A stretch of DNA of 64,000 nt from Croceivirga sp. (GTDB lineage: Bacteria; Bacteroidota; Bacteroidia; Flavobacteriales; Flavobacteriaceae): contig JANQRG010000041.1 in assembly GCA_028284665.1 (NCBI GenBank), positions 62,001 to 126,000 of the forward strand, read 5' to 3'. Shown in pieces: positions 1 through 64,000 of the stretch. The notes beneath the pieces were generated by a model. That model was not told the DNA's origin. It did no database searches and saw only the letters and a program-made list of their open reading frames with translations. How positions within the stretch are numbered: position 1 is the stretch's first letter; each line of letters opens with the position of its first letter. A program made the position numbers and the translations under genes.

Positions 1-284
1 CCATTGCCGCGATAACCCTTGCATATGCCCGTCCTGTTCTAATGCGGTTTTGTTTTGGGGCTAACTATGATTTTCAAGGCTTCACATTCAAAAGCACCAC
101 GCGATTACAGCGTATTACATTACTGTTACTACTAGTTTTATTACAACATGTAGTATTCTTCACTTTAGAAATTTTAAGTTTTTCCCATATCCTATTAATT
201 TTAAAGAAAATATTATTTACCGGTATAGCCACGTTAGTACTTTGCGTACTGTTGAGCTCACTGTTTGCGATGGAAATGGATTAG
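1..284 (+). CDS. mreD: Rod shape-determining protein MreD, C-terminal part (5' end outside window)
   Basis: Frame is open from the window start through the ORF at 42..284; hydrophobic C-terminus; directly upstream of mrdA and rodA. Confidence 0.7.
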   Translation, partial: IAAITLAYARPVLMRFCFGANYDFQGFTFKSTTRLQRITLLLLLVLLQHVVFFTLEILSFSHILLILKKILFTGIATLVLCVLLSSLFAMEMD

Positions 285-318
285 ACCCGGTTTTTAGGGA
301 ACGATTAAAGTACCTTTT

Positions 319-2184
319 ATGCGAAAATTATTGCTGTCATCTTTTATTATTGTTATTGGGATTACCTTTGTAGGGAGACTTTCGTATTTACAATTATTCA
401 GCTTTTCTCCCAATCAGATCCTGGAAGATCCCGCAATTAAATCGGTTTATGAGTATCCGGAAAGGGGGTATATCTATGATAGAAACGGAAAGCTTTTAGT
501 GGGCAATCAACCCGCCTATGATGTCATGGTCATTCCGAGGGAAACCCGGATGTTAGATACCCTGGAATTTTGTTCTCTTTTAAAAATTACGAAAGAGGAT
601 TTCCTGGAGAAAATGGGACAGGCAAGAATATATTCCCCAAGATTGCCTTCCGTTCTTGTTCCACAATTGTCCAAAGAAGATTATGCAAGCTTACAAGAAA
701 AAATGCGTAAGTACCTTGGTTTTTATATTCAAAAACGCTCGCTACGTGATTATAAGACCAATAGTGGCGCCAATGTACTGGGATACATCAGTGAAGTCAA
801 TGAAACGGACTTAAGGACAAATCCATATTACCGCGCTGGCGAACTTAAAGGACGGACAGGAATTGAAAAGCAGTACGAAGATGTACTAAGGGGTAGAAAG
901 GGTGTGAAATACATCCAAAAAGATCGTTTTAACCGGGACATTGGACCCTATAAAAATGGCAGGTTAGACACTTTGCCCGAATTAGGAAAGGAATTATATG
1001 TTACCATCGATAAAGACCTCCAGGAATATGGAGAACGGTTAATGAACGGAAAACGAGGTGGTGTAGTGGCGATAGAGCCATCAACCGGGGAAATTTTGGC
1101 GATGATCTCGGGGCCTACCTACAATCCATCTTTACTTGTTGGGCGAGAACGTTCCAGAAATTACACCAAATTGCATTACGACAGTATTGCTAGGCCAACA
1201 TGGGATCGTTCTATTTTGGCGGAACCCTCCCCAGGTTCCCCATTCAAAACCCTTAATGCTTTAGTTGCACTCCAGGAAGGGGTTATCGACACCAATACCA
1301 AATTTACCTGTTACAACGGGTTTTACGTGGGCAACCAAAAGAAGGGATGTCATTGCGGAGGAGGAGTACGAGACCTCAATTCCGGCATCTTTCGTTCCTG
1401 TAATGCTTATTTTGCCGGTACCTTCAGAAAGATTTACAGTAAATATCCCACTACGGATGAAGGGATGGACGCCTGGGAAAAACATATGAAAAGTTTTGGA
1501 TTAGGCGATTATTTAGGAGTAGACCTCCCAACAGGACGCCCCGGAAGAATCCCCGATAAAACGTTTTACGATAAATGGTACGGGGATAACCGATGGGCGT
1601 CATCCACCATTATTTCCAATGCTATCGGGCAAGGTGAGATCGCCGCTACGCCAATTCAGCTGGCCAATATGACCAGTGCTATTGCCAACCGAGGGTATTA
1701 CTACACCCCTCATCTCATCAAAAAAGTGGGCGCTAATAGTATCGCTTCGAGGTTTACGGAAAGAAAGTACACCACTATTGACAAGGAACATTTTACCCCG
1801 GTAATTCGGGCCATGGCAAATGTCTACAAGTATGGGACGGCACGTTGGATACAAATTCCTGATATAGAAATTGCCGGAAAGACAGGAACCGTTGAGAACT
1901 TTACCAGAATAGACGGTGAACGTGTTCAACTAACCGATCACTCTATTTTTACAGCATTTGCCCCTGTTGAACAACCAAAGATTGCCATTGCCGTTTACAT
2001 AGAAAATGGTTACTATGGCGCGCGTTACGCCGGTCACATTGCCTCATTGATGATTGAAAAATACCTTAAGGGAACTATTACCCGTAAGGATCTGGAAAAG
2101 AAAATGTTGGAAAAGACACTGGAACACGAATACGCGAAACCGCTCAGTGGGGAACCTTTCAAGATAAACGAGTATGTCTGGTAG
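319..2184 (+). CDS. mrdA: Penicillin-binding protein 2 (peptidoglycan D,D-transpeptidase)
   Basis: N-terminal TM, SxxK (SPFK), SCN and KTGT motifs; followed by rodA. Confidence 0.95.
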   Translation: MRKLLLSSFIIVIGITFVGRLSYLQLFSFSPNQILEDPAIKSVYEYPERGYIYDRNGKLLVGNQPAYDVMVIPRETRMLDTLEFCSLLKITKEDFLEKMGQARIYSPRLPSVLVPQLSKEDYASLQEKMRKYLGFYIQKRSLRDYKTNSGANVLGYISEVNETDLRTNPYYRAGELKGRTGIEKQYEDVLRGRKGVKYIQKDRFNRDIGPYKNGRLDTLPELGKELYVTIDKDLQEYGERLMNGKRGGVVAIEPSTGEILAMISGPTYNPSLLVGRERSRNYTKLHYDSIARPTWDRSILAEPSPGSPFKTLNALVALQEGVIDTNTKFTCYNGFYVGNQKKGCHCGGGVRDLNSGIFRSCNAYFAGTFRKIYSKYPTTDEGMDAWEKHMKSFGLGDYLGVDLPTGRPGRIPDKTFYDKWYGDNRWASSTIISNAIGQGEIAATPIQLANMTSAIANRGYYYTPHLIKKVGANSIASRFTERKYTTIDKEHFTPVIRAMANVYKYGTARWIQIPDIEIAGKTGTVENFTRIDGERVQLTDHSIFTAFAPVEQPKIAIAVYIENGYYGARYAGHIASLMIEKYLKGTITRKDLEKKMLEKTLEHEYAKPLSGEPFKINEYVW

Positions 2185-3451
2185 GAACATACTGAGACGG
2201 TTGGATTGGTTGACCGTACTTTTGTATTTAATTCTTGTTTTTTTTGGATGGATCAATATTTACAGCACTACGCTGGCCGATAGTACCGCATTTTATGATT
2301 TTTCCACACTTTACGGCAAACAACTCTTTTTTGTAGGGCTTTCCCTGGTTTTTATAGTGCTTACCCTATCCATTGAAAGTAGTTTTTTTGAGCGTTTTGC
2401 CAGCCTGTTCTATATCATTTCCATTATTCTTCTAGCTGGCTTATTCCTTTTTGGAAAAACCATAGCCGGGGCAACTTCCTGGTATGACCTTGGCTTTTTT
2501 AATTTTCAGCCCTCGGAGTTGGGAAAACTGACCACGGCTTTGGCTATGGCCAAATATCTGAGTGATATTCAAACTGATCTGAAAAGAAGAAAATATCAAT
2601 GGTATGCTATTCTAATATTACTAATCCCAATTGCTTTGATCCTACCACAGCCGGATCCCGGTAGTGCAGTGGTATATTTTTCGCTCTTTTTTGTGTTATT
2701 CCGGGAAGGGCTTCCCTTACAATACCTTGGTTTTGCTGTGCTTTTGATCTTATTGTTTGTCGCAACATTGAAATTTGGAGTGATTTGGGTGTGTATTGGT
2801 TTGGGTATTCTCACTTCCTTGTTCTTTTTGTTCAAAAGAGCAGATTTTAAGGTTCCGACCTTTCCCCTGATATTATTTTTGGTAGGTTGTATGATTGTTT
2901 CCCTTTCGGTAAATTTTGTCTATAACAACGTCTTTGAGCAACGACATCGTGATCGATTTAGCCTTTGGCTCAGCCTGGAAAAAGATCCTATCCGCCTGGA
3001 GCAGATCAAAAAGACCATCGGTTATAACACCTATCAGGCGGAAAAAGCGATAGAGTCCGGAGGGTTTAAAGGGAAGGGGTTTTTAGAGGGTACCCGAACT
3101 AAAGGCGACTTTGTACCTGAACAACATACCGACTATATTTTTAGCTCAGTTGGAGAGGAATGGGGATTTCTTGGGACCGCATTCATCATTGTTCTTTTCA
3201 CACTTTTCTTTTTGAGGCTAATTCATCTGGCAGAACGGCAAAAACGAAGTTTTAGCAGGATGTACGGCTATGGTGTAATCTCGATTTTGTTAATGCACTA
3301 TTTTGTAAATATCGGTATGGTGATTGGCTTACTACCCACTATAGGAATTCCGCTACCCTTCTTCAGCTATGGAGGTTCCGGATTGCTCTTCTTTACCGCA
3401 ATGCTCTTCATCTTTTTAAAACTTGACGCTGCCAGATTGCGAGAGCTTTAG
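2174..3451 (+). CDS. rodA: Rod shape-determining protein RodA (SEDS glycosyltransferase)
   Basis: Multi-TM SEDS protein with the C-terminal GIPLPFFSYGGSGL motif; start overlaps mrdA. Confidence 0.95.
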   Translation: MSGRNILRRLDWLTVLLYLILVFFGWINIYSTTLADSTAFYDFSTLYGKQLFFVGLSLVFIVLTLSIESSFFERFASLFYIISIILLAGLFLFGKTIAGATSWYDLGFFNFQPSELGKLTTALAMAKYLSDIQTDLKRRKYQWYAILILLIPIALILPQPDPGSAVVYFSLFFVLFREGLPLQYLGFAVLLILLFVATLKFGVIWVCIGLGILTSLFFLFKRADFKVPTFPLILFLVGCMIVSLSVNFVYNNVFEQRHRDRFSLWLSLEKDPIRLEQIKKTIGYNTYQAEKAIESGGFKGKGFLEGTRTKGDFVPEQHTDYIFSSVGEEWGFLGTAFIIVLFTLFFLRLIHLAERQKRSFSRMYGYGVISILLMHYFVNIGMVIGLLPTIGIPLPFFSYGGSGLLFFTAMLFIFLKLDAARLREL

Positions 3452-4248
3452 AATTTCCAGCCAGATACCTCTACCCTTTGTTCTATCTCATGTTCAAGAT
3501 CATCATGTAATCCGTGAAAGAAGTCCAGGCCAGTAACCGTTTCCAGCCTATCTACCGGGATCAAAAATTCCGAGAGTGGTTTTGTACTTTCTTCATGTGG
3601 GATCAAAAAGGCTAACACCTTATAGTTATCCTCTCTTTTGCGAAGTACTACTTTGAAAAATGCTTCCGGGACATCTACATCCTCCATCCCAATTTCTGAA
3701 AGATGCTCTTCCAAAACACCTCCTGTGATCACATAGAGCGTCCCATAACGTTTGCACCATCGTCTCACCTGCAATTCCAATCTATTCCAAATCCCGGAAT
3801 TAAATGCATTCTTCTGAGGCGAAATATTACTGGTATAAAAAGTTTCGTTATAGGCAAATTCTGAAAACCGACGGTCTCCGGCAGGGCACAAATGGCCCCT
3901 ATCGTACCCGGAACCCCTATAATTCCGCCAATCCGCAGACTTTGATGTCACTTTAGGATCTTCGAGAAAGTACGGCCGTTCCCGATCTTCGTAAGTCAAA
4001 TGGGCTTTCTCCAAGCGATATGCCACCCATTCCGCCTGTTCATGTGGCTCACTATAGGACAGCATGTAAAAATCATGGGTAACTATTGCATTAAAAGTAG
4101 TGCTCGGTAGCAGCTCTTTTTCAAATGGTGGTTTCGCTTCGCTATCTGGGTCCGAATATGGGCTTGGGGTATAAAAATTTTCAAACAGCCAGAACCCAAC
4201 TATACATAGTAGTAACAATAGCGTATACATTAGGCGATTACGGGACAT
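3448..4248 (-). CDS. DNA/RNA non-specific endonuclease (NUC superfamily), N-terminal membrane anchor
   Basis: DRGHLCPAGDRR active-site motif; hydrophobic N-terminus. Confidence 0.9.
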   Translation of the reverse strand: MSRNRLMYTLLLLLCIVGFWLFENFYTPSPYSDPDSEAKPPFEKELLPSTTFNAIVTHDFYMLSYSEPHEQAEWVAYRLEKAHLTYEDRERPYFLEDPKVTSKSADWRNYRGSGYDRGHLCPAGDRRFSEFAYNETFYTSNISPQKNAFNSGIWNRLELQVRRWCKRYGTLYVITGGVLEEHLSEIGMEDVDVPEAFFKVVLRKREDNYKVLAFLIPHEESTKPLSEFLIPVDRLETVTGLDFFHGLHDDLEHEIEQRVEVSGWKF

Positions 4249-4305
4249 AACTCTAAGTAATATACCATTGGTAAATATAGCGTAGATCAGGACTTACCTA
4301 AACTT

Positions 4306-4336
4306 TTTGTTCATAAAATCCATACGCTTACTTTTG
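4306..4336 (+). promoter_or_regulatory. Bacteroidota sigma-A-type promoter (TTTG-N19-TACTTTTG) for the sua5-like gene
   Basis: TTTG at 4306-4309, 19-nt spacer, TACTTTTG at 4329-4336, just upstream of the CDS start. Confidence 0.65.
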
Positions 4337-4352
4337 TCCAAATTGTGTTTTC

Positions 4353-5324
4353 TTGGCGATAATTACGAAAGATATTTTATCTGCAAAAAGGGTACTGGAC
4401 GCTGGAGGACTTGTAGCCATTCCCACAGAAACGGTGTATGGCCTGGCAGCAAAAGGAACGGATCCTACCGCCCTGAAACAAATTTTTGAAACCAAAGGGA
4501 GGCCGGTAAATAACCCTTTGATACTTCACTTTGCTACTCTTGAATCAATTCGGCCTTTTGTAAGCGAAATGCCCGAAGCGGTTAAACATCTGGCAAATAA
4601 TTTCTGGCCTGGTCCTTTAACCCTGCTTTTACCTAAGTCCAAAAAGGTTCCTGAGGTCATCACGGCGGGGCACGATCGTGTTGCGGTACGCATTCCTAAT
4701 CATCCGTTAACCTTGGAACTGTTACAAAAACTGGAGTATCCTTTAGCTGCTCCAAGCGCCAATCCTTCTGGCTATATCAGCCCAACCCGACCTGAACATG
4801 TAGCACAGCAATTAGGGGAAAAAATTCCCATGATTTTGGATGGTGGGCCGTGCAAAAGCGGCATTGAATCTACTATTCTGGGTTGGGATAAGGAGTTACC
4901 TGCGGTCTACCGGCCAGGCACCATTACTACTGAAGAAATAGCGGCGGTACTTGGCACAACTCCTCAGACACATCAGAAGAGCACCACGATACTTGCACCG
5001 GGAATGTCCCTTTCACACTATGCTCCAAGAACTCCTACTATTGCTACAATAGCTGTTTTAAAGGAATTGGAAAGGCACCAGGGGAAAAAAATAGGCGTAA
5101 TCACCTTAAAGTCGGGATTTGGAGACCAATTTTTAGTTGAAAAAGAAGTGATACTTTCCCCTCAAGGTTCATTGCAGGAAATGGCACAAAAACTATACGC
5201 CACCATGTACGAACTGGATGCAATGGATTTAGACCTCATTCTTATTGAATTCGCCCCGGGCGAGGGTATGGGCAAGGCCATAAACGACCGTTTAAAACGC
5301 TCATCAACGCACTACAATCCATAA
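4353..5324 (+). CDS. L-threonylcarbamoyladenylate synthase (Sua5/YciO/YrdC/YwlC)
   Basis: IPTETVYGLAAKG and KGRPVNNPLILH motifs, C-terminal Sua5 domain; probable TTG start. Confidence 0.9.
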   Translation: MAIITKDILSAKRVLDAGGLVAIPTETVYGLAAKGTDPTALKQIFETKGRPVNNPLILHFATLESIRPFVSEMPEAVKHLANNFWPGPLTLLLPKSKKVPEVITAGHDRVAVRIPNHPLTLELLQKLEYPLAAPSANPSGYISPTRPEHVAQQLGEKIPMILDGGPCKSGIESTILGWDKELPAVYRPGTITTEEIAAVLGTTPQTHQKSTTILAPGMSLSHYAPRTPTIATIAVLKELERHQGKKIGVITLKSGFGDQFLVEKEVILSPQGSLQEMAQKLYATMYELDAMDLDLILIEFAPGEGMGKAINDRLKRSSTHYNP

Positions 5325-5359
5325 AACCAAAACCGTATTACGGCTTAAAGTGTCGCCCG

Positions 5360-7552
5360 TTATCCCTTAACGCTGGCGAGCTTCGTATTTTGGTTTTTCA
5401 ATGCATTAAGTTGCAAATCTTGCAAAACATTTATGGCTTCCTCAACATAGACATCGCGAGCCAGATCCTGATGCCATCGGTCTCGTTTCTCCCGAAGAAC
5501 CGGATCCTGGGTAAAGAGCTCTTGCTCATATTTGAGCGACTCAAAGGTAAGTTTAGAGTCATAATCCGTTAAGGATTTAAAATAATTGGATTTTTCCTTA
5601 TTCTTTTCCTGCCTGCTGCTATATTGCTCGTAGTTGAGTGAAACTTCATTTTCATTCTGCTGTTCCTGCAACCACCTTGCGTTCTCTTCAATCAACTTCA
5701 CTTGAGAATTCAAGGCAAGACGTGCACTACTTCTTTCTATGGTACCCTCGTAGTCCATATAACCTTCCCAAACCTCATAATCTGCAGGTGATATTCTATC
5801 CCAGCCTAGCGGATTTTCCTGATCCCGCTCCCCCAAATCGATGTAGCTGTACTTATCCGGCACAACAATATCACTTTTAACCCCTTCCAATTGGGTAGAT
5901 CCTCCGTTGATTCGATAGAACTTTTGGGTAGTTATCTTGATTGCTCCTAAATTGCCGTGCTCATTGCTTCGTACAATATTATCCAGAGGAATTACATTTT
6001 GAACCGTTCCTTTACCAAAGGTTTGCTTGCTTCCAATAACGATTGCTCTCTTATAATCCTGCATCGCTGCCGCTAAGATCTCAGACGCGGAGGCAGACAA
6101 CTCATTCACCAAAATGACAAGGGGGCCATCCCACTGTATGCGCTCATCTTTATCTTCGTGAATTTCCTTTTTCTTTCCGGAAGAACGAACCTGTACTACC
6201 GGACCATCTTTAATAAAGAGACCCGCCATCTCCACTACCGTTTTTAGGGAACCTCCTCCGTTATCCCTAAGATCTAAAACAAGGCCTTCAACACCTTCTG
6301 TTTTTAGTCGTTCTACTTCTTTGGCGACATCCGTGGCAGCATTGCGCTCCGTGTAATCATCAAAATCTACATAGAATTTCGGCAAATTGATGAGTCCATA
6401 CTTTTTATCTTCTTTGATAACTGAGGCCGATTTTACATATGATTCTTCAAGCTCAACTACGTCTCTGGTAATGGAAACCACATCAACAGTACCATCCACT
6501 TTTCGTACCGTTAGGTCTACTATGGTTCCTTTTGGCCCTTTGATTAGTTTTATGGCATCGTCAAGTCGCATCCCAACAATATCAATAGGTTCCTCTCCAT
6601 TTTGACCCACTTTTAAGATCTCATCACCAACTTCTAAGCTTTTAGCCCGCCATACCGGGCCTCCGGAAATAATTTCCACAACTTTTGCGCCTTCCGGTTT
6701 TTTCTGCAAACGAGCACCAATACCTTCGAACTTCCCGGACATACTGATATCAAACTTATCCTTTTCCTCCGGAGCAAAGTAGAAGGTATGCGGATCAAAT
6801 TCATCTACAATCGTATTGATGTATTGTACAAACCAATCCTTACGCTCCAGATCATCAATAAAATCGAAGAAATCGTCTAGTGTGGTTTTAGTACTCTCCC
6901 GGGATGCCGCTTCTACTTCCGCCAACGACATATTCTTTAGCTCCAACTGTGCAGGATCCAAGTTTTCAACATCTACCTCCACGCTCACCGAGCCATCGTC
7001 CGGCCCACCGGAAATTGCAGTTTTTCTAATTTTTACTTTGTTGTCATATACCCCAAGCGCGTTGTACTTGAGTTGCTTTCGCCAGCGTTCTTTGAGTTCA
7101 CGTCTGTTTTTAGCATAAGGAACCTCATCATAATCAATAGTAATACTTTCCTCTTTAGCAAAATCAAAAGGCTCCTCCAGTACTTCAGTATAGATTTCCT
7201 GCGCTTCATCCATACGTTTCATCAGGCGCTGATACACCAGATTAAAAAATGAAATATCCGTATTCTTGATCTGATCATCTATCTGGAACTTATACTGCTC
7301 AAATTCCCGAATGTCACTTTCCAGGAAATAGCGTTTGGTGGGGTCAATGATGTCTATAAAATCTTCAAAGACATTTGAAGAAAACTTATCATTGATATCT
7401 TTAGGCTCATAGTGCCCACGTTCCAGAACATATGTAATCAAATCCAGTAACAACTTATCTTTATCATCATTCTCAAAAGATTTGTTGGTAAAACTACAGG
7501 AAGCCACTGCGATTAGTATGACTAAAAAAGCGAGTACAAAATTCTTTTTCAT
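5360..7552 (-). CDS. Carboxy-terminal processing peptidase (tail-specific protease, S41)
   Basis: PDZ domain, S41 catalytic region (VNELSASASEILAAAMQDY), DUF3340-like C-terminus, lipoprotein-like signal. Confidence 0.93.
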   Translation of the reverse strand: MKKNFVLAFLVILIAVASCSFTNKSFENDDKDKLLLDLITYVLERGHYEPKDINDKFSSNVFEDFIDIIDPTKRYFLESDIREFEQYKFQIDDQIKNTDISFFNLVYQRLMKRMDEAQEIYTEVLEEPFDFAKEESITIDYDEVPYAKNRRELKERWRKQLKYNALGVYDNKVKIRKTAISGGPDDGSVSVEVDVENLDPAQLELKNMSLAEVEAASRESTKTTLDDFFDFIDDLERKDWFVQYINTIVDEFDPHTFYFAPEEKDKFDISMSGKFEGIGARLQKKPEGAKVVEIISGGPVWRAKSLEVGDEILKVGQNGEEPIDIVGMRLDDAIKLIKGPKGTIVDLTVRKVDGTVDVVSITRDVVELEESYVKSASVIKEDKKYGLINLPKFYVDFDDYTERNAATDVAKEVERLKTEGVEGLVLDLRDNGGGSLKTVVEMAGLFIKDGPVVQVRSSGKKKEIHEDKDERIQWDGPLVILVNELSASASEILAAAMQDYKRAIVIGSKQTFGKGTVQNVIPLDNIVRSNEHGNLGAIKITTQKFYRINGGSTQLEGVKSDIVVPDKYSYIDLGERDQENPLGWDRISPADYEVWEGYMDYEGTIERSSARLALNSQVKLIEENARWLQEQQNENEVSLNYEQYSSRQEKNKEKSNYFKSLTDYDSKLTFESLKYEQELFTQDPVLREKRDRWHQDLARDVYVEEAINVLQDLQLNALKNQNTKLASVKG

Positions 7553-7751
7553 AATATACTTTTTGGGACCGTGTCTCTTATAAGAAGGTTTATTTTCAAA
7601 TTGCCCTTCAACTACATTTTAAAACCGTATGAATTCCCTAAGATACTGAAAAAATCATGCCAGCTTTCCGGGGCTCATTTAATTTTTTGTTAAACGCAAT
7701 CAAAAGTGCATCCTTGTGAAAAACGTATTTTTACGGCAATAAGTATAAGAA

Positions 7752-8531
7752 ATGGAAAAACCGCTTATTTTGGTGACCAATGATGACGGTATTACTGCTC
7801 CCGGACTGAGAACTTTAATTCAGCTGATGAAAGAAATAGGTGAAGTAGTGGTCGTGGCGCCGGATAGTCCCCAATCGGGTATGGGACACGCGATTACCGT
7901 TGACAATACCCTCTATTCCCAGAAAGTGGTTGTCGATAAGGAAAAAGGAGCTCCTTTAGAATATTCTTGCAGTGGTACACCGGCAGACTGCGTTAAACTA
8001 GCATTGCAGGAAATTTTGGATCGCAGGCCGGCCATTGTGGTCAGCGGTATTAACCATGGTTCCAATGCTTCTATTAATGTAATCTATTCCGGCACTATGA
8101 GTGCTGCTATTGAAGCAGGAATTGAGGGTATCCCGGCAATTGGTTTTTCACTCTGCGACTACTCCTGGAATGCAAATTTTGAAGGAGCTAAAACTGAGAT
8201 ACAGCGAATAGTCGCCGAGGCATTACTGCATGGAATGGCAAAAGGCACGGTGTTAAATGTCAATATTCCAAAAACAGATGGTAAACGCCCTAAAGGTATT
8301 AAGGTTTGCCGACAGGCCAGGGCAAACTGGAAAGAACAATTTGATAAGCGTACCAGTCCCAACGGTAAAGAATATTATTGGCTAAGTGGCGAATTTGAAT
8401 TGCTGGACAAGGGAGAGGACACCGATGAACACGCCTTAAAAAACGGTTACATTTCGATAGTTCCTACACAATTTGACCTTACAGCTCACCACGCTATCCA
8501 GCACATCAATAATTGGAATTTGCATGAATAA
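7752..8531 (+). CDS. surE: 5'/3'-nucleotidase SurE
   Basis: ILVTNDDGITAPGL and VSGINHGSN motifs. Confidence 0.95.
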   Translation: MEKPLILVTNDDGITAPGLRTLIQLMKEIGEVVVVAPDSPQSGMGHAITVDNTLYSQKVVVDKEKGAPLEYSCSGTPADCVKLALQEILDRRPAIVVSGINHGSNASINVIYSGTMSAAIEAGIEGIPAIGFSLCDYSWNANFEGAKTEIQRIVAEALLHGMAKGTVLNVNIPKTDGKRPKGIKVCRQARANWKEQFDKRTSPNGKEYYWLSGEFELLDKGEDTDEHALKNGYISIVPTQFDLTAHHAIQHINNWNLHE

Positions 8532-8811
8532 GAAAACAAAGGAAATTGCTATTGGTTTTATCGTGGGGGGTATTGCCAACACTTTTGGAACGCTATTGTA
8601 TATCGTACTTTTTTCAGATCTATCCATTATGGCCACTTTTGAAGCTGCAATAGCACAAGGCTATTTTGGAAGTCTGTTGGCACTTGGGGCCATTTTAAAT
8701 CTTGTTGCCTTTTTCGGTTTTTTACGTTTAAAACGGGATTATCGTGCCCGGGGGGTAATGATTGCTACCCTTTTGACCGCTGTAATCATTTTGATTTACA
8801 AATTCATATAG
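8524..8811 (+). CDS. Small hypothetical membrane protein
   Basis: MNKKTKEIAIGF start overlaps the surE stop; three hydrophobic segments; between surE and lpxB. Confidence 0.75.
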   Translation: MNKKTKEIAIGFIVGGIANTFGTLLYIVLFSDLSIMATFEAAIAQGYFGSLLALGAILNLVAFFGFLRLKRDYRARGVMIATLLTAVIILIYKFI

Positions 8812-9921
8812 ATGCGCTACTACATTATTGCAGGAGAGGCTTCCGGGGATCTTCACGGCTCCAATCTTATCGAGGCGCTCAAAAAGAGAGATCCCAACGC
8901 GGAAATTCGATGTTGGGGAGGTGATCTCATGCAACAAGCGGGAGGAGAGTTGGCCAAACACTACAAAGAGATGGCCTTTATGGGATTCCTGGAGGTCATA
9001 ACAAACATGCGTACTATTTTCAGGAATATTAGTTTTTGCAAGAAGGATATTCAGCAGTTTGCCCCAGATATAATCATTTTTATTGATTTTTCAGGCTTTA
9101 ACTTAAGAATTGCCAAGTGGGCCAAAGAACAACGCTTTGTCACAAACTACTATATCTCTCCTCAGGTATGGGCATCCAGGGCGTCCAGGGTGCAAAAAAT
9201 TAAAAAATATATTGATACGATGTATGTTATTCTCCCATTTGAGAAAGCGTTTTATGCCCGGTTCAATTATCAAGTCCATTTTGTAGGACATCCTTTATTG
9301 GATGCCATTGCCAATGCCGAAATCATCGGGGAGAATGCGTTTCGGGAAGCTTATCATCTGGATCCGGAGAAAAAATTGGTGGCCTTGTTGCCGGGAAGTA
9401 GAAAACAGGAGGTTCGCAAAATGCTTTTGGTAATGCTTTCGTTAGCCCCTTCTTTCCCGGAATATCAATTCGTGATCGCCGGAGCCCCTAGTCTGGACAG
9501 AACGTTTTACCAACCTTTCCTCACCAATACAACGGTAGGATTTGTTTCCAATCAAACGTACACTTTATTGTCGTACGCGCATGCCGCCCTGGTCACCAGT
9601 GGTACCGCTACCCTGGAAACCGCGCTCTTTAAAGTACCGCAGGTAGTATGTTATAAAGGAAACTGGATCTCCTATCAAATCGCAAAACGCATTATTACCC
9701 TGGAGTATATTTCCTTAGTCAACCTGATTATGGAAAAAGAAGTGGTAAAAGAACTCATTCAAAACGACTTAACCCCTGCTAATCTCCAAAGCGAACTACA
9801 AAAGCTCTTGGAACCGTCCCATCGAATGCAGGTGCTTCACGACTATGACACTTTAGAAAAAAAGTTGGGAGGACCAGGCGCCAGCAAAAAAGTTGCCGGT
9901 TTGATCGTTGAAAATCTGTAA
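8812..9921 (+). CDS. lpxB: Lipid-A-disaccharide synthase
   Basis: GEASGDLHGSNLI and LPGSRKQEV motifs. Confidence 0.95.
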   Translation: MRYYIIAGEASGDLHGSNLIEALKKRDPNAEIRCWGGDLMQQAGGELAKHYKEMAFMGFLEVITNMRTIFRNISFCKKDIQQFAPDIIIFIDFSGFNLRIAKWAKEQRFVTNYYISPQVWASRASRVQKIKKYIDTMYVILPFEKAFYARFNYQVHFVGHPLLDAIANAEIIGENAFREAYHLDPEKKLVALLPGSRKQEVRKMLLVMLSLAPSFPEYQFVIAGAPSLDRTFYQPFLTNTTVGFVSNQTYTLLSYAHAALVTSGTATLETALFKVPQVVCYKGNWISYQIAKRIITLEYISLVNLIMEKEVVKELIQNDLTPANLQSELQKLLEPSHRMQVLHDYDTLEKKLGGPGASKKVAGLIVENL

Positions 9922-9951
9922 TTTTATATTCCAAGAAAATATTCTTCTTGG

Positions 9952-10500
9952 ATGCGCCGCATACTTTTCATCGTACTTACCTGTTTCTTATTCAGCAATT
10001 GTATTGTAAAGAAAAAGACCACTTACAGCAAAACCCGAACAGTAACCGTAGCGTCAAAAGAAGGTGAGGCTACAAAGAAGTCCCGTAAGAAAAAGAAAAA
10101 AAAGTCTCAAGAAAAAAGCGAAGCAGACAAGATTATTTCGACCGCACTCACCTTTTCCGGTACGCGGTATAGATTTGGCGGTACTACCAAAAAAGGAATG
10201 GATTGTTCCGGTTTGGTGTACACAACGCTTAAGGAAAACAAAATTGATTTCCCCAGAATGTCCCATGAAATGGCAACCAAAGGGAAGCGCATACAGTTAG
10301 AAAAGGTACAACGGGGCGATCTCCTTTTCTTTAAGACCAAAAAGCGGGGAAAGCGAATTAATCATGTGGGACTGGTCGTACAAGTGGAAGGAGATGACAT
10401 CCAATTTATTCATGCTACGTCCTCGCGTGGAGTGATCGTATCTTCTCTTCGCGAAGGGTTTTGGAACCATGCCTTTATCAAAGCCACACGGATCTTGTAA
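9952..10500 (+). CDS. C40 family peptidase (NlpC/P60), lipoprotein
   Basis: MDCSGLVYTTLK catalytic Cys motif and NHVGLVV His motif; lipobox-like FLFSNC. Confidence 0.93.
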   Translation: MRRILFIVLTCFLFSNCIVKKKTTYSKTRTVTVASKEGEATKKSRKKKKKKSQEKSEADKIISTALTFSGTRYRFGGTTKKGMDCSGLVYTTLKENKIDFPRMSHEMATKGKRIQLEKVQRGDLLFFKTKKRGKRINHVGLVVQVEGDDIQFIHATSSRGVIVSSLREGFWNHAFIKATRIL

Positions 10501-12515
10501 TGAAGCTCTTCGATTTTGTCTCAGCGAGGATAGCTTTTTGGCTTATTTTGGGCATTCTGATCGGGTATTATGGGGAACCCCAAATCCTTGGGGTAGGTAT
10601 TGTGATGTTCTTTTCTCTGGCTATCCTTGGGTTTTTCCGATCTCGTCAACATTGGAAAAAAGTCCCTGTTTTCGGATTTGGGTTGGCGTTCTCTATGATA
10701 GCCATTGGTGCTTTTGTAGTGGGACTTACCCATCCGGGAAATCGTCCGGCACACTTCGCCAAGAACATCTCCCCGGCAAAGAGCCCACTACAGCTTAAAA
10801 TACGGGAGGTGTTGAAACCTAATGACTATTCCGATCGCTACGTGGTGAACGTCCTAAGTGTAGATAGTACCCAAGCCACCGGAAAATGTATCCTTTCCGT
10901 TGCACGAACGGCCGACCTAAACGCCTTGCAAGTGGACGATGAGATCTTGGTGTATTCCACACCTGTTACAGTACCTCCTCCGCTCAACCCAAATCAGTTT
11001 GACTATCGCGAGTATCTTAAAAAACAAGGTGTTTATCATCAAATACGGGTACGCGATACTGCCTATATTTTGATGAAGGGGGTTTCGAGGACGCTTATCG
11101 GAAGGGCAGCAAACTTTCGCGATGTCATTATCACCAAATTACACGGGTATGATTTTGGAGCGGCGCAACTTGGGGTCATCCAGGCACTGCTCCTTGGGCA
11201 GCGCAATGATATCCCTGAAGAGACGTATACCAGCTACAAAAACGCAGGAGCGGTTCACATTTTGGCGGTATCCGGACTTCATGTGGGCATAGTACTACTC
11301 ATTTTTCAGTTCGTACTGCGTCCTTTGGAACGACTTCCAAAGGGGAGAACCCTGAAACTGGTCGTCATTGTGATAACCCTTTGGATCTATGCTGCAATTG
11401 CCGGTTTATCCCCATCTGTAGTACGTGCGGTAACGATGTTTTCCTTTATCGCCTATGCGCTGTATTTGAATCGACCAACAAATGTTTTCAATATTGTTGC
11501 GCTTTCGCTGGTGTTTATTTTATTGATCCATCCTTTGTTCCTGTTTCAGGTGGGGTTTCAGATGAGTTATGCTGCCGTATTTGCGATCGTTTGGATCTAT
11601 CCCAAACTACAAGGCCTCTGGAATCCGAAAAACTACGTACTACGCAAGGCATGGCAGTTGCTTTCGGTCAGTATTGCCGCGCAACTTGGCGTTCTACCCC
11701 TAAGCCTTTTTTACTTTCATCAATTTCCAGCACTTTTCTTTGTCTCCAACCTCCTGGTGGTTCCTTTTCTAGGGATCGTCTTAGGTTTTGGAATATTCCT
11801 ATTGGCCCTGGCCTATTTTGAGGTACTTCCTAAAATAGTGGTTTATGGGTATAACGAAGCCATTGGTGGCATGAATGCTACCGTTGCCTGGGTGGGACAG
11901 CAGGAAGCATTTGTGTTTAAGGACATTCCATTTGATACCGTGCAATTGGTGTTAGCGTATCTTTTCATCTTTGGACTGGTCTTTACCCTTACCAAATCTT
12001 CATTTCGTAACCTGATGTTTTTGCTGGTTGCTGTTACAGGCTGTATTGGCCATTTGGTCCTTGTAGCTTTCACCGTCAACCAAAAGGAAAGGGTACTCCT
12101 CGCCCATCAGACCAGGAATTCAGTACTGCTACACCAAGATGGCAGCGCCCTTAATGTAATAGCTACAGACACTACCCGAGTAGAAAGAGTGGTGACCAGT
12201 TACAGTATTGCGAACCGGATCAGTACAATTCAGTACGATACCCTTAGGAACAGCTATACCCTGGGCAAAAAACGACTTGTACTTCTGGACAGCACAGGAA
12301 TTTCGCCGAATACGCTTAAGCAGCCGGACTACCTGGTTCTTGTACAATCCCCAAGAATACATCTGGAACGTGTGATAGATTCCCTTCAACCCCGAATGAT
12401 CTTAGCCGACGGAAGCAACTATACGAGCTATGTGGCGCGATGGCAAAAAACTTGTGAGGAAAAGAAAACACCGTTTCACTATACCGGCAAACAGGGAGCG
12501 TATTCTTTTGAATAA
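10500..12515 (+). CDS. ComEC/Rec2 family competence protein
   Basis: DUF4131 N-terminus, HILAVSGLHVGI competence motif, many TMs; ATG overlaps the previous stop. Confidence 0.9.
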   Translation: MKLFDFVSARIAFWLILGILIGYYGEPQILGVGIVMFFSLAILGFFRSRQHWKKVPVFGFGLAFSMIAIGAFVVGLTHPGNRPAHFAKNISPAKSPLQLKIREVLKPNDYSDRYVVNVLSVDSTQATGKCILSVARTADLNALQVDDEILVYSTPVTVPPPLNPNQFDYREYLKKQGVYHQIRVRDTAYILMKGVSRTLIGRAANFRDVIITKLHGYDFGAAQLGVIQALLLGQRNDIPEETYTSYKNAGAVHILAVSGLHVGIVLLIFQFVLRPLERLPKGRTLKLVVIVITLWIYAAIAGLSPSVVRAVTMFSFIAYALYLNRPTNVFNIVALSLVFILLIHPLFLFQVGFQMSYAAVFAIVWIYPKLQGLWNPKNYVLRKAWQLLSVSIAAQLGVLPLSLFYFHQFPALFFVSNLLVVPFLGIVLGFGIFLLALAYFEVLPKIVVYGYNEAIGGMNATVAWVGQQEAFVFKDIPFDTVQLVLAYLFIFGLVFTLTKSSFRNLMFLLVAVTGCIGHLVLVAFTVNQKERVLLAHQTRNSVLLHQDGSALNVIATDTTRVERVVTSYSIANRISTIQYDTLRNSYTLGKKRLVLLDSTGISPNTLKQPDYLVLVQSPRIHLERVIDSLQPRMILADGSNYTSYVARWQKTCEEKKTPFHYTGKQGAYSFE

Positions 12516-12521
12516 GGGGCT

Positions 12522-14057
12522 TTAATGTACATTTCCCATAAGCCTCTTGATCAATGGGGAGGCCAATAGAACGACAACACCCGCGCCCAGTGAGTATTTG
12601 GCAATAAGCAGAAAGCCATCCGTATATACGCCTAAGGTGTCAAAACCACCGATATTGGCATCGGTGCTTTCAATCGCCAATTGCTTACCAATGAATCCAA
12701 CCACTTGAAATGCGAATGCAGAGGACAAAAACCATACGCCCATGATAAAAGCAATGATCCTTTTTGGTGCTAAATCGGTCATTTTTGAAAGACCTACAGG
12801 TGACATGAATAATTCACCTACAGAAATTAAAAAGTACATCAAGAGCAAATAGGCAAAAGGCACCAATCCATTCTCATTGGCGCTTGATTCACTAATTGCC
12901 AGGATGTAAAAACTTATTCCCGCAAAAAGTAATCCCAGTCCAAATTTGTAAGGGGTTCTGGGGTTCATTTTCTTTTTGGTCAACCAGGTCCAAATCATCG
13001 AAATTGGGATAGCCAAAATAATAATCCACATAGAATTCAACGAATTGGTTTGTGCTGCCGACATTATGCCCTCAAGATCTACATTTCTGGCAGCAAAAAG
13101 AGTGATCACACTACCTGAAAGTTCATGGAATCCCCAAAAAATCGTCATGAAAAAAGTAAAAAGAATCGCGGCAAATAACTTTTTCCGCTCATCAACGGTA
13201 GCAGAAATCATAATATAGGCCATGTAACCCAAAACCGCTATTCCTATAATATAGAACAGTAGGTTCACAATATTGGTTCCTTCCAGCATACTTCCATCAG
13301 CACCTAAGGATTTGTAGGAGGCTAACAAATATGCAATAACCGGTGCTGCCAGGACCGCTAAAATTGATACTAAGGTCCCTTGTTTTATTCCAGCCACGGA
13401 CTTATTTATATTTCCATTTTCCGGTGGAAGGCCCTTATCCCCGAAAACGCCCCTTCGTATACCACTCCAAAAGAAAATAAGCCCCGTAAGCATGCCTATC
13501 CCAGCCAACCCAAAACCGTAATGCCAGCCGTATTTTGCTGCTAAAAACCCGCAAAGCAAAGGTGCTACCCAACCCCCAATGTTAATCCCCATATAGAAGA
13601 TGGTAAACCCGGAATCCTTTTTTGGATCCCCTTCTTTGTACAAGGTGCCTACAAAAGTGGAAATGTTAGGCTTAAAGAAACCGTTCCCTACGATTATAAA
13701 GGACAGTGCTAAGAAGAAAGCAATATTATTTTCGATGGCAAGGACAAAATGTCCTACAGCCATTAAAATACCGCCAAGAAAAATAGAATTCCGCATCCCC
13801 AATATTGAATCTGAAATGCGCCCTCCCACAACGGTTGATGCATAGACCAATGAGCCGTAAGACGCATACACCGCAGCGGTTGCATAATCTCGCTCAACCA
13901 GCTTTTCGAAGATGACATTGACCATATAAAGGGTGAGCAATGCACGCATCCCATAGAAACTGAAACGCTCCCATAGTTCCGCAAAGAAGAGGTAAAAAAG
14001 TCCTTGCGGATGTCCAAAAATCTCTTTCTTATCCGTTGGTTTCGTAATTTCTGACAT
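12522..14057 (-). CDS. POT/PTR family peptide MFS transporter
   Basis: GHPQGLFYLFFAELWERFSFYGMRALL motif; 12+ TMs. Confidence 0.95.
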   Translation of the reverse strand: MSEITKPTDKKEIFGHPQGLFYLFFAELWERFSFYGMRALLTLYMVNVIFEKLVERDYATAAVYASYGSLVYASTVVGGRISDSILGMRNSIFLGGILMAVGHFVLAIENNIAFFLALSFIIVGNGFFKPNISTFVGTLYKEGDPKKDSGFTIFYMGINIGGWVAPLLCGFLAAKYGWHYGFGLAGIGMLTGLIFFWSGIRRGVFGDKGLPPENGNINKSVAGIKQGTLVSILAVLAAPVIAYLLASYKSLGADGSMLEGTNIVNLLFYIIGIAVLGYMAYIMISATVDERKKLFAAILFTFFMTIFWGFHELSGSVITLFAARNVDLEGIMSAAQTNSLNSMWIIILAIPISMIWTWLTKKKMNPRTPYKFGLGLLFAGISFYILAISESSANENGLVPFAYLLLMYFLISVGELFMSPVGLSKMTDLAPKRIIAFIMGVWFLSSAFAFQVVGFIGKQLAIESTDANIGGFDTLGVYTDGFLLIAKYSLGAGVVVLLASPLIKRLMGNVH

Positions 14058-14101
14058 ACTTTCTCTTGTTTGGTTTGTAATTTGGTTTAGCGGTGTTTGC
14101 T

Positions 14102-16312
14102 CTATCCTTTGACCTTATTGGTTATGATAGGTGTTTGTTTTTCTGGCCGGTCTCGCAACTTTTCAATGACAAAATTGGTCATCTTGGTATAGAGGTGTTT
14201 CCGGGTATTTCCTCCATAAATCCCGTGGTTACGGTCCGGGTAAATGGCCCATTCAAACTGTTTGTCCGCTTGTATCAACGCTTCGGCCATCCGCATGGAG
14301 TTCTGTAAATGTACGTTGTCATCACCCGAGCCATGGACTAACAAATAATCCCCCTTTAGCAATTCCGGGTAGTTAAAAGGCGATTCATTGTCGTACCCGC
14401 CGGGATTCTCTTGTGGGGTCCTTAGGAACCGCTCTGTGTATATGGTATCGTAAAAGCGCCAGCTGGTTACAGGGGCTACGGCTATTGCCATTTCAAAGAC
14501 ATCATTTCCTTTTAATAAGGAATTGGTACTCATATGCCCCCCAAAGCTCCATCCCCAAATTCCTGTTTTATTGGCATCAATATACGGCAGCTCACTTAGT
14601 TTTCTGGCTACCTCAATTTGGTCTTCCGTTTCATATTTAACCAGATTCAGGTAAGTCGATTTCTTAAAATCGCGTCCCTTAAAACCGGTTCCCCGGCCAT
14701 CCACACAGGCAACAATTACCCCTTCCGAAGCCAATAGTTGATGCCAATAATCATTGCTCCCCATCCATCTATTGGCAACCTGTTGCGAGCCCGGCCCGCT
14801 ATATTGATAGAGTAATAAGGGATACTTTTGGGAAGGATCAAAGTCCACAGGTTTCAGCATCCACATGTTCAAATCGTTACCGTTAATGTTGACCGTTGAA
14901 AACTCCTTAGGCACCATTTCATAGTCCTGAAGCCTGTTCAGCAGTGATACATTATTCTTAATGTCCTTCAACACCTTTCCATCTTTGGCGCGGTTTAAGG
15001 TGAACTCATAAGGTGTTGTGGTGTTCGAAAATGTATTGATATAGTAGGTGTAATCCGCACTAAAGGCTGCACCATTAGTGCCCTCTTTTGTACTTAAGCG
15101 TTTTTTATTTTTTCCGGAACTTGAGATACTGTAAACATCCCTGTTTACAGAGCCATTTTCAACAGATTGATAATAGACCCTGTCATTGCCCTGATCATAG
15201 CCGTAATATCGGGTTACTTCCCAAGGTCCTTTGGTAATCTGATTCATGAGTTCCCCATCCTCGTTGTAGAGATAAAGATGATTGTAACCGTCCATCTCAC
15301 TCGTCCAGATAAAGCTATCATCTGCCAAAAACGTAAGGTTATCGTGAATATCTACATACGCTTCATCGTTTTCTTCCAGCAAAATAGAAGTCGTATTGTC
15401 ACTGGCGTTTACCTGATGTAATTTTAAGTGGTTTTGACGTCGGTTTATGGTCTGAACACTCAGGTAATTAGGATGGTTCATCCATTGTATCCTCGGGATA
15501 TAGTACGCATCCCCTAAATCAACATTGGAGATCTCCCCGGAAGCCAAATCGTACATATGCAGACTCACAGTCGCATTCTCCTCACCGGCTTTGGGGTATT
15601 TAAACTCATATTGATAGGGATAAAGGTCAGTCCCATAAACATCCATGGAAAATCGGGGAACGTTGGTTTCGTCAAAACGGATAAAAGCGATCTTAGAGCC
15701 ATCGCTGTTCCACTCAAAAGCCTGCACAAAGGCAAATTCTTCTTCATACACCCAGTCTGTAATTCCATTGATAATGCTCCCAAATTGCCCATCCGAAGTT
15801 ATTTGTTTGGTCTGGCCTGACTGTAAGTCCAGCACGAACAAATTATTGTCAAAAGCATAGGCCACCTTTGAGCCATCTGAAGATAATTCAGGTTCCTGAA
15901 TTTTGTTTTCTGAGATCTTTGTGATGTTTTTACTGGCTATATCGTAGACATAGTAGATCCCCAATCGGGAACGGCGAAATACCGGCTCTATTTCTGTAGC
16001 CAAGATCAGCTTGGATTCATCCTCACTAAACTCATACGAAGTAAAATAGGGAACCGCTTCTGAGGAAGAAACAATGGTTTCAACCTTTTCTAAAGTTTCA
16101 TAATTGTACTTGTCAATTTGACTACTTCTCGGATTTCTTTGAAAATTAAGTACGGTGTACTGTTTTCCATTTTTCATTGAGCGCAGTACATCCAGACCCT
16201 CCGTGCGGAACGCTCCTCCCCAAATTTCCTCAAGTGTAATTTTCTTTTTTTGTGCTGTACCTGTGAAGGTTGTTAAAAGTGAACTAAGGAGGAGAATAAC
16301 GAGTATCCGCAT
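14102..16312 (-). CDS. S9 family peptidase (dipeptidyl peptidase IV type)
   Basis: DPPIV N-terminal propeller, GWSFGG nucleophile motif, C-terminal DRNHGI. Confidence 0.93.
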   Translation of the reverse strand: MRILVILLLSSLLTTFTGTAQKKKITLEEIWGGAFRTEGLDVLRSMKNGKQYTVLNFQRNPRSSQIDKYNYETLEKVETIVSSSEAVPYFTSYEFSEDESKLILATEIEPVFRRSRLGIYYVYDIASKNITKISENKIQEPELSSDGSKVAYAFDNNLFVLDLQSGQTKQITSDGQFGSIINGITDWVYEEEFAFVQAFEWNSDGSKIAFIRFDETNVPRFSMDVYGTDLYPYQYEFKYPKAGEENATVSLHMYDLASGEISNVDLGDAYYIPRIQWMNHPNYLSVQTINRRQNHLKLHQVNASDNTTSILLEENDEAYVDIHDNLTFLADDSFIWTSEMDGYNHLYLYNEDGELMNQITKGPWEVTRYYGYDQGNDRVYYQSVENGSVNRDVYSISSSGKNKKRLSTKEGTNGAAFSADYTYYINTFSNTTTPYEFTLNRAKDGKVLKDIKNNVSLLNRLQDYEMVPKEFSTVNINGNDLNMWMLKPVDFDPSQKYPLLLYQYSGPGSQQVANRWMGSNDYWHQLLASEGVIVACVDGRGTGFKGRDFKKSTYLNLVKYETEDQIEVARKLSELPYIDANKTGIWGWSFGGHMSTNSLLKGNDVFEMAIAVAPVTSWRFYDTIYTERFLRTPQENPGGYDNESPFNYPELLKGDYLLVHGSGDDNVHLQNSMRMAEALIQADKQFEWAIYPDRNHGIYGGNTRKHLYTKMTNFVIEKLRDRPEKQTPIITNKVKG

Positions 16313-16444
16313 AAGAGAATTAATTTTAAATCCGTCAAGTTTACTAATAATTTACCTAAAACTAAACTCTCATTTCATATTGCTCTGCGAAAAAAGAGAA
16401 CGAATATCCGTATACCCTATCTTTGAAACTTTAATTTTTTTCTT

Positions 16445-17761
16445 ATGCATCAACCGGTAGAAGGGTTCTCCAAACTTACCAAGGAAGAAAAAATAGATTG
16501 GATTGCCAACAACTGCACTAAAGATCCGGATGCAGCTAAAAAATTGCTCCAACAGTATTGGAATACAAATCCGAAGGTGCAAAACCTACACGATGAATTC
16601 ATAGAAAATACGGTATCCAATTATTATTTGCCTTTTGCAGTGGCGCCAAACTTCCTGATTAATGGTGACTTACAGACAATTCCCATGGTCATTGAAGAGA
16701 GCTCCGTGGTGGCTGCGGCAAGTAAAGCTGCAAAGTTTTGGTTAACCCGCGGAGGATTTACCACCAACGTGTTGGGTACCGAAAAGATAGGACAGGTGCA
16801 CTTTATGTTTCATGGTGAACAGGAAGCACTCTCTCGGTTTATAACTTCCCTGCAACCAAAATTCAAAGCGGAAACCGAATCCTTAACTCAAAATATGCGA
16901 AAACGGGGCGGAGGGATTACCTCCATCGCATTGAAGGACAAAACCCGGCAATTAAAAGGATATTATCAATTGCATTGCACTTTTGATACCCTGGACGCCA
17001 TGGGTGCAAATTTTATCAACTCTTGTTTGGAGCAATTGGCAAAAACCCTGGAACGTGAGGCGCAGGAATATCCTGTTTTTCAAAAAAATGGGACGCCTAT
17101 AGCAGTTGTCATGAGTATCTTAAGCAACTATGTCCCGAATTGCCTGGTACGTGCGGAAGTGTCCTGCCCGGTAAGTGCTGAAAAGAGCGAAGTAACGGTA
17201 TCCGAAGGATTTGCAGAGCGTTTTGTTCAGGCTATTGCTATTGCAAAATCCGAACCTTTTAGAGCGGTTACGCACAACAAAGGAATAATGAACGGGGTGG
17301 ATGCAGTGGTTATAGCAACGGGTAACGATTTTAGGGCGGTGGAGGCGGGTGTGCATGCCTACGCGGCCAAAAATGGCGAATACTCCAGTTTGACCCATGC
17401 TGTAATTGAAGATGGGCATTTCAAGTTTTGGATAGAAATTCCCCTGGCATTGGGTACGGTTGGCGGACTAACCTCCTTACATCCCCTTACGAAACTGGCC
17501 CTGGAAATACTACAGCATCCTTCTGCCAGGGAGCTCATGCAAATAGTTGCGGTAGCCGGGCTTGCGCAGAATTTTGCCGCAATTCGTTCGCTGGTCACTA
17601 CCGGGATACAACAAGGGCATATGAAAATGCATCTGCTCAACTTATTGAATCAAATGGGTGCCACCCCAGACGAAAAAAAACAGTTGGTGGCGTATTTTAG
17701 GGATAAAACCGTTAGTACATCAACGGTAAAGGAAGGTCTGGAACTCTTACGAAAACAATGA
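16445..17761 (+). CDS. Hydroxymethylglutaryl-CoA reductase, class II (degradative type)
   Basis: ENTVSNYYLPFAVAPNFLING and NKGIMNGVDAV motifs. Confidence 0.93.
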   Translation: MHQPVEGFSKLTKEEKIDWIANNCTKDPDAAKKLLQQYWNTNPKVQNLHDEFIENTVSNYYLPFAVAPNFLINGDLQTIPMVIEESSVVAAASKAAKFWLTRGGFTTNVLGTEKIGQVHFMFHGEQEALSRFITSLQPKFKAETESLTQNMRKRGGGITSIALKDKTRQLKGYYQLHCTFDTLDAMGANFINSCLEQLAKTLEREAQEYPVFQKNGTPIAVVMSILSNYVPNCLVRAEVSCPVSAEKSEVTVSEGFAERFVQAIAIAKSEPFRAVTHNKGIMNGVDAVVIATGNDFRAVEAGVHAYAAKNGEYSSLTHAVIEDGHFKFWIEIPLALGTVGGLTSLHPLTKLALEILQHPSARELMQIVAVAGLAQNFAAIRSLVTTGIQQGHMKMHLLNLLNQMGATPDEKKQLVAYFRDKTVSTSTVKEGLELLRKQ

Positions 17762-18669
17762 GGAAATCTCGTTTCTACAGTAATGGCAAATTGTTGCTTT
17801 CAGGGGAATATGCTGTGCTTGACGGAGCGTTAGCACTGGCCATTCCAACAAAGTTCGGGCAAAGTCTGGAGATCACCGAAAACACTTCCGGACAGCTTAG
17901 CTGGAAGAGTTATGACACTGACTCCAGTTGCTGGTTTCAGGCGGTCTTCTCCCTTCCCCAACTTGAACTGATTTCCACAACTAATTCCGCAGCCGCAGAA
18001 CGATTACTGACTATATTTAGAGTTGCTCGCACGTATAATCCAAAATTCTTGCTCACGCAAACTGGTGGTACCGTAGAAACGCGCACTACCTTTCCGAGGG
18101 ATTGGGGACTTGGCACTTCCTCCACATTACTAAACAATATAGCGGAATGGGCTTCGGTAGACCCTTACGCCCTGCTAGAGGCATCCTTTGGAGGCAGCGG
18201 ATATGACATTGCCTGCGCTTCGCATGATACCGCTATTTTGTATCAACGCGAGGATGGCAAACCTCAAATAGAAGAAATTACCTTTGCCCCGACCTTTAAG
18301 GAACAGTTGTTCTTTGTGTACCTCAATCAAAAACAGAACAGTAGGGCGGCCATTGCAGCGTACAATCGCAAAGACTTTGACAAAACCAGGTTCACCACGG
18401 AAATATCAGCGTTAACCCGGCAATTTGCATCGGTGAACACGTTGGACACCTTTGAGGAACTCATTGCTCACCATGAGGATCGCGTCGCGGCCGTTCTGGA
18501 CCTACCTCCGGTAAAGCAACAGTTATTTTCGGATTACTTCGGTGCGATCAAGAGTCTCGGCGCCTGGGGAGGAGACTTTGTACTTGCCACAGGCAATGAA
18601 AAAACCCCTGACTATTTTACTGCCAGGGGGTTCTCTACAATTTTATCCTTTGAGGAGATGGTACTTTAA
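17758..18669 (+). CDS. GYDIA family GHMP kinase
   Basis: GKLLLSGEYAVLDGA, WGLGTSSTL and FGGSGYDIA; overlaps the HMG-CoA reductase stop. Confidence 0.93.
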   Translation: MRKSRFYSNGKLLLSGEYAVLDGALALAIPTKFGQSLEITENTSGQLSWKSYDTDSSCWFQAVFSLPQLELISTTNSAAAERLLTIFRVARTYNPKFLLTQTGGTVETRTTFPRDWGLGTSSTLLNNIAEWASVDPYALLEASFGGSGYDIACASHDTAILYQREDGKPQIEEITFAPTFKEQLFFVYLNQKQNSRAAIAAYNRKDFDKTRFTTEISALTRQFASVNTLDTFEELIAHHEDRVAAVLDLPPVKQQLFSDYFGAIKSLGAWGGDFVLATGNEKTPDYFTARGFSTILSFEEMVL

Positions 18670-18696
18670 ACCTTCTTTTTACAGAATTGCGACTGC

Positions 18697-20817
18697 TTAA
18701 TAAAAAGTGGCCCGGTTATCTTCGATATCAGCTCCTTCTTTTAGTGCGTTGTACACCTGGTTATTCACGGCATTTCTATTTTGGGTGGTTAGGGTGTTCG
18801 CAAATGTGCTAAAGTTAGAAAGTGCCGCACCCTCTTCCTTTTTTGTTACCTTGATCATGAACACTCCTGTTTCGCCCTTAATCAAATCGGAGGCTTGGTT
18901 TTCTCCAAGGTTGAATGCTTTTCCAACAACAAAAGGCTCTCGTCCAGCGCCTGGAATGGTAGGTGTCTTACGTGTAACCGCGGTAGCCGTAGAAACGGTT
19001 ACCCCGTGATTGGTAGCAAAATCCTCCAGGGCAGTAACACTGGCTTTGGACATTATCTGTGCCGCTTTCTTGTCTTTCCTGATCTTTGGCAAGGCAGTTG
19101 CTGAAGCATCTTCGACCGCCATAACGCCTTTCTTAAACTTTTTGGTTAACTGGACCACGGCATAACCGTTGGTCAGATCAAATCGTTTGATATCCCCAAC
19201 CTTTGTATCATCATTAAATGCCCATTGCACAATACTTCGTTGAGAGCTTAGGCCGGGAAGGTTTTCATCCATTTCCTTGATCTTATTTACCGGCCGAACC
19301 ACAAAACTACTTTCCCTGGCAATATCTGCAAATGCTTCTGCCTCGGCATCGGTAACTGCCATTTCAAATTTCGTAGCTTCGGTAAAAAGGGTATTTACCG
19401 TTTCTTCAGAGGGCTCAATAGCTCTCGAAAGTGTAGCCACCTGAACCACGTCTTCTTTGTCATCAACTTTAATGACATGAAATCCGAATTCCGTTTCCAC
19501 AAGTCCTATAGTGCCTACAGGGTTTTGAAAACAGAAGTCATTAAAGGCATCTGCCATTATGCCTTCCTGGAAGTATCCCAAATCCCCGCCACGTGGCGCT
19601 GAAGGACCGTCAGAGTTATCCCGGGCCAAGCCAGGAAAATCGGTGTCATCTTTTTTAGCTTCCGCCAAAAGTCGGTTGGCTTCTTCTTCAGCTTCTTCCT
19701 TGGTTCTTTTTATTTCCGGATTAGCCCTTGTAGCACCTTCATAAGTGATAAGGATATGGCTGGCCTTTACAGATCCTTCGTTCTTCCTATCTACAACCCT
19801 GGAAATTTTGAAATAATCGCCATCTCTGTAAGGTCCATACACCTGACCTGTAGTAAGGGTGAGGATACTATCCGCCACAATTGCAGGAAGATCTTTTCTT
19901 GCCTTATAAATGGTATCAAATTTGGCATCTGAATTACGATCTAAAAAGGCCGCAATATCTTTGGTTTCCCGGAATCCCAGGATGGTATCCGTTGCATCGC
20001 GTTCTTCGGCATATTCCAGGGTATTCCCCAATAATTCGGTCACCGCCGACCTAACACTATTTTCATCGTCGGAAGAGGGTTTCTCCTCAAAAAATACGAA
20101 ACGGATGTCCCGTGCTTTTTCTTGTTCAAAATCCTTTTCGTGTTCCTTGATGTATGCGGCAATCTCTTCTTTGGAAACCTGAACAGTACTGTCTGCGATT
20201 GAAGTATAAGGGACTCGTACATACTCCATATCTACTTTATCATTAGCAAGTCGATAATCAAACTGACCCTCTGCCAAAGTAGCTCCAGATCCGGCCCGGA
20301 TAAGGTTTAAATAGATTTGCTCTTTAGCAGACTGCATTATGGACCGTTCAATTTGGAGCCAATTGTCATATAACATAGGATTGGTCTCACGCCAGTCTGC
20401 TATAGTAGTCTTAAACACCTGCGGATTGAACACTCCGTTTTCATCCTGGAACGAAGGATCCTGGGCATAGCCGGTATTCCTGATAAAATCCACGATCTGA
20501 TCACTTTCAACATCGATACCCAACTTCTCAAATTGCTGATTAAACAAGGCACTCCTTACCTCCTGGTCGTATACCCGATTTACCAATTGGGTTGAGGAAA
20601 AGTTAGGACCGAATTGGCGTTGCGCCTGCTCCAATTTTTGTGTGAAATCTTCTCTTGTGATGGATTCTCCGTTCACTTCAGCTATTACGGAACCTATCTT
20701 TCCCCCTCCGAAATCATTCCCGGTAAAAACACCTGAGATCACAAAGGCAAATAGCGCCATACCAATGATCAGAATCAATACCGTCGTCCGCTTTCTAATG
20801 TTTTCTAAAATAGCCAT
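18697..20817 (-). CDS. SurA/PpiD-type peptidylprolyl isomerase
   Basis: N-terminal TM anchor, SurA_N-like region and parvulin domain (KASHILITYEG ... GDLGYFQEGIM ... TEFGFHVIKV). Confidence 0.93.
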   Translation of the reverse strand: MAILENIRKRTTVLILIIGMALFAFVISGVFTGNDFGGGKIGSVIAEVNGESITREDFTQKLEQAQRQFGPNFSSTQLVNRVYDQEVRSALFNQQFEKLGIDVESDQIVDFIRNTGYAQDPSFQDENGVFNPQVFKTTIADWRETNPMLYDNWLQIERSIMQSAKEQIYLNLIRAGSGATLAEGQFDYRLANDKVDMEYVRVPYTSIADSTVQVSKEEIAAYIKEHEKDFEQEKARDIRFVFFEEKPSSDDENSVRSAVTELLGNTLEYAEERDATDTILGFRETKDIAAFLDRNSDAKFDTIYKARKDLPAIVADSILTLTTGQVYGPYRDGDYFKISRVVDRKNEGSVKASHILITYEGATRANPEIKRTKEEAEEEANRLLAEAKKDDTDFPGLARDNSDGPSAPRGGDLGYFQEGIMADAFNDFCFQNPVGTIGLVETEFGFHVIKVDDKEDVVQVATLSRAIEPSEETVNTLFTEATKFEMAVTDAEAEAFADIARESSFVVRPVNKIKEMDENLPGLSSQRSIVQWAFNDDTKVGDIKRFDLTNGYAVVQLTKKFKKGVMAVEDASATALPKIRKDKKAAQIMSKASVTALEDFATNHGVTVSTATAVTRKTPTIPGAGREPFVVGKAFNLGENQASDLIKGETGVFMIKVTKKEEGAALSNFSTFANTLTTQNRNAVNNQVYNALKEGADIEDNRATFY

Positions 20818-20929
20818 CTATCTGTTACTTTATCTTGATTTTGGTGGGGGCGAAAATACCACTTTCTTTTCAAAATGGAAAGCCTGAAAATGCCCTTAAC
20901 TACTTCGGATTCTGAAAACCGGTTGCGCT

Positions 20930-22216
20930 TTAATCTCCAGGGAGACAATGCACCTCTACCATATCAATTTTGTTGTTGGAAACCTCTACAATTCGGAAGA
21001 GATAGCGCTCCGTCTTTATTTCCTCATCCAATTCCGGAATTTCTCCGGTAAGGTTGGTGATTAACCCTCCTAAGGTTTCATATTCTTCACTTTCGGGAAG
21101 TTCCAGTTTGTAGTTTTCATTGATATAATCCACTTCAAGGCGGGCGGAAAACTTAAACAGAGTCTCTGCCAGTTGTTCTTCAAACAAATCCGTAGAATCG
21201 TGTTCATCTTCGATTTCTCCGAAGAGTTCTTCTACAATATCTTCAACAGTCATTATTCCGGAAGTCCCTCCATATTCGTCAAGTACTACGGCCATACTCT
21301 TTCTTTTTTTGGTAAGCACATCCAGAATTTCATGAATCAGCATGGTCTCGGGTACAAATTCCACGGGTCGTAGGATATGCTTTATGGTTTTCGGCTTTTT
21401 AAACAACTCGTAGGAGTGCACGTAACCAATAATATCATCTACGGTCTCTTTGTACACCAGAATTTTGGAATACCCCGTTTCAATGAAGAGCTTGTTAAGG
21501 TCCTTGGTGCTTTCGTGTAGCTCGATGGCGGTAATTTCCGTTCTCGGTACCATTACTTCGCGCGCCTTGACCTCGGAAAACTCCAGGGCATTCTGGAAGA
21601 GTTGTATTTCCGAATCCATTTCCTCTTCTTCAACCGATTCCATTTGTTCCGTGATATAATCGCCCAGTTCCAGCTTGGTAAAGGCCAATTGCACCTCATC
21701 TCCATCGGTCCTGAAGAAGTTCTTCAGGATAAAATCGGATATTTTGATAACGGCCCCTGAGAGAAAGGAAAACAAAACATAAAAGATATAGGCAGGAAAG
21801 GCCAATACCTTTAACAGCGTATTTGAATAGATTTGAAAGAGCACTTTTGGTAAAAACTCTGCGGTGATCAGAATAATAAAGGTGGAGATCACGGTTTGAG
21901 AGAGCAGGCTAAAATCCGTAAGCAAAACATTGAGAAAATCGTAGGAAGTAGGCATTACCTCACGAAACCAGGACATTAGCCGATCCCCCATAAAAAAACC
22001 GTACACCACTAACGCAATATTGTTTCCAATAAGCATTGTAGCGATAAACTTTGAAGGTTTTTCGGTGATCCAGCCCAACACTTTTGCCAGAAAGCCTTCT
22101 TGTTTTTTTTCCAGTTCAATATGGATACGATTTGCAGATACAAATGCAATCTCCATTCCCGAAAAAAAAGCGGAAAACAACAGTGACACTATTATCACCA
22201 AGAGTGAACTATCCAA
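20930..22216 (-). CDS. Hemolysin-family (CNNM plus CBS plus CorC_HlyC) membrane protein
   Basis: DUF21 N-terminus, CBS pair (REVMVPRTEI; VVLDEYGGTSGIMTVEDIVEELFGEI), CorC C-terminus. Confidence 0.93.
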   Translation of the reverse strand: MDSSLLVIIVSLLFSAFFSGMEIAFVSANRIHIELEKKQEGFLAKVLGWITEKPSKFIATMLIGNNIALVVYGFFMGDRLMSWFREVMPTSYDFLNVLLTDFSLLSQTVISTFIILITAEFLPKVLFQIYSNTLLKVLAFPAYIFYVLFSFLSGAVIKISDFILKNFFRTDGDEVQLAFTKLELGDYITEQMESVEEEEMDSEIQLFQNALEFSEVKAREVMVPRTEITAIELHESTKDLNKLFIETGYSKILVYKETVDDIIGYVHSYELFKKPKTIKHILRPVEFVPETMLIHEILDVLTKKRKSMAVVLDEYGGTSGIMTVEDIVEELFGEIEDEHDSTDLFEEQLAETLFKFSARLEVDYINENYKLELPESEEYETLGGLITNLTGEIPELDEEIKTERYLFRIVEVSNNKIDMVEVHCLPGD

Positions 22217-22221
22217 AATCC

Positions 22222-22422
22222 CTATTTGTTTTTGCCAGATCGTTTTTCAAACCGTTTTCGGTACTTTCTCCGAAATAAAAACATACCAACGGATACTACT
22301 GCAAAAAAGATAAAAATATAGGTCTCGCTGGGATTGACCGGCCAGAGTGTTATTATCTTATATAGCGAGACGATTGCCACAGCCAAATAGAGGTATTCCG
22401 TATACCTGAGAATCTTTATCAT
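22222..22422 (-). CDS. Small hypothetical membrane protein
   Basis: 66 aa with two hydrophobic helices, tightly placed between lptC-like and CNNM genes. Confidence 0.7.
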   Translation of the reverse strand: MIKILRYTEYLYLAVAIVSLYKIITLWPVNPSETYIFIFFAVVSVGMFLFRRKYRKRFEKRSGKNK

Positions 22423-22426
22423 CGTA

Positions 22427-23026
22427 TTAATCTTCTTTAATGGTCATTAGCCCAAATGTTTTTTGGGCACTAAAAAAGGTAAACTCCCTGTTAAAATCCA
22501 TTCCCTCACCATCCATTACCGTTCCATCTTCCGGATTGGTATAGGTGAACGCTGCTTCCGTAAATATCCATTTATTCTTTCGGTCCCAATATAGCTGAGG
22601 GGTCTCTAGTTTTTTCCCATCGTGAGCTTCAAGTACTACATTCCCCTGTAGATCGATCACGTTCGTTTGAGAATAGATGATAGCGTAATCTGCTGTAATT
22701 ATGCTTTTCTGGTTTTTCTCATCGTAAAAATCTAATGCTAACCCCTCCGGAAACTCTTTGTACTTAAAGCTTAGATTGTCGTAGTCTTCATTAATTGGGC
22801 TTTTCAACACCGCTATCACACGAGTAGTAGCAGAATCGAGCGTACCCATCTCTTTCGTTGCTTCGGTATAGGTTAAGGTAAAATTGGTTGCTACACCCTG
22901 GGGGTACACCTTTTTAATAGCCTCTTCCCCTACTCTCTTGTAGTTATCTTTACAGCCTATAAAAAGGATTGCCACAACAAAGGTTGTGGCAAATCGCTTG
23001 CAAAAATAGTTCTTTAGTGATTTCAC
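22427..23026 (-). CDS. lptC: LPS export ABC transporter periplasmic protein LptC
   Basis: Lipobox (ILFIGC), LptC-like beta-jellyroll pattern, conserved neighbourhood. Confidence 0.85.
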   Translation of the reverse strand: MKSLKNYFCKRFATTFVVAILFIGCKDNYKRVGEEAIKKVYPQGVATNFTLTYTEATKEMGTLDSATTRVIAVLKSPINEDYDNLSFKYKEFPEGLALDFYDEKNQKSIITADYAIIYSQTNVIDLQGNVVLEAHDGKKLETPQLYWDRKNKWIFTEAAFTYTNPEDGTVMDGEGMDFNREFTFFSAQKTFGLMTIKED

Positions 23027-23028
23027 GC

Positions 23029-24402
23029 TTATAGGCTGGGGACTTTAACGCTACCTCCTACCCAACAGTTGAAATTCACTGTTTTTCCAGACATATCCGC
23101 ATTAAAGATCATGGTCTTATCGGGAGCCCTTTGATTATAACTGGAAGCCGTTTTGTTTGCCCTGGACGCTAGTGACGGATCTACCCTACCGGCTTTTCGC
23201 GCCATATCAGCTGCTTTCCAATAGATAGCTCGTTTTTCGAAAGGCGTGCTTCCACAAGCATTGGCACTGCTCGCATAGAGATTCGCAATTAACAAATAAG
23301 CGTTTCCATTGGTAGGATCAGCCTGAATTGCTTTGTTCGCGTAGGTTCTGGAAGTTGATTTGCTACCGCTTCTCCTGTAACTTGTAGCAATATTATACGC
23401 AATTTTTGATTTCTTAACGGGATCGGTCTCCAGTTCCAGCGCCTTATTGAAGTCTGCAATCGCGCCTTTGGTGTCACCCGACTTCTTCTTTAAAGTACCC
23501 CCGTAAACATATGCATCTGCAGAAGGATCTAACGCTAACTGCGCTTCAAATAGCTTGCGGAACATAGGGTCATCGGTACACTCCTTGCTAAACATTCTTC
23601 CTACCGCTCGTTTTACCCAGGTAACATCTCCTTTTTTAGCTTCAAAGTTTTTCTCATAAAGCGGAATAAGATTCTCGCAATCTGCTAATGCCCCCAATTT
23701 CGAATCGATACTTGCCGCAATTTTCCCATAGGATTCGGAATTTACCCTGGCCGCTTTTAACTGTCTTTTCTCTTTAGACGTTAATGTACCCTCATCTTCT
23801 TTAGGTAATAATCTCGTGACAACCTGAGTCAATTTTTTGTTTTCCTCTTCCACCTTCTCCGTGACATCATCATATACATCAAACACTTCTTGCAGGTCTT
23901 TCTTTCCCGCAGCATGTAAATCCACTAGTGTAGAAAAATACAGATAGAGTGCTTTTGGGTTTTTGAAGTTAGCCCGATCCTCTTCGAAGGCTGTGCCACA
24001 CATGGTATACAACTGCTCTTCAGAGGCCATTTTTTCATCGTACATCAACAATGTTTTATCTACCGCCACCTCTGCTTTTGTAAACTTTGTTGGGAAGTAC
24101 TTTAGGCTATTGTCATACAGCGCCAAAAGATCTTGCACAAAGCCATCCTTGTCGGCGCCGGAGGAATTCTTGATCTTGTGTTTTAGAATTCGTTCTCCCA
24201 GTGAAAAATTTGCTTTGTTAATGTCCGGACAACTTTCATAGACCATTTTCCATGGCTCATAGGCTGCATCATAATTTTTCACCTTAGCATGCTCCGCATA
24301 AATGGAGAGATTGGTCATACATTCAGGATTTTGTGCCTGGGCAATACTTAAACCCATCGACATCATAACCGCTATCATCGCTAAGTAAAGTTTCGTCTTC
24401 AT
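23029..24402 (-). CDS. Tetratricopeptide-repeat secreted protein
   Basis: Signal peptide MKTKLYLAMIAVMMSMGLSIAQAQ; TPR-like repeats; start placed at the internal Met. Confidence 0.8.
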   Translation of the reverse strand: MKTKLYLAMIAVMMSMGLSIAQAQNPECMTNLSIYAEHAKVKNYDAAYEPWKMVYESCPDINKANFSLGERILKHKIKNSSGADKDGFVQDLLALYDNSLKYFPTKFTKAEVAVDKTLLMYDEKMASEEQLYTMCGTAFEEDRANFKNPKALYLYFSTLVDLHAAGKKDLQEVFDVYDDVTEKVEEENKKLTQVVTRLLPKEDEGTLTSKEKRQLKAARVNSESYGKIAASIDSKLGALADCENLIPLYEKNFEAKKGDVTWVKRAVGRMFSKECTDDPMFRKLFEAQLALDPSADAYVYGGTLKKKSGDTKGAIADFNKALELETDPVKKSKIAYNIATSYRRSGSKSTSRTYANKAIQADPTNGNAYLLIANLYASSANACGSTPFEKRAIYWKAADMARKAGRVDPSLASRANKTASSYNQRAPDKTMIFNADMSGKTVNFNCWVGGSVKVPSL

Positions 24403-24509
24403 CTTCTTAATTTTAAAGTGGTTAATGTACAAATTTTTATAGAAAACCGTTTCACTTGCTCGGTCAATACGTTCTTATTTTATGATATTTTTAAAAAAGA
24501 CCCTCTAAT

Positions 24510-25787
24510 TTAATTTATTCTTCGCTGCAGGAACCACCGATCGTTTAAGGAAAGTCCTACATTAATATTCAAATAGCTTTCTTCAACTAATCCTGCAGCT
24601 CTGGTCCCTCTGCGTCCCAATTCAAATCCAACATTCAAATTAGAGAACCGATCGTTTCCGGTTCCTGTTATCGGTATACCGAATCCAAAAGTTATGCCAA
24701 AATTGTTAATCGCTTTATCGTCAACGATCAAGCCCGACTGGTCATATCGTAATCCGGCACGGTAGGTAATCCGATTAAAAATACCGGATAAAGCAGCATA
24801 ATTGGGAACATAATACCCTCCAATCGCCAGGGTACTGGCATCCTCATAGCGTGCATTTTCCTGGCGCAAAAAAGCATTTTCAAAAGCGCTTAATTCCTGG
24901 AAGGTATATTCTCCTCCAAGGAACCATTTTTTATCCTCCCCAAAACCGACACCTATGGTGGTACGGGTAGGAATTTTCAGTTCTGTATTTCGGAGATTTT
25001 GTGCCGCCAGGTCTAAATCGATTACTTCTATTTCCTGGCCATCCAGTAGTGAAAAGGAACCTATTCGCTCTGCGTTCTCAGACACCAGATTTACCTGGGT
25101 ATCCACCCCTGCATGAAGAAATAGCGTGTATTTTTCCCAAAGTGTAGGGGTATAATTAGCGGCATAGACCAGATCAAACCCACTTATCCGAGAATTTCTC
25201 CGATCCAGGGTCCCAAACTGTACATTTTGTACACTTTGAATACGTTCGTAGTCCAGCGTTCCAAAACTAAAATTCACGGTTGCCCCCAGAGACAGGTTTT
25301 TTACGGGTTCAAATCCCAGCGACAGGAACACCCGGTTTAATCCTCCTTCACCGGTAAAAACATTGGTAATGGTATCTCCCGCAACATTGGTGGTCTGGGA
25401 AACCAAATCATAGCCTACCGAGGTATACGGTTGTATGCCAAAGCCCAATCCCGCATTCGGGGCCAAAGGAAAACCTACCGCCAAATAGTCCAGATTGGTA
25501 ACGTCAGCATTTTGTGTTTCTACATTATCACGCAGTCGAAACTCCCGATGGGAAATCCCTCCGGAGTAGGTGGTAAGTCTCAATTTTGCGTAAGCCGCCG
25601 GGTTTCTGAGGTTTATATGAATGCTATCGGCATACATTTGCAGCCCCCCCATAGCACGATTCTCTATGGTCCCGGTATTCCGGGAGTCACCAATACCAAA
25701 TATGGAATATGGAGAAATTGTACCATTTTGCGCATAGCTGCCAATAGTTATCAGGCATACCAATGCTGTCCAAAAATTCTTCACCAT
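24510..25787 (-). CDS. Outer membrane beta-barrel protein (FadL-like, hypothetical)
   Basis: Signal peptide, alternating beta-strand pattern, C-terminal LNINVGLSLNDRWFLQRRIN. Confidence 0.8.
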   Translation of the reverse strand: MVKNFWTALVCLITIGSYAQNGTISPYSIFGIGDSRNTGTIENRAMGGLQMYADSIHINLRNPAAYAKLRLTTYSGGISHREFRLRDNVETQNADVTNLDYLAVGFPLAPNAGLGFGIQPYTSVGYDLVSQTTNVAGDTITNVFTGEGGLNRVFLSLGFEPVKNLSLGATVNFSFGTLDYERIQSVQNVQFGTLDRRNSRISGFDLVYAANYTPTLWEKYTLFLHAGVDTQVNLVSENAERIGSFSLLDGQEIEVIDLDLAAQNLRNTELKIPTRTTIGVGFGEDKKWFLGGEYTFQELSAFENAFLRQENARYEDASTLAIGGYYVPNYAALSGIFNRITYRAGLRYDQSGLIVDDKAINNFGITFGFGIPITGTGNDRFSNLNVGFELGRRGTRAAGLVEESYLNINVGLSLNDRWFLQRRIN

Positions 25788-26516
25788 CTAATGTTTATTG
25801 TATTCCAGTAGGTAATTCAACCCCTCCAGCAGAAATTTAGAATTCGCAAATATGGAATTTTTTAACCGTTTCGCAAAAAAATGGGAATCTCCCCCTGTTA
25901 AAATAACTGTTAAAAGTAAAAAGCGGTTTTTGTATTGGGCAATCACGCCATCCAGCTCATGGCAAATCCCCTGTACTACGCCGTTATGCATGCTGTTGGC
26001 CGTGGTCTTTCCAATAAAGTCTGTAGGAAATTCCGGCTCCAATAAGGGCAATTTTGCGGTTTGTTCATGCATGGCGCGGTACCGCATAGCGAGCCCCGGA
26101 GAAATAGCACCACCATGATAGGTACCCTGACTATCGATAAAATCGTAGGTAATACAGGTACCCATGTCTATCACCAGGGTATTGCCCTTTGGGTTATGAT
26201 AAAAAGCTGCTGTAGCGAGTGCTATCCGATCCACCCCCAACGTTTCCGGGCTGGCATATTGGTTTTTAAAAGGCACTTTGGTAGCGGAAGATAGCAGGTG
26301 TACCTTACAAAACAACGATAGGATCTCAAACTCCTTGTTTTCAAGTACTTTAACCGAGGAAAGAATAGCATGTGTTATTTTGGGATAGGTTTCAAACAGC
26401 ACTTTTACCTTGGAAAGAAATACCCCGCAGGGCGAACTTTCCGCAATTAACGGCTTTTCCTGTTCGAAGACAGCATACTTCACCAGGGTATTCCCGATAT
26501 CCACAATGAGGTTCAT
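25788..26516 (-). CDS. coaX: Type III pantothenate kinase
   Basis: NLIVDIGNTLVKYAVFE, DMGTCITYD and GGAISPGLAMR motifs. Confidence 0.95.
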   Translation of the reverse strand: MNLIVDIGNTLVKYAVFEQEKPLIAESSPCGVFLSKVKVLFETYPKITHAILSSVKVLENKEFEILSLFCKVHLLSSATKVPFKNQYASPETLGVDRIALATAAFYHNPKGNTLVIDMGTCITYDFIDSQGTYHGGAISPGLAMRYRAMHEQTAKLPLLEPEFPTDFIGKTTANSMHNGVVQGICHELDGVIAQYKNRFLLLTVILTGGDSHFFAKRLKNSIFANSKFLLEGLNYLLEYNKH

Positions 26517-26569
26517 ATTTCAAAGGTCGGGAAATGCAAAAAAAATACCTTGCTTTTTAGCAACAGAAG

Positions 26570-26600
26570 TTTGTAAATCCTAATTTTGAAAGTATATTTG
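26570..26600 (+). promoter_or_regulatory. Bacteroidota promoter TTTG-N19-TATATTTG, probable tRNA-Phe promoter
   Basis: TTTG at 26570-26573 and TATATTTG at 26593-26600 with exactly 19 nt between. Confidence 0.7.
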
Positions 26601-26603
26601 CAC

Positions 26604-26638
26604 CCGCCTTTGCGAAATGCAATATCGCAAAGGCGGGC
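26604..26638. repeat. Palindromic element CCCGCCTTTGCGA-N9-TCGCAAAGGCGGG
   Basis: 13-nt perfect inverted repeat read directly, immediately after the promoter; end coordinates approximate to within a few nt. Confidence 0.8.
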
Positions 26639-26668
26639 AAGCCCGCTAAAGGGTGTTTTTGAAATACC

Positions 26669-26762
26669 GGTACCTTAGCTCAGTTGCCCGCCCGGATGAA
26701 AGGAGTCATCCGTTCGGACGAGCCCGCCCGGCCAGACCGTTCGGACTGGGTAGAGCAACGGA
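26669..26762 (+). pseudogene. Partial tRNA-Phe 5'-half copy interrupted in the D-loop by a 63-nt GC-rich insert (26687..26749)
   Basis: GGTACCTTAGCTCAGTTG | 63 nt | GTAGAGCAACGGA matches the 5' end of the intact tRNA-Phe 119 nt downstream; anticodon loop and 3' half absent. Confidence 0.9.
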
Positions 26763-26787
26763 AACCGAAAGAAAAACTTGAAATACT

Positions 26788-26860
<73 letters not shown>

Positions 26861-26877
26861 CGCAGTGGTAGCAACAT

Positions 26878-26905
26878 AAAGCCCGTCCTTATTTGGATGG
26901 GCTTT
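26878..26905 (+). terminator. Rho-independent-like terminator after tRNA-Phe
   Basis: AAAGCCCGTCC-TTATTT-GGATGGGCTTT hairpin (one G:T pair) followed by a T-rich run. Confidence 0.75.
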
Positions 26906-27118
26906 CGTTTTGGAACAAAACAGAATCGAAGTTTATCCCGAGCAGCGTCGAGGGAATGCCTGGAGGTACCACACAGTTGTCCCACATGAATTCAAAAAAT
27001 TGGAGATTCCTTTGTTTCTTTCTCTACGGCTGCACAATTTGTTCGCATTATGATCCTCCTATCGTAAGGGTTTTTTAGCTTTGGAGGTATCCCGTAAATC
27101 ATTTTTAAAAATCCCATT

Positions 27119-28090
27119 TTGCAAACTTTCGATACGCTTTCTCCTATTACAGATGTTCAGTACTATTTGCAATCCAAAGAATGGCTAAGAACTGACGAAC
27201 AACTACAATCCATAGAAAAACCAGGTGAAGGCAATATGAACGTGGTCTTGAGGATACAAACCAATGAACGTTCTTTTATCCTAAAACAATCCCGGCCCTA
27301 TGTGCAAAAATACCAGCAGATTGCGGCACCGCTTTCACGTATCGGTGTAGAATACAAGTTTTACGAAGCTATGCAGGGTAATGCTTCACCCGCATATCTG
27401 CCCAAAATCCTGGGTTATGATGAAAATAATTACGTGATGCTCCTTGAAGATCTGGGAAATTGCGAGGACATGACATCCATCTATAAAAGAAGGAACATTG
27501 CTCCTGAAAAAGTAGCGCAACTCCTGTTTATCCTAAATGAGGTACATCGAAAAAAAGCGGCAACCCTATTTCCTGAGAATATGGAAATGCGTCGTCTGAA
27601 TCATCAGCACATTTTTGTACTTCCCTTTTTAGAAGATAATGGATTTCAATTGAACGATGTACAATCCGGTCTACAACAACTTGCCGAGCCGTATAAAACC
27701 GATACCACACTAAAAAACGATATTACCAGGATTGGCCACCACTACCTCTCCCAAGGGGATACGCTGCTGCATGGTGATTATTATCCCGGAAGCTGGATGA
27801 CCGAAGGGGATAACCTCTATGTTATAGACCCTGAATTTAGTTTTATGGGATTCGCTGAATTTGATCTTGGTGTAATGACTGCTCATCTTATCCTTACTAC
27901 CCATCAAAACAGGTATCTTGATACTGTTTTAAACAATTATAAGGGGCAAGTAGATAAAAAACTGGTTTCCCAGGTCGCCGGGATAGAAATTATGCGCAGA
28001 ATTATAGGGTTGGCACAATTACCTTTGGAAAGAACCCTTGACGAAAAAAAGTCCCTTTTACAAATGGCCCATAAAATGATCTTGTTGTGA
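27119..28090 (+). CDS. APH/choline-kinase-like phosphotransferase (methylthioribose-kinase-like fold)
   Basis: GEGNMNVVLRIQTNERSFILKQSRPYV nucleotide-binding region, LLHGDYYPGSWM (HGDxxxxN-like) and VIDPEFSFMG. Confidence 0.82.
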   Translation: MQTFDTLSPITDVQYYLQSKEWLRTDEQLQSIEKPGEGNMNVVLRIQTNERSFILKQSRPYVQKYQQIAAPLSRIGVEYKFYEAMQGNASPAYLPKILGYDENNYVMLLEDLGNCEDMTSIYKRRNIAPEKVAQLLFILNEVHRKKAATLFPENMEMRRLNHQHIFVLPFLEDNGFQLNDVQSGLQQLAEPYKTDTTLKNDITRIGHHYLSQGDTLLHGDYYPGSWMTEGDNLYVIDPEFSFMGFAEFDLGVMTAHLILTTHQNRYLDTVLNNYKGQVDKKLVSQVAGIEIMRRIIGLAQLPLERTLDEKKSLLQMAHKMILL

Positions 28091-29382
28091 ACTATAGAGT
28101 CTATGCTTTTTTGAGCCTTGCCGTTCTTTGGATTTCTTGTGAAAACGCGAAATCAAAAGTGGATATTCCTTCTCCAAAGAAAGCGGCCTATGCCTCCGAT
28201 ACACTTCAACTTTCCCGAGAAGCCCTTTATGATAAAGTCCTGGGTGCTTTGGTAGGTTCTGCCATTGGCGACGCCATGGGGGCCTCTACTGAAATGTGGC
28301 ATCGCAAGGATATACAATTGAAATACGGTTACCTTACGGATATCACCCCCGTGGTGCGTCCACAATCCCCGGAAGGTAGTTGGGCACATAATCTTATGGC
28401 AGGCGCCACTACTGATGATACACGCTGGAAGTATTTGACGACCAAATATTTTAGCGAATATCGCACGGAACTTACCCCAAAAAACTTTGCTTCTTTCATA
28501 GTAGATTACTACCAATCCCAAACAGAGAAATTAGGGGATGATGGCATTGCTGTTGCACCAGACACCTTGGACAATCGCATTGAAAAAATTGATTGGATAA
28601 AAGAATGGGCAAGAGTGGCCCTTGCGTACAGCAAAAGCCCGGAAGAGTACCGGATAGCACAAAGCCGATTTTACGGTGGGGAAATGTCATGTGCGGGGCA
28701 ATTATACACCCCTATGTTCGGGTTGGTTACAAATACCCCTGATGGAGCCTACCGGATCGCTTATGACCATGCCCTGTTTGATATTGGATATGGCAAGGAC
28801 ATTGCTGCCCTGGTTTCGGCGATGACGCATATGGCATTACGTACCCAAAATATGGATTCCATACTCAAGGTCGCTACGTTTGTAGACCCTTTCGGGTATC
28901 AGGATAGTCGATTGGTTGGGCGGATCTCGTATAGCATTGCCGAGAATTCCATAAAGAACGTATTGGCTATTCGGCAGGAGGTCCTTGTAGACTCCCCGAT
29001 CACAAAAGATTCCATCCTATTCAAGATTCCCGAAGGATTCCCGGAACACAAAAACGAATGGGTACGCCAAGAAAGGGTCTACCAGCTTTTGGAAAAAGAC
29101 GAAAGAGCCATTGCTTTTCACGCCGCAGAAATCTGGCAGATCCTGATCACGGGAATGCAATTTGGCAAGGGTGATTTTGAGAAAACCATTCAATTCATAG
29201 TGAATTACGGCCGTGATAATGATACGGTTGCTGCCCTAGCCGGTATGATCCTGGGTGCCAGGGAGGGCTATTCCAACCTACCAGACCCTCAAAAGAAAAA
29301 GGTGTTACAGGTGAACAAAGAAAATCTTGGTATAGATCTGGAGGCACTGGCACAAGAGCTTATCGCGAATATAAAACAATGA
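28087..29382 (+). CDS. ADP-ribosylglycohydrolase family protein, predicted lipoprotein
   Basis: GSAIGDAMGASTE, TTDDTRW and GRDNDTVAALAGMILGA; N-terminal lipobox LAVLWISC. Confidence 0.88.
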   Translation: MNYRVYAFLSLAVLWISCENAKSKVDIPSPKKAAYASDTLQLSREALYDKVLGALVGSAIGDAMGASTEMWHRKDIQLKYGYLTDITPVVRPQSPEGSWAHNLMAGATTDDTRWKYLTTKYFSEYRTELTPKNFASFIVDYYQSQTEKLGDDGIAVAPDTLDNRIEKIDWIKEWARVALAYSKSPEEYRIAQSRFYGGEMSCAGQLYTPMFGLVTNTPDGAYRIAYDHALFDIGYGKDIAALVSAMTHMALRTQNMDSILKVATFVDPFGYQDSRLVGRISYSIAENSIKNVLAIRQEVLVDSPITKDSILFKIPEGFPEHKNEWVRQERVYQLLEKDERAIAFHAAEIWQILITGMQFGKGDFEKTIQFIVNYGRDNDTVAALAGMILGAREGYSNLPDPQKKKVLQVNKENLGIDLEALAQELIANIKQ

Positions 29383-29476
29383 TTTTCATTTACTTACGAT
29401 ACAAAGTAGGCCGTTTTCAATTTTAGAGCCCCACGAACCTACAGTGACCTCCTGGAGGTACCACTATTACGCACAA

Positions 29477-29498
29477 AACCCGCTCAGTTCAGCGGGTT
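29477..29498 (+). terminator. Hairpin terminator AACCCGCT-CAGTTC-AGCGGGTT
   Basis: 8-bp perfect stem, between convergent genes. Confidence 0.65.
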
Positions 29499-29520
29499 AG
29501 TTATATAAGGTCACCTTCAA

Positions 29521-30513
29521 TTATCCCTTAATCTCTAATATCTGCCGTATCATCTGATTTGTAAAGCCCCATTCGTTATCATACCAGGTCATTACCTTAA
29601 GCAGATCTCCATCTACTACGCGTGTCATGGCCAAATCTACCGTAGAGGCATAGGGACTCTTTATGATATCAGAGGATACAATAGGCTCATCGGTCACTGC
29701 TAACACCTTGGCATAACGATCCGTTTTGGATTCGGCTATCAGTATCTGGTTCACTTCTTCGGGAGTGACTGCTTTTTCCGTGACAAAGGTCATATCCGAG
29801 ATCGATCCTACCGGAACAGGAACACGGATAGCCACGCCATCAAACTTCCCGGTGTATTCCGGTAAAGCTTTGGTGGTCGCAATAGCCGCTCCGGTAGTGG
29901 TAGGGATGAGGTTCTGTGCGCCGGCCCGTCCCATTCTAAAATTCTTTTTAGACGGGGCATCCACAATACCTTGTGAAGCGGTATACGCATGCACCGTAGT
30001 CATGATCGCTTTTTTAATACCAATACGTCTTCCCAGGATCTCTACAACAGGACTAATATTATTGGTAGTACAGCTAGCGCAAGAAAACACACTTACATTG
30101 CCATCCTGGGAATTTACCCCATGAACTACGGTAGGCGTATCAACGCTTTTGGTAGGTGCAGAGATCACCACAGTTTTCGCCCCCGCTTGCAGGTGGCGTT
30201 CCGCATCCTCTCCTTTGGTAAATACCCCAGTACTTTCAATGACCAACTCCACTTCATGTGCTGCCCAGGGCAATTCTTCCGGGTTTCGAATAGAAGTGTA
30301 ATGGATATGCTGCCCGTCCACAATCAGCGTCCCCTCTTCATGGGAGACTTCTTTATCGTACGTACCGTAGACCGTATCATATTTTAAGAGATAGGCCGTA
30401 TTCTCGATGGAGACGATATCGTTCACCGCCACCACTTCCAAACCGGGAGTTTCATTAATCACTTTTAGGGCCGCTCTACCGATACGTCCCATTCCGTTAA
30501 TTGCTATTCGCAT
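29521..30513 (-). CDS. gapA: Type I glyceraldehyde-3-phosphate dehydrogenase
   Basis: INGMGRIGR, SCASCTTN active site, WYDNEWGFTNQM. Confidence 0.96.
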   Translation of the reverse strand: MRIAINGMGRIGRAALKVINETPGLEVVAVNDIVSIENTAYLLKYDTVYGTYDKEVSHEEGTLIVDGQHIHYTSIRNPEELPWAAHEVELVIESTGVFTKGEDAERHLQAGAKTVVISAPTKSVDTPTVVHGVNSQDGNVSVFSCASCTTNNISPVVEILGRRIGIKKAIMTTVHAYTASQGIVDAPSKKNFRMGRAGAQNLIPTTTGAAIATTKALPEYTGKFDGVAIRVPVPVGSISDMTFVTEKAVTPEEVNQILIAESKTDRYAKVLAVTDEPIVSSDIIKSPYASTVDLAMTRVVDGDLLKVMTWYDNEWGFTNQMIRQILEIKG

Positions 30514-30753
30514 TTTTGTACTATTAAAGTTATTAGGCTTTACCTTAGTCTGTGTTCGGCGTCATAAATTACAATAATCCCGTCCAGGCCCCTGGTATGC
30601 GCTCGTTACCAAATCGTTACGTTTATCGTACCGATTTTTAATGTGAAATACGCATTTACCATTTATAAAGAATTCCCTACCATTTATAAACATTAACCAT
30701 AGTTGAACTGGGGTTTTTATTACTTTCATCCTATCAATTCAACCTCGAAGAAG

Positions 30754-30858
30754 ATGAACACTACAGGAGCAAAACTCGGCTATTTTTGTTGGTATCTGGT
30801 CTTAGGATTGTCTATAGCATTGTTGCTGTCCAATCTTTACATCTACCTCAACAGCTAA
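30754..30858 (+). CDS. Predicted 34-aa single-TM microprotein (MNTTGAKLGYFCWYLVLGLSIALLLSNLYIYLNS)
   Basis: Short ORF with one clear TM helix; not in the supplied ORF track; stop overlaps the GH32 3' end. Confidence 0.4.
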   Translation: MNTTGAKLGYFCWYLVLGLSIALLLSNLYIYLNS

Positions 30859-32411
30859 TCCAACCCAACGGATCGTATCGGGCGTACTTGCAGCTCTTGG
30901 ATGTGAAGTTCCCCGGTAGATAGATTTTCAATTTGCAAGCGCGTATAGGGTATCGATGGAAACAGTTGATCAGTCATGACGTATTGGCCCTTATTCAAAA
31001 AAACTTCAATAGAAGAAGCATCCATGAAAATGTCAATCTCCAGGGTATTGGAGAGTTTTTCAAGAGCAGCATAGTGCAGCTTATTGCCAAAATCATAGTG
31101 AAAATCAGTACTTCCGGATTGCGTCCTATCCAATAGTAGCAAGTTGCTTGCCGCATCTAAAAGCAGCGCCGTCTTCTCCCCTTTTTCGTTAGAAAATGTG
31201 AGTTTAAAATCGTGTTTGGGTACGGTAAAAGAGATAAGGGCCTGGTTTAAGTTGGCATGCTCTTCTGAATAGCTTGCTCCGGCGGAAAGGGTCTCCTCTT
31301 TTCCCTGGGCCTCGTCGGCCAGCAATTCCAAAGCAGAAAGCGGGTAATTGTATACTACATACGCATCATCGATCTTTTGTAGCGATAACTTCCGGGGTAG
31401 GGTCATGGCACTGCGCCAGGGGTGGGTTGGAGTTTTCAAAGCATATTGCCAGTTGCTCATCCATCCGATGAATATACGCTCCGCGTTGGGTGTATTATTG
31501 TAGGTCACTCCCGCGTAGTTGTCTGTGCCCCAATCCAACCACTTGTATTGGGTTTGATCGCTCGTAAAGGTGGTACCATCAAAATCCCCTACAAAATATT
31601 GGGTAGCACTTCCGCCATTGGGTCCACCACTACCAATACTAATGATCAAGATCCATTTTTTAGTATCCGTCCCCTCAACAGTCAAAGGGAGCAGATCCGG
31701 GCATTCCCATACCCCTCCTTTAGCCCCCTGATCCTCACCAAAATCACTGATATTGTCCCAGTCTTTAAGATTTTTAGAACGATATAACCTGGCGTGATCC
31801 CCCGCTACTAATACCATGATCCAGCTTTGCGTTTCTTCATGCCAGAAGACTTTCGGATCCCGTAGGTCTCTAATCCCGTCATTCCCCAGTACGGGGTTCC
31901 CTTCGTATTTTGTCCAGGTATCCCCATTGTCCAGGCTGTAGGCAATCCCCTGGGTTTGAAAATCCGTACGACCGGATTTTTCCCCTTGCATGGAATGATA
32001 GGTGAAAATAGCGACTAAAGGCGTCTTTCCGTCCTTGGCAAAACCCGAAGTATTCTGGTGATCTACAACCGCACTGCCTGAGAAAATCATGCCCTTGTGA
32101 TCCGGGAATAGGGCAATAGGTTTATGCTCCCATTGCACCATGTCTTTGCTAACCGCATGACCCCAATGCATCGGACCCCATACCGTTGCATGGGGATAAT
32201 ACTGATAGAACAAATGGTATACCCCTTCATGATATACCAGTCCGTTGGGATCGTTACCCCAACCGGAGGGGGGACTAAAATGAAACTGGGGCCGACCAGG
32301 TTCTTTGAATTTTGCTGAAGTGTCAGTTTCGGAAACAACAGGTTTATCTTGAATTTCCTTGCAGGCTACACTTAGAGCAGCGAGAAGGATGAGCATTGTT
32401 ACTTTTTGCAT
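30855..32411 (-). CDS. Glycoside hydrolase family 32 (levanase/fructanase-like) lipoprotein
   Basis: WGNDPNGLVYHEGVYHLFYQYYP, RDPKVF and ECPDLLPL motifs; lipobox LSVAC; start at the internal Met. Confidence 0.93.
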   Translation of the reverse strand: MQKVTMLILLAALSVACKEIQDKPVVSETDTSAKFKEPGRPQFHFSPPSGWGNDPNGLVYHEGVYHLFYQYYPHATVWGPMHWGHAVSKDMVQWEHKPIALFPDHKGMIFSGSAVVDHQNTSGFAKDGKTPLVAIFTYHSMQGEKSGRTDFQTQGIAYSLDNGDTWTKYEGNPVLGNDGIRDLRDPKVFWHEETQSWIMVLVAGDHARLYRSKNLKDWDNISDFGEDQGAKGGVWECPDLLPLTVEGTDTKKWILIISIGSGGPNGGSATQYFVGDFDGTTFTSDQTQYKWLDWGTDNYAGVTYNNTPNAERIFIGWMSNWQYALKTPTHPWRSAMTLPRKLSLQKIDDAYVVYNYPLSALELLADEAQGKEETLSAGASYSEEHANLNQALISFTVPKHDFKLTFSNEKGEKTALLLDAASNLLLLDRTQSGSTDFHYDFGNKLHYAALEKLSNTLEIDIFMDASSIEVFLNKGQYVMTDQLFPSIPYTRLQIENLSTGELHIQELQVRPIRSVGLD

Positions 32412-32501
32412 CGATTTTAACTTAAATAGGCGGTTACCCAAGATAAGTAAAATGTTTTTTCGCCGTCTAAATTGATATCTTTATCCTTTGAAGTATTCGG
32501 T

Positions 32502-33029
32502 ATGCGAATTTTAGTGCCGGCTATCCTGGTAGCCCTACTTTTCTCCAACGCTTTCTCCCAAAATACCATTAAAGCCACCTTAGATCGTTTTAATGACGGC
32601 AGCGTTCCTTATATCACAGTAGCAGAATTGAAATCCCAGGAACCTGTGGTTCTATTGGATACCCGGGAGGAAGAAGAATTTGCTGTAAGTCGGATACCCG
32701 GTGCTACCTGGGTAGGATACGATACTTTTATAACGGAAAAGGTGGTTACCAACATCCCGGACAAAACTACCCCTATTGTGGTGTATTGTTCGGTTGGCGT
32801 ACGGTCCGAAAATATTGGCGAACGCCTCCAAAAAGCCGGCTATACCCAGGTAAAAAATCTCTATGGGGGAATTTTTCAATGGAAGAATGAGGACAATACC
32901 GTAGTAGATGCTGCAGGAAACCCCACCGAAAAAGTACATGCTTTTAATCAACATTGGGGAAAACTGTTGACCAAAGGAGATAAAATCTACAATACCAAAT
33001 CTGACCCCGTTGCGCCCAAAAACAAATAG
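32502..33029 (+). CDS. Secreted rhodanese-like domain protein
   Basis: Signal peptide; YCSVGVRS active-site Cys loop. Confidence 0.88.
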   Translation: MRILVPAILVALLFSNAFSQNTIKATLDRFNDGSVPYITVAELKSQEPVVLLDTREEEEFAVSRIPGATWVGYDTFITEKVVTNIPDKTTPIVVYCSVGVRSENIGERLQKAGYTQVKNLYGGIFQWKNEDNTVVDAAGNPTEKVHAFNQHWGKLLTKGDKIYNTKSDPVAPKNK

Positions 33030-33630
33030 CCTACTGCTTATTTTCACCAGAAATCCCGAATTGGGAAAATGCAAAACCCGCTTAGCCAAAACCGTGGGAG
33101 ATAAAATTGCGCTGGATATCTACAAATTTTTGCTGGAGCATACCGTTGCCATTACGGCCGGGCTGGAGGTTACTAAGCAGGTGTATTATTCCGAAGAGAT
33201 TTGGGAAAAGGATATCTGGAATCCGGATAGTTATCAAAAAAAGTTACAAAAAGGCCGTGATTTGGGAACACGTATGTGGAATGCTTTCCGGGATGGGTTT
33301 GATCAGGGGTTTGATAAAATTATTGTAATCGGGAGCGATATGTATGAGCTCTCCCAGGCCGATCTTGAAAACGCCTTTGGGGTATTGGACCAACACGATT
33401 ATGTTATAGGCCCCGCTCAGGATGGAGGATATTACCTATTAGGGATGAAAAGTGGCAACAAAACCCTTTTTGAAAATAAAGTATGGGGCACCGAAACGGT
33501 ATTACCAGACACCTTGGAAGACCTGAAAAAGGAAAGTTATGCCCTATTGGAAACCCGAAACGATGTGGACCTGTATGAGGACATCAAGGACATTGCCGTA
33601 TTTCAACAATTTTTAAAGCACAAACCATGA
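33010..33630 (+). CDS. TIGR04282 family arsenosugar-associated glycosyltransferase (DUF2064)
   Basis: LLLIFTRNPELGKCKTRLAKTVGD, IGSDMYEL, IGPAQDGGYYLLGM; probable TTG start. Confidence 0.88.
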   Translation: MRPKTNSLLLIFTRNPELGKCKTRLAKTVGDKIALDIYKFLLEHTVAITAGLEVTKQVYYSEEIWEKDIWNPDSYQKKLQKGRDLGTRMWNAFRDGFDQGFDKIIVIGSDMYELSQADLENAFGVLDQHDYVIGPAQDGGYYLLGMKSGNKTLFENKVWGTETVLPDTLEDLKKESYALLETRNDVDLYEDIKDIAVFQQFLKHKP

Positions 33631-34442
33631 CAAAAAAACAATTAAACGAATCTGTCGCCTATTTAAAGCACAAGGGGTTTGAGGCTCCCGAAATAGGCAT
33701 TGTCCTGGGCACCGGACTAGGTAAAATGGTGGATGAGATAACTGACGCGATAGAAGCCCATTATAATCATATTCCCTATTTTCCGCTGGCTACCGTAGAA
33801 TTTCACTCCGGAAAATTGATCTATGGCACCATAGCCGGAAAAAAAGTAGTGGTAATGCAGGGGCGCTTCCATTTGTATGAAGGCTATGATTTCCTGGATG
33901 TGACCTATCCCATACGCATTATGCATCAATTAGGGATCCAGAAGCTGTTTATTTCCAATGCGGCCGGTGCCATTAACCTCAGCTTTAAAAAAGGGGATAT
34001 CATGCTCATTGAAGACCATATCAACCTTCAGGGAGGCTCGCCCTTAGCCTTTAAAAATGTATCCGAATTTGGCGACCGTTTTGTGGATATGAGCGAACCC
34101 TATGATCCGGAAATGCGCAACAGCATTGAAGAAATCGCACAGCGGGAAGGGATTTCCCTGCAAAAAGGCGTTTATGCCTCGGTTGTTGGACCTCAGTTAG
34201 AAACCAAAGCAGAATATCGGATGTTAAAAATTATAGGAGCGGATGCGGTGGGAATGAGTACGGTTCCTGAAGTAATTGTTGCCAATCATTTGCGACTACC
34301 TATAGTAGCCGTTTCGGTTTTAACCGACGAATGCGATCCGGATAATCTACAACCCATTAATATCCAGGAGATTATAGAAATAGCTGGGAATACGGAACCA
34401 AAAATGATACAATTATTCAAAGAATTAATCAAGACACTATGA
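33627..34442 (+). CDS. Purine-nucleoside phosphorylase
   Basis: GIVLGTGLGKM, GRFHLYEGY, SNAAGAIN and GADAVGMSTVPEVIVA motifs. Confidence 0.93.
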   Translation: MTKKQLNESVAYLKHKGFEAPEIGIVLGTGLGKMVDEITDAIEAHYNHIPYFPLATVEFHSGKLIYGTIAGKKVVVMQGRFHLYEGYDFLDVTYPIRIMHQLGIQKLFISNAAGAINLSFKKGDIMLIEDHINLQGGSPLAFKNVSEFGDRFVDMSEPYDPEMRNSIEEIAQREGISLQKGVYASVVGPQLETKAEYRMLKIIGADAVGMSTVPEVIVANHLRLPIVAVSVLTDECDPDNLQPINIQEIIEIAGNTEPKMIQLFKELIKTL

Positions 34443-35404
34443 GTTATTTAAATGCCACACAAGACCTATACAAAGAAGCTGCTTTGACCCCGGATGTGGG
34501 ACTCTGTTGTACTACCAACCCGATTTGGCAGTTTCCCGGCTTATCCATTCCAAAGATCATGCAAGAAATGAATTATGGCTGTGGCAGTACAGTGTCCGCC
34601 CAAGATCTCGTGAATGACCCAAAGGTACTGTATGTAGGCGTTGGTGGCGGAATGGAACTATTGCAGTTTGCCTATTTCTCAAGACAAAAAGCCGGAGTCA
34701 CCGGGGTAGATGCCGTAGAAGAGATGCTTGAGGCTTCCCGGAACAACTTCGTACAGGCCGAAGCTGAAAATGATTGGTTCAAAAGTGAATTTGTCAACCT
34801 GGTTAAAGGCGATGCTTTACATCTTCCGGTTGCCGATGAAAGTATAGATGTAGCCGCGCAAAACTGCCTGTTCAATATCTTTAAGATGGAAGATCTTAAA
34901 AAGGCCGTTGCGGAAATGTACAGGGTACTTAAACCCCACGGGCGGCTGGTAATGAGTGATCCCATCTGTGAACAGCCAATGAATGCTGACTTGCGCAACG
35001 ATGATCGCTTAAGGGCTTTGTGTCTATCAGGGAGCATTCCCCTGAAGGACTACATAAAAGTACTTACTGATGCCGGTTTTGGCACTATTGAGATCAGGGG
35101 CCGTAGATCCTACAGGGTCCTAAGTCCTAATCATTATCCTACTGATGAATTGATCTATATTGAATCTATTGAAATAGCCGCTATTAAAGATCCCATGCCT
35201 GAAGATGGTCCCTGTGTTTTTACGGGAAAAACCGCAATTTATTACGGAAACAAAGACTATTTTGATGATGGGAAAGGGCATGTATTACAACAAAACCAGC
35301 CTTTGGCGGTATGCGATAAAACGGCAGCGGCACTAGGTCAGGCCAGTGACGAAATTCATATAAGTGAAAGCACCTGGCATTACAATGGAGGAGGATGTTG
35401 TTAA
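34439..35404 (+). CDS. arsM: Arsenosugar-type arsenite methyltransferase ArsM
   Basis: DVGLCCTTNPIWQFPGL Cys pair, SAM-binding VLYVGVGGGMELLQF, C-terminal YNGGGCC. Confidence 0.88.
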   Translation: MSYLNATQDLYKEAALTPDVGLCCTTNPIWQFPGLSIPKIMQEMNYGCGSTVSAQDLVNDPKVLYVGVGGGMELLQFAYFSRQKAGVTGVDAVEEMLEASRNNFVQAEAENDWFKSEFVNLVKGDALHLPVADESIDVAAQNCLFNIFKMEDLKKAVAEMYRVLKPHGRLVMSDPICEQPMNADLRNDDRLRALCLSGSIPLKDYIKVLTDAGFGTIEIRGRRSYRVLSPNHYPTDELIYIESIEIAAIKDPMPEDGPCVFTGKTAIYYGNKDYFDDGKGHVLQQNQPLAVCDKTAAALGQASDEIHISESTWHYNGGGCC

Positions 35405-35464
35405 TTAACGATGCGCTGTAAGTTTTAGGGGGCAATTACTACTAGTGTAAAAAAAGTTGCTGCT

Positions 35465-36160
35465 TTGGGTCCAAAAATAAGTATTATCATTCCGGTGCTG
35501 AACGAAGCTGGTTTCATCGGAACGTCATTGTACCACTTGAAAGAAAACGCTAAAGATCCGGAAGCGTTGGAGGTATTAGTGGTCGATGGCGGGAGTACCG
35601 ATGATACCGTTCAAATTGCTACTTCTCTAGGCGCCAAAGTCCTACCCTCTGCAACCGGCCGGGCCAAACAAATGAATTTGGGTGCCCAAAATGCTACTGG
35701 TGAAATCCTGTATTTTGTACATGCTGACACCCTTCCCCCCAAACACTATGATGCATATATTCTCGAGGCCCACCGTCAAGGGTATACCGCCGGTTGCTTT
35801 CGTATGAAATTTGATACAACTAACTGGTTTCTGCGCTTTTTCGCCTGGCTCTCAAGAATTAATCATACACTTTGTAGAGGAGGAGATCAGTCCTTGTTTG
35901 TAGCAAAGGAACTTTTTGAAAAAACCGGAAGGTTCAACGAAGATTACCTGATCTATGAAGACAGCGAGTTTATAAGGAGACTGTACAAGACCTTGAAATT
36001 CCGGGTGCTTCCTCATTATGTAATTACTTCGGCTAGAAAATACCGGCAAAAAGGATGGCTGAAAGTGCAATTCCATTTTGGAATGATTCACCTTAAAAAT
36101 TACCTTGGGGCTGGACCCAAAGACCTGTTTCAATACTATAAAAAGAACCTTCTCACCTAA
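35465..36160 (+). CDS. TIGR04283 family arsenosugar-associated GT2 glycosyltransferase
   Basis: ISIIIPVLNEAGFI, VVDGGSTDDT, ATGRAKQMNLGA; probable TTG start. Confidence 0.9.
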   Translation: MGPKISIIIPVLNEAGFIGTSLYHLKENAKDPEALEVLVVDGGSTDDTVQIATSLGAKVLPSATGRAKQMNLGAQNATGEILYFVHADTLPPKHYDAYILEAHRQGYTAGCFRMKFDTTNWFLRFFAWLSRINHTLCRGGDQSLFVAKELFEKTGRFNEDYLIYEDSEFIRRLYKTLKFRVLPHYVITSARKYRQKGWLKVQFHFGMIHLKNYLGAGPKDLFQYYKKNLLT

Positions 36161-36173
36161 AAACCTCTTCAAA

Positions 36174-37082
36174 ATGAACCTTGTAACACCCTGGACATTC
36201 TTTTTCCTATTCGTGCTGATTGTAGGGTGCAAAAATCCTGGACAAAATGAAAAAACAACTGAAATACCTCAGGCTGTAGCCTCAGCGGATAAGGGCAGCA
36301 TCCCGGAAAGTTGGATAAAACGAAGGGTCGATAAAGCACAACAACGTCTTCAAGCTTCGGAAGCGGGAAAAATTGTCTGGCAGGCCATGGAAGCACATGG
36401 TGGTTTAGCCCAATGGTATTCCAACGGACCATTCACATTTCGCTTTAACTACCAACCCCTTGATGGTGGCACGCCAAGGGATACTTACCAAGCCGTTGAT
36501 ACCTGGAGCAGTAAAGCCCGTCATTTTCAAGTGGGGGACTCCACCTCGCAATACGGTTGGGATGGCAATACGGCCTGGGTGATGGCACAGGACAGCACTG
36601 CATTTCCCTACAACACCCGGTTTTGGTCGCTTACACCTTACTTCTTTGCTGCACAGCCCTTTGTGCTGGACGGGAACGGGGTAAATTTAGAATTACTTCC
36701 TCAGGCAGCGCATCTCGGCAAAACACAGGATGTTGTAAAGGTTACTTTTGATGCCGGTACTGGGGATGCACCCGATGATTATTACATTCTCTATTTTGAT
36801 GCCGAATCGCATATCCTTAATGTAATTCGCTATATCGTTTCTTATCCCGGATATTTTAAAAAAGGGGAGCATCTGCCGGAGAAATTCATGCAGCTTGAAG
36901 GAGAACAAGAGGTTGCAGGGATCCATTTTCCGAAGCGCTATACTACCCACTGGCTAAACGATGACGAAAGTCCCGGAGAACATATTACTTCGGTAACCTT
37001 GAGTACTATCGAATTCCAGCCGAATTTAGAAGAAGGTTTTTTTCAAATTCCCGCTAAAGCCCAACTACTGGAAGGGCTTTAG
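36174..37082 (+). CDS. Hypothetical lipoprotein (LolA/DUF6503-like)
   Basis: MNLVTPWTFFFLFVLIVGCKN lipobox; QAMEAHGGLAQWY N-terminal motif. Confidence 0.75.
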   Translation: MNLVTPWTFFFLFVLIVGCKNPGQNEKTTEIPQAVASADKGSIPESWIKRRVDKAQQRLQASEAGKIVWQAMEAHGGLAQWYSNGPFTFRFNYQPLDGGTPRDTYQAVDTWSSKARHFQVGDSTSQYGWDGNTAWVMAQDSTAFPYNTRFWSLTPYFFAAQPFVLDGNGVNLELLPQAAHLGKTQDVVKVTFDAGTGDAPDDYYILYFDAESHILNVIRYIVSYPGYFKKGEHLPEKFMQLEGEQEVAGIHFPKRYTTHWLNDDESPGEHITSVTLSTIEFQPNLEEGFFQIPAKAQLLEGL

Positions 37083-37166
37083 TTGCATTTCCCTGTTTCG
37101 ATTGGTGTGGTGTACACAGTGAAGTAGTTGCAGCGAAAGAGAGTCGCAGGAGAATATGGGACACGG

Positions 37167-38135
37167 TCAGTTCTCCTCTACGGATAGCTCTGCATAGTCT
37201 TTTAGCACCCCGCTGGTAATGATCTCAGTTAATGCTTTTTTATTAGCAGTTGAGGAAATTTTCCCTCTTTTTCCATAGCCTTCTGCCTCATGCACGGTTA
37301 TCATTGTGATCGGCGGAACCACATTCTTGACAAGGAACAAATTAAGGTCGTTCTTAAAAATTGCTGTATTTTCCTGTTGTACCACCGTATGACTTTGGTT
37401 AAAAATGGCTTGTAAACTATTCGCAAATCGCTCCCCTTCCAAGCTGTTGCGGTGATGAAAAATGGAAACCCCAAAGTTGTTGCTGTTGGTTAGGGATTTG
37501 TTCAAATTCATTACCAAAACCCGCTGATATTTTCCATGATTTTTAAGATACCGTTGGTTAATGGCATCTACATAGTACTGCATTTGCTCATGATTCCCTA
37601 TGGGCTGCTCCAAATTGAACACTTCATCTTCATTGGGAATTTTGAAGCCTGCCAGTATCGAATCATTTTCAAGCAAGTATACCTTAGCACCATGCACCAT
37701 GAACTGAGAGGCTAAACGTTCCATTACTTGCTTTTCCACGGCTCTTAATTGGTCCGAACCTACCAAATTCTCTCCGGAAAGCAAATAGATCACAGCATTT
37801 TTAAGACGTTCACTTTTTGAGGAAACCCGAGCAAGTTCTTTTTCAGTAAAGATAGCGTTTTCCGAATCGGACCGGGCTTCCAATTGTACTGCCATTTTCT
37901 TGAAGGAATCCGGAGCATCCGGAATGATATAGGATCTCCCGAAGTAGAGCTCACTACCATTCTTGAGATTGTCCTTGTTTAGATCCACAAATTCCGAATA
38001 ATACTTAACCGGATCCAGTCCCTGTTTTCGAAGTAAAGAAAAGATCCCATCGCCCTTTCCAGCCGTGACAACGGTGGTCTGACCATTCAGTTGTAGCACA
38101 CTGAAAATCAGGAAGATTGAAAGAAAAGTCTTCAT
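37167..38135 (-). CDS. LysM-like secreted protein, possibly an amidase-related fold
   Basis: Signal peptide, DGIFSLLRKQGLDPVKYYSEFVDLN LysM-like segment; start at the internal Met. Confidence 0.55.
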   Translation of the reverse strand: MKTFLSIFLIFSVLQLNGQTTVVTAGKGDGIFSLLRKQGLDPVKYYSEFVDLNKDNLKNGSELYFGRSYIIPDAPDSFKKMAVQLEARSDSENAIFTEKELARVSSKSERLKNAVIYLLSGENLVGSDQLRAVEKQVMERLASQFMVHGAKVYLLENDSILAGFKIPNEDEVFNLEQPIGNHEQMQYYVDAINQRYLKNHGKYQRVLVMNLNKSLTNSNNFGVSIFHHRNSLEGERFANSLQAIFNQSHTVVQQENTAIFKNDLNLFLVKNVVPPITMITVHEAEGYGKRGKISSTANKKALTEIITSGVLKDYAELSVEEN

Positions 38136-38212
38136 GCAGGCCGAGGGATTTACGCCACAAAGATAGTATCCTTGCCGATGCAATGTGAAAAATTCCCGGT
38201 AAAATGTGAAGA

Positions 38213-39472
38213 TTAAAAATACTGCCCTATCCCAAAGACCACTCCGCGAGAAGCTGAGTTGGTAATTCCGTGGCCATAATCGATACGGAAAATGGCATTA
38301 AAAATACGTTTGTGAATAAAACGCACTCCAATACCCGGATAGATCCTCAGATTTTGATCATCTGCAAAGTCGCCGAAATCCCCTCCTGGATTTCGCCAAC
38401 TTCCGCCATCCACAAATATATTCGCCTGTAATGAAAACCAATCTCCATCTACCACGGCATAGCGATATTCCGTATTCAATACGATAGCTGCGGTGCCCCG
38501 ATCTATAGTATTTCCTACCCCGCGAATGTTAAGGTTATTGTCCACCGCAAAAGGGGCAAAAGGTGTATTGAGATTACTCGCCAAACCTAACCGGAGACGC
38601 GATGCCCAGTTCCCGCGTTTTCCCACTCGTTTGAAGTAGGAAAAATCATTGAAACCTATCCAAAATTCGGGTAATTGATCGCTCGTACTGATCACATACT
38701 GGACATTTAAACTGCTGCGAAACCCATCGAGATATTGATAGTAGTAGGTTATCCCATCGTAATTGTAAATGAATTTATAAAGCAACTTATCTACCGACAA
38801 CTGTTGTGGTACGTTAGGGTCCGTAACACCAAAAAGATAGTCGTAATCCTCTGTAAACAGGTTTATTCCCAGTTCAATTCGATGCTTATAATTGGGTTCA
38901 AATAAACCAAGGACTTCGAAAGATTCATTACGGTATTTGTATTGCGCAATACCATTTTCGAGAAAAACAGGTTCCTGTGTTGTCAGATCCTGGTAATTTA
39001 ATGCCAACCCGAAGTTTTTTGAAAAGAGATAAGGAGCTCTCACATTTAAGCCATACGAGCTGAACACATCATATTGGTAAAAAGCACCCAGGGTGACGTT
39101 TTGCCCTAAAAAATTAAACTCCTGCAGGCCCACCCTAAAAGCAAACTCATCGTTATTGGAAGTAAAAATATTAGCAAAGGGAATGATCGTAAAGTTCTCT
39201 TCTATTCCATAAACCACATTGTACATCCCCTCCTCCTCTGCGGCAAATACCTGAAAATAGGCATGGGAAACCGAAGGCAAACGGATCAACCGTTCGATAT
39301 CCTTTTGAATTATGGTAGAATCCAGTGTACTACCTGGCTTGACGTTGGAAAGCTTTTTAATAAAGCGGGTCCTGGTTCGGGCATTCCCCTGTATTTTCAA
39401 GTCGGCGACTACCCCTTGTCCAAAAGACATATGAACAGATACTAGAAGAAAGAGGAGACGTAACCTACTCAC
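38213..39472 (-). CDS. BamA/TamA-family outer membrane protein with a POTRA-like domain
   Basis: GQGVVADLKIQGNARTRTRFIKKL POTRA start; beta-barrel with C-terminal RIDYGHGITNSASRGVVFGIGQYF. Confidence 0.85.
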   Translation of the reverse strand: MSRLRLLFLLVSVHMSFGQGVVADLKIQGNARTRTRFIKKLSNVKPGSTLDSTIIQKDIERLIRLPSVSHAYFQVFAAEEEGMYNVVYGIEENFTIIPFANIFTSNNDEFAFRVGLQEFNFLGQNVTLGAFYQYDVFSSYGLNVRAPYLFSKNFGLALNYQDLTTQEPVFLENGIAQYKYRNESFEVLGLFEPNYKHRIELGINLFTEDYDYLFGVTDPNVPQQLSVDKLLYKFIYNYDGITYYYQYLDGFRSSLNVQYVISTSDQLPEFWIGFNDFSYFKRVGKRGNWASRLRLGLASNLNTPFAPFAVDNNLNIRGVGNTIDRGTAAIVLNTEYRYAVVDGDWFSLQANIFVDGGSWRNPGGDFGDFADDQNLRIYPGIGVRFIHKRIFNAIFRIDYGHGITNSASRGVVFGIGQYF

Positions 39473-39487
39473 TGCGGGACCGGATTT

Positions 39488-40492
39488 TCACCTTAGTCCA
39501 CCATAATGCCTTCTAATTACATCTTCTGCGGGTTTATTTTGCGGTGTAAACCGATTATCACCAGCTCCCCCCGACCGAGAGTGGTGAATAAACCATTTCC
39601 AGACAAACCCTCCTGCGAACCAATCTTCCTTCCAGAATTCAGCAAAAAGAACATCTAAGGCATCCGCTTGGGCTTCCAGATTAACGTCCATCTGATTTTG
39701 ATCTACGAGCCATGGTTTTTTTGCAGTGAAGTCCATACTGCGATACCCGAACTCGGTAAATAAGATGGGTTTATCCTCTTGTAAAGCCAATGCTATCAAT
39801 TTGGCCTTCCATTTCTGCCATCCACTGGTTAACTCCTCCGGTGTTGGATATTGCTCCTGCGATAGCGGGAAGTAAGCATCCACCCCAATAAAATCCAAGT
39901 CCTTCCAAAATGGTGTACGGGGATATTCGTCCCAGTTGGCAGCATAGGTTAGCTTCCCCTTATATATTTTTTTGACTTCCCGAACCAGTTCTGTCCAATA
40001 GTCAGGGCGATGTTTTACAAATTCTTCCAGTTCAGTGCCAATACAATAAATCTCGGACCCCGTATCCTGTGCCAGTTGCGCATAGGTTAAAATAAAATCG
40101 GAATAGGTTTGTTCAAAGGTTTTCCAGTCTGCCTCGGATTCCATGGTAATATCGCCTGTAAATTCCCCACGCCAAACCCATATTTGCGGTTTCAACATGA
40201 TTTTGACACCATTCGCTTGTAAAAGTTCGATATACTGTTTAGCCCCTTTTTTGGTTTCCCCGTACCATTGCCGATCCGTATCAAAGATCACATTGGGAGA
40301 TTCCAGGCTTCTCAGGAAGCCAAAAGGCATTACTGCAGCATAATTGGCGTTAACGGCAACCACCGGATCTACATGTTCCTGAGTCACCTTTTCCCTGGAA
40401 CCTACAAAACTTACGCCGTTTATTTTTTCCTCACTTTGACTACTGCAATTGAGCTGCAGCAGCCATAAGAAAACAAGTCCTAATCGTCTCAT
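39488..40492 (-). CDS. Glycoside hydrolase, GH113-like TIM barrel lipoprotein
   Basis: VKIMLKPQIWVW, YCIGTELEEF, ILFTEFGYRS; lipobox-like LLQLNCSSQ. Confidence 0.75.
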   Translation of the reverse strand: MRRLGLVFLWLLQLNCSSQSEEKINGVSFVGSREKVTQEHVDPVVAVNANYAAVMPFGFLRSLESPNVIFDTDRQWYGETKKGAKQYIELLQANGVKIMLKPQIWVWRGEFTGDITMESEADWKTFEQTYSDFILTYAQLAQDTGSEIYCIGTELEEFVKHRPDYWTELVREVKKIYKGKLTYAANWDEYPRTPFWKDLDFIGVDAYFPLSQEQYPTPEELTSGWQKWKAKLIALALQEDKPILFTEFGYRSMDFTAKKPWLVDQNQMDVNLEAQADALDVLFAEFWKEDWFAGGFVWKWFIHHSRSGGAGDNRFTPQNKPAEDVIRRHYGGLR

Positions 40493-40536
40493 TCATGTTC
40501 GATTAGGACTAAAATAGTTTTTTTAAGAAGTATCGG

Positions 40537-41418
40537 CTAAAATACTGCCCGTAAACCTATGTTAAATGTTTGGCCCAAACCGGTATCATTCCCCCTGAAA
40601 AAATTAGTATACAAGCCTTCAATGTTAAGTTCCTTGGTCAGCTGATATTTTAGCCCGCCACCATAGGCTGTCAAATCCTGAGAAAAATCTGTTCCCCCTA
40701 TATCTACTAATTGAATGTGCTGTAGCAACCCCAAAACGGTGAATTTTGAGCTTGGAAAATAGCTCAAAAACACTCCCGGGATGAAGCGCACACTGTCATT
40801 GGCAAAACTATCTTCTGCAGTACCAAAGTTAAGTTCAGTATTCAATTCTGTAAATAACTGCCACTTTCCTTCAGCAAAGGAATAGTCATAGAAAAACCGG
40901 TTTTGCCAGGTGTAACCATCCTGATCCAGAAATACCCCATTTTCGGTTTCATTGTCAATGAGTGGAATAAAAAAGGCGCTTTGCACGGAAAAGTTATTTA
41001 CGTTGGCAAAAGGCGTAAATTTTATCGCCGGGGCAATAGAGGTTAACCCGGATCGCGCAGTTCCCTCTTCCCCATCAAACGACAAAAAGTCAAACAAACC
41101 TCTTCCTCCCACCGTATTCGATCTGAACTCCAGGAGTACTCCTAAATTCACCCGTCGGTTTTGACCTACCCCCGTGAAAACATCCAATGTAGAGGTAAAG
41201 AAGACATTTCTTGGGATATCCCCGTTAAAAGTGTCTTCCGTCTCAGTATACAGATTATTGAACCACTTAATATCCCATTGTCCCTTTCCTATAAGCTTTG
41301 AAGGAGTAAGGTTTTGTATGTTACTACCTTGGATGACCGTATCGTCGTCTTGAGCTACCAGGTGAATTGTGGACAAAAAAAGTCCTGCCATTAAAAAATG
41401 GCACTTAAAAAGTTTCAT
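40537..41418 (-). CDS. Hypothetical outer membrane beta-barrel protein
   Basis: Signal peptide, amphipathic strands, C-terminal FNIGLRAVF. Confidence 0.75.
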   Translation of the reverse strand: MKLFKCHFLMAGLFLSTIHLVAQDDDTVIQGSNIQNLTPSKLIGKGQWDIKWFNNLYTETEDTFNGDIPRNVFFTSTLDVFTGVGQNRRVNLGVLLEFRSNTVGGRGLFDFLSFDGEEGTARSGLTSIAPAIKFTPFANVNNFSVQSAFFIPLIDNETENGVFLDQDGYTWQNRFFYDYSFAEGKWQLFTELNTELNFGTAEDSFANDSVRFIPGVFLSYFPSSKFTVLGLLQHIQLVDIGGTDFSQDLTAYGGGLKYQLTKELNIEGLYTNFFRGNDTGLGQTFNIGLRAVF

Positions 41419-41442
41419 GATCTTAGTTTTATCGGATTGTTC

Positions 41443-42162
41443 TTATTTGGTTTCGTTTAAGGCCCAATCGTAGGGATAGTAACCTACTTTGGCGCTGGTA
41501 TTGATTTTTTCTTTGCGGAACTGGTTGATAAATTCAACTTCGTTTTGGCCCTCTTGGGTAAAATCACCTTTGTACCACTCAAAAATTTGGGAAATCAGCA
41601 CCTTTTTTCCTTTAACTCTAACGAAGTCGGGATTGTTTAAGGCCAATTCGGTTTGCCGTTGCAGTTGAGATTCTAAAGTATTAGGCAAATAGGCTTCATC
41701 AATTATGGGAGGACATCCTATGCCTGCACAAACCAACACAAAATGAAAACGAGCTTCTTTCGGAAAATTACCGCGCAGCAGGATATTCTCAATATCATTT
41801 AAAGTGATCTGTTTCCCGCCAAAATCGCGTTTAGTGATGTCAAAAAAGCCTTTGATATCCAAGGGGGATTTCACAGGATAGTTATCCAAAATTCCTTTAA
41901 TTACTAAAAGATTGTACCCGTTGATCCATACTGCCTGATATGTTTTTGCATCTTCTTTTGCTACGGAAAGGGTTTTACCAAGTTCCAAAAGCTCATCAAT
42001 AGCAGCGGAATTTGCTTTTATTGCGTTGTAGTCTACCCTACCGTTTTTAATATAAGTGGAAAAAAAAGTGTCCGCTTTGGAAAAGAAATCTGCTGTTCCC
42101 TGGGATACTCCCAATTGGAAGATCAGCAGCCCTATAAGCGTAAAAAGCGTTTTTGTTTTCAT
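41443..42162 (-). CDS. DUF547 domain-containing protein
   Basis: VWINGYNLLVIKGILDNYPVKSPLDI, CAGIGCPPI, DUF547 hallmarks. Confidence 0.88.
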   Translation of the reverse strand: MKTKTLFTLIGLLIFQLGVSQGTADFFSKADTFFSTYIKNGRVDYNAIKANSAAIDELLELGKTLSVAKEDAKTYQAVWINGYNLLVIKGILDNYPVKSPLDIKGFFDITKRDFGGKQITLNDIENILLRGNFPKEARFHFVLVCAGIGCPPIIDEAYLPNTLESQLQRQTELALNNPDFVRVKGKKVLISQIFEWYKGDFTQEGQNEVEFINQFRKEKINTSAKVGYYPYDWALNETK

Positions 42163-42398
42163 GTTGCTTGTTGTTCGTTGCTAAAATCTGGAGTATCCGT
42201 CGTTCCCATTTTCACAACCCTACAACAAGACTTAACATTTAAGATTTTTTTAAGGATTTAAAAATCAAGGTTTTAAGAGTACGAGAATGTACGCTTAACC
42301 TTACAATACCTTGAGGAATTTATAATCTTTCTAAATTAAGACACAGGTGTAAAGTTCCTATCTTTAAAACCGACACAATCCCCAACCCTTAAAGACCA

Positions 42399-43766
42399 AT
42401 GGAAAACATCATTATTATTGGAAATGGTATTGCTGGTGTTACAGCTGCCCGACATATTCGAAAGCTTTCCGACCCGACTGCCGACCGGGCAGGCAAACGA
42501 ATCATTATTATCTCCGCAGAAACGGATTATTTCTTCTCCCGTACGGCCTTAATGTACGTGTATATGGGACACATGAAATTTGAACACATACAGCCGTATG
42601 AGAACTGGTTCTGGGAAAAGAACAATATCGAATTGGTTAGGGGCTATGTCACAGATGTGGCTGTTGACGACAAAAAACTTTTGGTAGATGGTTCCCGTGC
42701 TTTTTATTATGACAAGCTAATCATTGCTACAGGTTCCAAACCGAATAAGTTTGGTTGGCCCGGGCAGGATCTGCATGGCGTTCAGGGCTTATATTCCAAA
42801 CAAGACTTGGATTTACTGGAAGTTAACGCTCCAAACAAAGATGCCTGCAAAAGAGCGGTCATTGTTGGAGGTGGTTTAATTGGGATAGAACTCGCAGAAA
42901 TGCTACGAAGCAGGGATATTCCCGTTGCTTTTCTGGTGCGCGAGACCAGCTTTTGGAATGGTGTACTTCCGGAAGGAGAATCCCAAATGATCAATGAACA
43001 TATTCAGGAACATCACATTGATTTACGACTTGCTACCAATTTGGTAGAGATTATCCCAGATGAAAATGGAAAAGTCAAAGCGGTAACTACAGACAAAGGG
43101 GATACGATTCCCTGTGATATGGTTGGTTTAACTGCCGGGGTATCGCCAAATGTAGAATTCCTAAGGGATTCTGGTATTGAACTGGGTCGTGGGGTGAAGG
43201 TGAACCGGTTCCTGGAGACCAATGTAAAGGATGTTTACGCCATAGGCGATTGTGCCGAGCAACATGAGGCTATTGGCAATAGACGCCCCATTGAGGCAGT
43301 ATGGTACACCGGGCGCATGATGGGGGAGACTGTAGCGCAAACTATCTGCGGTAATCGAATAGAATACAAACCCGGGCATTGGTTCAATTCGGCTAAATTC
43401 CTGGATATCGAATACCAAACCTACGGTTGGGTATTTAGCGAGCGCGGCAAAAAGGAGTACGAAGAACACTTCCATTGGAGGCATGCTACCGAGAAATTGT
43501 GTATTTCCGTGTCTTTTCATAAAGAGAGTAAGGCATTCTTAGGGATTAACACCTTTGGCATTCGGATGCGTCATGAACTTTTTGACCGCTGGTTAACCGA
43601 GGAGCGGGATGTAGATTATGTGATGGAGCATCTGGTAGATGCCAATTTTGATCCCGAGTTCTATAAAAACTATGAATCGGAAATTGTACACCAATACAAC
43701 GCCACATTTGGAAAGTCAATTCAGTCCAAAAAGAAAAATATCAAAAGAATCTTTCAACTCAACTAA
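42399..43766 (+). CDS. FAD/NAD(P)-dependent oxidoreductase
   Basis: IIIIGNGIAGVTAARHIRKL, VIVGGGLIGIELAEML, VYAIGDCAE. Confidence 0.92.
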   Translation: MENIIIIGNGIAGVTAARHIRKLSDPTADRAGKRIIIISAETDYFFSRTALMYVYMGHMKFEHIQPYENWFWEKNNIELVRGYVTDVAVDDKKLLVDGSRAFYYDKLIIATGSKPNKFGWPGQDLHGVQGLYSKQDLDLLEVNAPNKDACKRAVIVGGGLIGIELAEMLRSRDIPVAFLVRETSFWNGVLPEGESQMINEHIQEHHIDLRLATNLVEIIPDENGKVKAVTTDKGDTIPCDMVGLTAGVSPNVEFLRDSGIELGRGVKVNRFLETNVKDVYAIGDCAEQHEAIGNRRPIEAVWYTGRMMGETVAQTICGNRIEYKPGHWFNSAKFLDIEYQTYGWVFSERGKKEYEEHFHWRHATEKLCISVSFHKESKAFLGINTFGIRMRHELFDRWLTEERDVDYVMEHLVDANFDPEFYKNYESEIVHQYNATFGKSIQSKKKNIKRIFQLN

Positions 43767-43771
43767 ATTTC

Positions 43772-45376
43772 ATGAGCACTTACGATAGAAGTATGGCGCT
43801 TACTGGTCAGCCTCCGGTAATCCTGAATCGCAATCAAAAAATCGCAACGCTAATCGGAATGTTTGGCCTGGCCATTATCCTATTGGCTGCATTCAACGTG
43901 AGTTTTCCTAATAAAGGGCTTTGGTTAACGCTCGCGTTAACCAGTATCATAGGTGGAACCATTTGGTTTTCGAGAGAAGCTTATTTAGACAAGGAGCCTG
44001 GAATCAAAAACGATGGGGTTTGGTTCAAATCCTTGTCAAATCAAGGGTTCTGGGGCTGGATTGCGGGTATTGCCCTGACCGGTTTTTACATTGTACTGTA
44101 TTTCTATCCGGAATATTTAGGCCTGGTTAAAGATGGAAGCAATAAAGGCGTTATAGGCCTGTTTGATCCTTTAAGTAAAGCCTTAAGTGGAAATCCGGCA
44201 AGTCAGTGGTTTGTTTACGGTACGCTCTACACCGTTGCCATTTTGGCCTTTGGGATCAAATTTCTTTGGAAATACAGACATAACCGATATGAGCGCATAC
44301 GTACTTTTAGTGTAATGTTCTTCCAAACGGCATTTGCCTTCATCATCCCGGAATTGATGGCCCGTCTGAATGGTAGCTCCCTTCTCAATGGTGGTAGTTT
44401 ACCCTATTATGATCTTAAAAATATGTGGCCCTTGAATTACTACAACTTTGAAGGGTATCGCATTAAAGGGTTCCTAAGCTCGGGAGATATTGGTTTTGCC
44501 ATGCTTATTTTCGGAATTGCGACGGTCTTCATTATCAGCCCCATCCTTACCTATCGCTATGGCAAGCGTTGGTACTGCTCCTGGGTTTGTGGTTGTGGCG
44601 GCTTGGCCGAAACTGCAGGAGACCCTTTTCGGCACTTAAGTGATAAAACGGTAAAAGCCTGGAATATTGAACGTTGGGTAATCCATAGTGTGGTGGTTTT
44701 TGTAACCTTAATGACCACAGCAGTCATCTATTCCTACCTTGGTCATGATACCAGCAAATATTGGTTAACCAAGAGCACTTTCTTAATTGGAGTAGCTGTA
44801 TTGCTGACCGTAGTGTTTGCTTGGGTAATGATATTCAAAAGAAAACAATTTCAGAAAGACGCCATTTATGGCGCTATTGGCTACTTTATAGTTATCATCG
44901 CACTCATTGGATTTCATTTTTTCAGTGGCGAAGGAAATGTTTTCTTATTCAAGTCCGAAACACTGCGTAAATCCTACTCCTTCCTGATCGGTAGTATTTT
45001 TTCCGGGGTCATTGGAACGGGCTTCTACCCTATCTTGGGGAACCGGGTTTGGTGTCGTTTTGGATGCCCAATGGCTGCCATCTTAGGCTTCCAGCAACGG
45101 TTGTTCTCCAAATTTCGAATTACCACCAATGGCGGACAGTGCATTTCCTGCGGTAACTGTTCTACCTATTGTGAAATGGGAATTGACGTGCGTGCCTACG
45201 CCCAGAAAGGAGAAAATATTGTACGTTCTAGCTGCGTGGGTTGTGGGATTTGTTCTGCGGTATGTCCAAGGGGTGTTCTAAAATTGGAAAACGGCCCGTT
45301 AAAAGGACGTATAGACAGCAACCAGGTGCTGTTGGGGAATGATGTAGATTTAATGCAATTGGTAAACCAAAAATAA
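43772..45376 (+). CDS. Membrane 4Fe-4S binding protein (NosR/NapH/CcoG-like)
   Basis: CSWVCGCGGLAE and CRFGCP motifs; ferredoxin-type CISCGNCSTYCEMG and CVGCGICSAVCPRG. Confidence 0.9.
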   Translation: MSTYDRSMALTGQPPVILNRNQKIATLIGMFGLAIILLAAFNVSFPNKGLWLTLALTSIIGGTIWFSREAYLDKEPGIKNDGVWFKSLSNQGFWGWIAGIALTGFYIVLYFYPEYLGLVKDGSNKGVIGLFDPLSKALSGNPASQWFVYGTLYTVAILAFGIKFLWKYRHNRYERIRTFSVMFFQTAFAFIIPELMARLNGSSLLNGGSLPYYDLKNMWPLNYYNFEGYRIKGFLSSGDIGFAMLIFGIATVFIISPILTYRYGKRWYCSWVCGCGGLAETAGDPFRHLSDKTVKAWNIERWVIHSVVVFVTLMTTAVIYSYLGHDTSKYWLTKSTFLIGVAVLLTVVFAWVMIFKRKQFQKDAIYGAIGYFIVIIALIGFHFFSGEGNVFLFKSETLRKSYSFLIGSIFSGVIGTGFYPILGNRVWCRFGCPMAAILGFQQRLFSKFRITTNGGQCISCGNCSTYCEMGIDVRAYAQKGENIVRSSCVGCGICSAVCPRGVLKLENGPLKGRIDSNQVLLGNDVDLMQLVNQK

Positions 45377-45377
45377 A

Positions 45378-45848
45378 ATGGTGCGGATTGGTTTGATCTT
45401 GCTTCTTCTTATGGCATCCTCAAACAAAAAGATGTACCATCGTGAATACCATCGAAATGGCCAACTTAAAGCTCAAGGTTGGAAGATAGGGGATTCCAAG
45501 GAGGAATTTTGGAAATACTACTTTAGCAACGGGAGCCTTAAAGAACAAGGACATTACAAAATGAATCGTAAGACCGGGTATTGGTACTTCTATGATAAGT
45601 CGGGTCGGTTGGCAATGGAAGGCCATATGGTGGCGGGAAAAATGGTGAAATGGTGGTTGTTTTATGATGAAAACGAAAAGGTAAATCATAAATGCCAACT
45701 CCAGAATGGGGTAAAAAATGGCTATTGCCTGAAGTACAAAGACGAAGAGTTAAAATCTGCCGAAAAATACCATCAAGGCAAAAAAATCAAAGAATGGTTT
45801 ACTTTTTCCAGTTTCAGGAAGGAGAATAAACTATCGGATTTAAAGTAA
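45378..45848 (+). CDS. MORN-repeat / YwqK-like protein
   Basis: Repeats of YHRNGQLKAQGWKIGDSKEEFWKYYFSNGSLKEQGHY type. Confidence 0.8.
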   Translation: MVRIGLILLLLMASSNKKMYHREYHRNGQLKAQGWKIGDSKEEFWKYYFSNGSLKEQGHYKMNRKTGYWYFYDKSGRLAMEGHMVAGKMVKWWLFYDENEKVNHKCQLQNGVKNGYCLKYKDEELKSAEKYHQGKKIKEWFTFSSFRKENKLSDLK

Positions 45849-46537
45849 TGGCAGCTATTAAAGTTATTATCCCCGCCTTCAATGAAGCGGACTCCATAGC
45901 CAAGGTTATTGCCGATATTCCTGCTGGTGTATCAGAGATAATCGTGGTGAACAACAATTCCACAGACACAACTGCTGAAGTTGCTCAAAAAGCCGGTGCC
46001 ACAGTTCTCACCGAAAACCGTAAAGGATATGGTTTTGCCTGCCTAAAGGGCTTGCATTACATCGAAGAACAATCCAAACCGCCCGATATTATCGTATTTA
46101 TCGACGGAGACTATTCAGATTATCCCGAAGAAATGGACAAAATTGTGGCCCCAATCTTACATGAGAATATGGATTTGGTTATCGGAGCCCGAAAAAAAGC
46201 ACTGAGGGAATCCGGTGCTATGACCCCACAACAGGTCTTTGGTAACCAATTGGCCACTTTTTTGATGCGTTTATTTTTTGGAGCAAAATTTACGGATTTA
46301 GGACCTTTTCGGGCCATTAAATACGAAAAGCTCAAAGAATTGGAGATGGAGGATACGACCTATGGCTGGACCGTGGAAATGCAATTAAAGGCGATCCGTA
46401 AAAAACTGGCTTACAAAGAAGTACCTGTTCAATATAAACGCAGAATTGGCGTCTCAAAAGTTTCAGGAACCGTAAAAGGTACTATATTTGCAGGCGTAAA
46501 AATCTTGGGTTGGATCTTTAAATACAGTATCAAATGA
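45848..46537 (+). CDS. GT2 glycosyltransferase (polyprenyl-phosphate sugar synthase-like)
   Basis: VIIPAFNEADSIAKVI, DGDYSDYPEE, YKRRIGVSKVSGT; start overlaps previous stop (TAATG). Confidence 0.88.
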   Translation: MAAIKVIIPAFNEADSIAKVIADIPAGVSEIIVVNNNSTDTTAEVAQKAGATVLTENRKGYGFACLKGLHYIEEQSKPPDIIVFIDGDYSDYPEEMDKIVAPILHENMDLVIGARKKALRESGAMTPQQVFGNQLATFLMRLFFGAKFTDLGPFRAIKYEKLKELEMEDTTYGWTVEMQLKAIRKKLAYKEVPVQYKRRIGVSKVSGTVKGTIFAGVKILGWIFKYSIK

Positions 46538-48024
46538 CTATTGGATTAACCATTGCCTACATCATCATTGCGATCTACAGCTTTGCCTTAATGTTGATTT
46601 TCTTTTACAGTCTGGCCCAGTTGAATTTACTGATCAATTACCTGACCTATAAAAGACAGAACGAGGAGGCGCCAAAGTACAATCTTCTGGATCCAAAAGA
46701 AATTCCTCATGTCACCATCCAACTTCCCATCTACAACGAAGAATATGTGATGGAACGGCTGCTCAGTAATATCGCTAAAATAGAATATCCGAAAAGCAAA
46801 TTGGAGGTTCAGGTCTTGGATGATTCCACAGACGATTCGGTACAAGATACTGCACAAAGAATTGCAGAATTGCGAAAAACCGGGTTGGATATCCAACACA
46901 TTCGCCGGGAAAATCGAGTAGGTTTTAAAGCAGGCGCTTTAAAAGAAGGCCTGGAGATAGCCAAAGGAGAGTTTGTTGCTATTTTTGATGCCGATTTTCT
47001 CCCTGAAAGTGACTGGTTAAAAAAGACAGTCCCTTACTTTAAAGATGGGGAAATTGGGGTAGTACAAACCCGTTGGGGACATATTAACCGGGATTATTCC
47101 ACCCTCACAAGAATTCAGGCGTTTGCCCTGGATGCCCATTTTACGTTGGAACAGGTAGGAAGAAATTCCAAAGGACACTTCATCAATTTTAATGGTACTG
47201 CGGGGATTTGGAGAAAACAGTGTATTCTTGATGCCGGGAATTGGGAAGGAGACACGCTAACGGAAGACCTGGATCTGAGCTACCGCGCCCAATTAAAAAA
47301 TTGGAAATTCAAATACCTTGAAGATGTCGAGACTCCTGCAGAGCTTCCGGTAGTAATGAGTGCTGCGCGGTCCCAACAGTTCCGATGGAATAAAGGAGGT
47401 GCGGAAAACTTCAGAAAAACGGTTTGGAGCGTGATTTCAGCAAAGAATATTGATCTCAAAACGAAGTTTCACGGGGTAATGCACCTGCTCAACAGCTCAA
47501 TGTTCCTGTTTGTATTTTTAGTAGCCGTGTTGAGCATTCCTATGTTGTATATCAAAAACACCTACGGGCATCTGGCCTGGGTTTTCGAAATAACAAGTTT
47601 TTTCATCATCAGTACCATTATCCTGTTCTTTTGTTATTGGTTTACTTACCGAAGTATTCAAGGGGGTGGGTTCGACAAGTTTGTAGATTATATTAAACTG
47701 TTTTTTACGTTCTTCTCCGTAGCATTGGGTCTGTCCCTTCACAACTCCATTGCCGTACTGGAAGGACATCTTGGAAAACGCAGTGAATTTGTGAGAACGC
47801 CAAAATTCAATATCAACAACCTCACAGATAGCTGGAAAGGCAATAAGTACATCGCCAAAAAATTATCCCCGAATATGGTGATCGAATTTGGGCTTATGGT
47901 GTACTTCCTTTTTGGAATGTATAGCGCCATTCCTTTAAACGACTATGGATTATTTCCTTTTCACCTTATGTTGTTTTTAGGCTTTAGTTTTGTGTTTTTC
48001 AAATCTTTGGTAGCTAAAGCGTAG
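46534..48024 (+). CDS. Cellulose-synthase-like GT2 membrane glycosyltransferase
   Basis: QLPIYNEEYVMERLL, DADFLPE, TEDLDLSYRAQLKNW and QFRWNKGG (Q/RxxRW) motifs. Confidence 0.92.
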   Translation: MTIGLTIAYIIIAIYSFALMLIFFYSLAQLNLLINYLTYKRQNEEAPKYNLLDPKEIPHVTIQLPIYNEEYVMERLLSNIAKIEYPKSKLEVQVLDDSTDDSVQDTAQRIAELRKTGLDIQHIRRENRVGFKAGALKEGLEIAKGEFVAIFDADFLPESDWLKKTVPYFKDGEIGVVQTRWGHINRDYSTLTRIQAFALDAHFTLEQVGRNSKGHFINFNGTAGIWRKQCILDAGNWEGDTLTEDLDLSYRAQLKNWKFKYLEDVETPAELPVVMSAARSQQFRWNKGGAENFRKTVWSVISAKNIDLKTKFHGVMHLLNSSMFLFVFLVAVLSIPMLYIKNTYGHLAWVFEITSFFIISTIILFFCYWFTYRSIQGGGFDKFVDYIKLFFTFFSVALGLSLHNSIAVLEGHLGKRSEFVRTPKFNINNLTDSWKGNKYIAKKLSPNMVIEFGLMVYFLFGMYSAIPLNDYGLFPFHLMLFLGFSFVFFKSLVAKA

Positions 48025-48105
48025 CCTGTTTCCTTACCGGATTAACCCGGAAATCTTGTTTGTTTTTAATGCTAAAAGAAATTAGCTTACCTTGTTTTTG
48101 CCTAA

Positions 48106-48136
48106 ATTGCACCAATAGTATGATTAAAAGTGCAAT
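48106..48136. promoter_or_regulatory. Candidate autoregulatory operator ATTGCAC-N17-GTGCAAT
   Basis: 7-bp perfect inverted repeat abutting the parD ATG. Confidence 0.55.
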
Positions 48137-48394
48137 ATGGAGACTGTTCGAAAAACCATCACCTTTACCAAAAAACAGGATGATTGGATAAAGCTACAGA
48201 TTGAACGTGGCGATTTTACCAATGACAGTGAGTACATTCGAGATTTAATCCGTCGTGACCAGGCCCAACGCCAAAAACAATTGGAACTGGAACGGGCCAT
48301 TCAGGAGGGTATTGATAGTGGGGTGAGTGATAAATCGGTTTTTGACATTATGAACGAGGTTGAAAAACGTATGCGGGCAGATGGCAGGTTATAG
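48137..48394 (+). CDS. Type II antitoxin, ParD/CopG family
   Basis: RKTITFTKKQDDWIKLQIERGDFTNDSEYIRDLIRRD is the ParD RHH signature. Confidence 0.9.
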   Translation: METVRKTITFTKKQDDWIKLQIERGDFTNDSEYIRDLIRRDQAQRQKQLELERAIQEGIDSGVSDKSVFDIMNEVEKRMRADGRL

Positions 48395-48670
48395 ACTTTC
48401 AAGAAAAGCTTCCAAAGATATAGATGTAATTTACCAATACGGAATTATCACCTTTGAATACGATCAGGCAAGAAGTTACATTTTAGGACTTGAGAAGAAT
48501 TTTACCGCCTTATCCAAAACACCAAATATTGGTAGAAAGAGCGTGCTGAAAATTGCCAATCTTTATCAATTTCGGTTCAAAGCACATACAATTTTTTGTT
48601 ATAAAGAAACTGATGCATCAAAGTCCTAAGGGTTTTAGGGAGTAAAATGGATTTTGAAAGATACTTGTAA
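48381..48670 (+). pseudogene. ParE/RelE-family toxin, 3' end apparently frameshifted (zero-frame stop at 48629)
   Basis: MAGYRLSRKASKDIDVIYQYG ... ParE start; alternate frame from 48620 reads KVLRVLGSKMDFERYL* ending at 48670, the expected ParE C-terminus. Confidence 0.8.
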
Positions 48671-50035
48671 ATGCTGCCCAAAATCAAATCTTATCTGCTT
48701 CTCCATAAAATCCCAATACTACTGGTCTTGGGCAGTTGTTTGTTTTATGCCCTCTTTGCCTACGACCTGGCCCGGGAAGATTTTGTACAGCTGATTTGCC
48801 TCTTTGCAGCGGTATTCTTTTTGCACTTTAAGATCATTCAGTTCGAAAAATGGAACATGCCTTTCCTACTGGTCGCCGGCATTGTCTTCAGATTACTATT
48901 CCTGTTTGCCGAACCCAATCTTTCCCAGGATTTTTATCGCTTTATCTGGGATGGTGAATTAACTGCTATGGGGATCAATCCCTACCGTTACACCCCGGAT
49001 GAACTGATGATCCATCCCAACCTTCAACTCCCCAATGCAGAAATGCTCCATCAAGGTATGGGCAAATTAAGCGCCAGACATTACAGCAATTATCCGCCAA
49101 TAAACCAGCTCGTATTTGCCATAAGCGCATTTCTGGGTATGGGCAGTATCATGCGATCTTTAGTGATGATGCGGGTATTCATTCTACTAGCGGACCTGGG
49201 CATCCTTTATTTCGGAAGAAAGCTATTACGGCAATTAAACCTCAGCACCCACCTGGTATTTTGGTATTTCTTAAATCCGCTGGTCATCATTGAACTAAGT
49301 GGCAACCTGCATTTTGAAGGGGTCATGCTATTCCTTTTCGTTTGGGCATTGTACCTTATTTCAAAAGGAAAATACCTTTGGGCAGCGCCGGTATACGCCG
49401 CCGCCATCTTACTAAAACTGGTGCCCCTACTATTTCTTCCCTTATTTTTGCCGCTACTTGGACTAAAGAAAAGTCTACGCTTCTATGGGCTATTAGGGGT
49501 TAGCAGCGTGGTTTTACTCGCTCCTTTCTATTCCTCAGAAATGATTGCCAACTATTCTCAAACCCTTGGACTCTGGTTCTCCAACTTTGAGTTCAACGCC
49601 GGCTTTTACAATCTCACAAAACAAATAGCTGTCCACTATTTTGAAGCGAAACCCTGGGAGTTGATCAAAGATTACGGCCTATTGCTAAAACTCTATATGG
49701 CCCTTTTCATTTTGATCATTACTTTTTTCAGGCCCAATTATACCATAAAAGAAGTATTACGCTCTATGTTGCTACTATTAAGCTGTTATTACCTTTTTTC
49801 GGCTACGGTACATCCCTGGTATGTGATCTTTCTAATCGGACTGTCCATTTTTACTACCTACCGATATGCCCTGGTTTGGTCAGGAGTAGTAGTCCTAAGC
49901 TACTATGCCTACTCTCAACCTGATTTTAAGGAGAATCTTTGGTTATTATTCTTTGAATATTCTATAGTGATTATCTTCATATGTTATGAGTTTTTCAGAA
50001 ATAAGGACTACTTCGCATTAATTCGTCAAAAATGA
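48671..50035 (+). CDS. GT87/ArnT-like polytopic mannosyltransferase (polyprenyl-phosphate-sugar dependent)
   Basis: About 12 TMs; DLAREDF and EPNLSQDFYRFIWDGELTAMGINPY motifs. Confidence 0.8.
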   Translation: MLPKIKSYLLLHKIPILLVLGSCLFYALFAYDLAREDFVQLICLFAAVFFLHFKIIQFEKWNMPFLLVAGIVFRLLFLFAEPNLSQDFYRFIWDGELTAMGINPYRYTPDELMIHPNLQLPNAEMLHQGMGKLSARHYSNYPPINQLVFAISAFLGMGSIMRSLVMMRVFILLADLGILYFGRKLLRQLNLSTHLVFWYFLNPLVIIELSGNLHFEGVMLFLFVWALYLISKGKYLWAAPVYAAAILLKLVPLLFLPLFLPLLGLKKSLRFYGLLGVSSVVLLAPFYSSEMIANYSQTLGLWFSNFEFNAGFYNLTKQIAVHYFEAKPWELIKDYGLLLKLYMALFILIITFFRPNYTIKEVLRSMLLLLSCYYLFSATVHPWYVIFLIGLSIFTTYRYALVWSGVVVLSYYAYSQPDFKENLWLLFFEYSIVIIFICYEFFRNKDYFALIRQK

Positions 50036-50238
50036 CTGAAGGAATAGGTTAGTTTGAATGAATTCGTACTTTTACCTGTAATGAACGGATCATACTACAT
50101 AGTAACTTTAAGCGCTACTCTTCCGTTTCGTATCCGCCGCCGCCCGTAAGGGTGCTTCTCAGGTATTGGGATTAGGTGTGTCCATTCCCGCAGCAATTGC
50201 TCAAAATCATTCTCTCATTGTTATTTAAAATTGTGTCC

Positions 50239-50859
50239 ATGAATATTGTTGTGGCCAATGCATCACATATACGTTACGCGCAAATTATTAGCGATACTAT
50301 TACCGAATCGGCAAAAGTCCGTGGAACAGGTATTGCGCAGCGTTCACCAGAATACATTATCAAACGGTTAGAAAACGGCAATGCGATCATTGCATTGGAT
50401 GGGGAAAACTTTGCAGGGTTTTGTTACATAGAAGTATGGGGGAATAAGGATTTTGTAGCAAATTCCGGGCTGATTGTGCATCCCGATTATCGAGGGAGAG
50501 GCTTAGCGAAACAAATCAAGAAGCGCATTTTTGAACTCTCCCGTGAGAAATTTCCGGATGCTAAAATTTTTGGCATTACCACAGGTTTGGCGGTTATGAA
50601 GATGAACTACGAGTTAGGGTATAAGCCCGTGACTTTTTCCGAGCTTACGGATGATCCGGATTTCTGGAAAGGATGCCAGACCTGCAAGAATTTTGATATC
50701 CTCACCCGTACAGAACGTAAAATGTGTCTTTGTACCGGAATGTTGCATGACCCTAAAGCCCAAAACAAACATCCCAAAGCAGAAAAGATCAACAAAAAGA
50801 CCTTTTCGCGATTAAAGAGCATCAAGGAGCATTTATTTCTAAAGAAAAAAACAAAATGA
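50239..50859 (+). CDS. GNAT-family N-acyltransferase at the head of the arg operon
   Basis: GLIVHPDYRGRGLAKQIKKR acetyl-CoA motif; C-terminal CxxC...CxC; 4-nt overlap with argG. Confidence 0.85.
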   Translation: MNIVVANASHIRYAQIISDTITESAKVRGTGIAQRSPEYIIKRLENGNAIIALDGENFAGFCYIEVWGNKDFVANSGLIVHPDYRGRGLAKQIKKRIFELSREKFPDAKIFGITTGLAVMKMNYELGYKPVTFSELTDDPDFWKGCQTCKNFDILTRTERKMCLCTGMLHDPKAQNKHPKAEKINKKTFSRLKSIKEHLFLKKKTK

Positions 50860-52046
50860 AAAAATTAGTTCTCGCCTATAGCGGAGGATTAGATACCGCG
50901 TATTGTGCAAAATACCTATCTAAAGAAAAGGGATTCGAAGTCCATGCGGTCAGTGTGAACACCGGGGGATTTACTCCTGAAGAAATCAGGGAAATAGAAA
51001 CAAAAGCACTGGCCCTGGGAGCTACTACCTACACCTCTATTGATGCCGTAGAAAGCTTTTACCAACAAGTAGTAAAATATCTGATCTTCGGGAATGTGCT
51101 GCGGAACAATACCTATCCCCTCTCCGTTAGTGCTGAGCGGATCGTGCAAGCGGTAGAAATCGGGAAGTACGCCAAAAAGATAGGTGCCGGATACATTGCC
51201 CATGGCAGTACGGGTGCAGGTAATGACCAGGTGCGCTTTGATATGATCTTTCAAACAATGATCCCCGAAATTGAGATCATCACACCAATTCGGGATAATA
51301 CATTATCCCGGGAAGAGGAAATCGAATACCTGAGAAGCAACGGTGTTGACTATTCCTGGGAGAAAGGAAAGTATTCTATTAATAGAGGCCTTTGGGGCAC
51401 CTCTGTTGGGGGAGCGGAAACCTTAACCTCAGATCAGCCCTTGCCGGATACCGCCTACCCCAGCCAATTACAGAACAATACTACCCAAAAGATCACCCTG
51501 ACCTTTCAACAAGGAGAGCTGGTAGCTTTGGATGGCAAAACGGACACTCCCGTTCAAAACATTGAAAAGTTAAATGCTTTGGCGGCTACTTACGCCATTG
51601 GCAGGGACATCCATGTAGGCGATACGATAATCGGAATTAAGGGGAGAATAGGTTTTGAAGCCGCAGCACCGCTAATAATTATTAAAGCCCACCACCTGCT
51701 GGAGAAACACACCTTGAGCAAGTGGCAACAATTCCAAAAAGAACAACTGGGCAACTTTTATGGCATGTTATTACATGAAGGGCAGTACCTGGATGCGGTA
51801 ATGCGGAATATAGAGGCTTTTTTAACGGATACCCAGAAGCAGGTTTCCGGAGAGGTCTTTGTATCGCTGCACCCCTATCGCTTTGCGTTGGAGGGTATCC
51901 AATCTACACACGATCTTATGAATGCTTCTTTCGGAAGTTATGGGGAGATGAACAAGGGGTGGACCGCAGAAGAAGCTAAGGGCTTTATTAAAATTCTTTC
52001 CAACTCCGGTAAAATTGCCAATCACGTAAATCAGCAATATGATTAA
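50856..52046 (+). CDS. argG: Argininosuccinate synthase
   Basis: KLVLAYSGGLDTAYCAKYL, GSTGAGNDQVRF. Confidence 0.95.
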   Translation: MKKLVLAYSGGLDTAYCAKYLSKEKGFEVHAVSVNTGGFTPEEIREIETKALALGATTYTSIDAVESFYQQVVKYLIFGNVLRNNTYPLSVSAERIVQAVEIGKYAKKIGAGYIAHGSTGAGNDQVRFDMIFQTMIPEIEIITPIRDNTLSREEEIEYLRSNGVDYSWEKGKYSINRGLWGTSVGGAETLTSDQPLPDTAYPSQLQNNTTQKITLTFQQGELVALDGKTDTPVQNIEKLNALAATYAIGRDIHVGDTIIGIKGRIGFEAAAPLIIIKAHHLLEKHTLSKWQQFQKEQLGNFYGMLLHEGQYLDAVMRNIEAFLTDTQKQVSGEVFVSLHPYRFALEGIQSTHDLMNASFGSYGEMNKGWTAEEAKGFIKILSNSGKIANHVNQQYD

Positions 52047-53013
52047 AGCAGGTATCATAGGAGGGTCCGGGTATACCGGAGGAGAATTACTTCGACTCTT
52101 GTTACAGCATAACCAAGTGACTATTGATTTTGTCTTTAGCACCACCAAAGCTGGTTTACCGGTTACAACCGCACATCCCGACCTTCTGGGAACAACAACT
52201 CTTACATTTTCCGGTGAAATCAATTTAGATGTTGATGTGGTGTTCCTTTGTTTAGGCCATGGTAATTCGACCCGGTTCCTGCAGCAAAATGCTTTTTCAG
52301 ATACCACCAGGATCATTGATTTAAGTAATGATTTTCGATTAAAAAGTGATTCCAGTTTTGGTAAACGGGAATACGTTTACGGCCTGCCGGAACTGAACAA
52401 GGAAGCCATTACATCCGCTGATGCTATTGCCAATCCAGGCTGTTTTGCTACGGCCATACAGTTGGCCCTATTACCCCTTGCAAAAGGGGGCTTTTTAAGC
52501 AATGATGTACATATTAATGCAATTACAGGTAGTACCGGAGCCGGAATACAGCCTTCCGAAACCTCCCATTTTAGCTGGCGCAATAATAACATCAGCTGGT
52601 ACAAACCTTTTACCCATCAACATTTGGGGGAAATCGGAGAAAGTTTAGCCTCCTTTGGCACTACTGTAGGTGAACTCTTTTTCCTGCCCAATCGGGGCAA
52701 TTTTACCCGGGGTATTCTTGCTACAGCCTATACCCGGTTTGAGGGAGATCTGGAACAAGCGCAAAAACTATATCTCGATTTTTACAAGGATGCCCTTTTT
52801 ACCCATATTTCAGAAGTCCCTATTCATTTAAAGCAGGTGGTAAATACCAACAACTGCCATATTCATTTACACAAACACGGAGATGTCCTACTGGTTACCT
52901 CAGCCTTAGACAATCTTTTAAAGGGGGCCTCGGGGCAGGCAGTGCAAAACATGAATCTGATGTTTGGTTTTGAAGAGAGTGAGGGATTACAATTAAAAGC
53001 GGGAGTATTTTAG
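52039..53013 (+). CDS. argC: N-acetyl-gamma-glutamyl-phosphate reductase
   Basis: GIIGGSGYTGGELLRLL, ANPGCFATAIQLAL. Confidence 0.95.
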   Translation: MIKAGIIGGSGYTGGELLRLLLQHNQVTIDFVFSTTKAGLPVTTAHPDLLGTTTLTFSGEINLDVDVVFLCLGHGNSTRFLQQNAFSDTTRIIDLSNDFRLKSDSSFGKREYVYGLPELNKEAITSADAIANPGCFATAIQLALLPLAKGGFLSNDVHINAITGSTGAGIQPSETSHFSWRNNNISWYKPFTHQHLGEIGESLASFGTTVGELFFLPNRGNFTRGILATAYTRFEGDLEQAQKLYLDFYKDALFTHISEVPIHLKQVVNTNNCHIHLHKHGDVLLVTSALDNLLKGASGQAVQNMNLMFGFEESEGLQLKAGVF

Positions 53014-53014
53014 G

Positions 53015-53410
53015 ATGCGACAAAAAATAGCCCATATCGCCCTTTTGGTCAAGGACTATGATGATGCAATTGCATTTTACACACAGAAGTTAAACTTCAG
53101 GTTAGTTGAAGATACTCCACTGAGCGAAGAAAAAAGATGGGTGATTGTTGCGCCTCCGGGAGCAAATGAATGTTCGCTGTTGTTGGCCAAAGCAGTAGAT
53201 GAAGAACAACTAAGACATGTTGGGAACCAGACAGGGGGAAGGGTTTTCCTTTTTTTACATACCGATAACTTCTGGAGGGATTACAACGCCATGATAGAAA
53301 AAAGTATTCGATTTGTCAGAGCACCCAAGGAAGAGGAGTACGGCACAGTAGCCGTATTCGACGATTTGTACGGCAACCTGTGGGATTTAATAGAACCTGG
53401 TAACAAATAA
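53015..53410 (+). CDS. VOC family (glyoxalase/bleomycin-resistance-like) protein
   Basis: HIALLVKDYDDAIAFYTQKLNF ... DLYGNLWDLIEP. Confidence 0.9.
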   Translation: MRQKIAHIALLVKDYDDAIAFYTQKLNFRLVEDTPLSEEKRWVIVAPPGANECSLLLAKAVDEEQLRHVGNQTGGRVFLFLHTDNFWRDYNAMIEKSIRFVRAPKEEEYGTVAVFDDLYGNLWDLIEPGNK

Positions 53411-53421
53411 GATTCAGTGAA

Positions 53422-54177
53422 ATGAAATGGCAAGCAGCCCTCTATAAGGATAAGCACAATTTTGTATACGACTACGGCACCGGGCTACTAGAATTACTTC
53501 GTCCTAAACCCGGAGAACACATCCTGGATCTAGGTTGTGGCACGGGGCATTTGACCAAAACAATACACGAACAATGTGGCAGTGCAGTTGGTATAGATAG
53601 CAGCGCAGAGATGATCCAAAGTGCGAAAGAAAGCTTTCCTGGCATCGCGTTTTACGTCCAGGATGCTACCGAATTTCAGCATACTACCTCTTTCGAAGCA
53701 ATTTTTTCTAATGCGGCCCTCCATTGGGTACACCCTCCGGAAAAGGCGATACAAAGCATGTACAAGAATCTGGTTGATGGTGGCCGGATCGTTTTGGAAT
53801 TTGGTGGGAAAGGCAATATCGCTTCCATTATTAACCAACTTACAACCACTCTAAACGATTTTGGTTACCTCCCGAAACCTGCGGAAGAAGTTTGGTATTT
53901 TCCTTCAATTTCAGAGTATACAACGCTTTTAGAAAGCAATGGCTTTGAAGTGAGCATGGCACAATTGTTTGACCGGCCAACAGAACTTGCCAGTGAGGCT
54001 TCCGGAATTTTGGATTGGCTCACCATGTTTGCCAATGATTTTCTTATTGGAATCCCCAAAGAACAAGTAACGGCAATCACAACAACAGTACAGCAAAAAC
54101 TCAAGCCTCAACTTTTCCGTAAGGGAAAGTGGTACGCAGATTATAGAAGAATACGAATTATAGCAAAAAAAGTATAA
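53422..54177 (+). CDS. Class I SAM-dependent methyltransferase
   Basis: ILDLGCGTGHLT, VGIDSSAEMIQSA. Confidence 0.92.
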   Translation: MKWQAALYKDKHNFVYDYGTGLLELLRPKPGEHILDLGCGTGHLTKTIHEQCGSAVGIDSSAEMIQSAKESFPGIAFYVQDATEFQHTTSFEAIFSNAALHWVHPPEKAIQSMYKNLVDGGRIVLEFGGKGNIASIINQLTTTLNDFGYLPKPAEEVWYFPSISEYTTLLESNGFEVSMAQLFDRPTELASEASGILDWLTMFANDFLIGIPKEQVTAITTTVQQKLKPQLFRKGKWYADYRRIRIIAKKV

Positions 54178-54181
54178 CAGT

Positions 54182-54976
54182 ATGAAAATAGCCATTATAG
54201 GAGCCGGAAACCTGGGACTTGCCATTGCCAAAGGCATTTTGCATAGCAATGGCGCTACCACTATGTATTTGACCAAACGGAATATTACGGAAATCAAGGA
54301 TTTCGAAGAGTACGGCAATGTAACCGTTACTTCGGATAATACCGAAGCAATCAAGAATTCTGACATTTTGGTCTTTGCAGTCCAACCCGGTCATTTTAGC
54401 GCCATTCTTGAAAACGCTAAGGTACTGCTGCATGAGCGTCATGTCATCATTAGCACAATCACCGGATTTAGCATTCAAAAAATAGAATCCATTATTGGCC
54501 AGGAACATTGCATTATTCGGAGTATGCCTAATACCGCAATCTCTGTTGGAAATTCTATGACCTGTATTTGCGGTAATGTCCAAGGTCAAAAACGTATAGA
54601 CCTTGCCAAAGCGATCTTTAATCGCATGGGGCATACCCTTGAAATCCCCGAAGAACAAATGCAAGCGGCTACAGTTATTTGCGCTAGTGGTATCGCCTTT
54701 TGGATGCGTCTAATTCGGGCAACAACACAAGGGGCTATCCAACTGGGTTTTGATTCCCGGGAGGCCCAGGAATTGGCTATGCATACCTGCAACGGCGCTG
54801 CCAGCCTGCTCATTACCTCCGGTAAACATCCGGAAGAGGAAATCGATCGGGTAACCACTCCCAAAGGGTGCACTATTGAAGGGTTGAATGAAATGGAGCA
54901 TCAGGGTCTAAGTTCCTCGCTTATCCAGGGGATTGTTACCTCTTATAAAAAGATCAGTGAGATCAGAAAAGGATGA
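54182..54976 (+). CDS. proC: Pyrroline-5-carboxylate reductase
   Basis: KIAIIGAGNLGLAIAKG, SMPNTAISVG, TPKGCTIEGL. Confidence 0.93.
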   Translation: MKIAIIGAGNLGLAIAKGILHSNGATTMYLTKRNITEIKDFEEYGNVTVTSDNTEAIKNSDILVFAVQPGHFSAILENAKVLLHERHVIISTITGFSIQKIESIIGQEHCIIRSMPNTAISVGNSMTCICGNVQGQKRIDLAKAIFNRMGHTLEIPEEQMQAATVICASGIAFWMRLIRATTQGAIQLGFDSREAQELAMHTCNGAASLLITSGKHPEEEIDRVTTPKGCTIEGLNEMEHQGLSSSLIQGIVTSYKKISEIRKG

Positions 54977-54983
54977 AAGAAAT

Positions 54984-55060
54984 GTCATATTGAACGTCCC
55001 GACAAGTTGTCGGGAGTGAGATATCCGGATTAGATTGCTCACCTGGACGTTCGAAATGAC
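54984..55060. repeat. 77-bp intergenic element with 16-bp terminal inverted repeats and an internal palindrome
   Basis: GTCATATTGAACGTCC ... GGACGTTCGAAATGAC (14/16 complementary); internal CCCGACAA-G-TTGTCGGG. Confidence 0.8.
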
Positions 55061-55075
55061 TGAAAATAGTAAAAA

Positions 55076-56200
55076 ATGAAGCTTTTTGACGTATATCCGC
55101 TGTATAATGTTACTCCTGTTAAAGCAGAGGGAATCACTCTTACGGATGACAAAGGAGAAACCTACCTTGATTTTTATGGCGGGCATGCCGTAATCTCTAT
55201 TGGGCACTCCCACCCCCATTATGTAGATCGCCTAAAAGAGCAGCTGGAGCAAATGGCGTTTTACAGTAACTCCATCAAAAATCCGCTGCAGGAAGAGCTA
55301 AGCCAGAAACTAGAAGCGCTTTCCGGCTGTGTAGACTATCAACTATTTCTCTGCAATTCCGGAGCAGAAGCTAATGAAAATGCACTAAAACTCGCCTCTT
55401 TTCATACCGGAAAAGCTGGCGTAATTGCCTTCAGGAACAGTTTCCACGGTAGGACTTCGGCAGCTGTTGCTGCTACGGATAATCCTAAGATCAATGCCCC
55501 CATAAACCGACAACATCAGGTGGATTTTGTAGCCCTCAATGACCTAACGGCTTTTGAGCAACTAATTTCCCGAAGCAACCATTGTGCAGTAATCCTGGAA
55601 GCGTTACAGGGTGTAGGCGGACTGGATGAGCCCACTTCGGAATTCTATCAATTTGTGGCTAAAAAGTGTAGGGAGCACAATGTGGTACTTATTGCCGACG
55701 AGGTACAGTCCGGCTTTGGAAGAACCGGAAAATTCTTTGCATTTCAACACCATGGGATCCAACCGGATATCATTTCTATGGCAAAAGGGATGGGCAATGG
55801 TTTTCCGGTAGGAGGAATTCTTATCCATAACGATCTGCAACCTTCCTTCGGGATGCTGGGTACTACTTTTGGCGGGAACCATATGGCTTGTACGGCCAGT
55901 CTTGCGGTTCTGGAAGTGATTGAAAAAGAAAACCTGATAGCAAACGCTGCAAAGATGGAGGCGTATTTTAAAGAAAAAGCGGAAAAAGTGCCCCAAGTTC
56001 AAAAAGTGAAAGGGCGTGGATTGATGTTGGGACTGGAATTTGAGGATGAGGTAGGGGAGCTTCGGAAAAGACTAATTTACAATCAGCACATCTTTACAGG
56101 GGGATCCGCCAATAAAAAGTTGTTACGGTTTTTACCGGCTTTGAATATTACTTCAAACGATATTGATCTCTTTTTTGAACGATTGAAAAATGAACTATAA
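55076..56200 (+). CDS. argD: Acetylornithine/succinylornithine aminotransferase
   Basis: SGAEANENALKLA, DEVQSGFGRTGKFFAFQ, PLP-Lys SMAKGMGNGFP. Confidence 0.92.
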   Translation: MKLFDVYPLYNVTPVKAEGITLTDDKGETYLDFYGGHAVISIGHSHPHYVDRLKEQLEQMAFYSNSIKNPLQEELSQKLEALSGCVDYQLFLCNSGAEANENALKLASFHTGKAGVIAFRNSFHGRTSAAVAATDNPKINAPINRQHQVDFVALNDLTAFEQLISRSNHCAVILEALQGVGGLDEPTSEFYQFVAKKCREHNVVLIADEVQSGFGRTGKFFAFQHHGIQPDIISMAKGMGNGFPVGGILIHNDLQPSFGMLGTTFGGNHMACTASLAVLEVIEKENLIANAAKMEAYFKEKAEKVPQVQKVKGRGLMLGLEFEDEVGELRKRLIYNQHIFTGGSANKKLLRFLPALNITSNDIDLFFERLKNEL

Positions 56201-57138
56201 TGAAGCATTTTCTATCCATAAATGATATTGGCCATTTACAACAAGCCGTAAATGACGCGATTGCAATAAAGAAATCCCCTTTTCAGCACCACACTTTGGG
56301 ACAACAAAAGACCATTTGTCTGCTGTTCTTTAACAACAGCCTACGTACACGACTCAGTACACAAAAAGCAGCGATGAACCTTGGTATGCGGGTCATGGTG
56401 ATGAATTTTGGAGATGAGGGCTGGCAGTTAGAGTTTGAAGACGGGATAATTATGGATCAACACAAAGCGGAGCACATTAAGGAAGCCGCACAGGTAGTGA
56501 GTCAGTATTGTGATATTGTAGCCGTTCGGGCCTTTGCCGAGTTAAAGGATAAACAGGAAGATGAAGCCGAAAGAGTACTCCGGGGGTTTGCCAAATATGC
56601 CAGCATTCCCGTAGTGAACATGGAGAGTTCCACCGCACATCCCCTCCAGGCTTTAGCAGACGCAATCACCATGGAGGAGCATCGGCTGGTAGAACGTCCT
56701 AAAGTAGTCCTTTCCTGGGCACCGCACCCGAAGGCCTTACCGCATGCTGTAGCCAATAGTTTCGTAAAAATGATGAAACAAGACCAGGCAGAGTTTGTCG
56801 TTACCCATCCGCCCGGTTATGCCCTTAATCCGGAAATCACAGAAGGATGTAAAATTGTGTATGATCAGGAAGAAGCCCTGGAAAATGCGAACTTTGTCTA
56901 TGTGAAGAACTGGAGTAGTTATGCGGACTATGGTAAGGTGCTGCAATTAGACACCAGCTGGACCATGACACAGGCCAAATTGGGCAATGCGCAGTTCATG
57001 CACTGCTTACCCGTACGACGGAATATGGTTGTGGAGGATGCTATTCTCGACAGTAAAAAGAGTCTGGTTACCGAGCAAGCCAATAACCGTACTTTTGCTG
57101 CACAGCTGGTGTTAAAGCGAATATTGGAGGCATTTTAA
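56200..57138 (+). CDS. argF': N-acyl- (acetyl/succinyl-) ornithine carbamoyltransferase
   Basis: FFNNSLRTRLST, MHCLPVRRN; ATG overlaps the argD stop. Confidence 0.92.
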   Translation: MKHFLSINDIGHLQQAVNDAIAIKKSPFQHHTLGQQKTICLLFFNNSLRTRLSTQKAAMNLGMRVMVMNFGDEGWQLEFEDGIIMDQHKAEHIKEAAQVVSQYCDIVAVRAFAELKDKQEDEAERVLRGFAKYASIPVVNMESSTAHPLQALADAITMEEHRLVERPKVVLSWAPHPKALPHAVANSFVKMMKQDQAEFVVTHPPGYALNPEITEGCKIVYDQEEALENANFVYVKNWSSYADYGKVLQLDTSWTMTQAKLGNAQFMHCLPVRRNMVVEDAILDSKKSLVTEQANNRTFAAQLVLKRILEAF

Positions 57139-57894
57139 ATGGAGGGAATCAAATTAAAGGACAAGGTCTGTATCGTTACCGGGGCAACAAGCGGAATGGG
57201 AAAAGCCATTGCCAGAGCCTTTTATGAGGAAGGGGGCAAACTTGTCCTATCCGGCCGTAACGAAGAAAGGGGCCAAACCCTTGAGGAAGAACTCCCCGGA
57301 TCTGTATTTGTAGCAGGGGACGTAGGTAGTGTTGATGACAACAAGAAACTTGTCGACAAAGCCTTAAGCAGCTTTGGTGGTTTGGATGTACTCTCATTGA
57401 ACGCAGGGATGTTGGGATTGGGCAATGTAGTGGACCTCCCCGTTTCGGAATGGAAAAAAACATTGGATGTCAACCTAAGCTCCATCTTCTATATTTCAAA
57501 ATATTCTATCCCCCATCTAAAAAAAGATAGGGGTGGTACCATCCTCATCAATTCCTCTATTGCAGCGTTCAAAAGCTTCCCCAATCATCCAGCCTATTGT
57601 GCTTCAAAAGGCGGGACACTTGCCCTAATGCGTCAAATGGCGGTTGAATACGCCCCGGAAATCAGGGTAAATGCGTTATGCCCGGGCCCTGTTGACACCC
57701 CATTGATCTGGGACTCGGCAAAGGCCTTCGACGATCCAAAAACTGCAGTTGAAAATGCTGCCAACACCACATTATTAAAAAGACTGGGCACCCCGAGAGA
57801 TGTGGCCAAACTGGCCTTATTTCTAGTATCTGAAGACGCTTCCTGGATAACAGGAACGGCAATGACCATTGATGGCGGAATTTTAAACACCTAA
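57139..57894 (+). CDS. SDR family oxidoreductase
   Basis: CIVTGATSGMGKAIA, NAG, YCASKGG, NALCPGPVDTPL. Confidence 0.95.
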   Translation: MEGIKLKDKVCIVTGATSGMGKAIARAFYEEGGKLVLSGRNEERGQTLEEELPGSVFVAGDVGSVDDNKKLVDKALSSFGGLDVLSLNAGMLGLGNVVDLPVSEWKKTLDVNLSSIFYISKYSIPHLKKDRGGTILINSSIAAFKSFPNHPAYCASKGGTLALMRQMAVEYAPEIRVNALCPGPVDTPLIWDSAKAFDDPKTAVENAANTTLLKRLGTPRDVAKLALFLVSEDASWITGTAMTIDGGILNT

Positions 57895-57895
57895 G

Positions 57896-58675
57896 ATGAG
57901 ACAAACCTTATCCATAGTAAAAATTGGAGGTAACCTCATTGAGGACGATGCCGCGTTGCATTCCTTTTTGACTGCCTTTTCCGAACTGTCGGGGCCAAAG
58001 ATCCTGGTGCATGGAGGAGGTAAAAAGGCCTCGGAGGTATTAAGTAAACTGGGAATTGTCCCGAAAATGGTCAATGGTAGGCGTATTACAGACCAAGGGA
58101 CACTGGAAGTGGTCATCATGGTATATGCAGGATTGGTAAATAAAGAAATCGTAGCACGCTTGCAAGCTTTAAATTGCAATGCTTTAGGGATGAGCGGAGC
58201 AGATGCCGATACCATTCAAGCTCAAAAGCGTCCTGTACAAGAGGTAGACTACGGCTTTGCCGGTGATATCACTTCAGTGAATTCCGAAAAATTGTATCAA
58301 ATCCTTCAACTGGGGCTTACTCCTGTCTTTTGCGCACTTACACACGATGGCGAAGGACAACTGTTGAATACCAATGCGGACACTATTGCTTCCGAAATAG
58401 CGATTGGCCTAAGCGCTGGTTTTCACACCGTACTCTATTACTGCTTTGAGCTACCCGGGGTCCTTGAAGATGTTAATGATCCTAACTCGATCATAACCAA
58501 AATAGATCACGCCTTGTACCAAAAATTGGTAGATAAAGGTAGTATCGCCCAAGGAATGCTGCCCAAAATGCACAATGCTTTCGCTTCCCTGAAAAGTGGG
58601 GTTCAGGAAGTGCGTATTGGCAATTTAGGTTTGTTCCAAAAAGAAAATAAAAATTACACAACTTTGGTCGGATGA
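57896..58675 (+). CDS. argB: Acetylglutamate kinase
   Basis: IVKIGGNLIEDD, LVHGGGKKASEV, NTNADTIASEIA. Confidence 0.95.
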   Translation: MRQTLSIVKIGGNLIEDDAALHSFLTAFSELSGPKILVHGGGKKASEVLSKLGIVPKMVNGRRITDQGTLEVVIMVYAGLVNKEIVARLQALNCNALGMSGADADTIQAQKRPVQEVDYGFAGDITSVNSEKLYQILQLGLTPVFCALTHDGEGQLLNTNADTIASEIAIGLSAGFHTVLYYCFELPGVLEDVNDPNSIITKIDHALYQKLVDKGSIAQGMLPKMHNAFASLKSGVQEVRIGNLGLFQKENKNYTTLVG

Positions 58676-59745
58676 CACTAGATAAAGCAACACTTGCCGG
58701 GGAAGCCCTGGAACTATTACAGGAATTAATTGCTATCCCTTCTTTCTCCGAAGAAGAGGACGAAACAGCAACTGCCATAGACAATTGGCTGGAAAAGTTT
58801 GGAGTAGATACCAAACGGCAATACAATAATATTTATGCCTTCAACAAGTATTACGATGAAAGCAAACCCAATTTACTACTCAACTCCCATCATGATACAG
58901 TAAAACCCAATTCGGCCTACACCAAAGATCCTTTTGATCCTCATATTGAAGAAGGCAGGCTCTATGGCCTGGGTAGTAATGATGCTGGAGGAGCTTTAGT
59001 ATCCTTACTAGCTACCTTTGTGTATTTCTACGAACGAGAGGATCTCTCCTACAATATCATCATGAGTGCCACCGCAGAGGAAGAGGATGCCGGGGATAAA
59101 AGTATATCGGCCTTATTACCTATACTTCCGGAAATAGATGTCGCCATTGTAGGAGAACCTACCCAAATGCATTTGGCTATAGCAGAAAAAGGGCTGGTGG
59201 TTTTTGAAGGCAAGGTAGCAGGTACACCCTCACATGCGGCACATCCCAATAATAATAATGCCATTTACAATACGATCGAAGTCCTGGAGTGGTTCAAGAA
59301 TTATCAATTTGAAAAGGTATCTGATGCACTTGGCCCGGTAAAAATGACTGTGACACAGATCAACGCCGGAAGTCAACATAACGTAGTTCCCGGCCATGTA
59401 GACCTGGTCATCGATACCCGGGTCAACGATTGCTATACCAACGAAGAGATCAACGCAATTTTACAACAGGAAGCTCCCTGTACATTAACCCCGAGATCGC
59501 TTAACCTTGGTAGTTCTTCCATTCCTATTGACCACCCCTTGGTGCAATCCGGAATAGCTTTGGGAAGAGAAACCTACGGGTCGCCCACCTTATCAGATCA
59601 GGCAGAACTAAGCTGCCCTTCACTAAAGTTAGGTCCTGGGGATAGTGTGCGTTCCCATTCCGCTAACGAATTTATTCATGTGCATGAGGTAGAAGAAGGG
59701 GTCGGCATTTACATTGATCTTCTTGAGGGTTTTTTGACGAAATAG
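58672..59745 (+). CDS. argE: M20 family metallo-hydrolase (acylornithine deacylase, ArgE-like)
   Basis: LLLNSHHDTVKPN, GLGSNDAGGALVSLLA, AEEEDAG. Confidence 0.9.
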   Translation: MTLDKATLAGEALELLQELIAIPSFSEEEDETATAIDNWLEKFGVDTKRQYNNIYAFNKYYDESKPNLLLNSHHDTVKPNSAYTKDPFDPHIEEGRLYGLGSNDAGGALVSLLATFVYFYEREDLSYNIIMSATAEEEDAGDKSISALLPILPEIDVAIVGEPTQMHLAIAEKGLVVFEGKVAGTPSHAAHPNNNNAIYNTIEVLEWFKNYQFEKVSDALGPVKMTVTQINAGSQHNVVPGHVDLVIDTRVNDCYTNEEINAILQQEAPCTLTPRSLNLGSSSIPIDHPLVQSGIALGRETYGSPTLSDQAELSCPSLKLGPGDSVRSHSANEFIHVHEVEEGVGIYIDLLEGFLTK

Positions 59746-59791
59746 AACTCAGATATTAGATTTGAGATTTGATACCGCTAACCTAAAATCT

Positions 59792-59869
59792 ATGAACAAC
59801 TACAAAGAGCTTATCAATGAGATCCAAAAAATGATGTACTCCCTAATCAATAAGTTTTCTAACATCTAA
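59792..59869 (+). pseudogene. Short relic resembling the C-terminal helix of a four-helix-bundle (23S rRNA intervening-sequence-type) protein
   Basis: MNNYKELINEIQKMMYSLINKFSNI* between A/T-rich CTAA/AGATTT-type flanking repeats. Confidence 0.4.
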
Positions 59870-59895
59870 TTTCTCACATCTAAAATCTAAATAGA

Positions 59896-61167
59896 ATGAA
59901 ACTTTGGGACAAAGGCTTTAGCACAGACAAAAAGATCGATCATTTTACCGTAGGGAACGACAGGGAACTTGACCTGGTTCTGGCCAAATATGATGTTATG
60001 GCCTCCAAAGCACACGCCAAAATGCTGGGGAAGGTAGGCCTGATCCCCCAAGAAGAAGCGGATGCTTTGGTCTCGGAACTGGAAGCAATTGCCATAGCCA
60101 TAGCGAATGGAGCATTCACCATTGAAACTGATTTTGAGGACATGCATTCCAAGATCGAGTTCCTGCTTACCGAAAAACTGGGAGACATCGGAAAGAAGAT
60201 CCACACCGCGCGTTCCCGTAATGACCAGGTGTTGGTGGCCATGCAGCTCTACCTTAAAGCGGAGTTAAACGAGATTAGAACGCAAACCAAGGAGTTGTTT
60301 GATCTGCTTATTGCTCTGGCGGAGCAACATCAAAATGTATTGTTGCCGGGCTATACCCATATGCAAATTGCGATGCCTTCCTCCTTTGGATTGTGGTTTT
60401 CTGCCTATGCCGAAAGTCTGATCGATGACCTGTATTTTGTAGATGCTGCTTATAAAATTGCTGACCAAAATCCGCTAGGTAGCGCAGCAGGTTACGGTAG
60501 CTCCTTTCCTATTGACAGAAGTTTCACTACGAACGAAATGGGTTTTGCAACCTTAAAATACAATGTAGTAGCGGCACAAATGGGCCGGGGAAAAGTGGAA
60601 AAAGCCACAGCGGTGGGAATCTCCAGTATAGCAGCAACACTGTCCAAACTTGCTATGGATATTACCCTCTTCATGAGTCAGAACTTTGATTTTATCAGTT
60701 TTCCCAACGAACTCACTACTGGGAGTAGCATTATGCCGCATAAAAAGAATCCGGATGTGTTTGAACTGATCCGGGCCAAGTGCAACAAAATCCAGGCCGT
60801 GCCCAATCAATTGACTTTGGTCACCAATAACCTGACCAGCGGTTACCATCGCGATTTTCAGCTGGTAAAAGAGATCCTACTCCCTGCCCTTCAGGATATT
60901 AAGGCCTGCCTGGAGATCATGGCTTTTAGCTTGAAACAGGTACAGGTGAATACTTCCATTTTGGATGATCCCAAATACGATTACCTCTTTAGTGTAGACA
61001 CTTTAAATGAACTCGTAAAAAACGGTATGCCCTTTCGGGAAGCCTATAAACAGATGGGGCATGCTATTGAAAATGGCAATTTCTCACCCAAAAAAGACAT
61101 CAATCATACCCACGAAGGCAGCTTAGGGAATTTGTGTTTGGAGGAGATTCGTAAGAAAATGGGATAA
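59896..61167 (+). CDS. argH: Argininosuccinate lyase
   Basis: LWDKGFSTDKKIDHFTVGND, GSSIMPHKKNPDVFEL. Confidence 0.95.
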   Translation: MKLWDKGFSTDKKIDHFTVGNDRELDLVLAKYDVMASKAHAKMLGKVGLIPQEEADALVSELEAIAIAIANGAFTIETDFEDMHSKIEFLLTEKLGDIGKKIHTARSRNDQVLVAMQLYLKAELNEIRTQTKELFDLLIALAEQHQNVLLPGYTHMQIAMPSSFGLWFSAYAESLIDDLYFVDAAYKIADQNPLGSAAGYGSSFPIDRSFTTNEMGFATLKYNVVAAQMGRGKVEKATAVGISSIAATLSKLAMDITLFMSQNFDFISFPNELTTGSSIMPHKKNPDVFELIRAKCNKIQAVPNQLTLVTNNLTSGYHRDFQLVKEILLPALQDIKACLEIMAFSLKQVQVNTSILDDPKYDYLFSVDTLNELVKNGMPFREAYKQMGHAIENGNFSPKKDINHTHEGSLGNLCLEEIRKKMG

Positions 61168-61237
61168 TTACGCTTTGGACGTGATGAAAAAAACGTATAG
61201 TCGCTTTAAAATTCGATGTGGGATAAATACCAGATAA

Positions 61238-61966
61238 ATGACCCGGGAAGAAATTTTACAACACATCATTGAAGGGTATCGCGACTCCATTCGTGAACGA
61301 TACCAATATCAAAATATTAAACGTCATTATACGATTCCTGAAACCATAAATGAGGAAACGGTTGCACTACTTAGAAACTTCTTTTTGGACTATATCTATC
61401 CCGATTTTGAGAAGCGGATAGAATTGGACGAAGCTTTTAAAAGTTTAGATGATTACATTAAACATCCTCAAAAGTTGCTACGAATAGTATTGGACACTTC
61501 CAAACTTATCTTCACGTATGGAAGACACCTACCCAAAGTGTTACATACCGGGCTAAAGGCATTGAAGTCATTCCGAGCGGCTGCAAAATTTGAAAATAGT
61601 TTTGTTGAGGAAGCTAGCAAAAACCATATGGAACCGCCTTATGATGGACAAAAAATAAATAAGCTTATCAGTTTACTGCCGCGCCAGGAAATTGAAGAGT
61701 TCATCGAAACCTCCCAATCCTTATTTGAAACATTACATAATAAGGCATTGATAAAAAAAATTATAGAGATCATTGGTTACGTGATCGTTGTGATGAGAAA
61801 AAAGGAGACATTTTACGCATCCAGTCAAATAAAGGGGCTTGAATTTGGACTTGAAGTGTTAAAGGAGGGCAATGCGCTATTTAATACACTTACAGAAAGT
61901 GATCAAAAACTTTTAATATCCTTAGTCACAAGGATAGAAAGGGACAGGTTAGATCAAATTTCATAG
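61238..61966 (+). CDS. Hypothetical protein (helical, no family recognised)
   Basis: 242-aa ORF with coding-like composition. Confidence 0.7.
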   Translation: MTREEILQHIIEGYRDSIRERYQYQNIKRHYTIPETINEETVALLRNFFLDYIYPDFEKRIELDEAFKSLDDYIKHPQKLLRIVLDTSKLIFTYGRHLPKVLHTGLKALKSFRAAAKFENSFVEEASKNHMEPPYDGQKINKLISLLPRQEIEEFIETSQSLFETLHNKALIKKIIEIIGYVIVVMRKKETFYASSQIKGLEFGLEVLKEGNALFNTLTESDQKLLISLVTRIERDRLDQIS

Positions 61967-62033
61967 CCAATGATCCCTTGGCAGGTCTTTTTTGGTTAAA
62001 CGGGCAACAACCACAATAGGTCTAAGAAATTTA
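61964..62033 (-). pseudogene. 3'-terminal fragment of an rluB-like pseudouridine synthase gene
   Basis: Minus strand reads ...RPIVVVARLTKKDLPRDHWL*; the complete gene at 62914-63750 reads DRVVFAGLTKKDLPRGHWRFL. Confidence 0.8.
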
Positions 62034-62093
62034 GTACTGGGTAGAATAGTGTGGTATTTTAGCAAAAAAAATTACGCAACAAACTGATCTTGG

Positions 62094-62801
62094 ATGAAAA
62101 AGGCAGTATTTATTTTTTCGTTCTTTTTAGTAGTCGCATGCAACGGCAAAAAAGAGAAAACCACGGATAACGAAAAGCATAATCTCCATAAGCAGGAACA
62201 CGATGAGCAATCACATCATGGTGCTGCTAATACGCATATGCATAAATCATCGGTAGAAGACCTGATCAAGCGCTTTGAGTCTCCGGAAAGAGACAATTAT
62301 CAACAGCCTGAAAAAGTAATGCAATATTTAGGAAATATCGAGGGGCAAACCATCATCGATATTGGGGCCGGATCAGGTTATTTTTCGGTTAAACTGGCAG
62401 CAAAAGGAGCCTACGTTATTGCTGCCGACGTAGACGATGAATTCCAGGCATTTCTTAAAGACCGAATTGAGAAAAACGACTTAAAGAACATTGAGCCCCG
62501 GAAAATTCCCTATGACGCGCCCGGACTAAAGGAACAAGAAGTGGACATGGTTTTGATAGTGAACACCTATCACCATATTGAAAATCGCTCAGATTATTTT
62601 TCCAAGGTAAAAACAGGTACTAAACCAGACGGGAAGTTGGTCATAATCGATTTTTTCAAATCTGAAACCCCCGTGGGGCCTCCTGTAGAGCATAAGATCG
62701 CTATCGATCAGGTCATCCATGAACTAAAAAAAGCGGAGTATACCTCATTTGAGGTAAATGTAGACCTGCTTCCTTATCAATATATTATACGGGCTAAATA
62801 A
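62094..62801 (+). CDS. Lipoprotein with His-rich linker and class I SAM methyltransferase domain
   Basis: MKKAVFIFSFFLVVACNG lipobox; HNLHKQEHDEQSHHGAANTHMHKS; TIIDIGAGSGYFSVKLA. Confidence 0.88.
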   Translation: MKKAVFIFSFFLVVACNGKKEKTTDNEKHNLHKQEHDEQSHHGAANTHMHKSSVEDLIKRFESPERDNYQQPEKVMQYLGNIEGQTIIDIGAGSGYFSVKLAAKGAYVIAADVDDEFQAFLKDRIEKNDLKNIEPRKIPYDAPGLKEQEVDMVLIVNTYHHIENRSDYFSKVKTGTKPDGKLVIIDFFKSETPVGPPVEHKIAIDQVIHELKKAEYTSFEVNVDLLPYQYIIRAK

Positions 62802-62913
62802 TAGTAATAGAATTAAAAAAGCGGAGTAACGTTTCCAATCGGATAACGAATCGCTATTTAGCTCGTGTTGGACACACTAATAAATGCTACTGTCCCAGAT
62901 CGTTTTAATAATG

Positions 62914-63750
62914 TCAGCGTATCATCCCCAAATTTATGACCTCTTGTTCCGTCAAAAACCGCCAATGGCCTCTGGGTAAGTCTTTTTTGGTTAATCCGGC
63001 AAAGACCACGCGATCCAAACGCATTACTTCATACCCAAGATGTTCGAAAATACGGCGTACAATACGGTTACGGCCAGAGTGGATCTCAATCCCTACCTCT
63101 TTTTTAGTGGTACCCTGTACATAGTCTACGGCATCTACGGTAACAGGTCCATCGTTAAGTTCTAACCCCTCTCGGATTTTCCGAAGGTCCCCGATAGTAA
63201 CATTCTTATCCAGGTGGACGTGATAGATCTTTCGCACACCGTGTTTGGGATGGGTTAACTTTTTGGCCAGGTCTCCATCATTCGTAAACAACAACAATCC
63301 TGTAGTATTTCGATCCAGCCGTCCTACCGGGTAGAGACGGTTATTGGAGGCACTGCTCACCAATTCCATTACCGTACGCCTCCCTTTTTCATCACTGGTA
63401 GTGGTGATAAAGTTTTTGGGCTTGTTCAAGAGTACGTATTCCTTTTTTTCAGGATTGAGCTTCCGGCCGTCAAAACGGACATCATCCGTTTTTCGAACCT
63501 TATACCCCATCTCAGTGATAACTTTACCATTTACCGTGACATTTCCGGCTGCGATAAAGGTATCTGCTTCTCTACGGGAACAGATCCCGGCATTGGAGAT
63601 GTACCGATTTAACCGGATAAGATCCGGATCCGTTTTTTGATGGGAGGAAGGTCTTGAGGTTGAGGGTTTCCTGGAAAAACGCTTCCGCTGGTGAGCACCA
63701 GTTCTGCGATCTTTAGGTTTACGATTGCGTTCGTTGTCTGATTTCGCCAT
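62914..63750 (-). CDS. rRNA pseudouridine synthase (RsuA/RluB/E/F family)
   Basis: S4 domain LNRYISNAGICSRREADTFI; YPVGRLDRNTTGLLLFTNDGDLA; start at the internal MAKSDNERN. Confidence 0.93.
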   Translation of the reverse strand: MAKSDNERNRKPKDRRTGAHQRKRFSRKPSTSRPSSHQKTDPDLIRLNRYISNAGICSRREADTFIAAGNVTVNGKVITEMGYKVRKTDDVRFDGRKLNPEKKEYVLLNKPKNFITTTSDEKGRRTVMELVSSASNNRLYPVGRLDRNTTGLLLFTNDGDLAKKLTHPKHGVRKIYHVHLDKNVTIGDLRKIREGLELNDGPVTVDAVDYVQGTTKKEVGIEIHSGRNRIVRRIFEHLGYEVMRLDRVVFAGLTKKDLPRGHWRFLTEQEVINLGMIR

Positions 63751-63781
63751 CAGTCTTAAATTTCGACAAAGGTAGACAACC

Positions 63782-63812
63782 CCTCCGTCTTCACCAAAGG
63801 TGAAGACGGAGG
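63782..63812. repeat. Perfect inverted repeat CCTCCGTCTTCACC-AAA-GGTGAAGACGGAGG
   Basis: 14-bp perfect arms read directly, in the 5' region of the pseudouridine synthase gene. Confidence 0.9.
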
Positions 63813-63893
63813 AGTTTTCCACTTAACCTGTTATTTACCACTATTTAAAAATCCTTGCTATGCCCTATATTTATAGGGATTAACCTCAAGCAT

Positions 63894-64000
63894 ATGTTAC
63901 AAAGAACGCTACCCTTCGTATTAACCCTGATCACCGCAGTATCCTTTAGCCAGAAAAAGATATTAGATCACAGTGATTTTGACGTTTGGAACACCATAAA
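63894..64000 (+). CDS. Start of a secreted S9/prolyl-oligopeptidase-like gene (3' truncated by window)
   Basis: MLQRTLPFVLTLITAVSFSQKKILDHSDFDVWNTIK: signal peptide followed by an S9-like N-terminus. Confidence 0.55.
   Translation, partial: MLQRTLPFVLTLITAVSFSQKKILDHSDFDVWNTI

What the first reader, a model, noticed from the sequence alone, without database searches (positions are those of the whole stretch)
32502..37082. Arsenosugar-type cluster: rhodanese, TIGR04282 GT, purine nucleoside phosphorylase, ArsM, TIGR04283 GT, lipoprotein, with no ArsS in the window
The genes are co-directional; the first four overlap or abut. ArsM and the two GT families are named for association with arsenosugar synthesis. 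The radical-SAM enzyme ArsS, which adds 5'-deoxyadenosyl to dimethylarsenite, is not encoded anywhere in this window. A nucleoside phosphorylase co-transcribed here is a natural candidate for removing adenine from the deoxyadenosyl-arsenical before glycosylation, a step for which I know no settled enzyme. The secreted rhodanese could supply sulfur for thio-arsenosugars (speculative).
Basis: partly seen in the sequence, partly recalled or inferred. Interest (0 to 1): 0.75.

Follow-up and report, generated by a model that had tools for sequence, protein, structure and literature searches.

The report
Arsenosugar-operon purine nucleoside phosphorylase
A nucleoside-cleaving enzyme encoded in a bacterial arsenosugar operon is inherited together with the arsenic-adenosylating enzyme ArsS and lacks the histidine that normally recognises the 5' end of its substrate, so it probably removes adenine from the arsenic nucleoside that ArsS makes, a pathway step for which I found no assigned enzyme.

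Summary
The gene set is real. The genome does encode ArsS (445 bits, cut-off 300), on another contig, next to its AhpD-like partner. The window's cluster is therefore one half of a split operon. In other family members the order is AhpD-ArsS-rhodanese-TIGR04282-PNP-ArsM-(DUF547)-TIGR04283.

The PNP idea gains strong comparative support. This PNP subfamily is in 94/94 ArsS+ and 11/27 ArsS- genomes of the family. In one large genus (201 genomes) the 15 ArsS+ genomes are exactly the 15 that carry it, always within 8.3 kb of ArsS; 13 of them also keep an ordinary PNP. It replaces human-PNP His257 (5'-OH side) with Ile/Val, as MTAP has Val; lpxK-linked PNPs keep His. Asp at Asn243 fits adenine but is not specific. 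A DeoD-type PNP elsewhere covers housekeeping.

TIGR04282, annotated as a glycosyltransferase, has a nucleotidyltransferase fold. Best model: ArsM, ArsS, PNP (adenine off), TIGR04282 (NDP-sugar), TIGR04283 (transfer), like HpnH-HpnG in hopanoids.

No enzyme was assayed. Eleven ArsS- genomes keep the PNP (one has an ArsS pseudogene), and most non-Bacteroidota ArsS loci lack a PNP neighbour. The thio-arsenosugar idea is untested; the lipoprotein is not a conserved member.

The parts
32502..33029 (+). Secreted single-domain rhodanese; recurrent member of the arsenosugar operon; catalytic-loop Cys (YCSVGVRS) intact
   Evidence: NF045521 200.9 bits, PF00581; loop conserved in all 19 relatives examined; operon position
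33010..33630 (+). TIGR04282/DUF2064 protein; proposed sugar-1-phosphate nucleotidyltransferase (named 'arsenosugar glycosyltransferase' in NCBIfam)
   Evidence: TIGR04282 210.5 bits; model pLDDT 95.5; after 3cgx, which is called 'putative nucleotide-diphospho-sugar transferase', the nearest folds are Rv2983, MM2497 (2i5e), 3-phosphoglycerate guanylyltransferase, IspD, KdsB and GlmU; invariant K22, R24, D110, D138, D185, D187
33627..34442 (+). Purine nucleoside phosphorylase, ArsS-associated subfamily: Ile246 = human PNP His257, Asp234 = Asn243, Glu192 = Glu201; proposed 5'-deoxy-5'-(dimethylarsinoyl)adenosine phosphorylase
   Evidence: NF006054/TIGR01700; residues; predicted helix 246-270 starts at Ile246 as the human helix starts at 257; co-occurrence
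34439..35404 (+). ArsM, arsenosugar-type arsenite methyltransferase (supplies dimethylarsenite)
   Evidence: NF038099 567 bits; within 3 kb of the PNP, same strand, in 72 of 74 ArsM+ genomes
35465..36160 (+). TIGR04283 GT2-type glycosyltransferase; proposed to transfer the arsenoribosyl unit to the aglycone
   Evidence: TIGR04283 237 bits, PF00535; operon member in relatives
36105..37082 (+). Predicted lipoprotein of unknown family (likely start 36174); not a conserved operon member
   Evidence: no family match; absent from nearly all related clusters
27119..28090 (+). Accessory, window's clade only: APH-fold kinase related to 5-methylthioribose kinase
   Evidence: TIGR01767 144 bits, below its 275 cut-off; 15 of 121 genomes, by coordinates within 8 kb of the PNP in 11; contiguous and co-directional in L107 and L125
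28087..29382 (+). Accessory, window's clade only: ADP-ribosylglycohydrolase-family lipoprotein paired with the kinase
   Evidence: PF03747 128 bits; paired with the kinase in L107, L108, L125

Best explanation
The window holds one half of a split arsenosugar operon. ArsM makes dimethylarsenite. ArsS, on another contig, joins it to the 5'-deoxyadenosyl group of SAM. The PNP at 33627-34442 then phosphorolyses that arsenonucleoside, releasing adenine and giving 5-deoxy-5-(dimethylarsino)ribose-1-phosphate. TIGR04282 (CofC-like nucleotidyltransferase fold) probably turns the sugar-1-phosphate into an NDP-sugar, and the TIGR04283 GT2 enzyme transfers it to a glycerol-type acceptor. Shown here: gene content, ArsS in the genome, subfamily co-inheritance with ArsS, loss of the His257 equivalent, and the TIGR04282 fold. 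Taken from published work: the ArsM and ArsS reactions. Inferred: substrate and product of the PNP, the NDP-sugar step, and the acceptor.
For: ArsS in the genome beside its AhpD-like partner. In the family the PNP subfamily is in 94/94 ArsS+ versus 11/27 ArsS- genomes (Fisher 4e-13, not corrected for phylogeny); it lies within 12 kb of ArsS in 76/94, same strand in 75 of those 76, and next to ArsM in 72/74. In one genus of 201 genomes the 15 ArsS+ and the 15 carriers are the same genomes, with at least three gene arrangements and two separate PNP lineages. ArsS-adjacent PNPs from Chitinophagales, Cyclobacteriaceae and a Bacteroidia MAG fall in the same clade. His257 is Ile/Val in 89/89 of this clade and His in 23/23 lpxK-type and related PNPs; MTAP has Val there. 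Asp at Asn243 fits adenine: human E201Q:N243D cleaves adenosine analogues (PMC2799393). A DeoD PNP elsewhere frees this enzyme from housekeeping. Published precedents: HpnH adds 5'-deoxyadenosyl and the putative phosphorylase HpnG removes adenine (PMC12583986); FlB phosphorolyses 5'-fluoro-5'-deoxyadenosine (PMC8694150). TIGR04282 fold.
Against: No enzyme was assayed. Eleven ArsS- genomes keep the PNP: five with rhodanese-TIGR04282-TIGR04283 and no ArsM, six with the PNP away from these genes; only one of the eleven shows an ArsS remnant. Only 6 of 80 ArsS loci across phyla have a PNP neighbour, all Bacteroidota, plus one with an MTAP-superfamily gene, so other lineages must use something else or an unlinked enzyme. 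Asp243 is shared with lpxK-type PNPs and so is not diagnostic. Related PNPs not linked to ArsS also have Leu/Val at 257. Glu201 is retained, so 6-oxopurine activity is possible.
Confidence: 0.62

Rival explanations
1. The PNP clears 5'-deoxyadenosine (and MTA) formed as a by-product or by uncoupled ArsS turnover, and is not on the arsenosugar path.
For: The same pocket features (Asp243, hydrophobic 257) suit 5'-deoxyadenosine and MTA. The genome's PF01048 members are only this PNP, a DeoD PNP and a uridine-phosphorylase relative, so no MTA/SAH nucleosidase was found. ArsS- genomes that keep the PNP fit this too.
Against: All these genomes presumably have other radical SAM enzymes, yet in the genus test the gene is present only with ArsS. 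The recurrent TIGR04282/TIGR04283 partners suggest the sugar phosphate is used.
Confidence: 0.18
2. It is an ordinary inosine/guanosine phosphorylase that happens to sit in the operon.
For: Scores above the TIGR01700 inosine/guanosine cut-off (304.5 versus 293). Glu201 kept. Present in 11 ArsS- genomes.
Against: A DeoD PNP exists in the genome. 13 of 15 ArsS+ genomes of the genus keep a second PNP of the lower-identity, lpxK-linked type. The His257 equivalent is lost throughout the clade. Linkage to ArsS recurs in several arrangements and families.
Confidence: 0.1
3. The PNP supports arsenate reduction (phosphorolysis with arsenate in place of phosphate, then thiol reduction), feeding arsenite to ArsM.
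For: Mammalian PNP reduces arsenate to arsenite in vitro with dithiols (reviewed in PMC12608789). The gene adjoins arsM.
Against: That is a general property of PNPs and would not explain the change at 257 or the exact pairing with ArsS. 20 ArsS+ genomes of the family lack the NF038099 ArsM yet have this PNP.
Confidence: 0.05
4. The core rhodanese-TIGR04282-PNP-TIGR04283 set makes a 5-deoxyriboside without arsenic, and ArsM/ArsS are an add-on.
For: Five ArsS-/ArsM- genomes keep the set; three of them have the 5-methylthioribose-kinase-like gene within 8 kb and the other two have a relative of it on another contig.
Against: One of the five (G016) has an ArsS pseudogene, pointing to recent loss. 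Outside this clade TIGR04282/TIGR04283 recur with ArsS without the PNP.
Confidence: 0.05

Closest known systems
HpnH-HpnG pair of bacteriohopanepolyol biosynthesis
   Same: A radical SAM enzyme adds 5'-deoxyadenosyl to a substrate; a phosphorylase-superfamily enzyme then removes adenine (PMC12583986).
   Different: The substrate is arsenic, not diploptene. The PNP here belongs to the trimeric PNP-I family; HpnG (TIGR03468) is a different branch of the superfamily.
FlB (fluorometabolite pathway) and NucPNP (nucleocidin cluster)
   Same: A dedicated phosphorylase in a specialised-metabolite pathway; FlB prefers 5'-fluoro-5'-deoxyadenosine to adenosine, NucPNP cleaves MTA and adenosine (PMC8694150).
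   Different: Not tested to be in the same subfamily; different 5' substituent; their linkage to radical SAM chemistry differs.
Spirosoma linguale PNP-I (4lna) and Planctomyces limnophilus PNP-I (4m1e)
   Same: Closest solved structures (51% and 44% identity) with the same Leu200/Asp243 pattern and Leu at 257.
   Different: Outside the ArsS-adjacent clade; substrate unknown to me.
Bacteroides fragilis PNP (8swt) and lpxK-linked flavobacterial PNPs
   Same: Same family, Glu201 and Asp243.
   Different: Keep Phe200 and His257; the flavobacterial ones are linked to lpxK, not ArsS.
CofC/FbiD and 3-phosphoglycerate guanylyltransferase (for TIGR04282)
   Same: Fold of the TIGR04282 model.
   Different: Low identity (about 14-16%); different proposed substrate, a ribose-1-phosphate.

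Membership tests
Arsenosugar biosynthesis cluster (ArsM/ArsS type) | Arsenosugar-type ArsM | tested here: met
   NF038099 567 bits, cut-off 400
Arsenosugar biosynthesis cluster (ArsM/ArsS type) | ArsS radical SAM enzyme in the genome | tested here: met
   TIGR04167 445 bits, cut-off 300, on contig C43 with TIGR04169 beside it
Arsenosugar biosynthesis cluster (ArsM/ArsS type) | TIGR04282 and TIGR04283 partners | tested here: met
   both above cut-off
Arsenosugar biosynthesis cluster (ArsM/ArsS type) | Organism makes arsenosugars | not testable with these tools
   needs HPLC-ICP-MS of cultures
Purine nucleoside phosphorylase I (trimeric, TIGR01700) | Family score above curated cut-off and fold | tested here: met
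   304.5 bits, cut-off 293; TM 0.95 to 4lna
Purine nucleoside phosphorylase I (trimeric, TIGR01700) | Inosine/guanosine-type pocket as in human PNP (Asn243, His257) | tested here: not met
   Asp234 and Ile246 at these positions
MTA phosphorylase (TIGR01694) | Family score above cut-off | tested here: not met
   103 bits, cut-off 275; it resembles MTAP only at single pocket positions
HpnG (TIGR03468) | Family score above cut-off | tested here: not met
   no TIGR03468 match for the PNP; the resemblance is of function only
Sugar-1-phosphate nucleotidyltransferase (TIGR04282) | Nucleotidyltransferase GT-A-like fold | tested here: met
   364 PDB matches at E<=0.001; after 3cgx the top ones are nucleotidyltransferases
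Sugar-1-phosphate nucleotidyltransferase (TIGR04282) | NTP plus sugar-1-phosphate activity | not testable with these tools
   needs an enzyme assay

The most novel reading that the evidence does not exclude
A complete phosphorolytic arsenosugar route: a dedicated arsenonucleoside phosphorylase makes arsenoribose-1-phosphate, a CofC-like enzyme makes an arsenic-containing sugar nucleotide (a class of metabolite I know no report of), and a GT2 enzyme forms the beta-riboside. In the window's clade a 5-methylthioribose-kinase-like enzyme re-enters free arsenoribose.
Probability: 0.35. Interest if true: 0.8.

Novelty: new variant of a known kind. Interest (0 to 1): 0.66.

Why it matters
Arsenosugars are a major form of organic arsenic in seaweeds. 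ArsM and ArsS are assigned; the papers I could read name no enzyme for removing adenine or for activating the sugar. The result names candidate genes and residues for both steps in culturable flavobacteria, gives a sequence signature (hydrophobic 257 equivalent plus a TD[ED]CDPDNL-like loop), and suggests that the database name 'glycosyltransferase' for TIGR04282 should read 'nucleotidyltransferase'. It also extends the 'radical adenosylation, then phosphorolysis' logic of hopanoids to a metalloid.

Tried and rejected
(1) 'Asp243 is the arsenosugar signature': rejected, because lpxK-type PNPs have it too; the 257 position separates those two groups. (2) 'Hydrophobic 257 is unique to the ArsS-linked clade': rejected, because PNPs unlinked to ArsS elsewhere in the phylum have Leu/Val, so the claim rests on co-inheritance plus the pocket, not on the pocket alone. 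(3) 'PNP accompanies ArsS everywhere': rejected; most ArsS loci outside Bacteroidota lack it. (4) 'ArsS- genomes that keep the cluster have a divergent ArsS': searched at a loose threshold; only unrelated radical SAM hits below 40 bits, except a frameshifted ArsS remnant in G016. (5) The DUF547 gene at 41443-42162 as the displaced operon copy: rejected, since a relative (L129) carries both an operon DUF547 and a second copy in this outer position. (6) A scan of viral contigs with a PNP fragment gave one locus and was not followed. (7) Xue et al. 2019 is not held in the library.
Full report
Observation. TIGR04282/PNP and PNP/ArsM overlap by four bases. The lipoprotein ORF (36105-37082) belongs to no Pfam or NCBIfam family and is not shared by related clusters, so I leave it out of the system.

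ArsS. The genome (4.6 Mb, 97% complete) has one, on contig C43 (445 bits, cut-off 300), with the AhpD-like partner TIGR04169 and a second DUF2064 protein directly upstream and a TetR gene downstream.

A split operon. In 120 further genomes of the same family plus the window's own, ArsS is in 94 of 121, arsenosugar-type ArsM in 74 and PNP relatives in 112. Typical gene order is AhpD-ArsS-rhodanese-TIGR04282-PNP-ArsM-(fatty-acid hydroxylase)-(DUF547)-TIGR04283. The PNP lies within 12 kb of ArsS in 76 of 94 ArsS+ genomes and, where ArsM is present, within 3 kb of it on the same strand in 72 of 74. In 18 genomes, including the window's, ArsS is elsewhere while (in 14 of them) PNP and ArsM stay together.

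Two kinds of PNP. Matches to the window PNP in the family fall into type A (57-86% identical, plus one decayed copy beside ArsS in G059) and type B (46-50%). Seven of the eight type B genes examined sit beside lpxK. Type A is in 94/94 ArsS+ and 11/27 ArsS- genomes. The sharpest test is one large genus: of 201 genomes 15 have ArsS and 15 have type A, and these are the same 15 genomes. All 15 type A genes lie within 8.3 kb of ArsS (from the coordinates), and 13 of the 15 genomes also keep a type B PNP. One ArsS- genome (G505) has a partial match of unresolved type. Within this genus the PNP sits in at least three arrangements and belongs to two separate lineages of the type A tree, so the pairing is not one frozen neighbourhood. 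Counts are not corrected for phylogeny.

Beyond the family. A scan of 84,980 species genomes for ArsS returned 80 loci from many phyla. Six have a PNP beside ArsS, all Bacteroidota (Flavobacterium turcicum, Chitinophagales and Chitinophagaceae, Thermoflavifilum, a Cyclobacteriaceae MAG, a Bacteroidia MAG), and these PNPs join type A in one clade (support 0.85) apart from PNPs of the phylum that are not linked to ArsS. One Gemmatimonadales locus has an MTAP-superfamily gene near ArsS. Most other ArsS loci have no such neighbour, so PNP linkage looks like a Bacteroidota solution.

The active site. Against human PNP, type A has Asp for Asn243, keeps Glu201, and has Ile/Val for His257 in 89 of 89 sequences; type B and its kin keep His in 23 of 23. 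Human MTAP has Val at the aligned place. The alignment is supported by the AlphaFold2 model: the C-terminal helix starts at Ile246, as the human helix runs from residue 257 (PMC4308819). His257 is the residue near the 5'-OH of the nucleoside in human PNP (and own knowledge). Asn243Asp together with Glu201Gln lets human PNP cleave adenosine analogues (PMC2799393). So the type A pocket fits a 5'-substituted adenosine. Two limits: Asp243 is shared with type B, and unlinked PNPs of the phylum also have Leu or Val at 257. The genome also encodes a DeoD-type PNP beside deoC and a uridine-phosphorylase relative, so type A is not its sole purine nucleoside phosphorylase.

TIGR04282. NCBIfam names it a glycosyltransferase, but it also matches CofC. 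Its model (pLDDT 95.5) matches 3cgx ('putative nucleotide-diphospho-sugar transferase') first, and then mycobacterial Rv2983, MM2497, 3-phosphoglycerate guanylyltransferase, IspD, KdsB and GlmU. Nucleotidyl transfer to the sugar-1-phosphate made by the PNP is the natural reading. Stereochemistry agrees (own knowledge): PNPs give alpha-ribose-1-phosphate, nucleotidyl transfer keeps it, and GT2 enzymes invert, giving the beta-ribosides found in nature.

Mechanism. Known: ArsM supplies dimethylarsenite and ArsS adenosylates arsenic (literature cited in PMC12159101 and PMC8552651). Inferred: PNP releases adenine; TIGR04282 makes an NDP-arsenoribose; TIGR04283 transfers it. This is the logic of HpnH-HpnG in hopanoid synthesis (PMC12583986) and of FlB in fluorometabolite synthesis (PMC8694150). 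The papers I could search named no enzyme for the adenine-removal step, but most subscription papers are not held.

Counter-evidence. Eleven ArsS- genomes keep type A: five with rhodanese-TIGR04282-PNP-TIGR04283 but no ArsM, six with the PNP away from these genes. One of the five (G016) carries a frameshifted ArsS remnant between the same TetR and patatin genes that flank ArsS in the window's genome, so loss explains at least that case. The others are unexplained. A role in clearing 5'-deoxyadenosine remains possible.

Accessory genes. Upstream of the cluster, in the window's clade only, lie a kinase related to 5-methylthioribose kinase (27119-28090) and an ADP-ribosylglycohydrolase-family lipoprotein (28087-29382); the kinase is in 15 of 121 genomes and, by coordinates, within 8 kb of the PNP in 11. 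A kinase for 5-substituted riboses would make the same sugar-1-phosphate from free sugar. This is a lead, not a claim.

Verdict. The central idea, PNP as adenine remover, rises from guess to a well-supported and directly testable hypothesis (confidence 0.62). The rhodanese idea is untested.

Noticed in passing
window 27119-29382 (+): A 5-methylthioribose-kinase-like gene (below its family cut-off) and an ADP-ribosylglycohydrolase lipoprotein form a pair linked to the cluster in the window's clade; the kinase is within 8 kb of the PNP in 11 of 15 genomes that have it.
   Followed up: partly
L331 4725-5043 (G016:C7:79733-80042): A frameshifted ArsS remnant between TetR and patatin genes in a genome that keeps rhodanese-TIGR04282-PNP-TIGR04283 without ArsS or ArsM, indicating recent ArsS loss.
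   Followed up: yes
L116 9436-10323 and the same gene in L118, L122, L124, L133, L135: A fatty-acid hydroxylase family gene (PF04116) recurs in the arsenosugar operon, which hints at an arsenolipid end product.
   Followed up: no
L127 5133-6251: A PHO4-family phosphate transporter gene sits inside the operon between DUF547 and ArsM.
   Followed up: no
L279 772-1695: An MTAP-superfamily protein lies near ArsS in a Gemmatimonadales MAG, a possible independent solution to adenine removal.
   Followed up: partly
L003 8819-9505: A second, divergent DUF2064/TIGR04282-like protein (80 bits, below cut-off) lies upstream of AhpD and ArsS in the window's genome and recurs in relatives.
   Followed up: no
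L101 6868-7643 (G059): The PNP beside ArsS is split by a frame change or stop, either decay or an assembly error.
   Followed up: no
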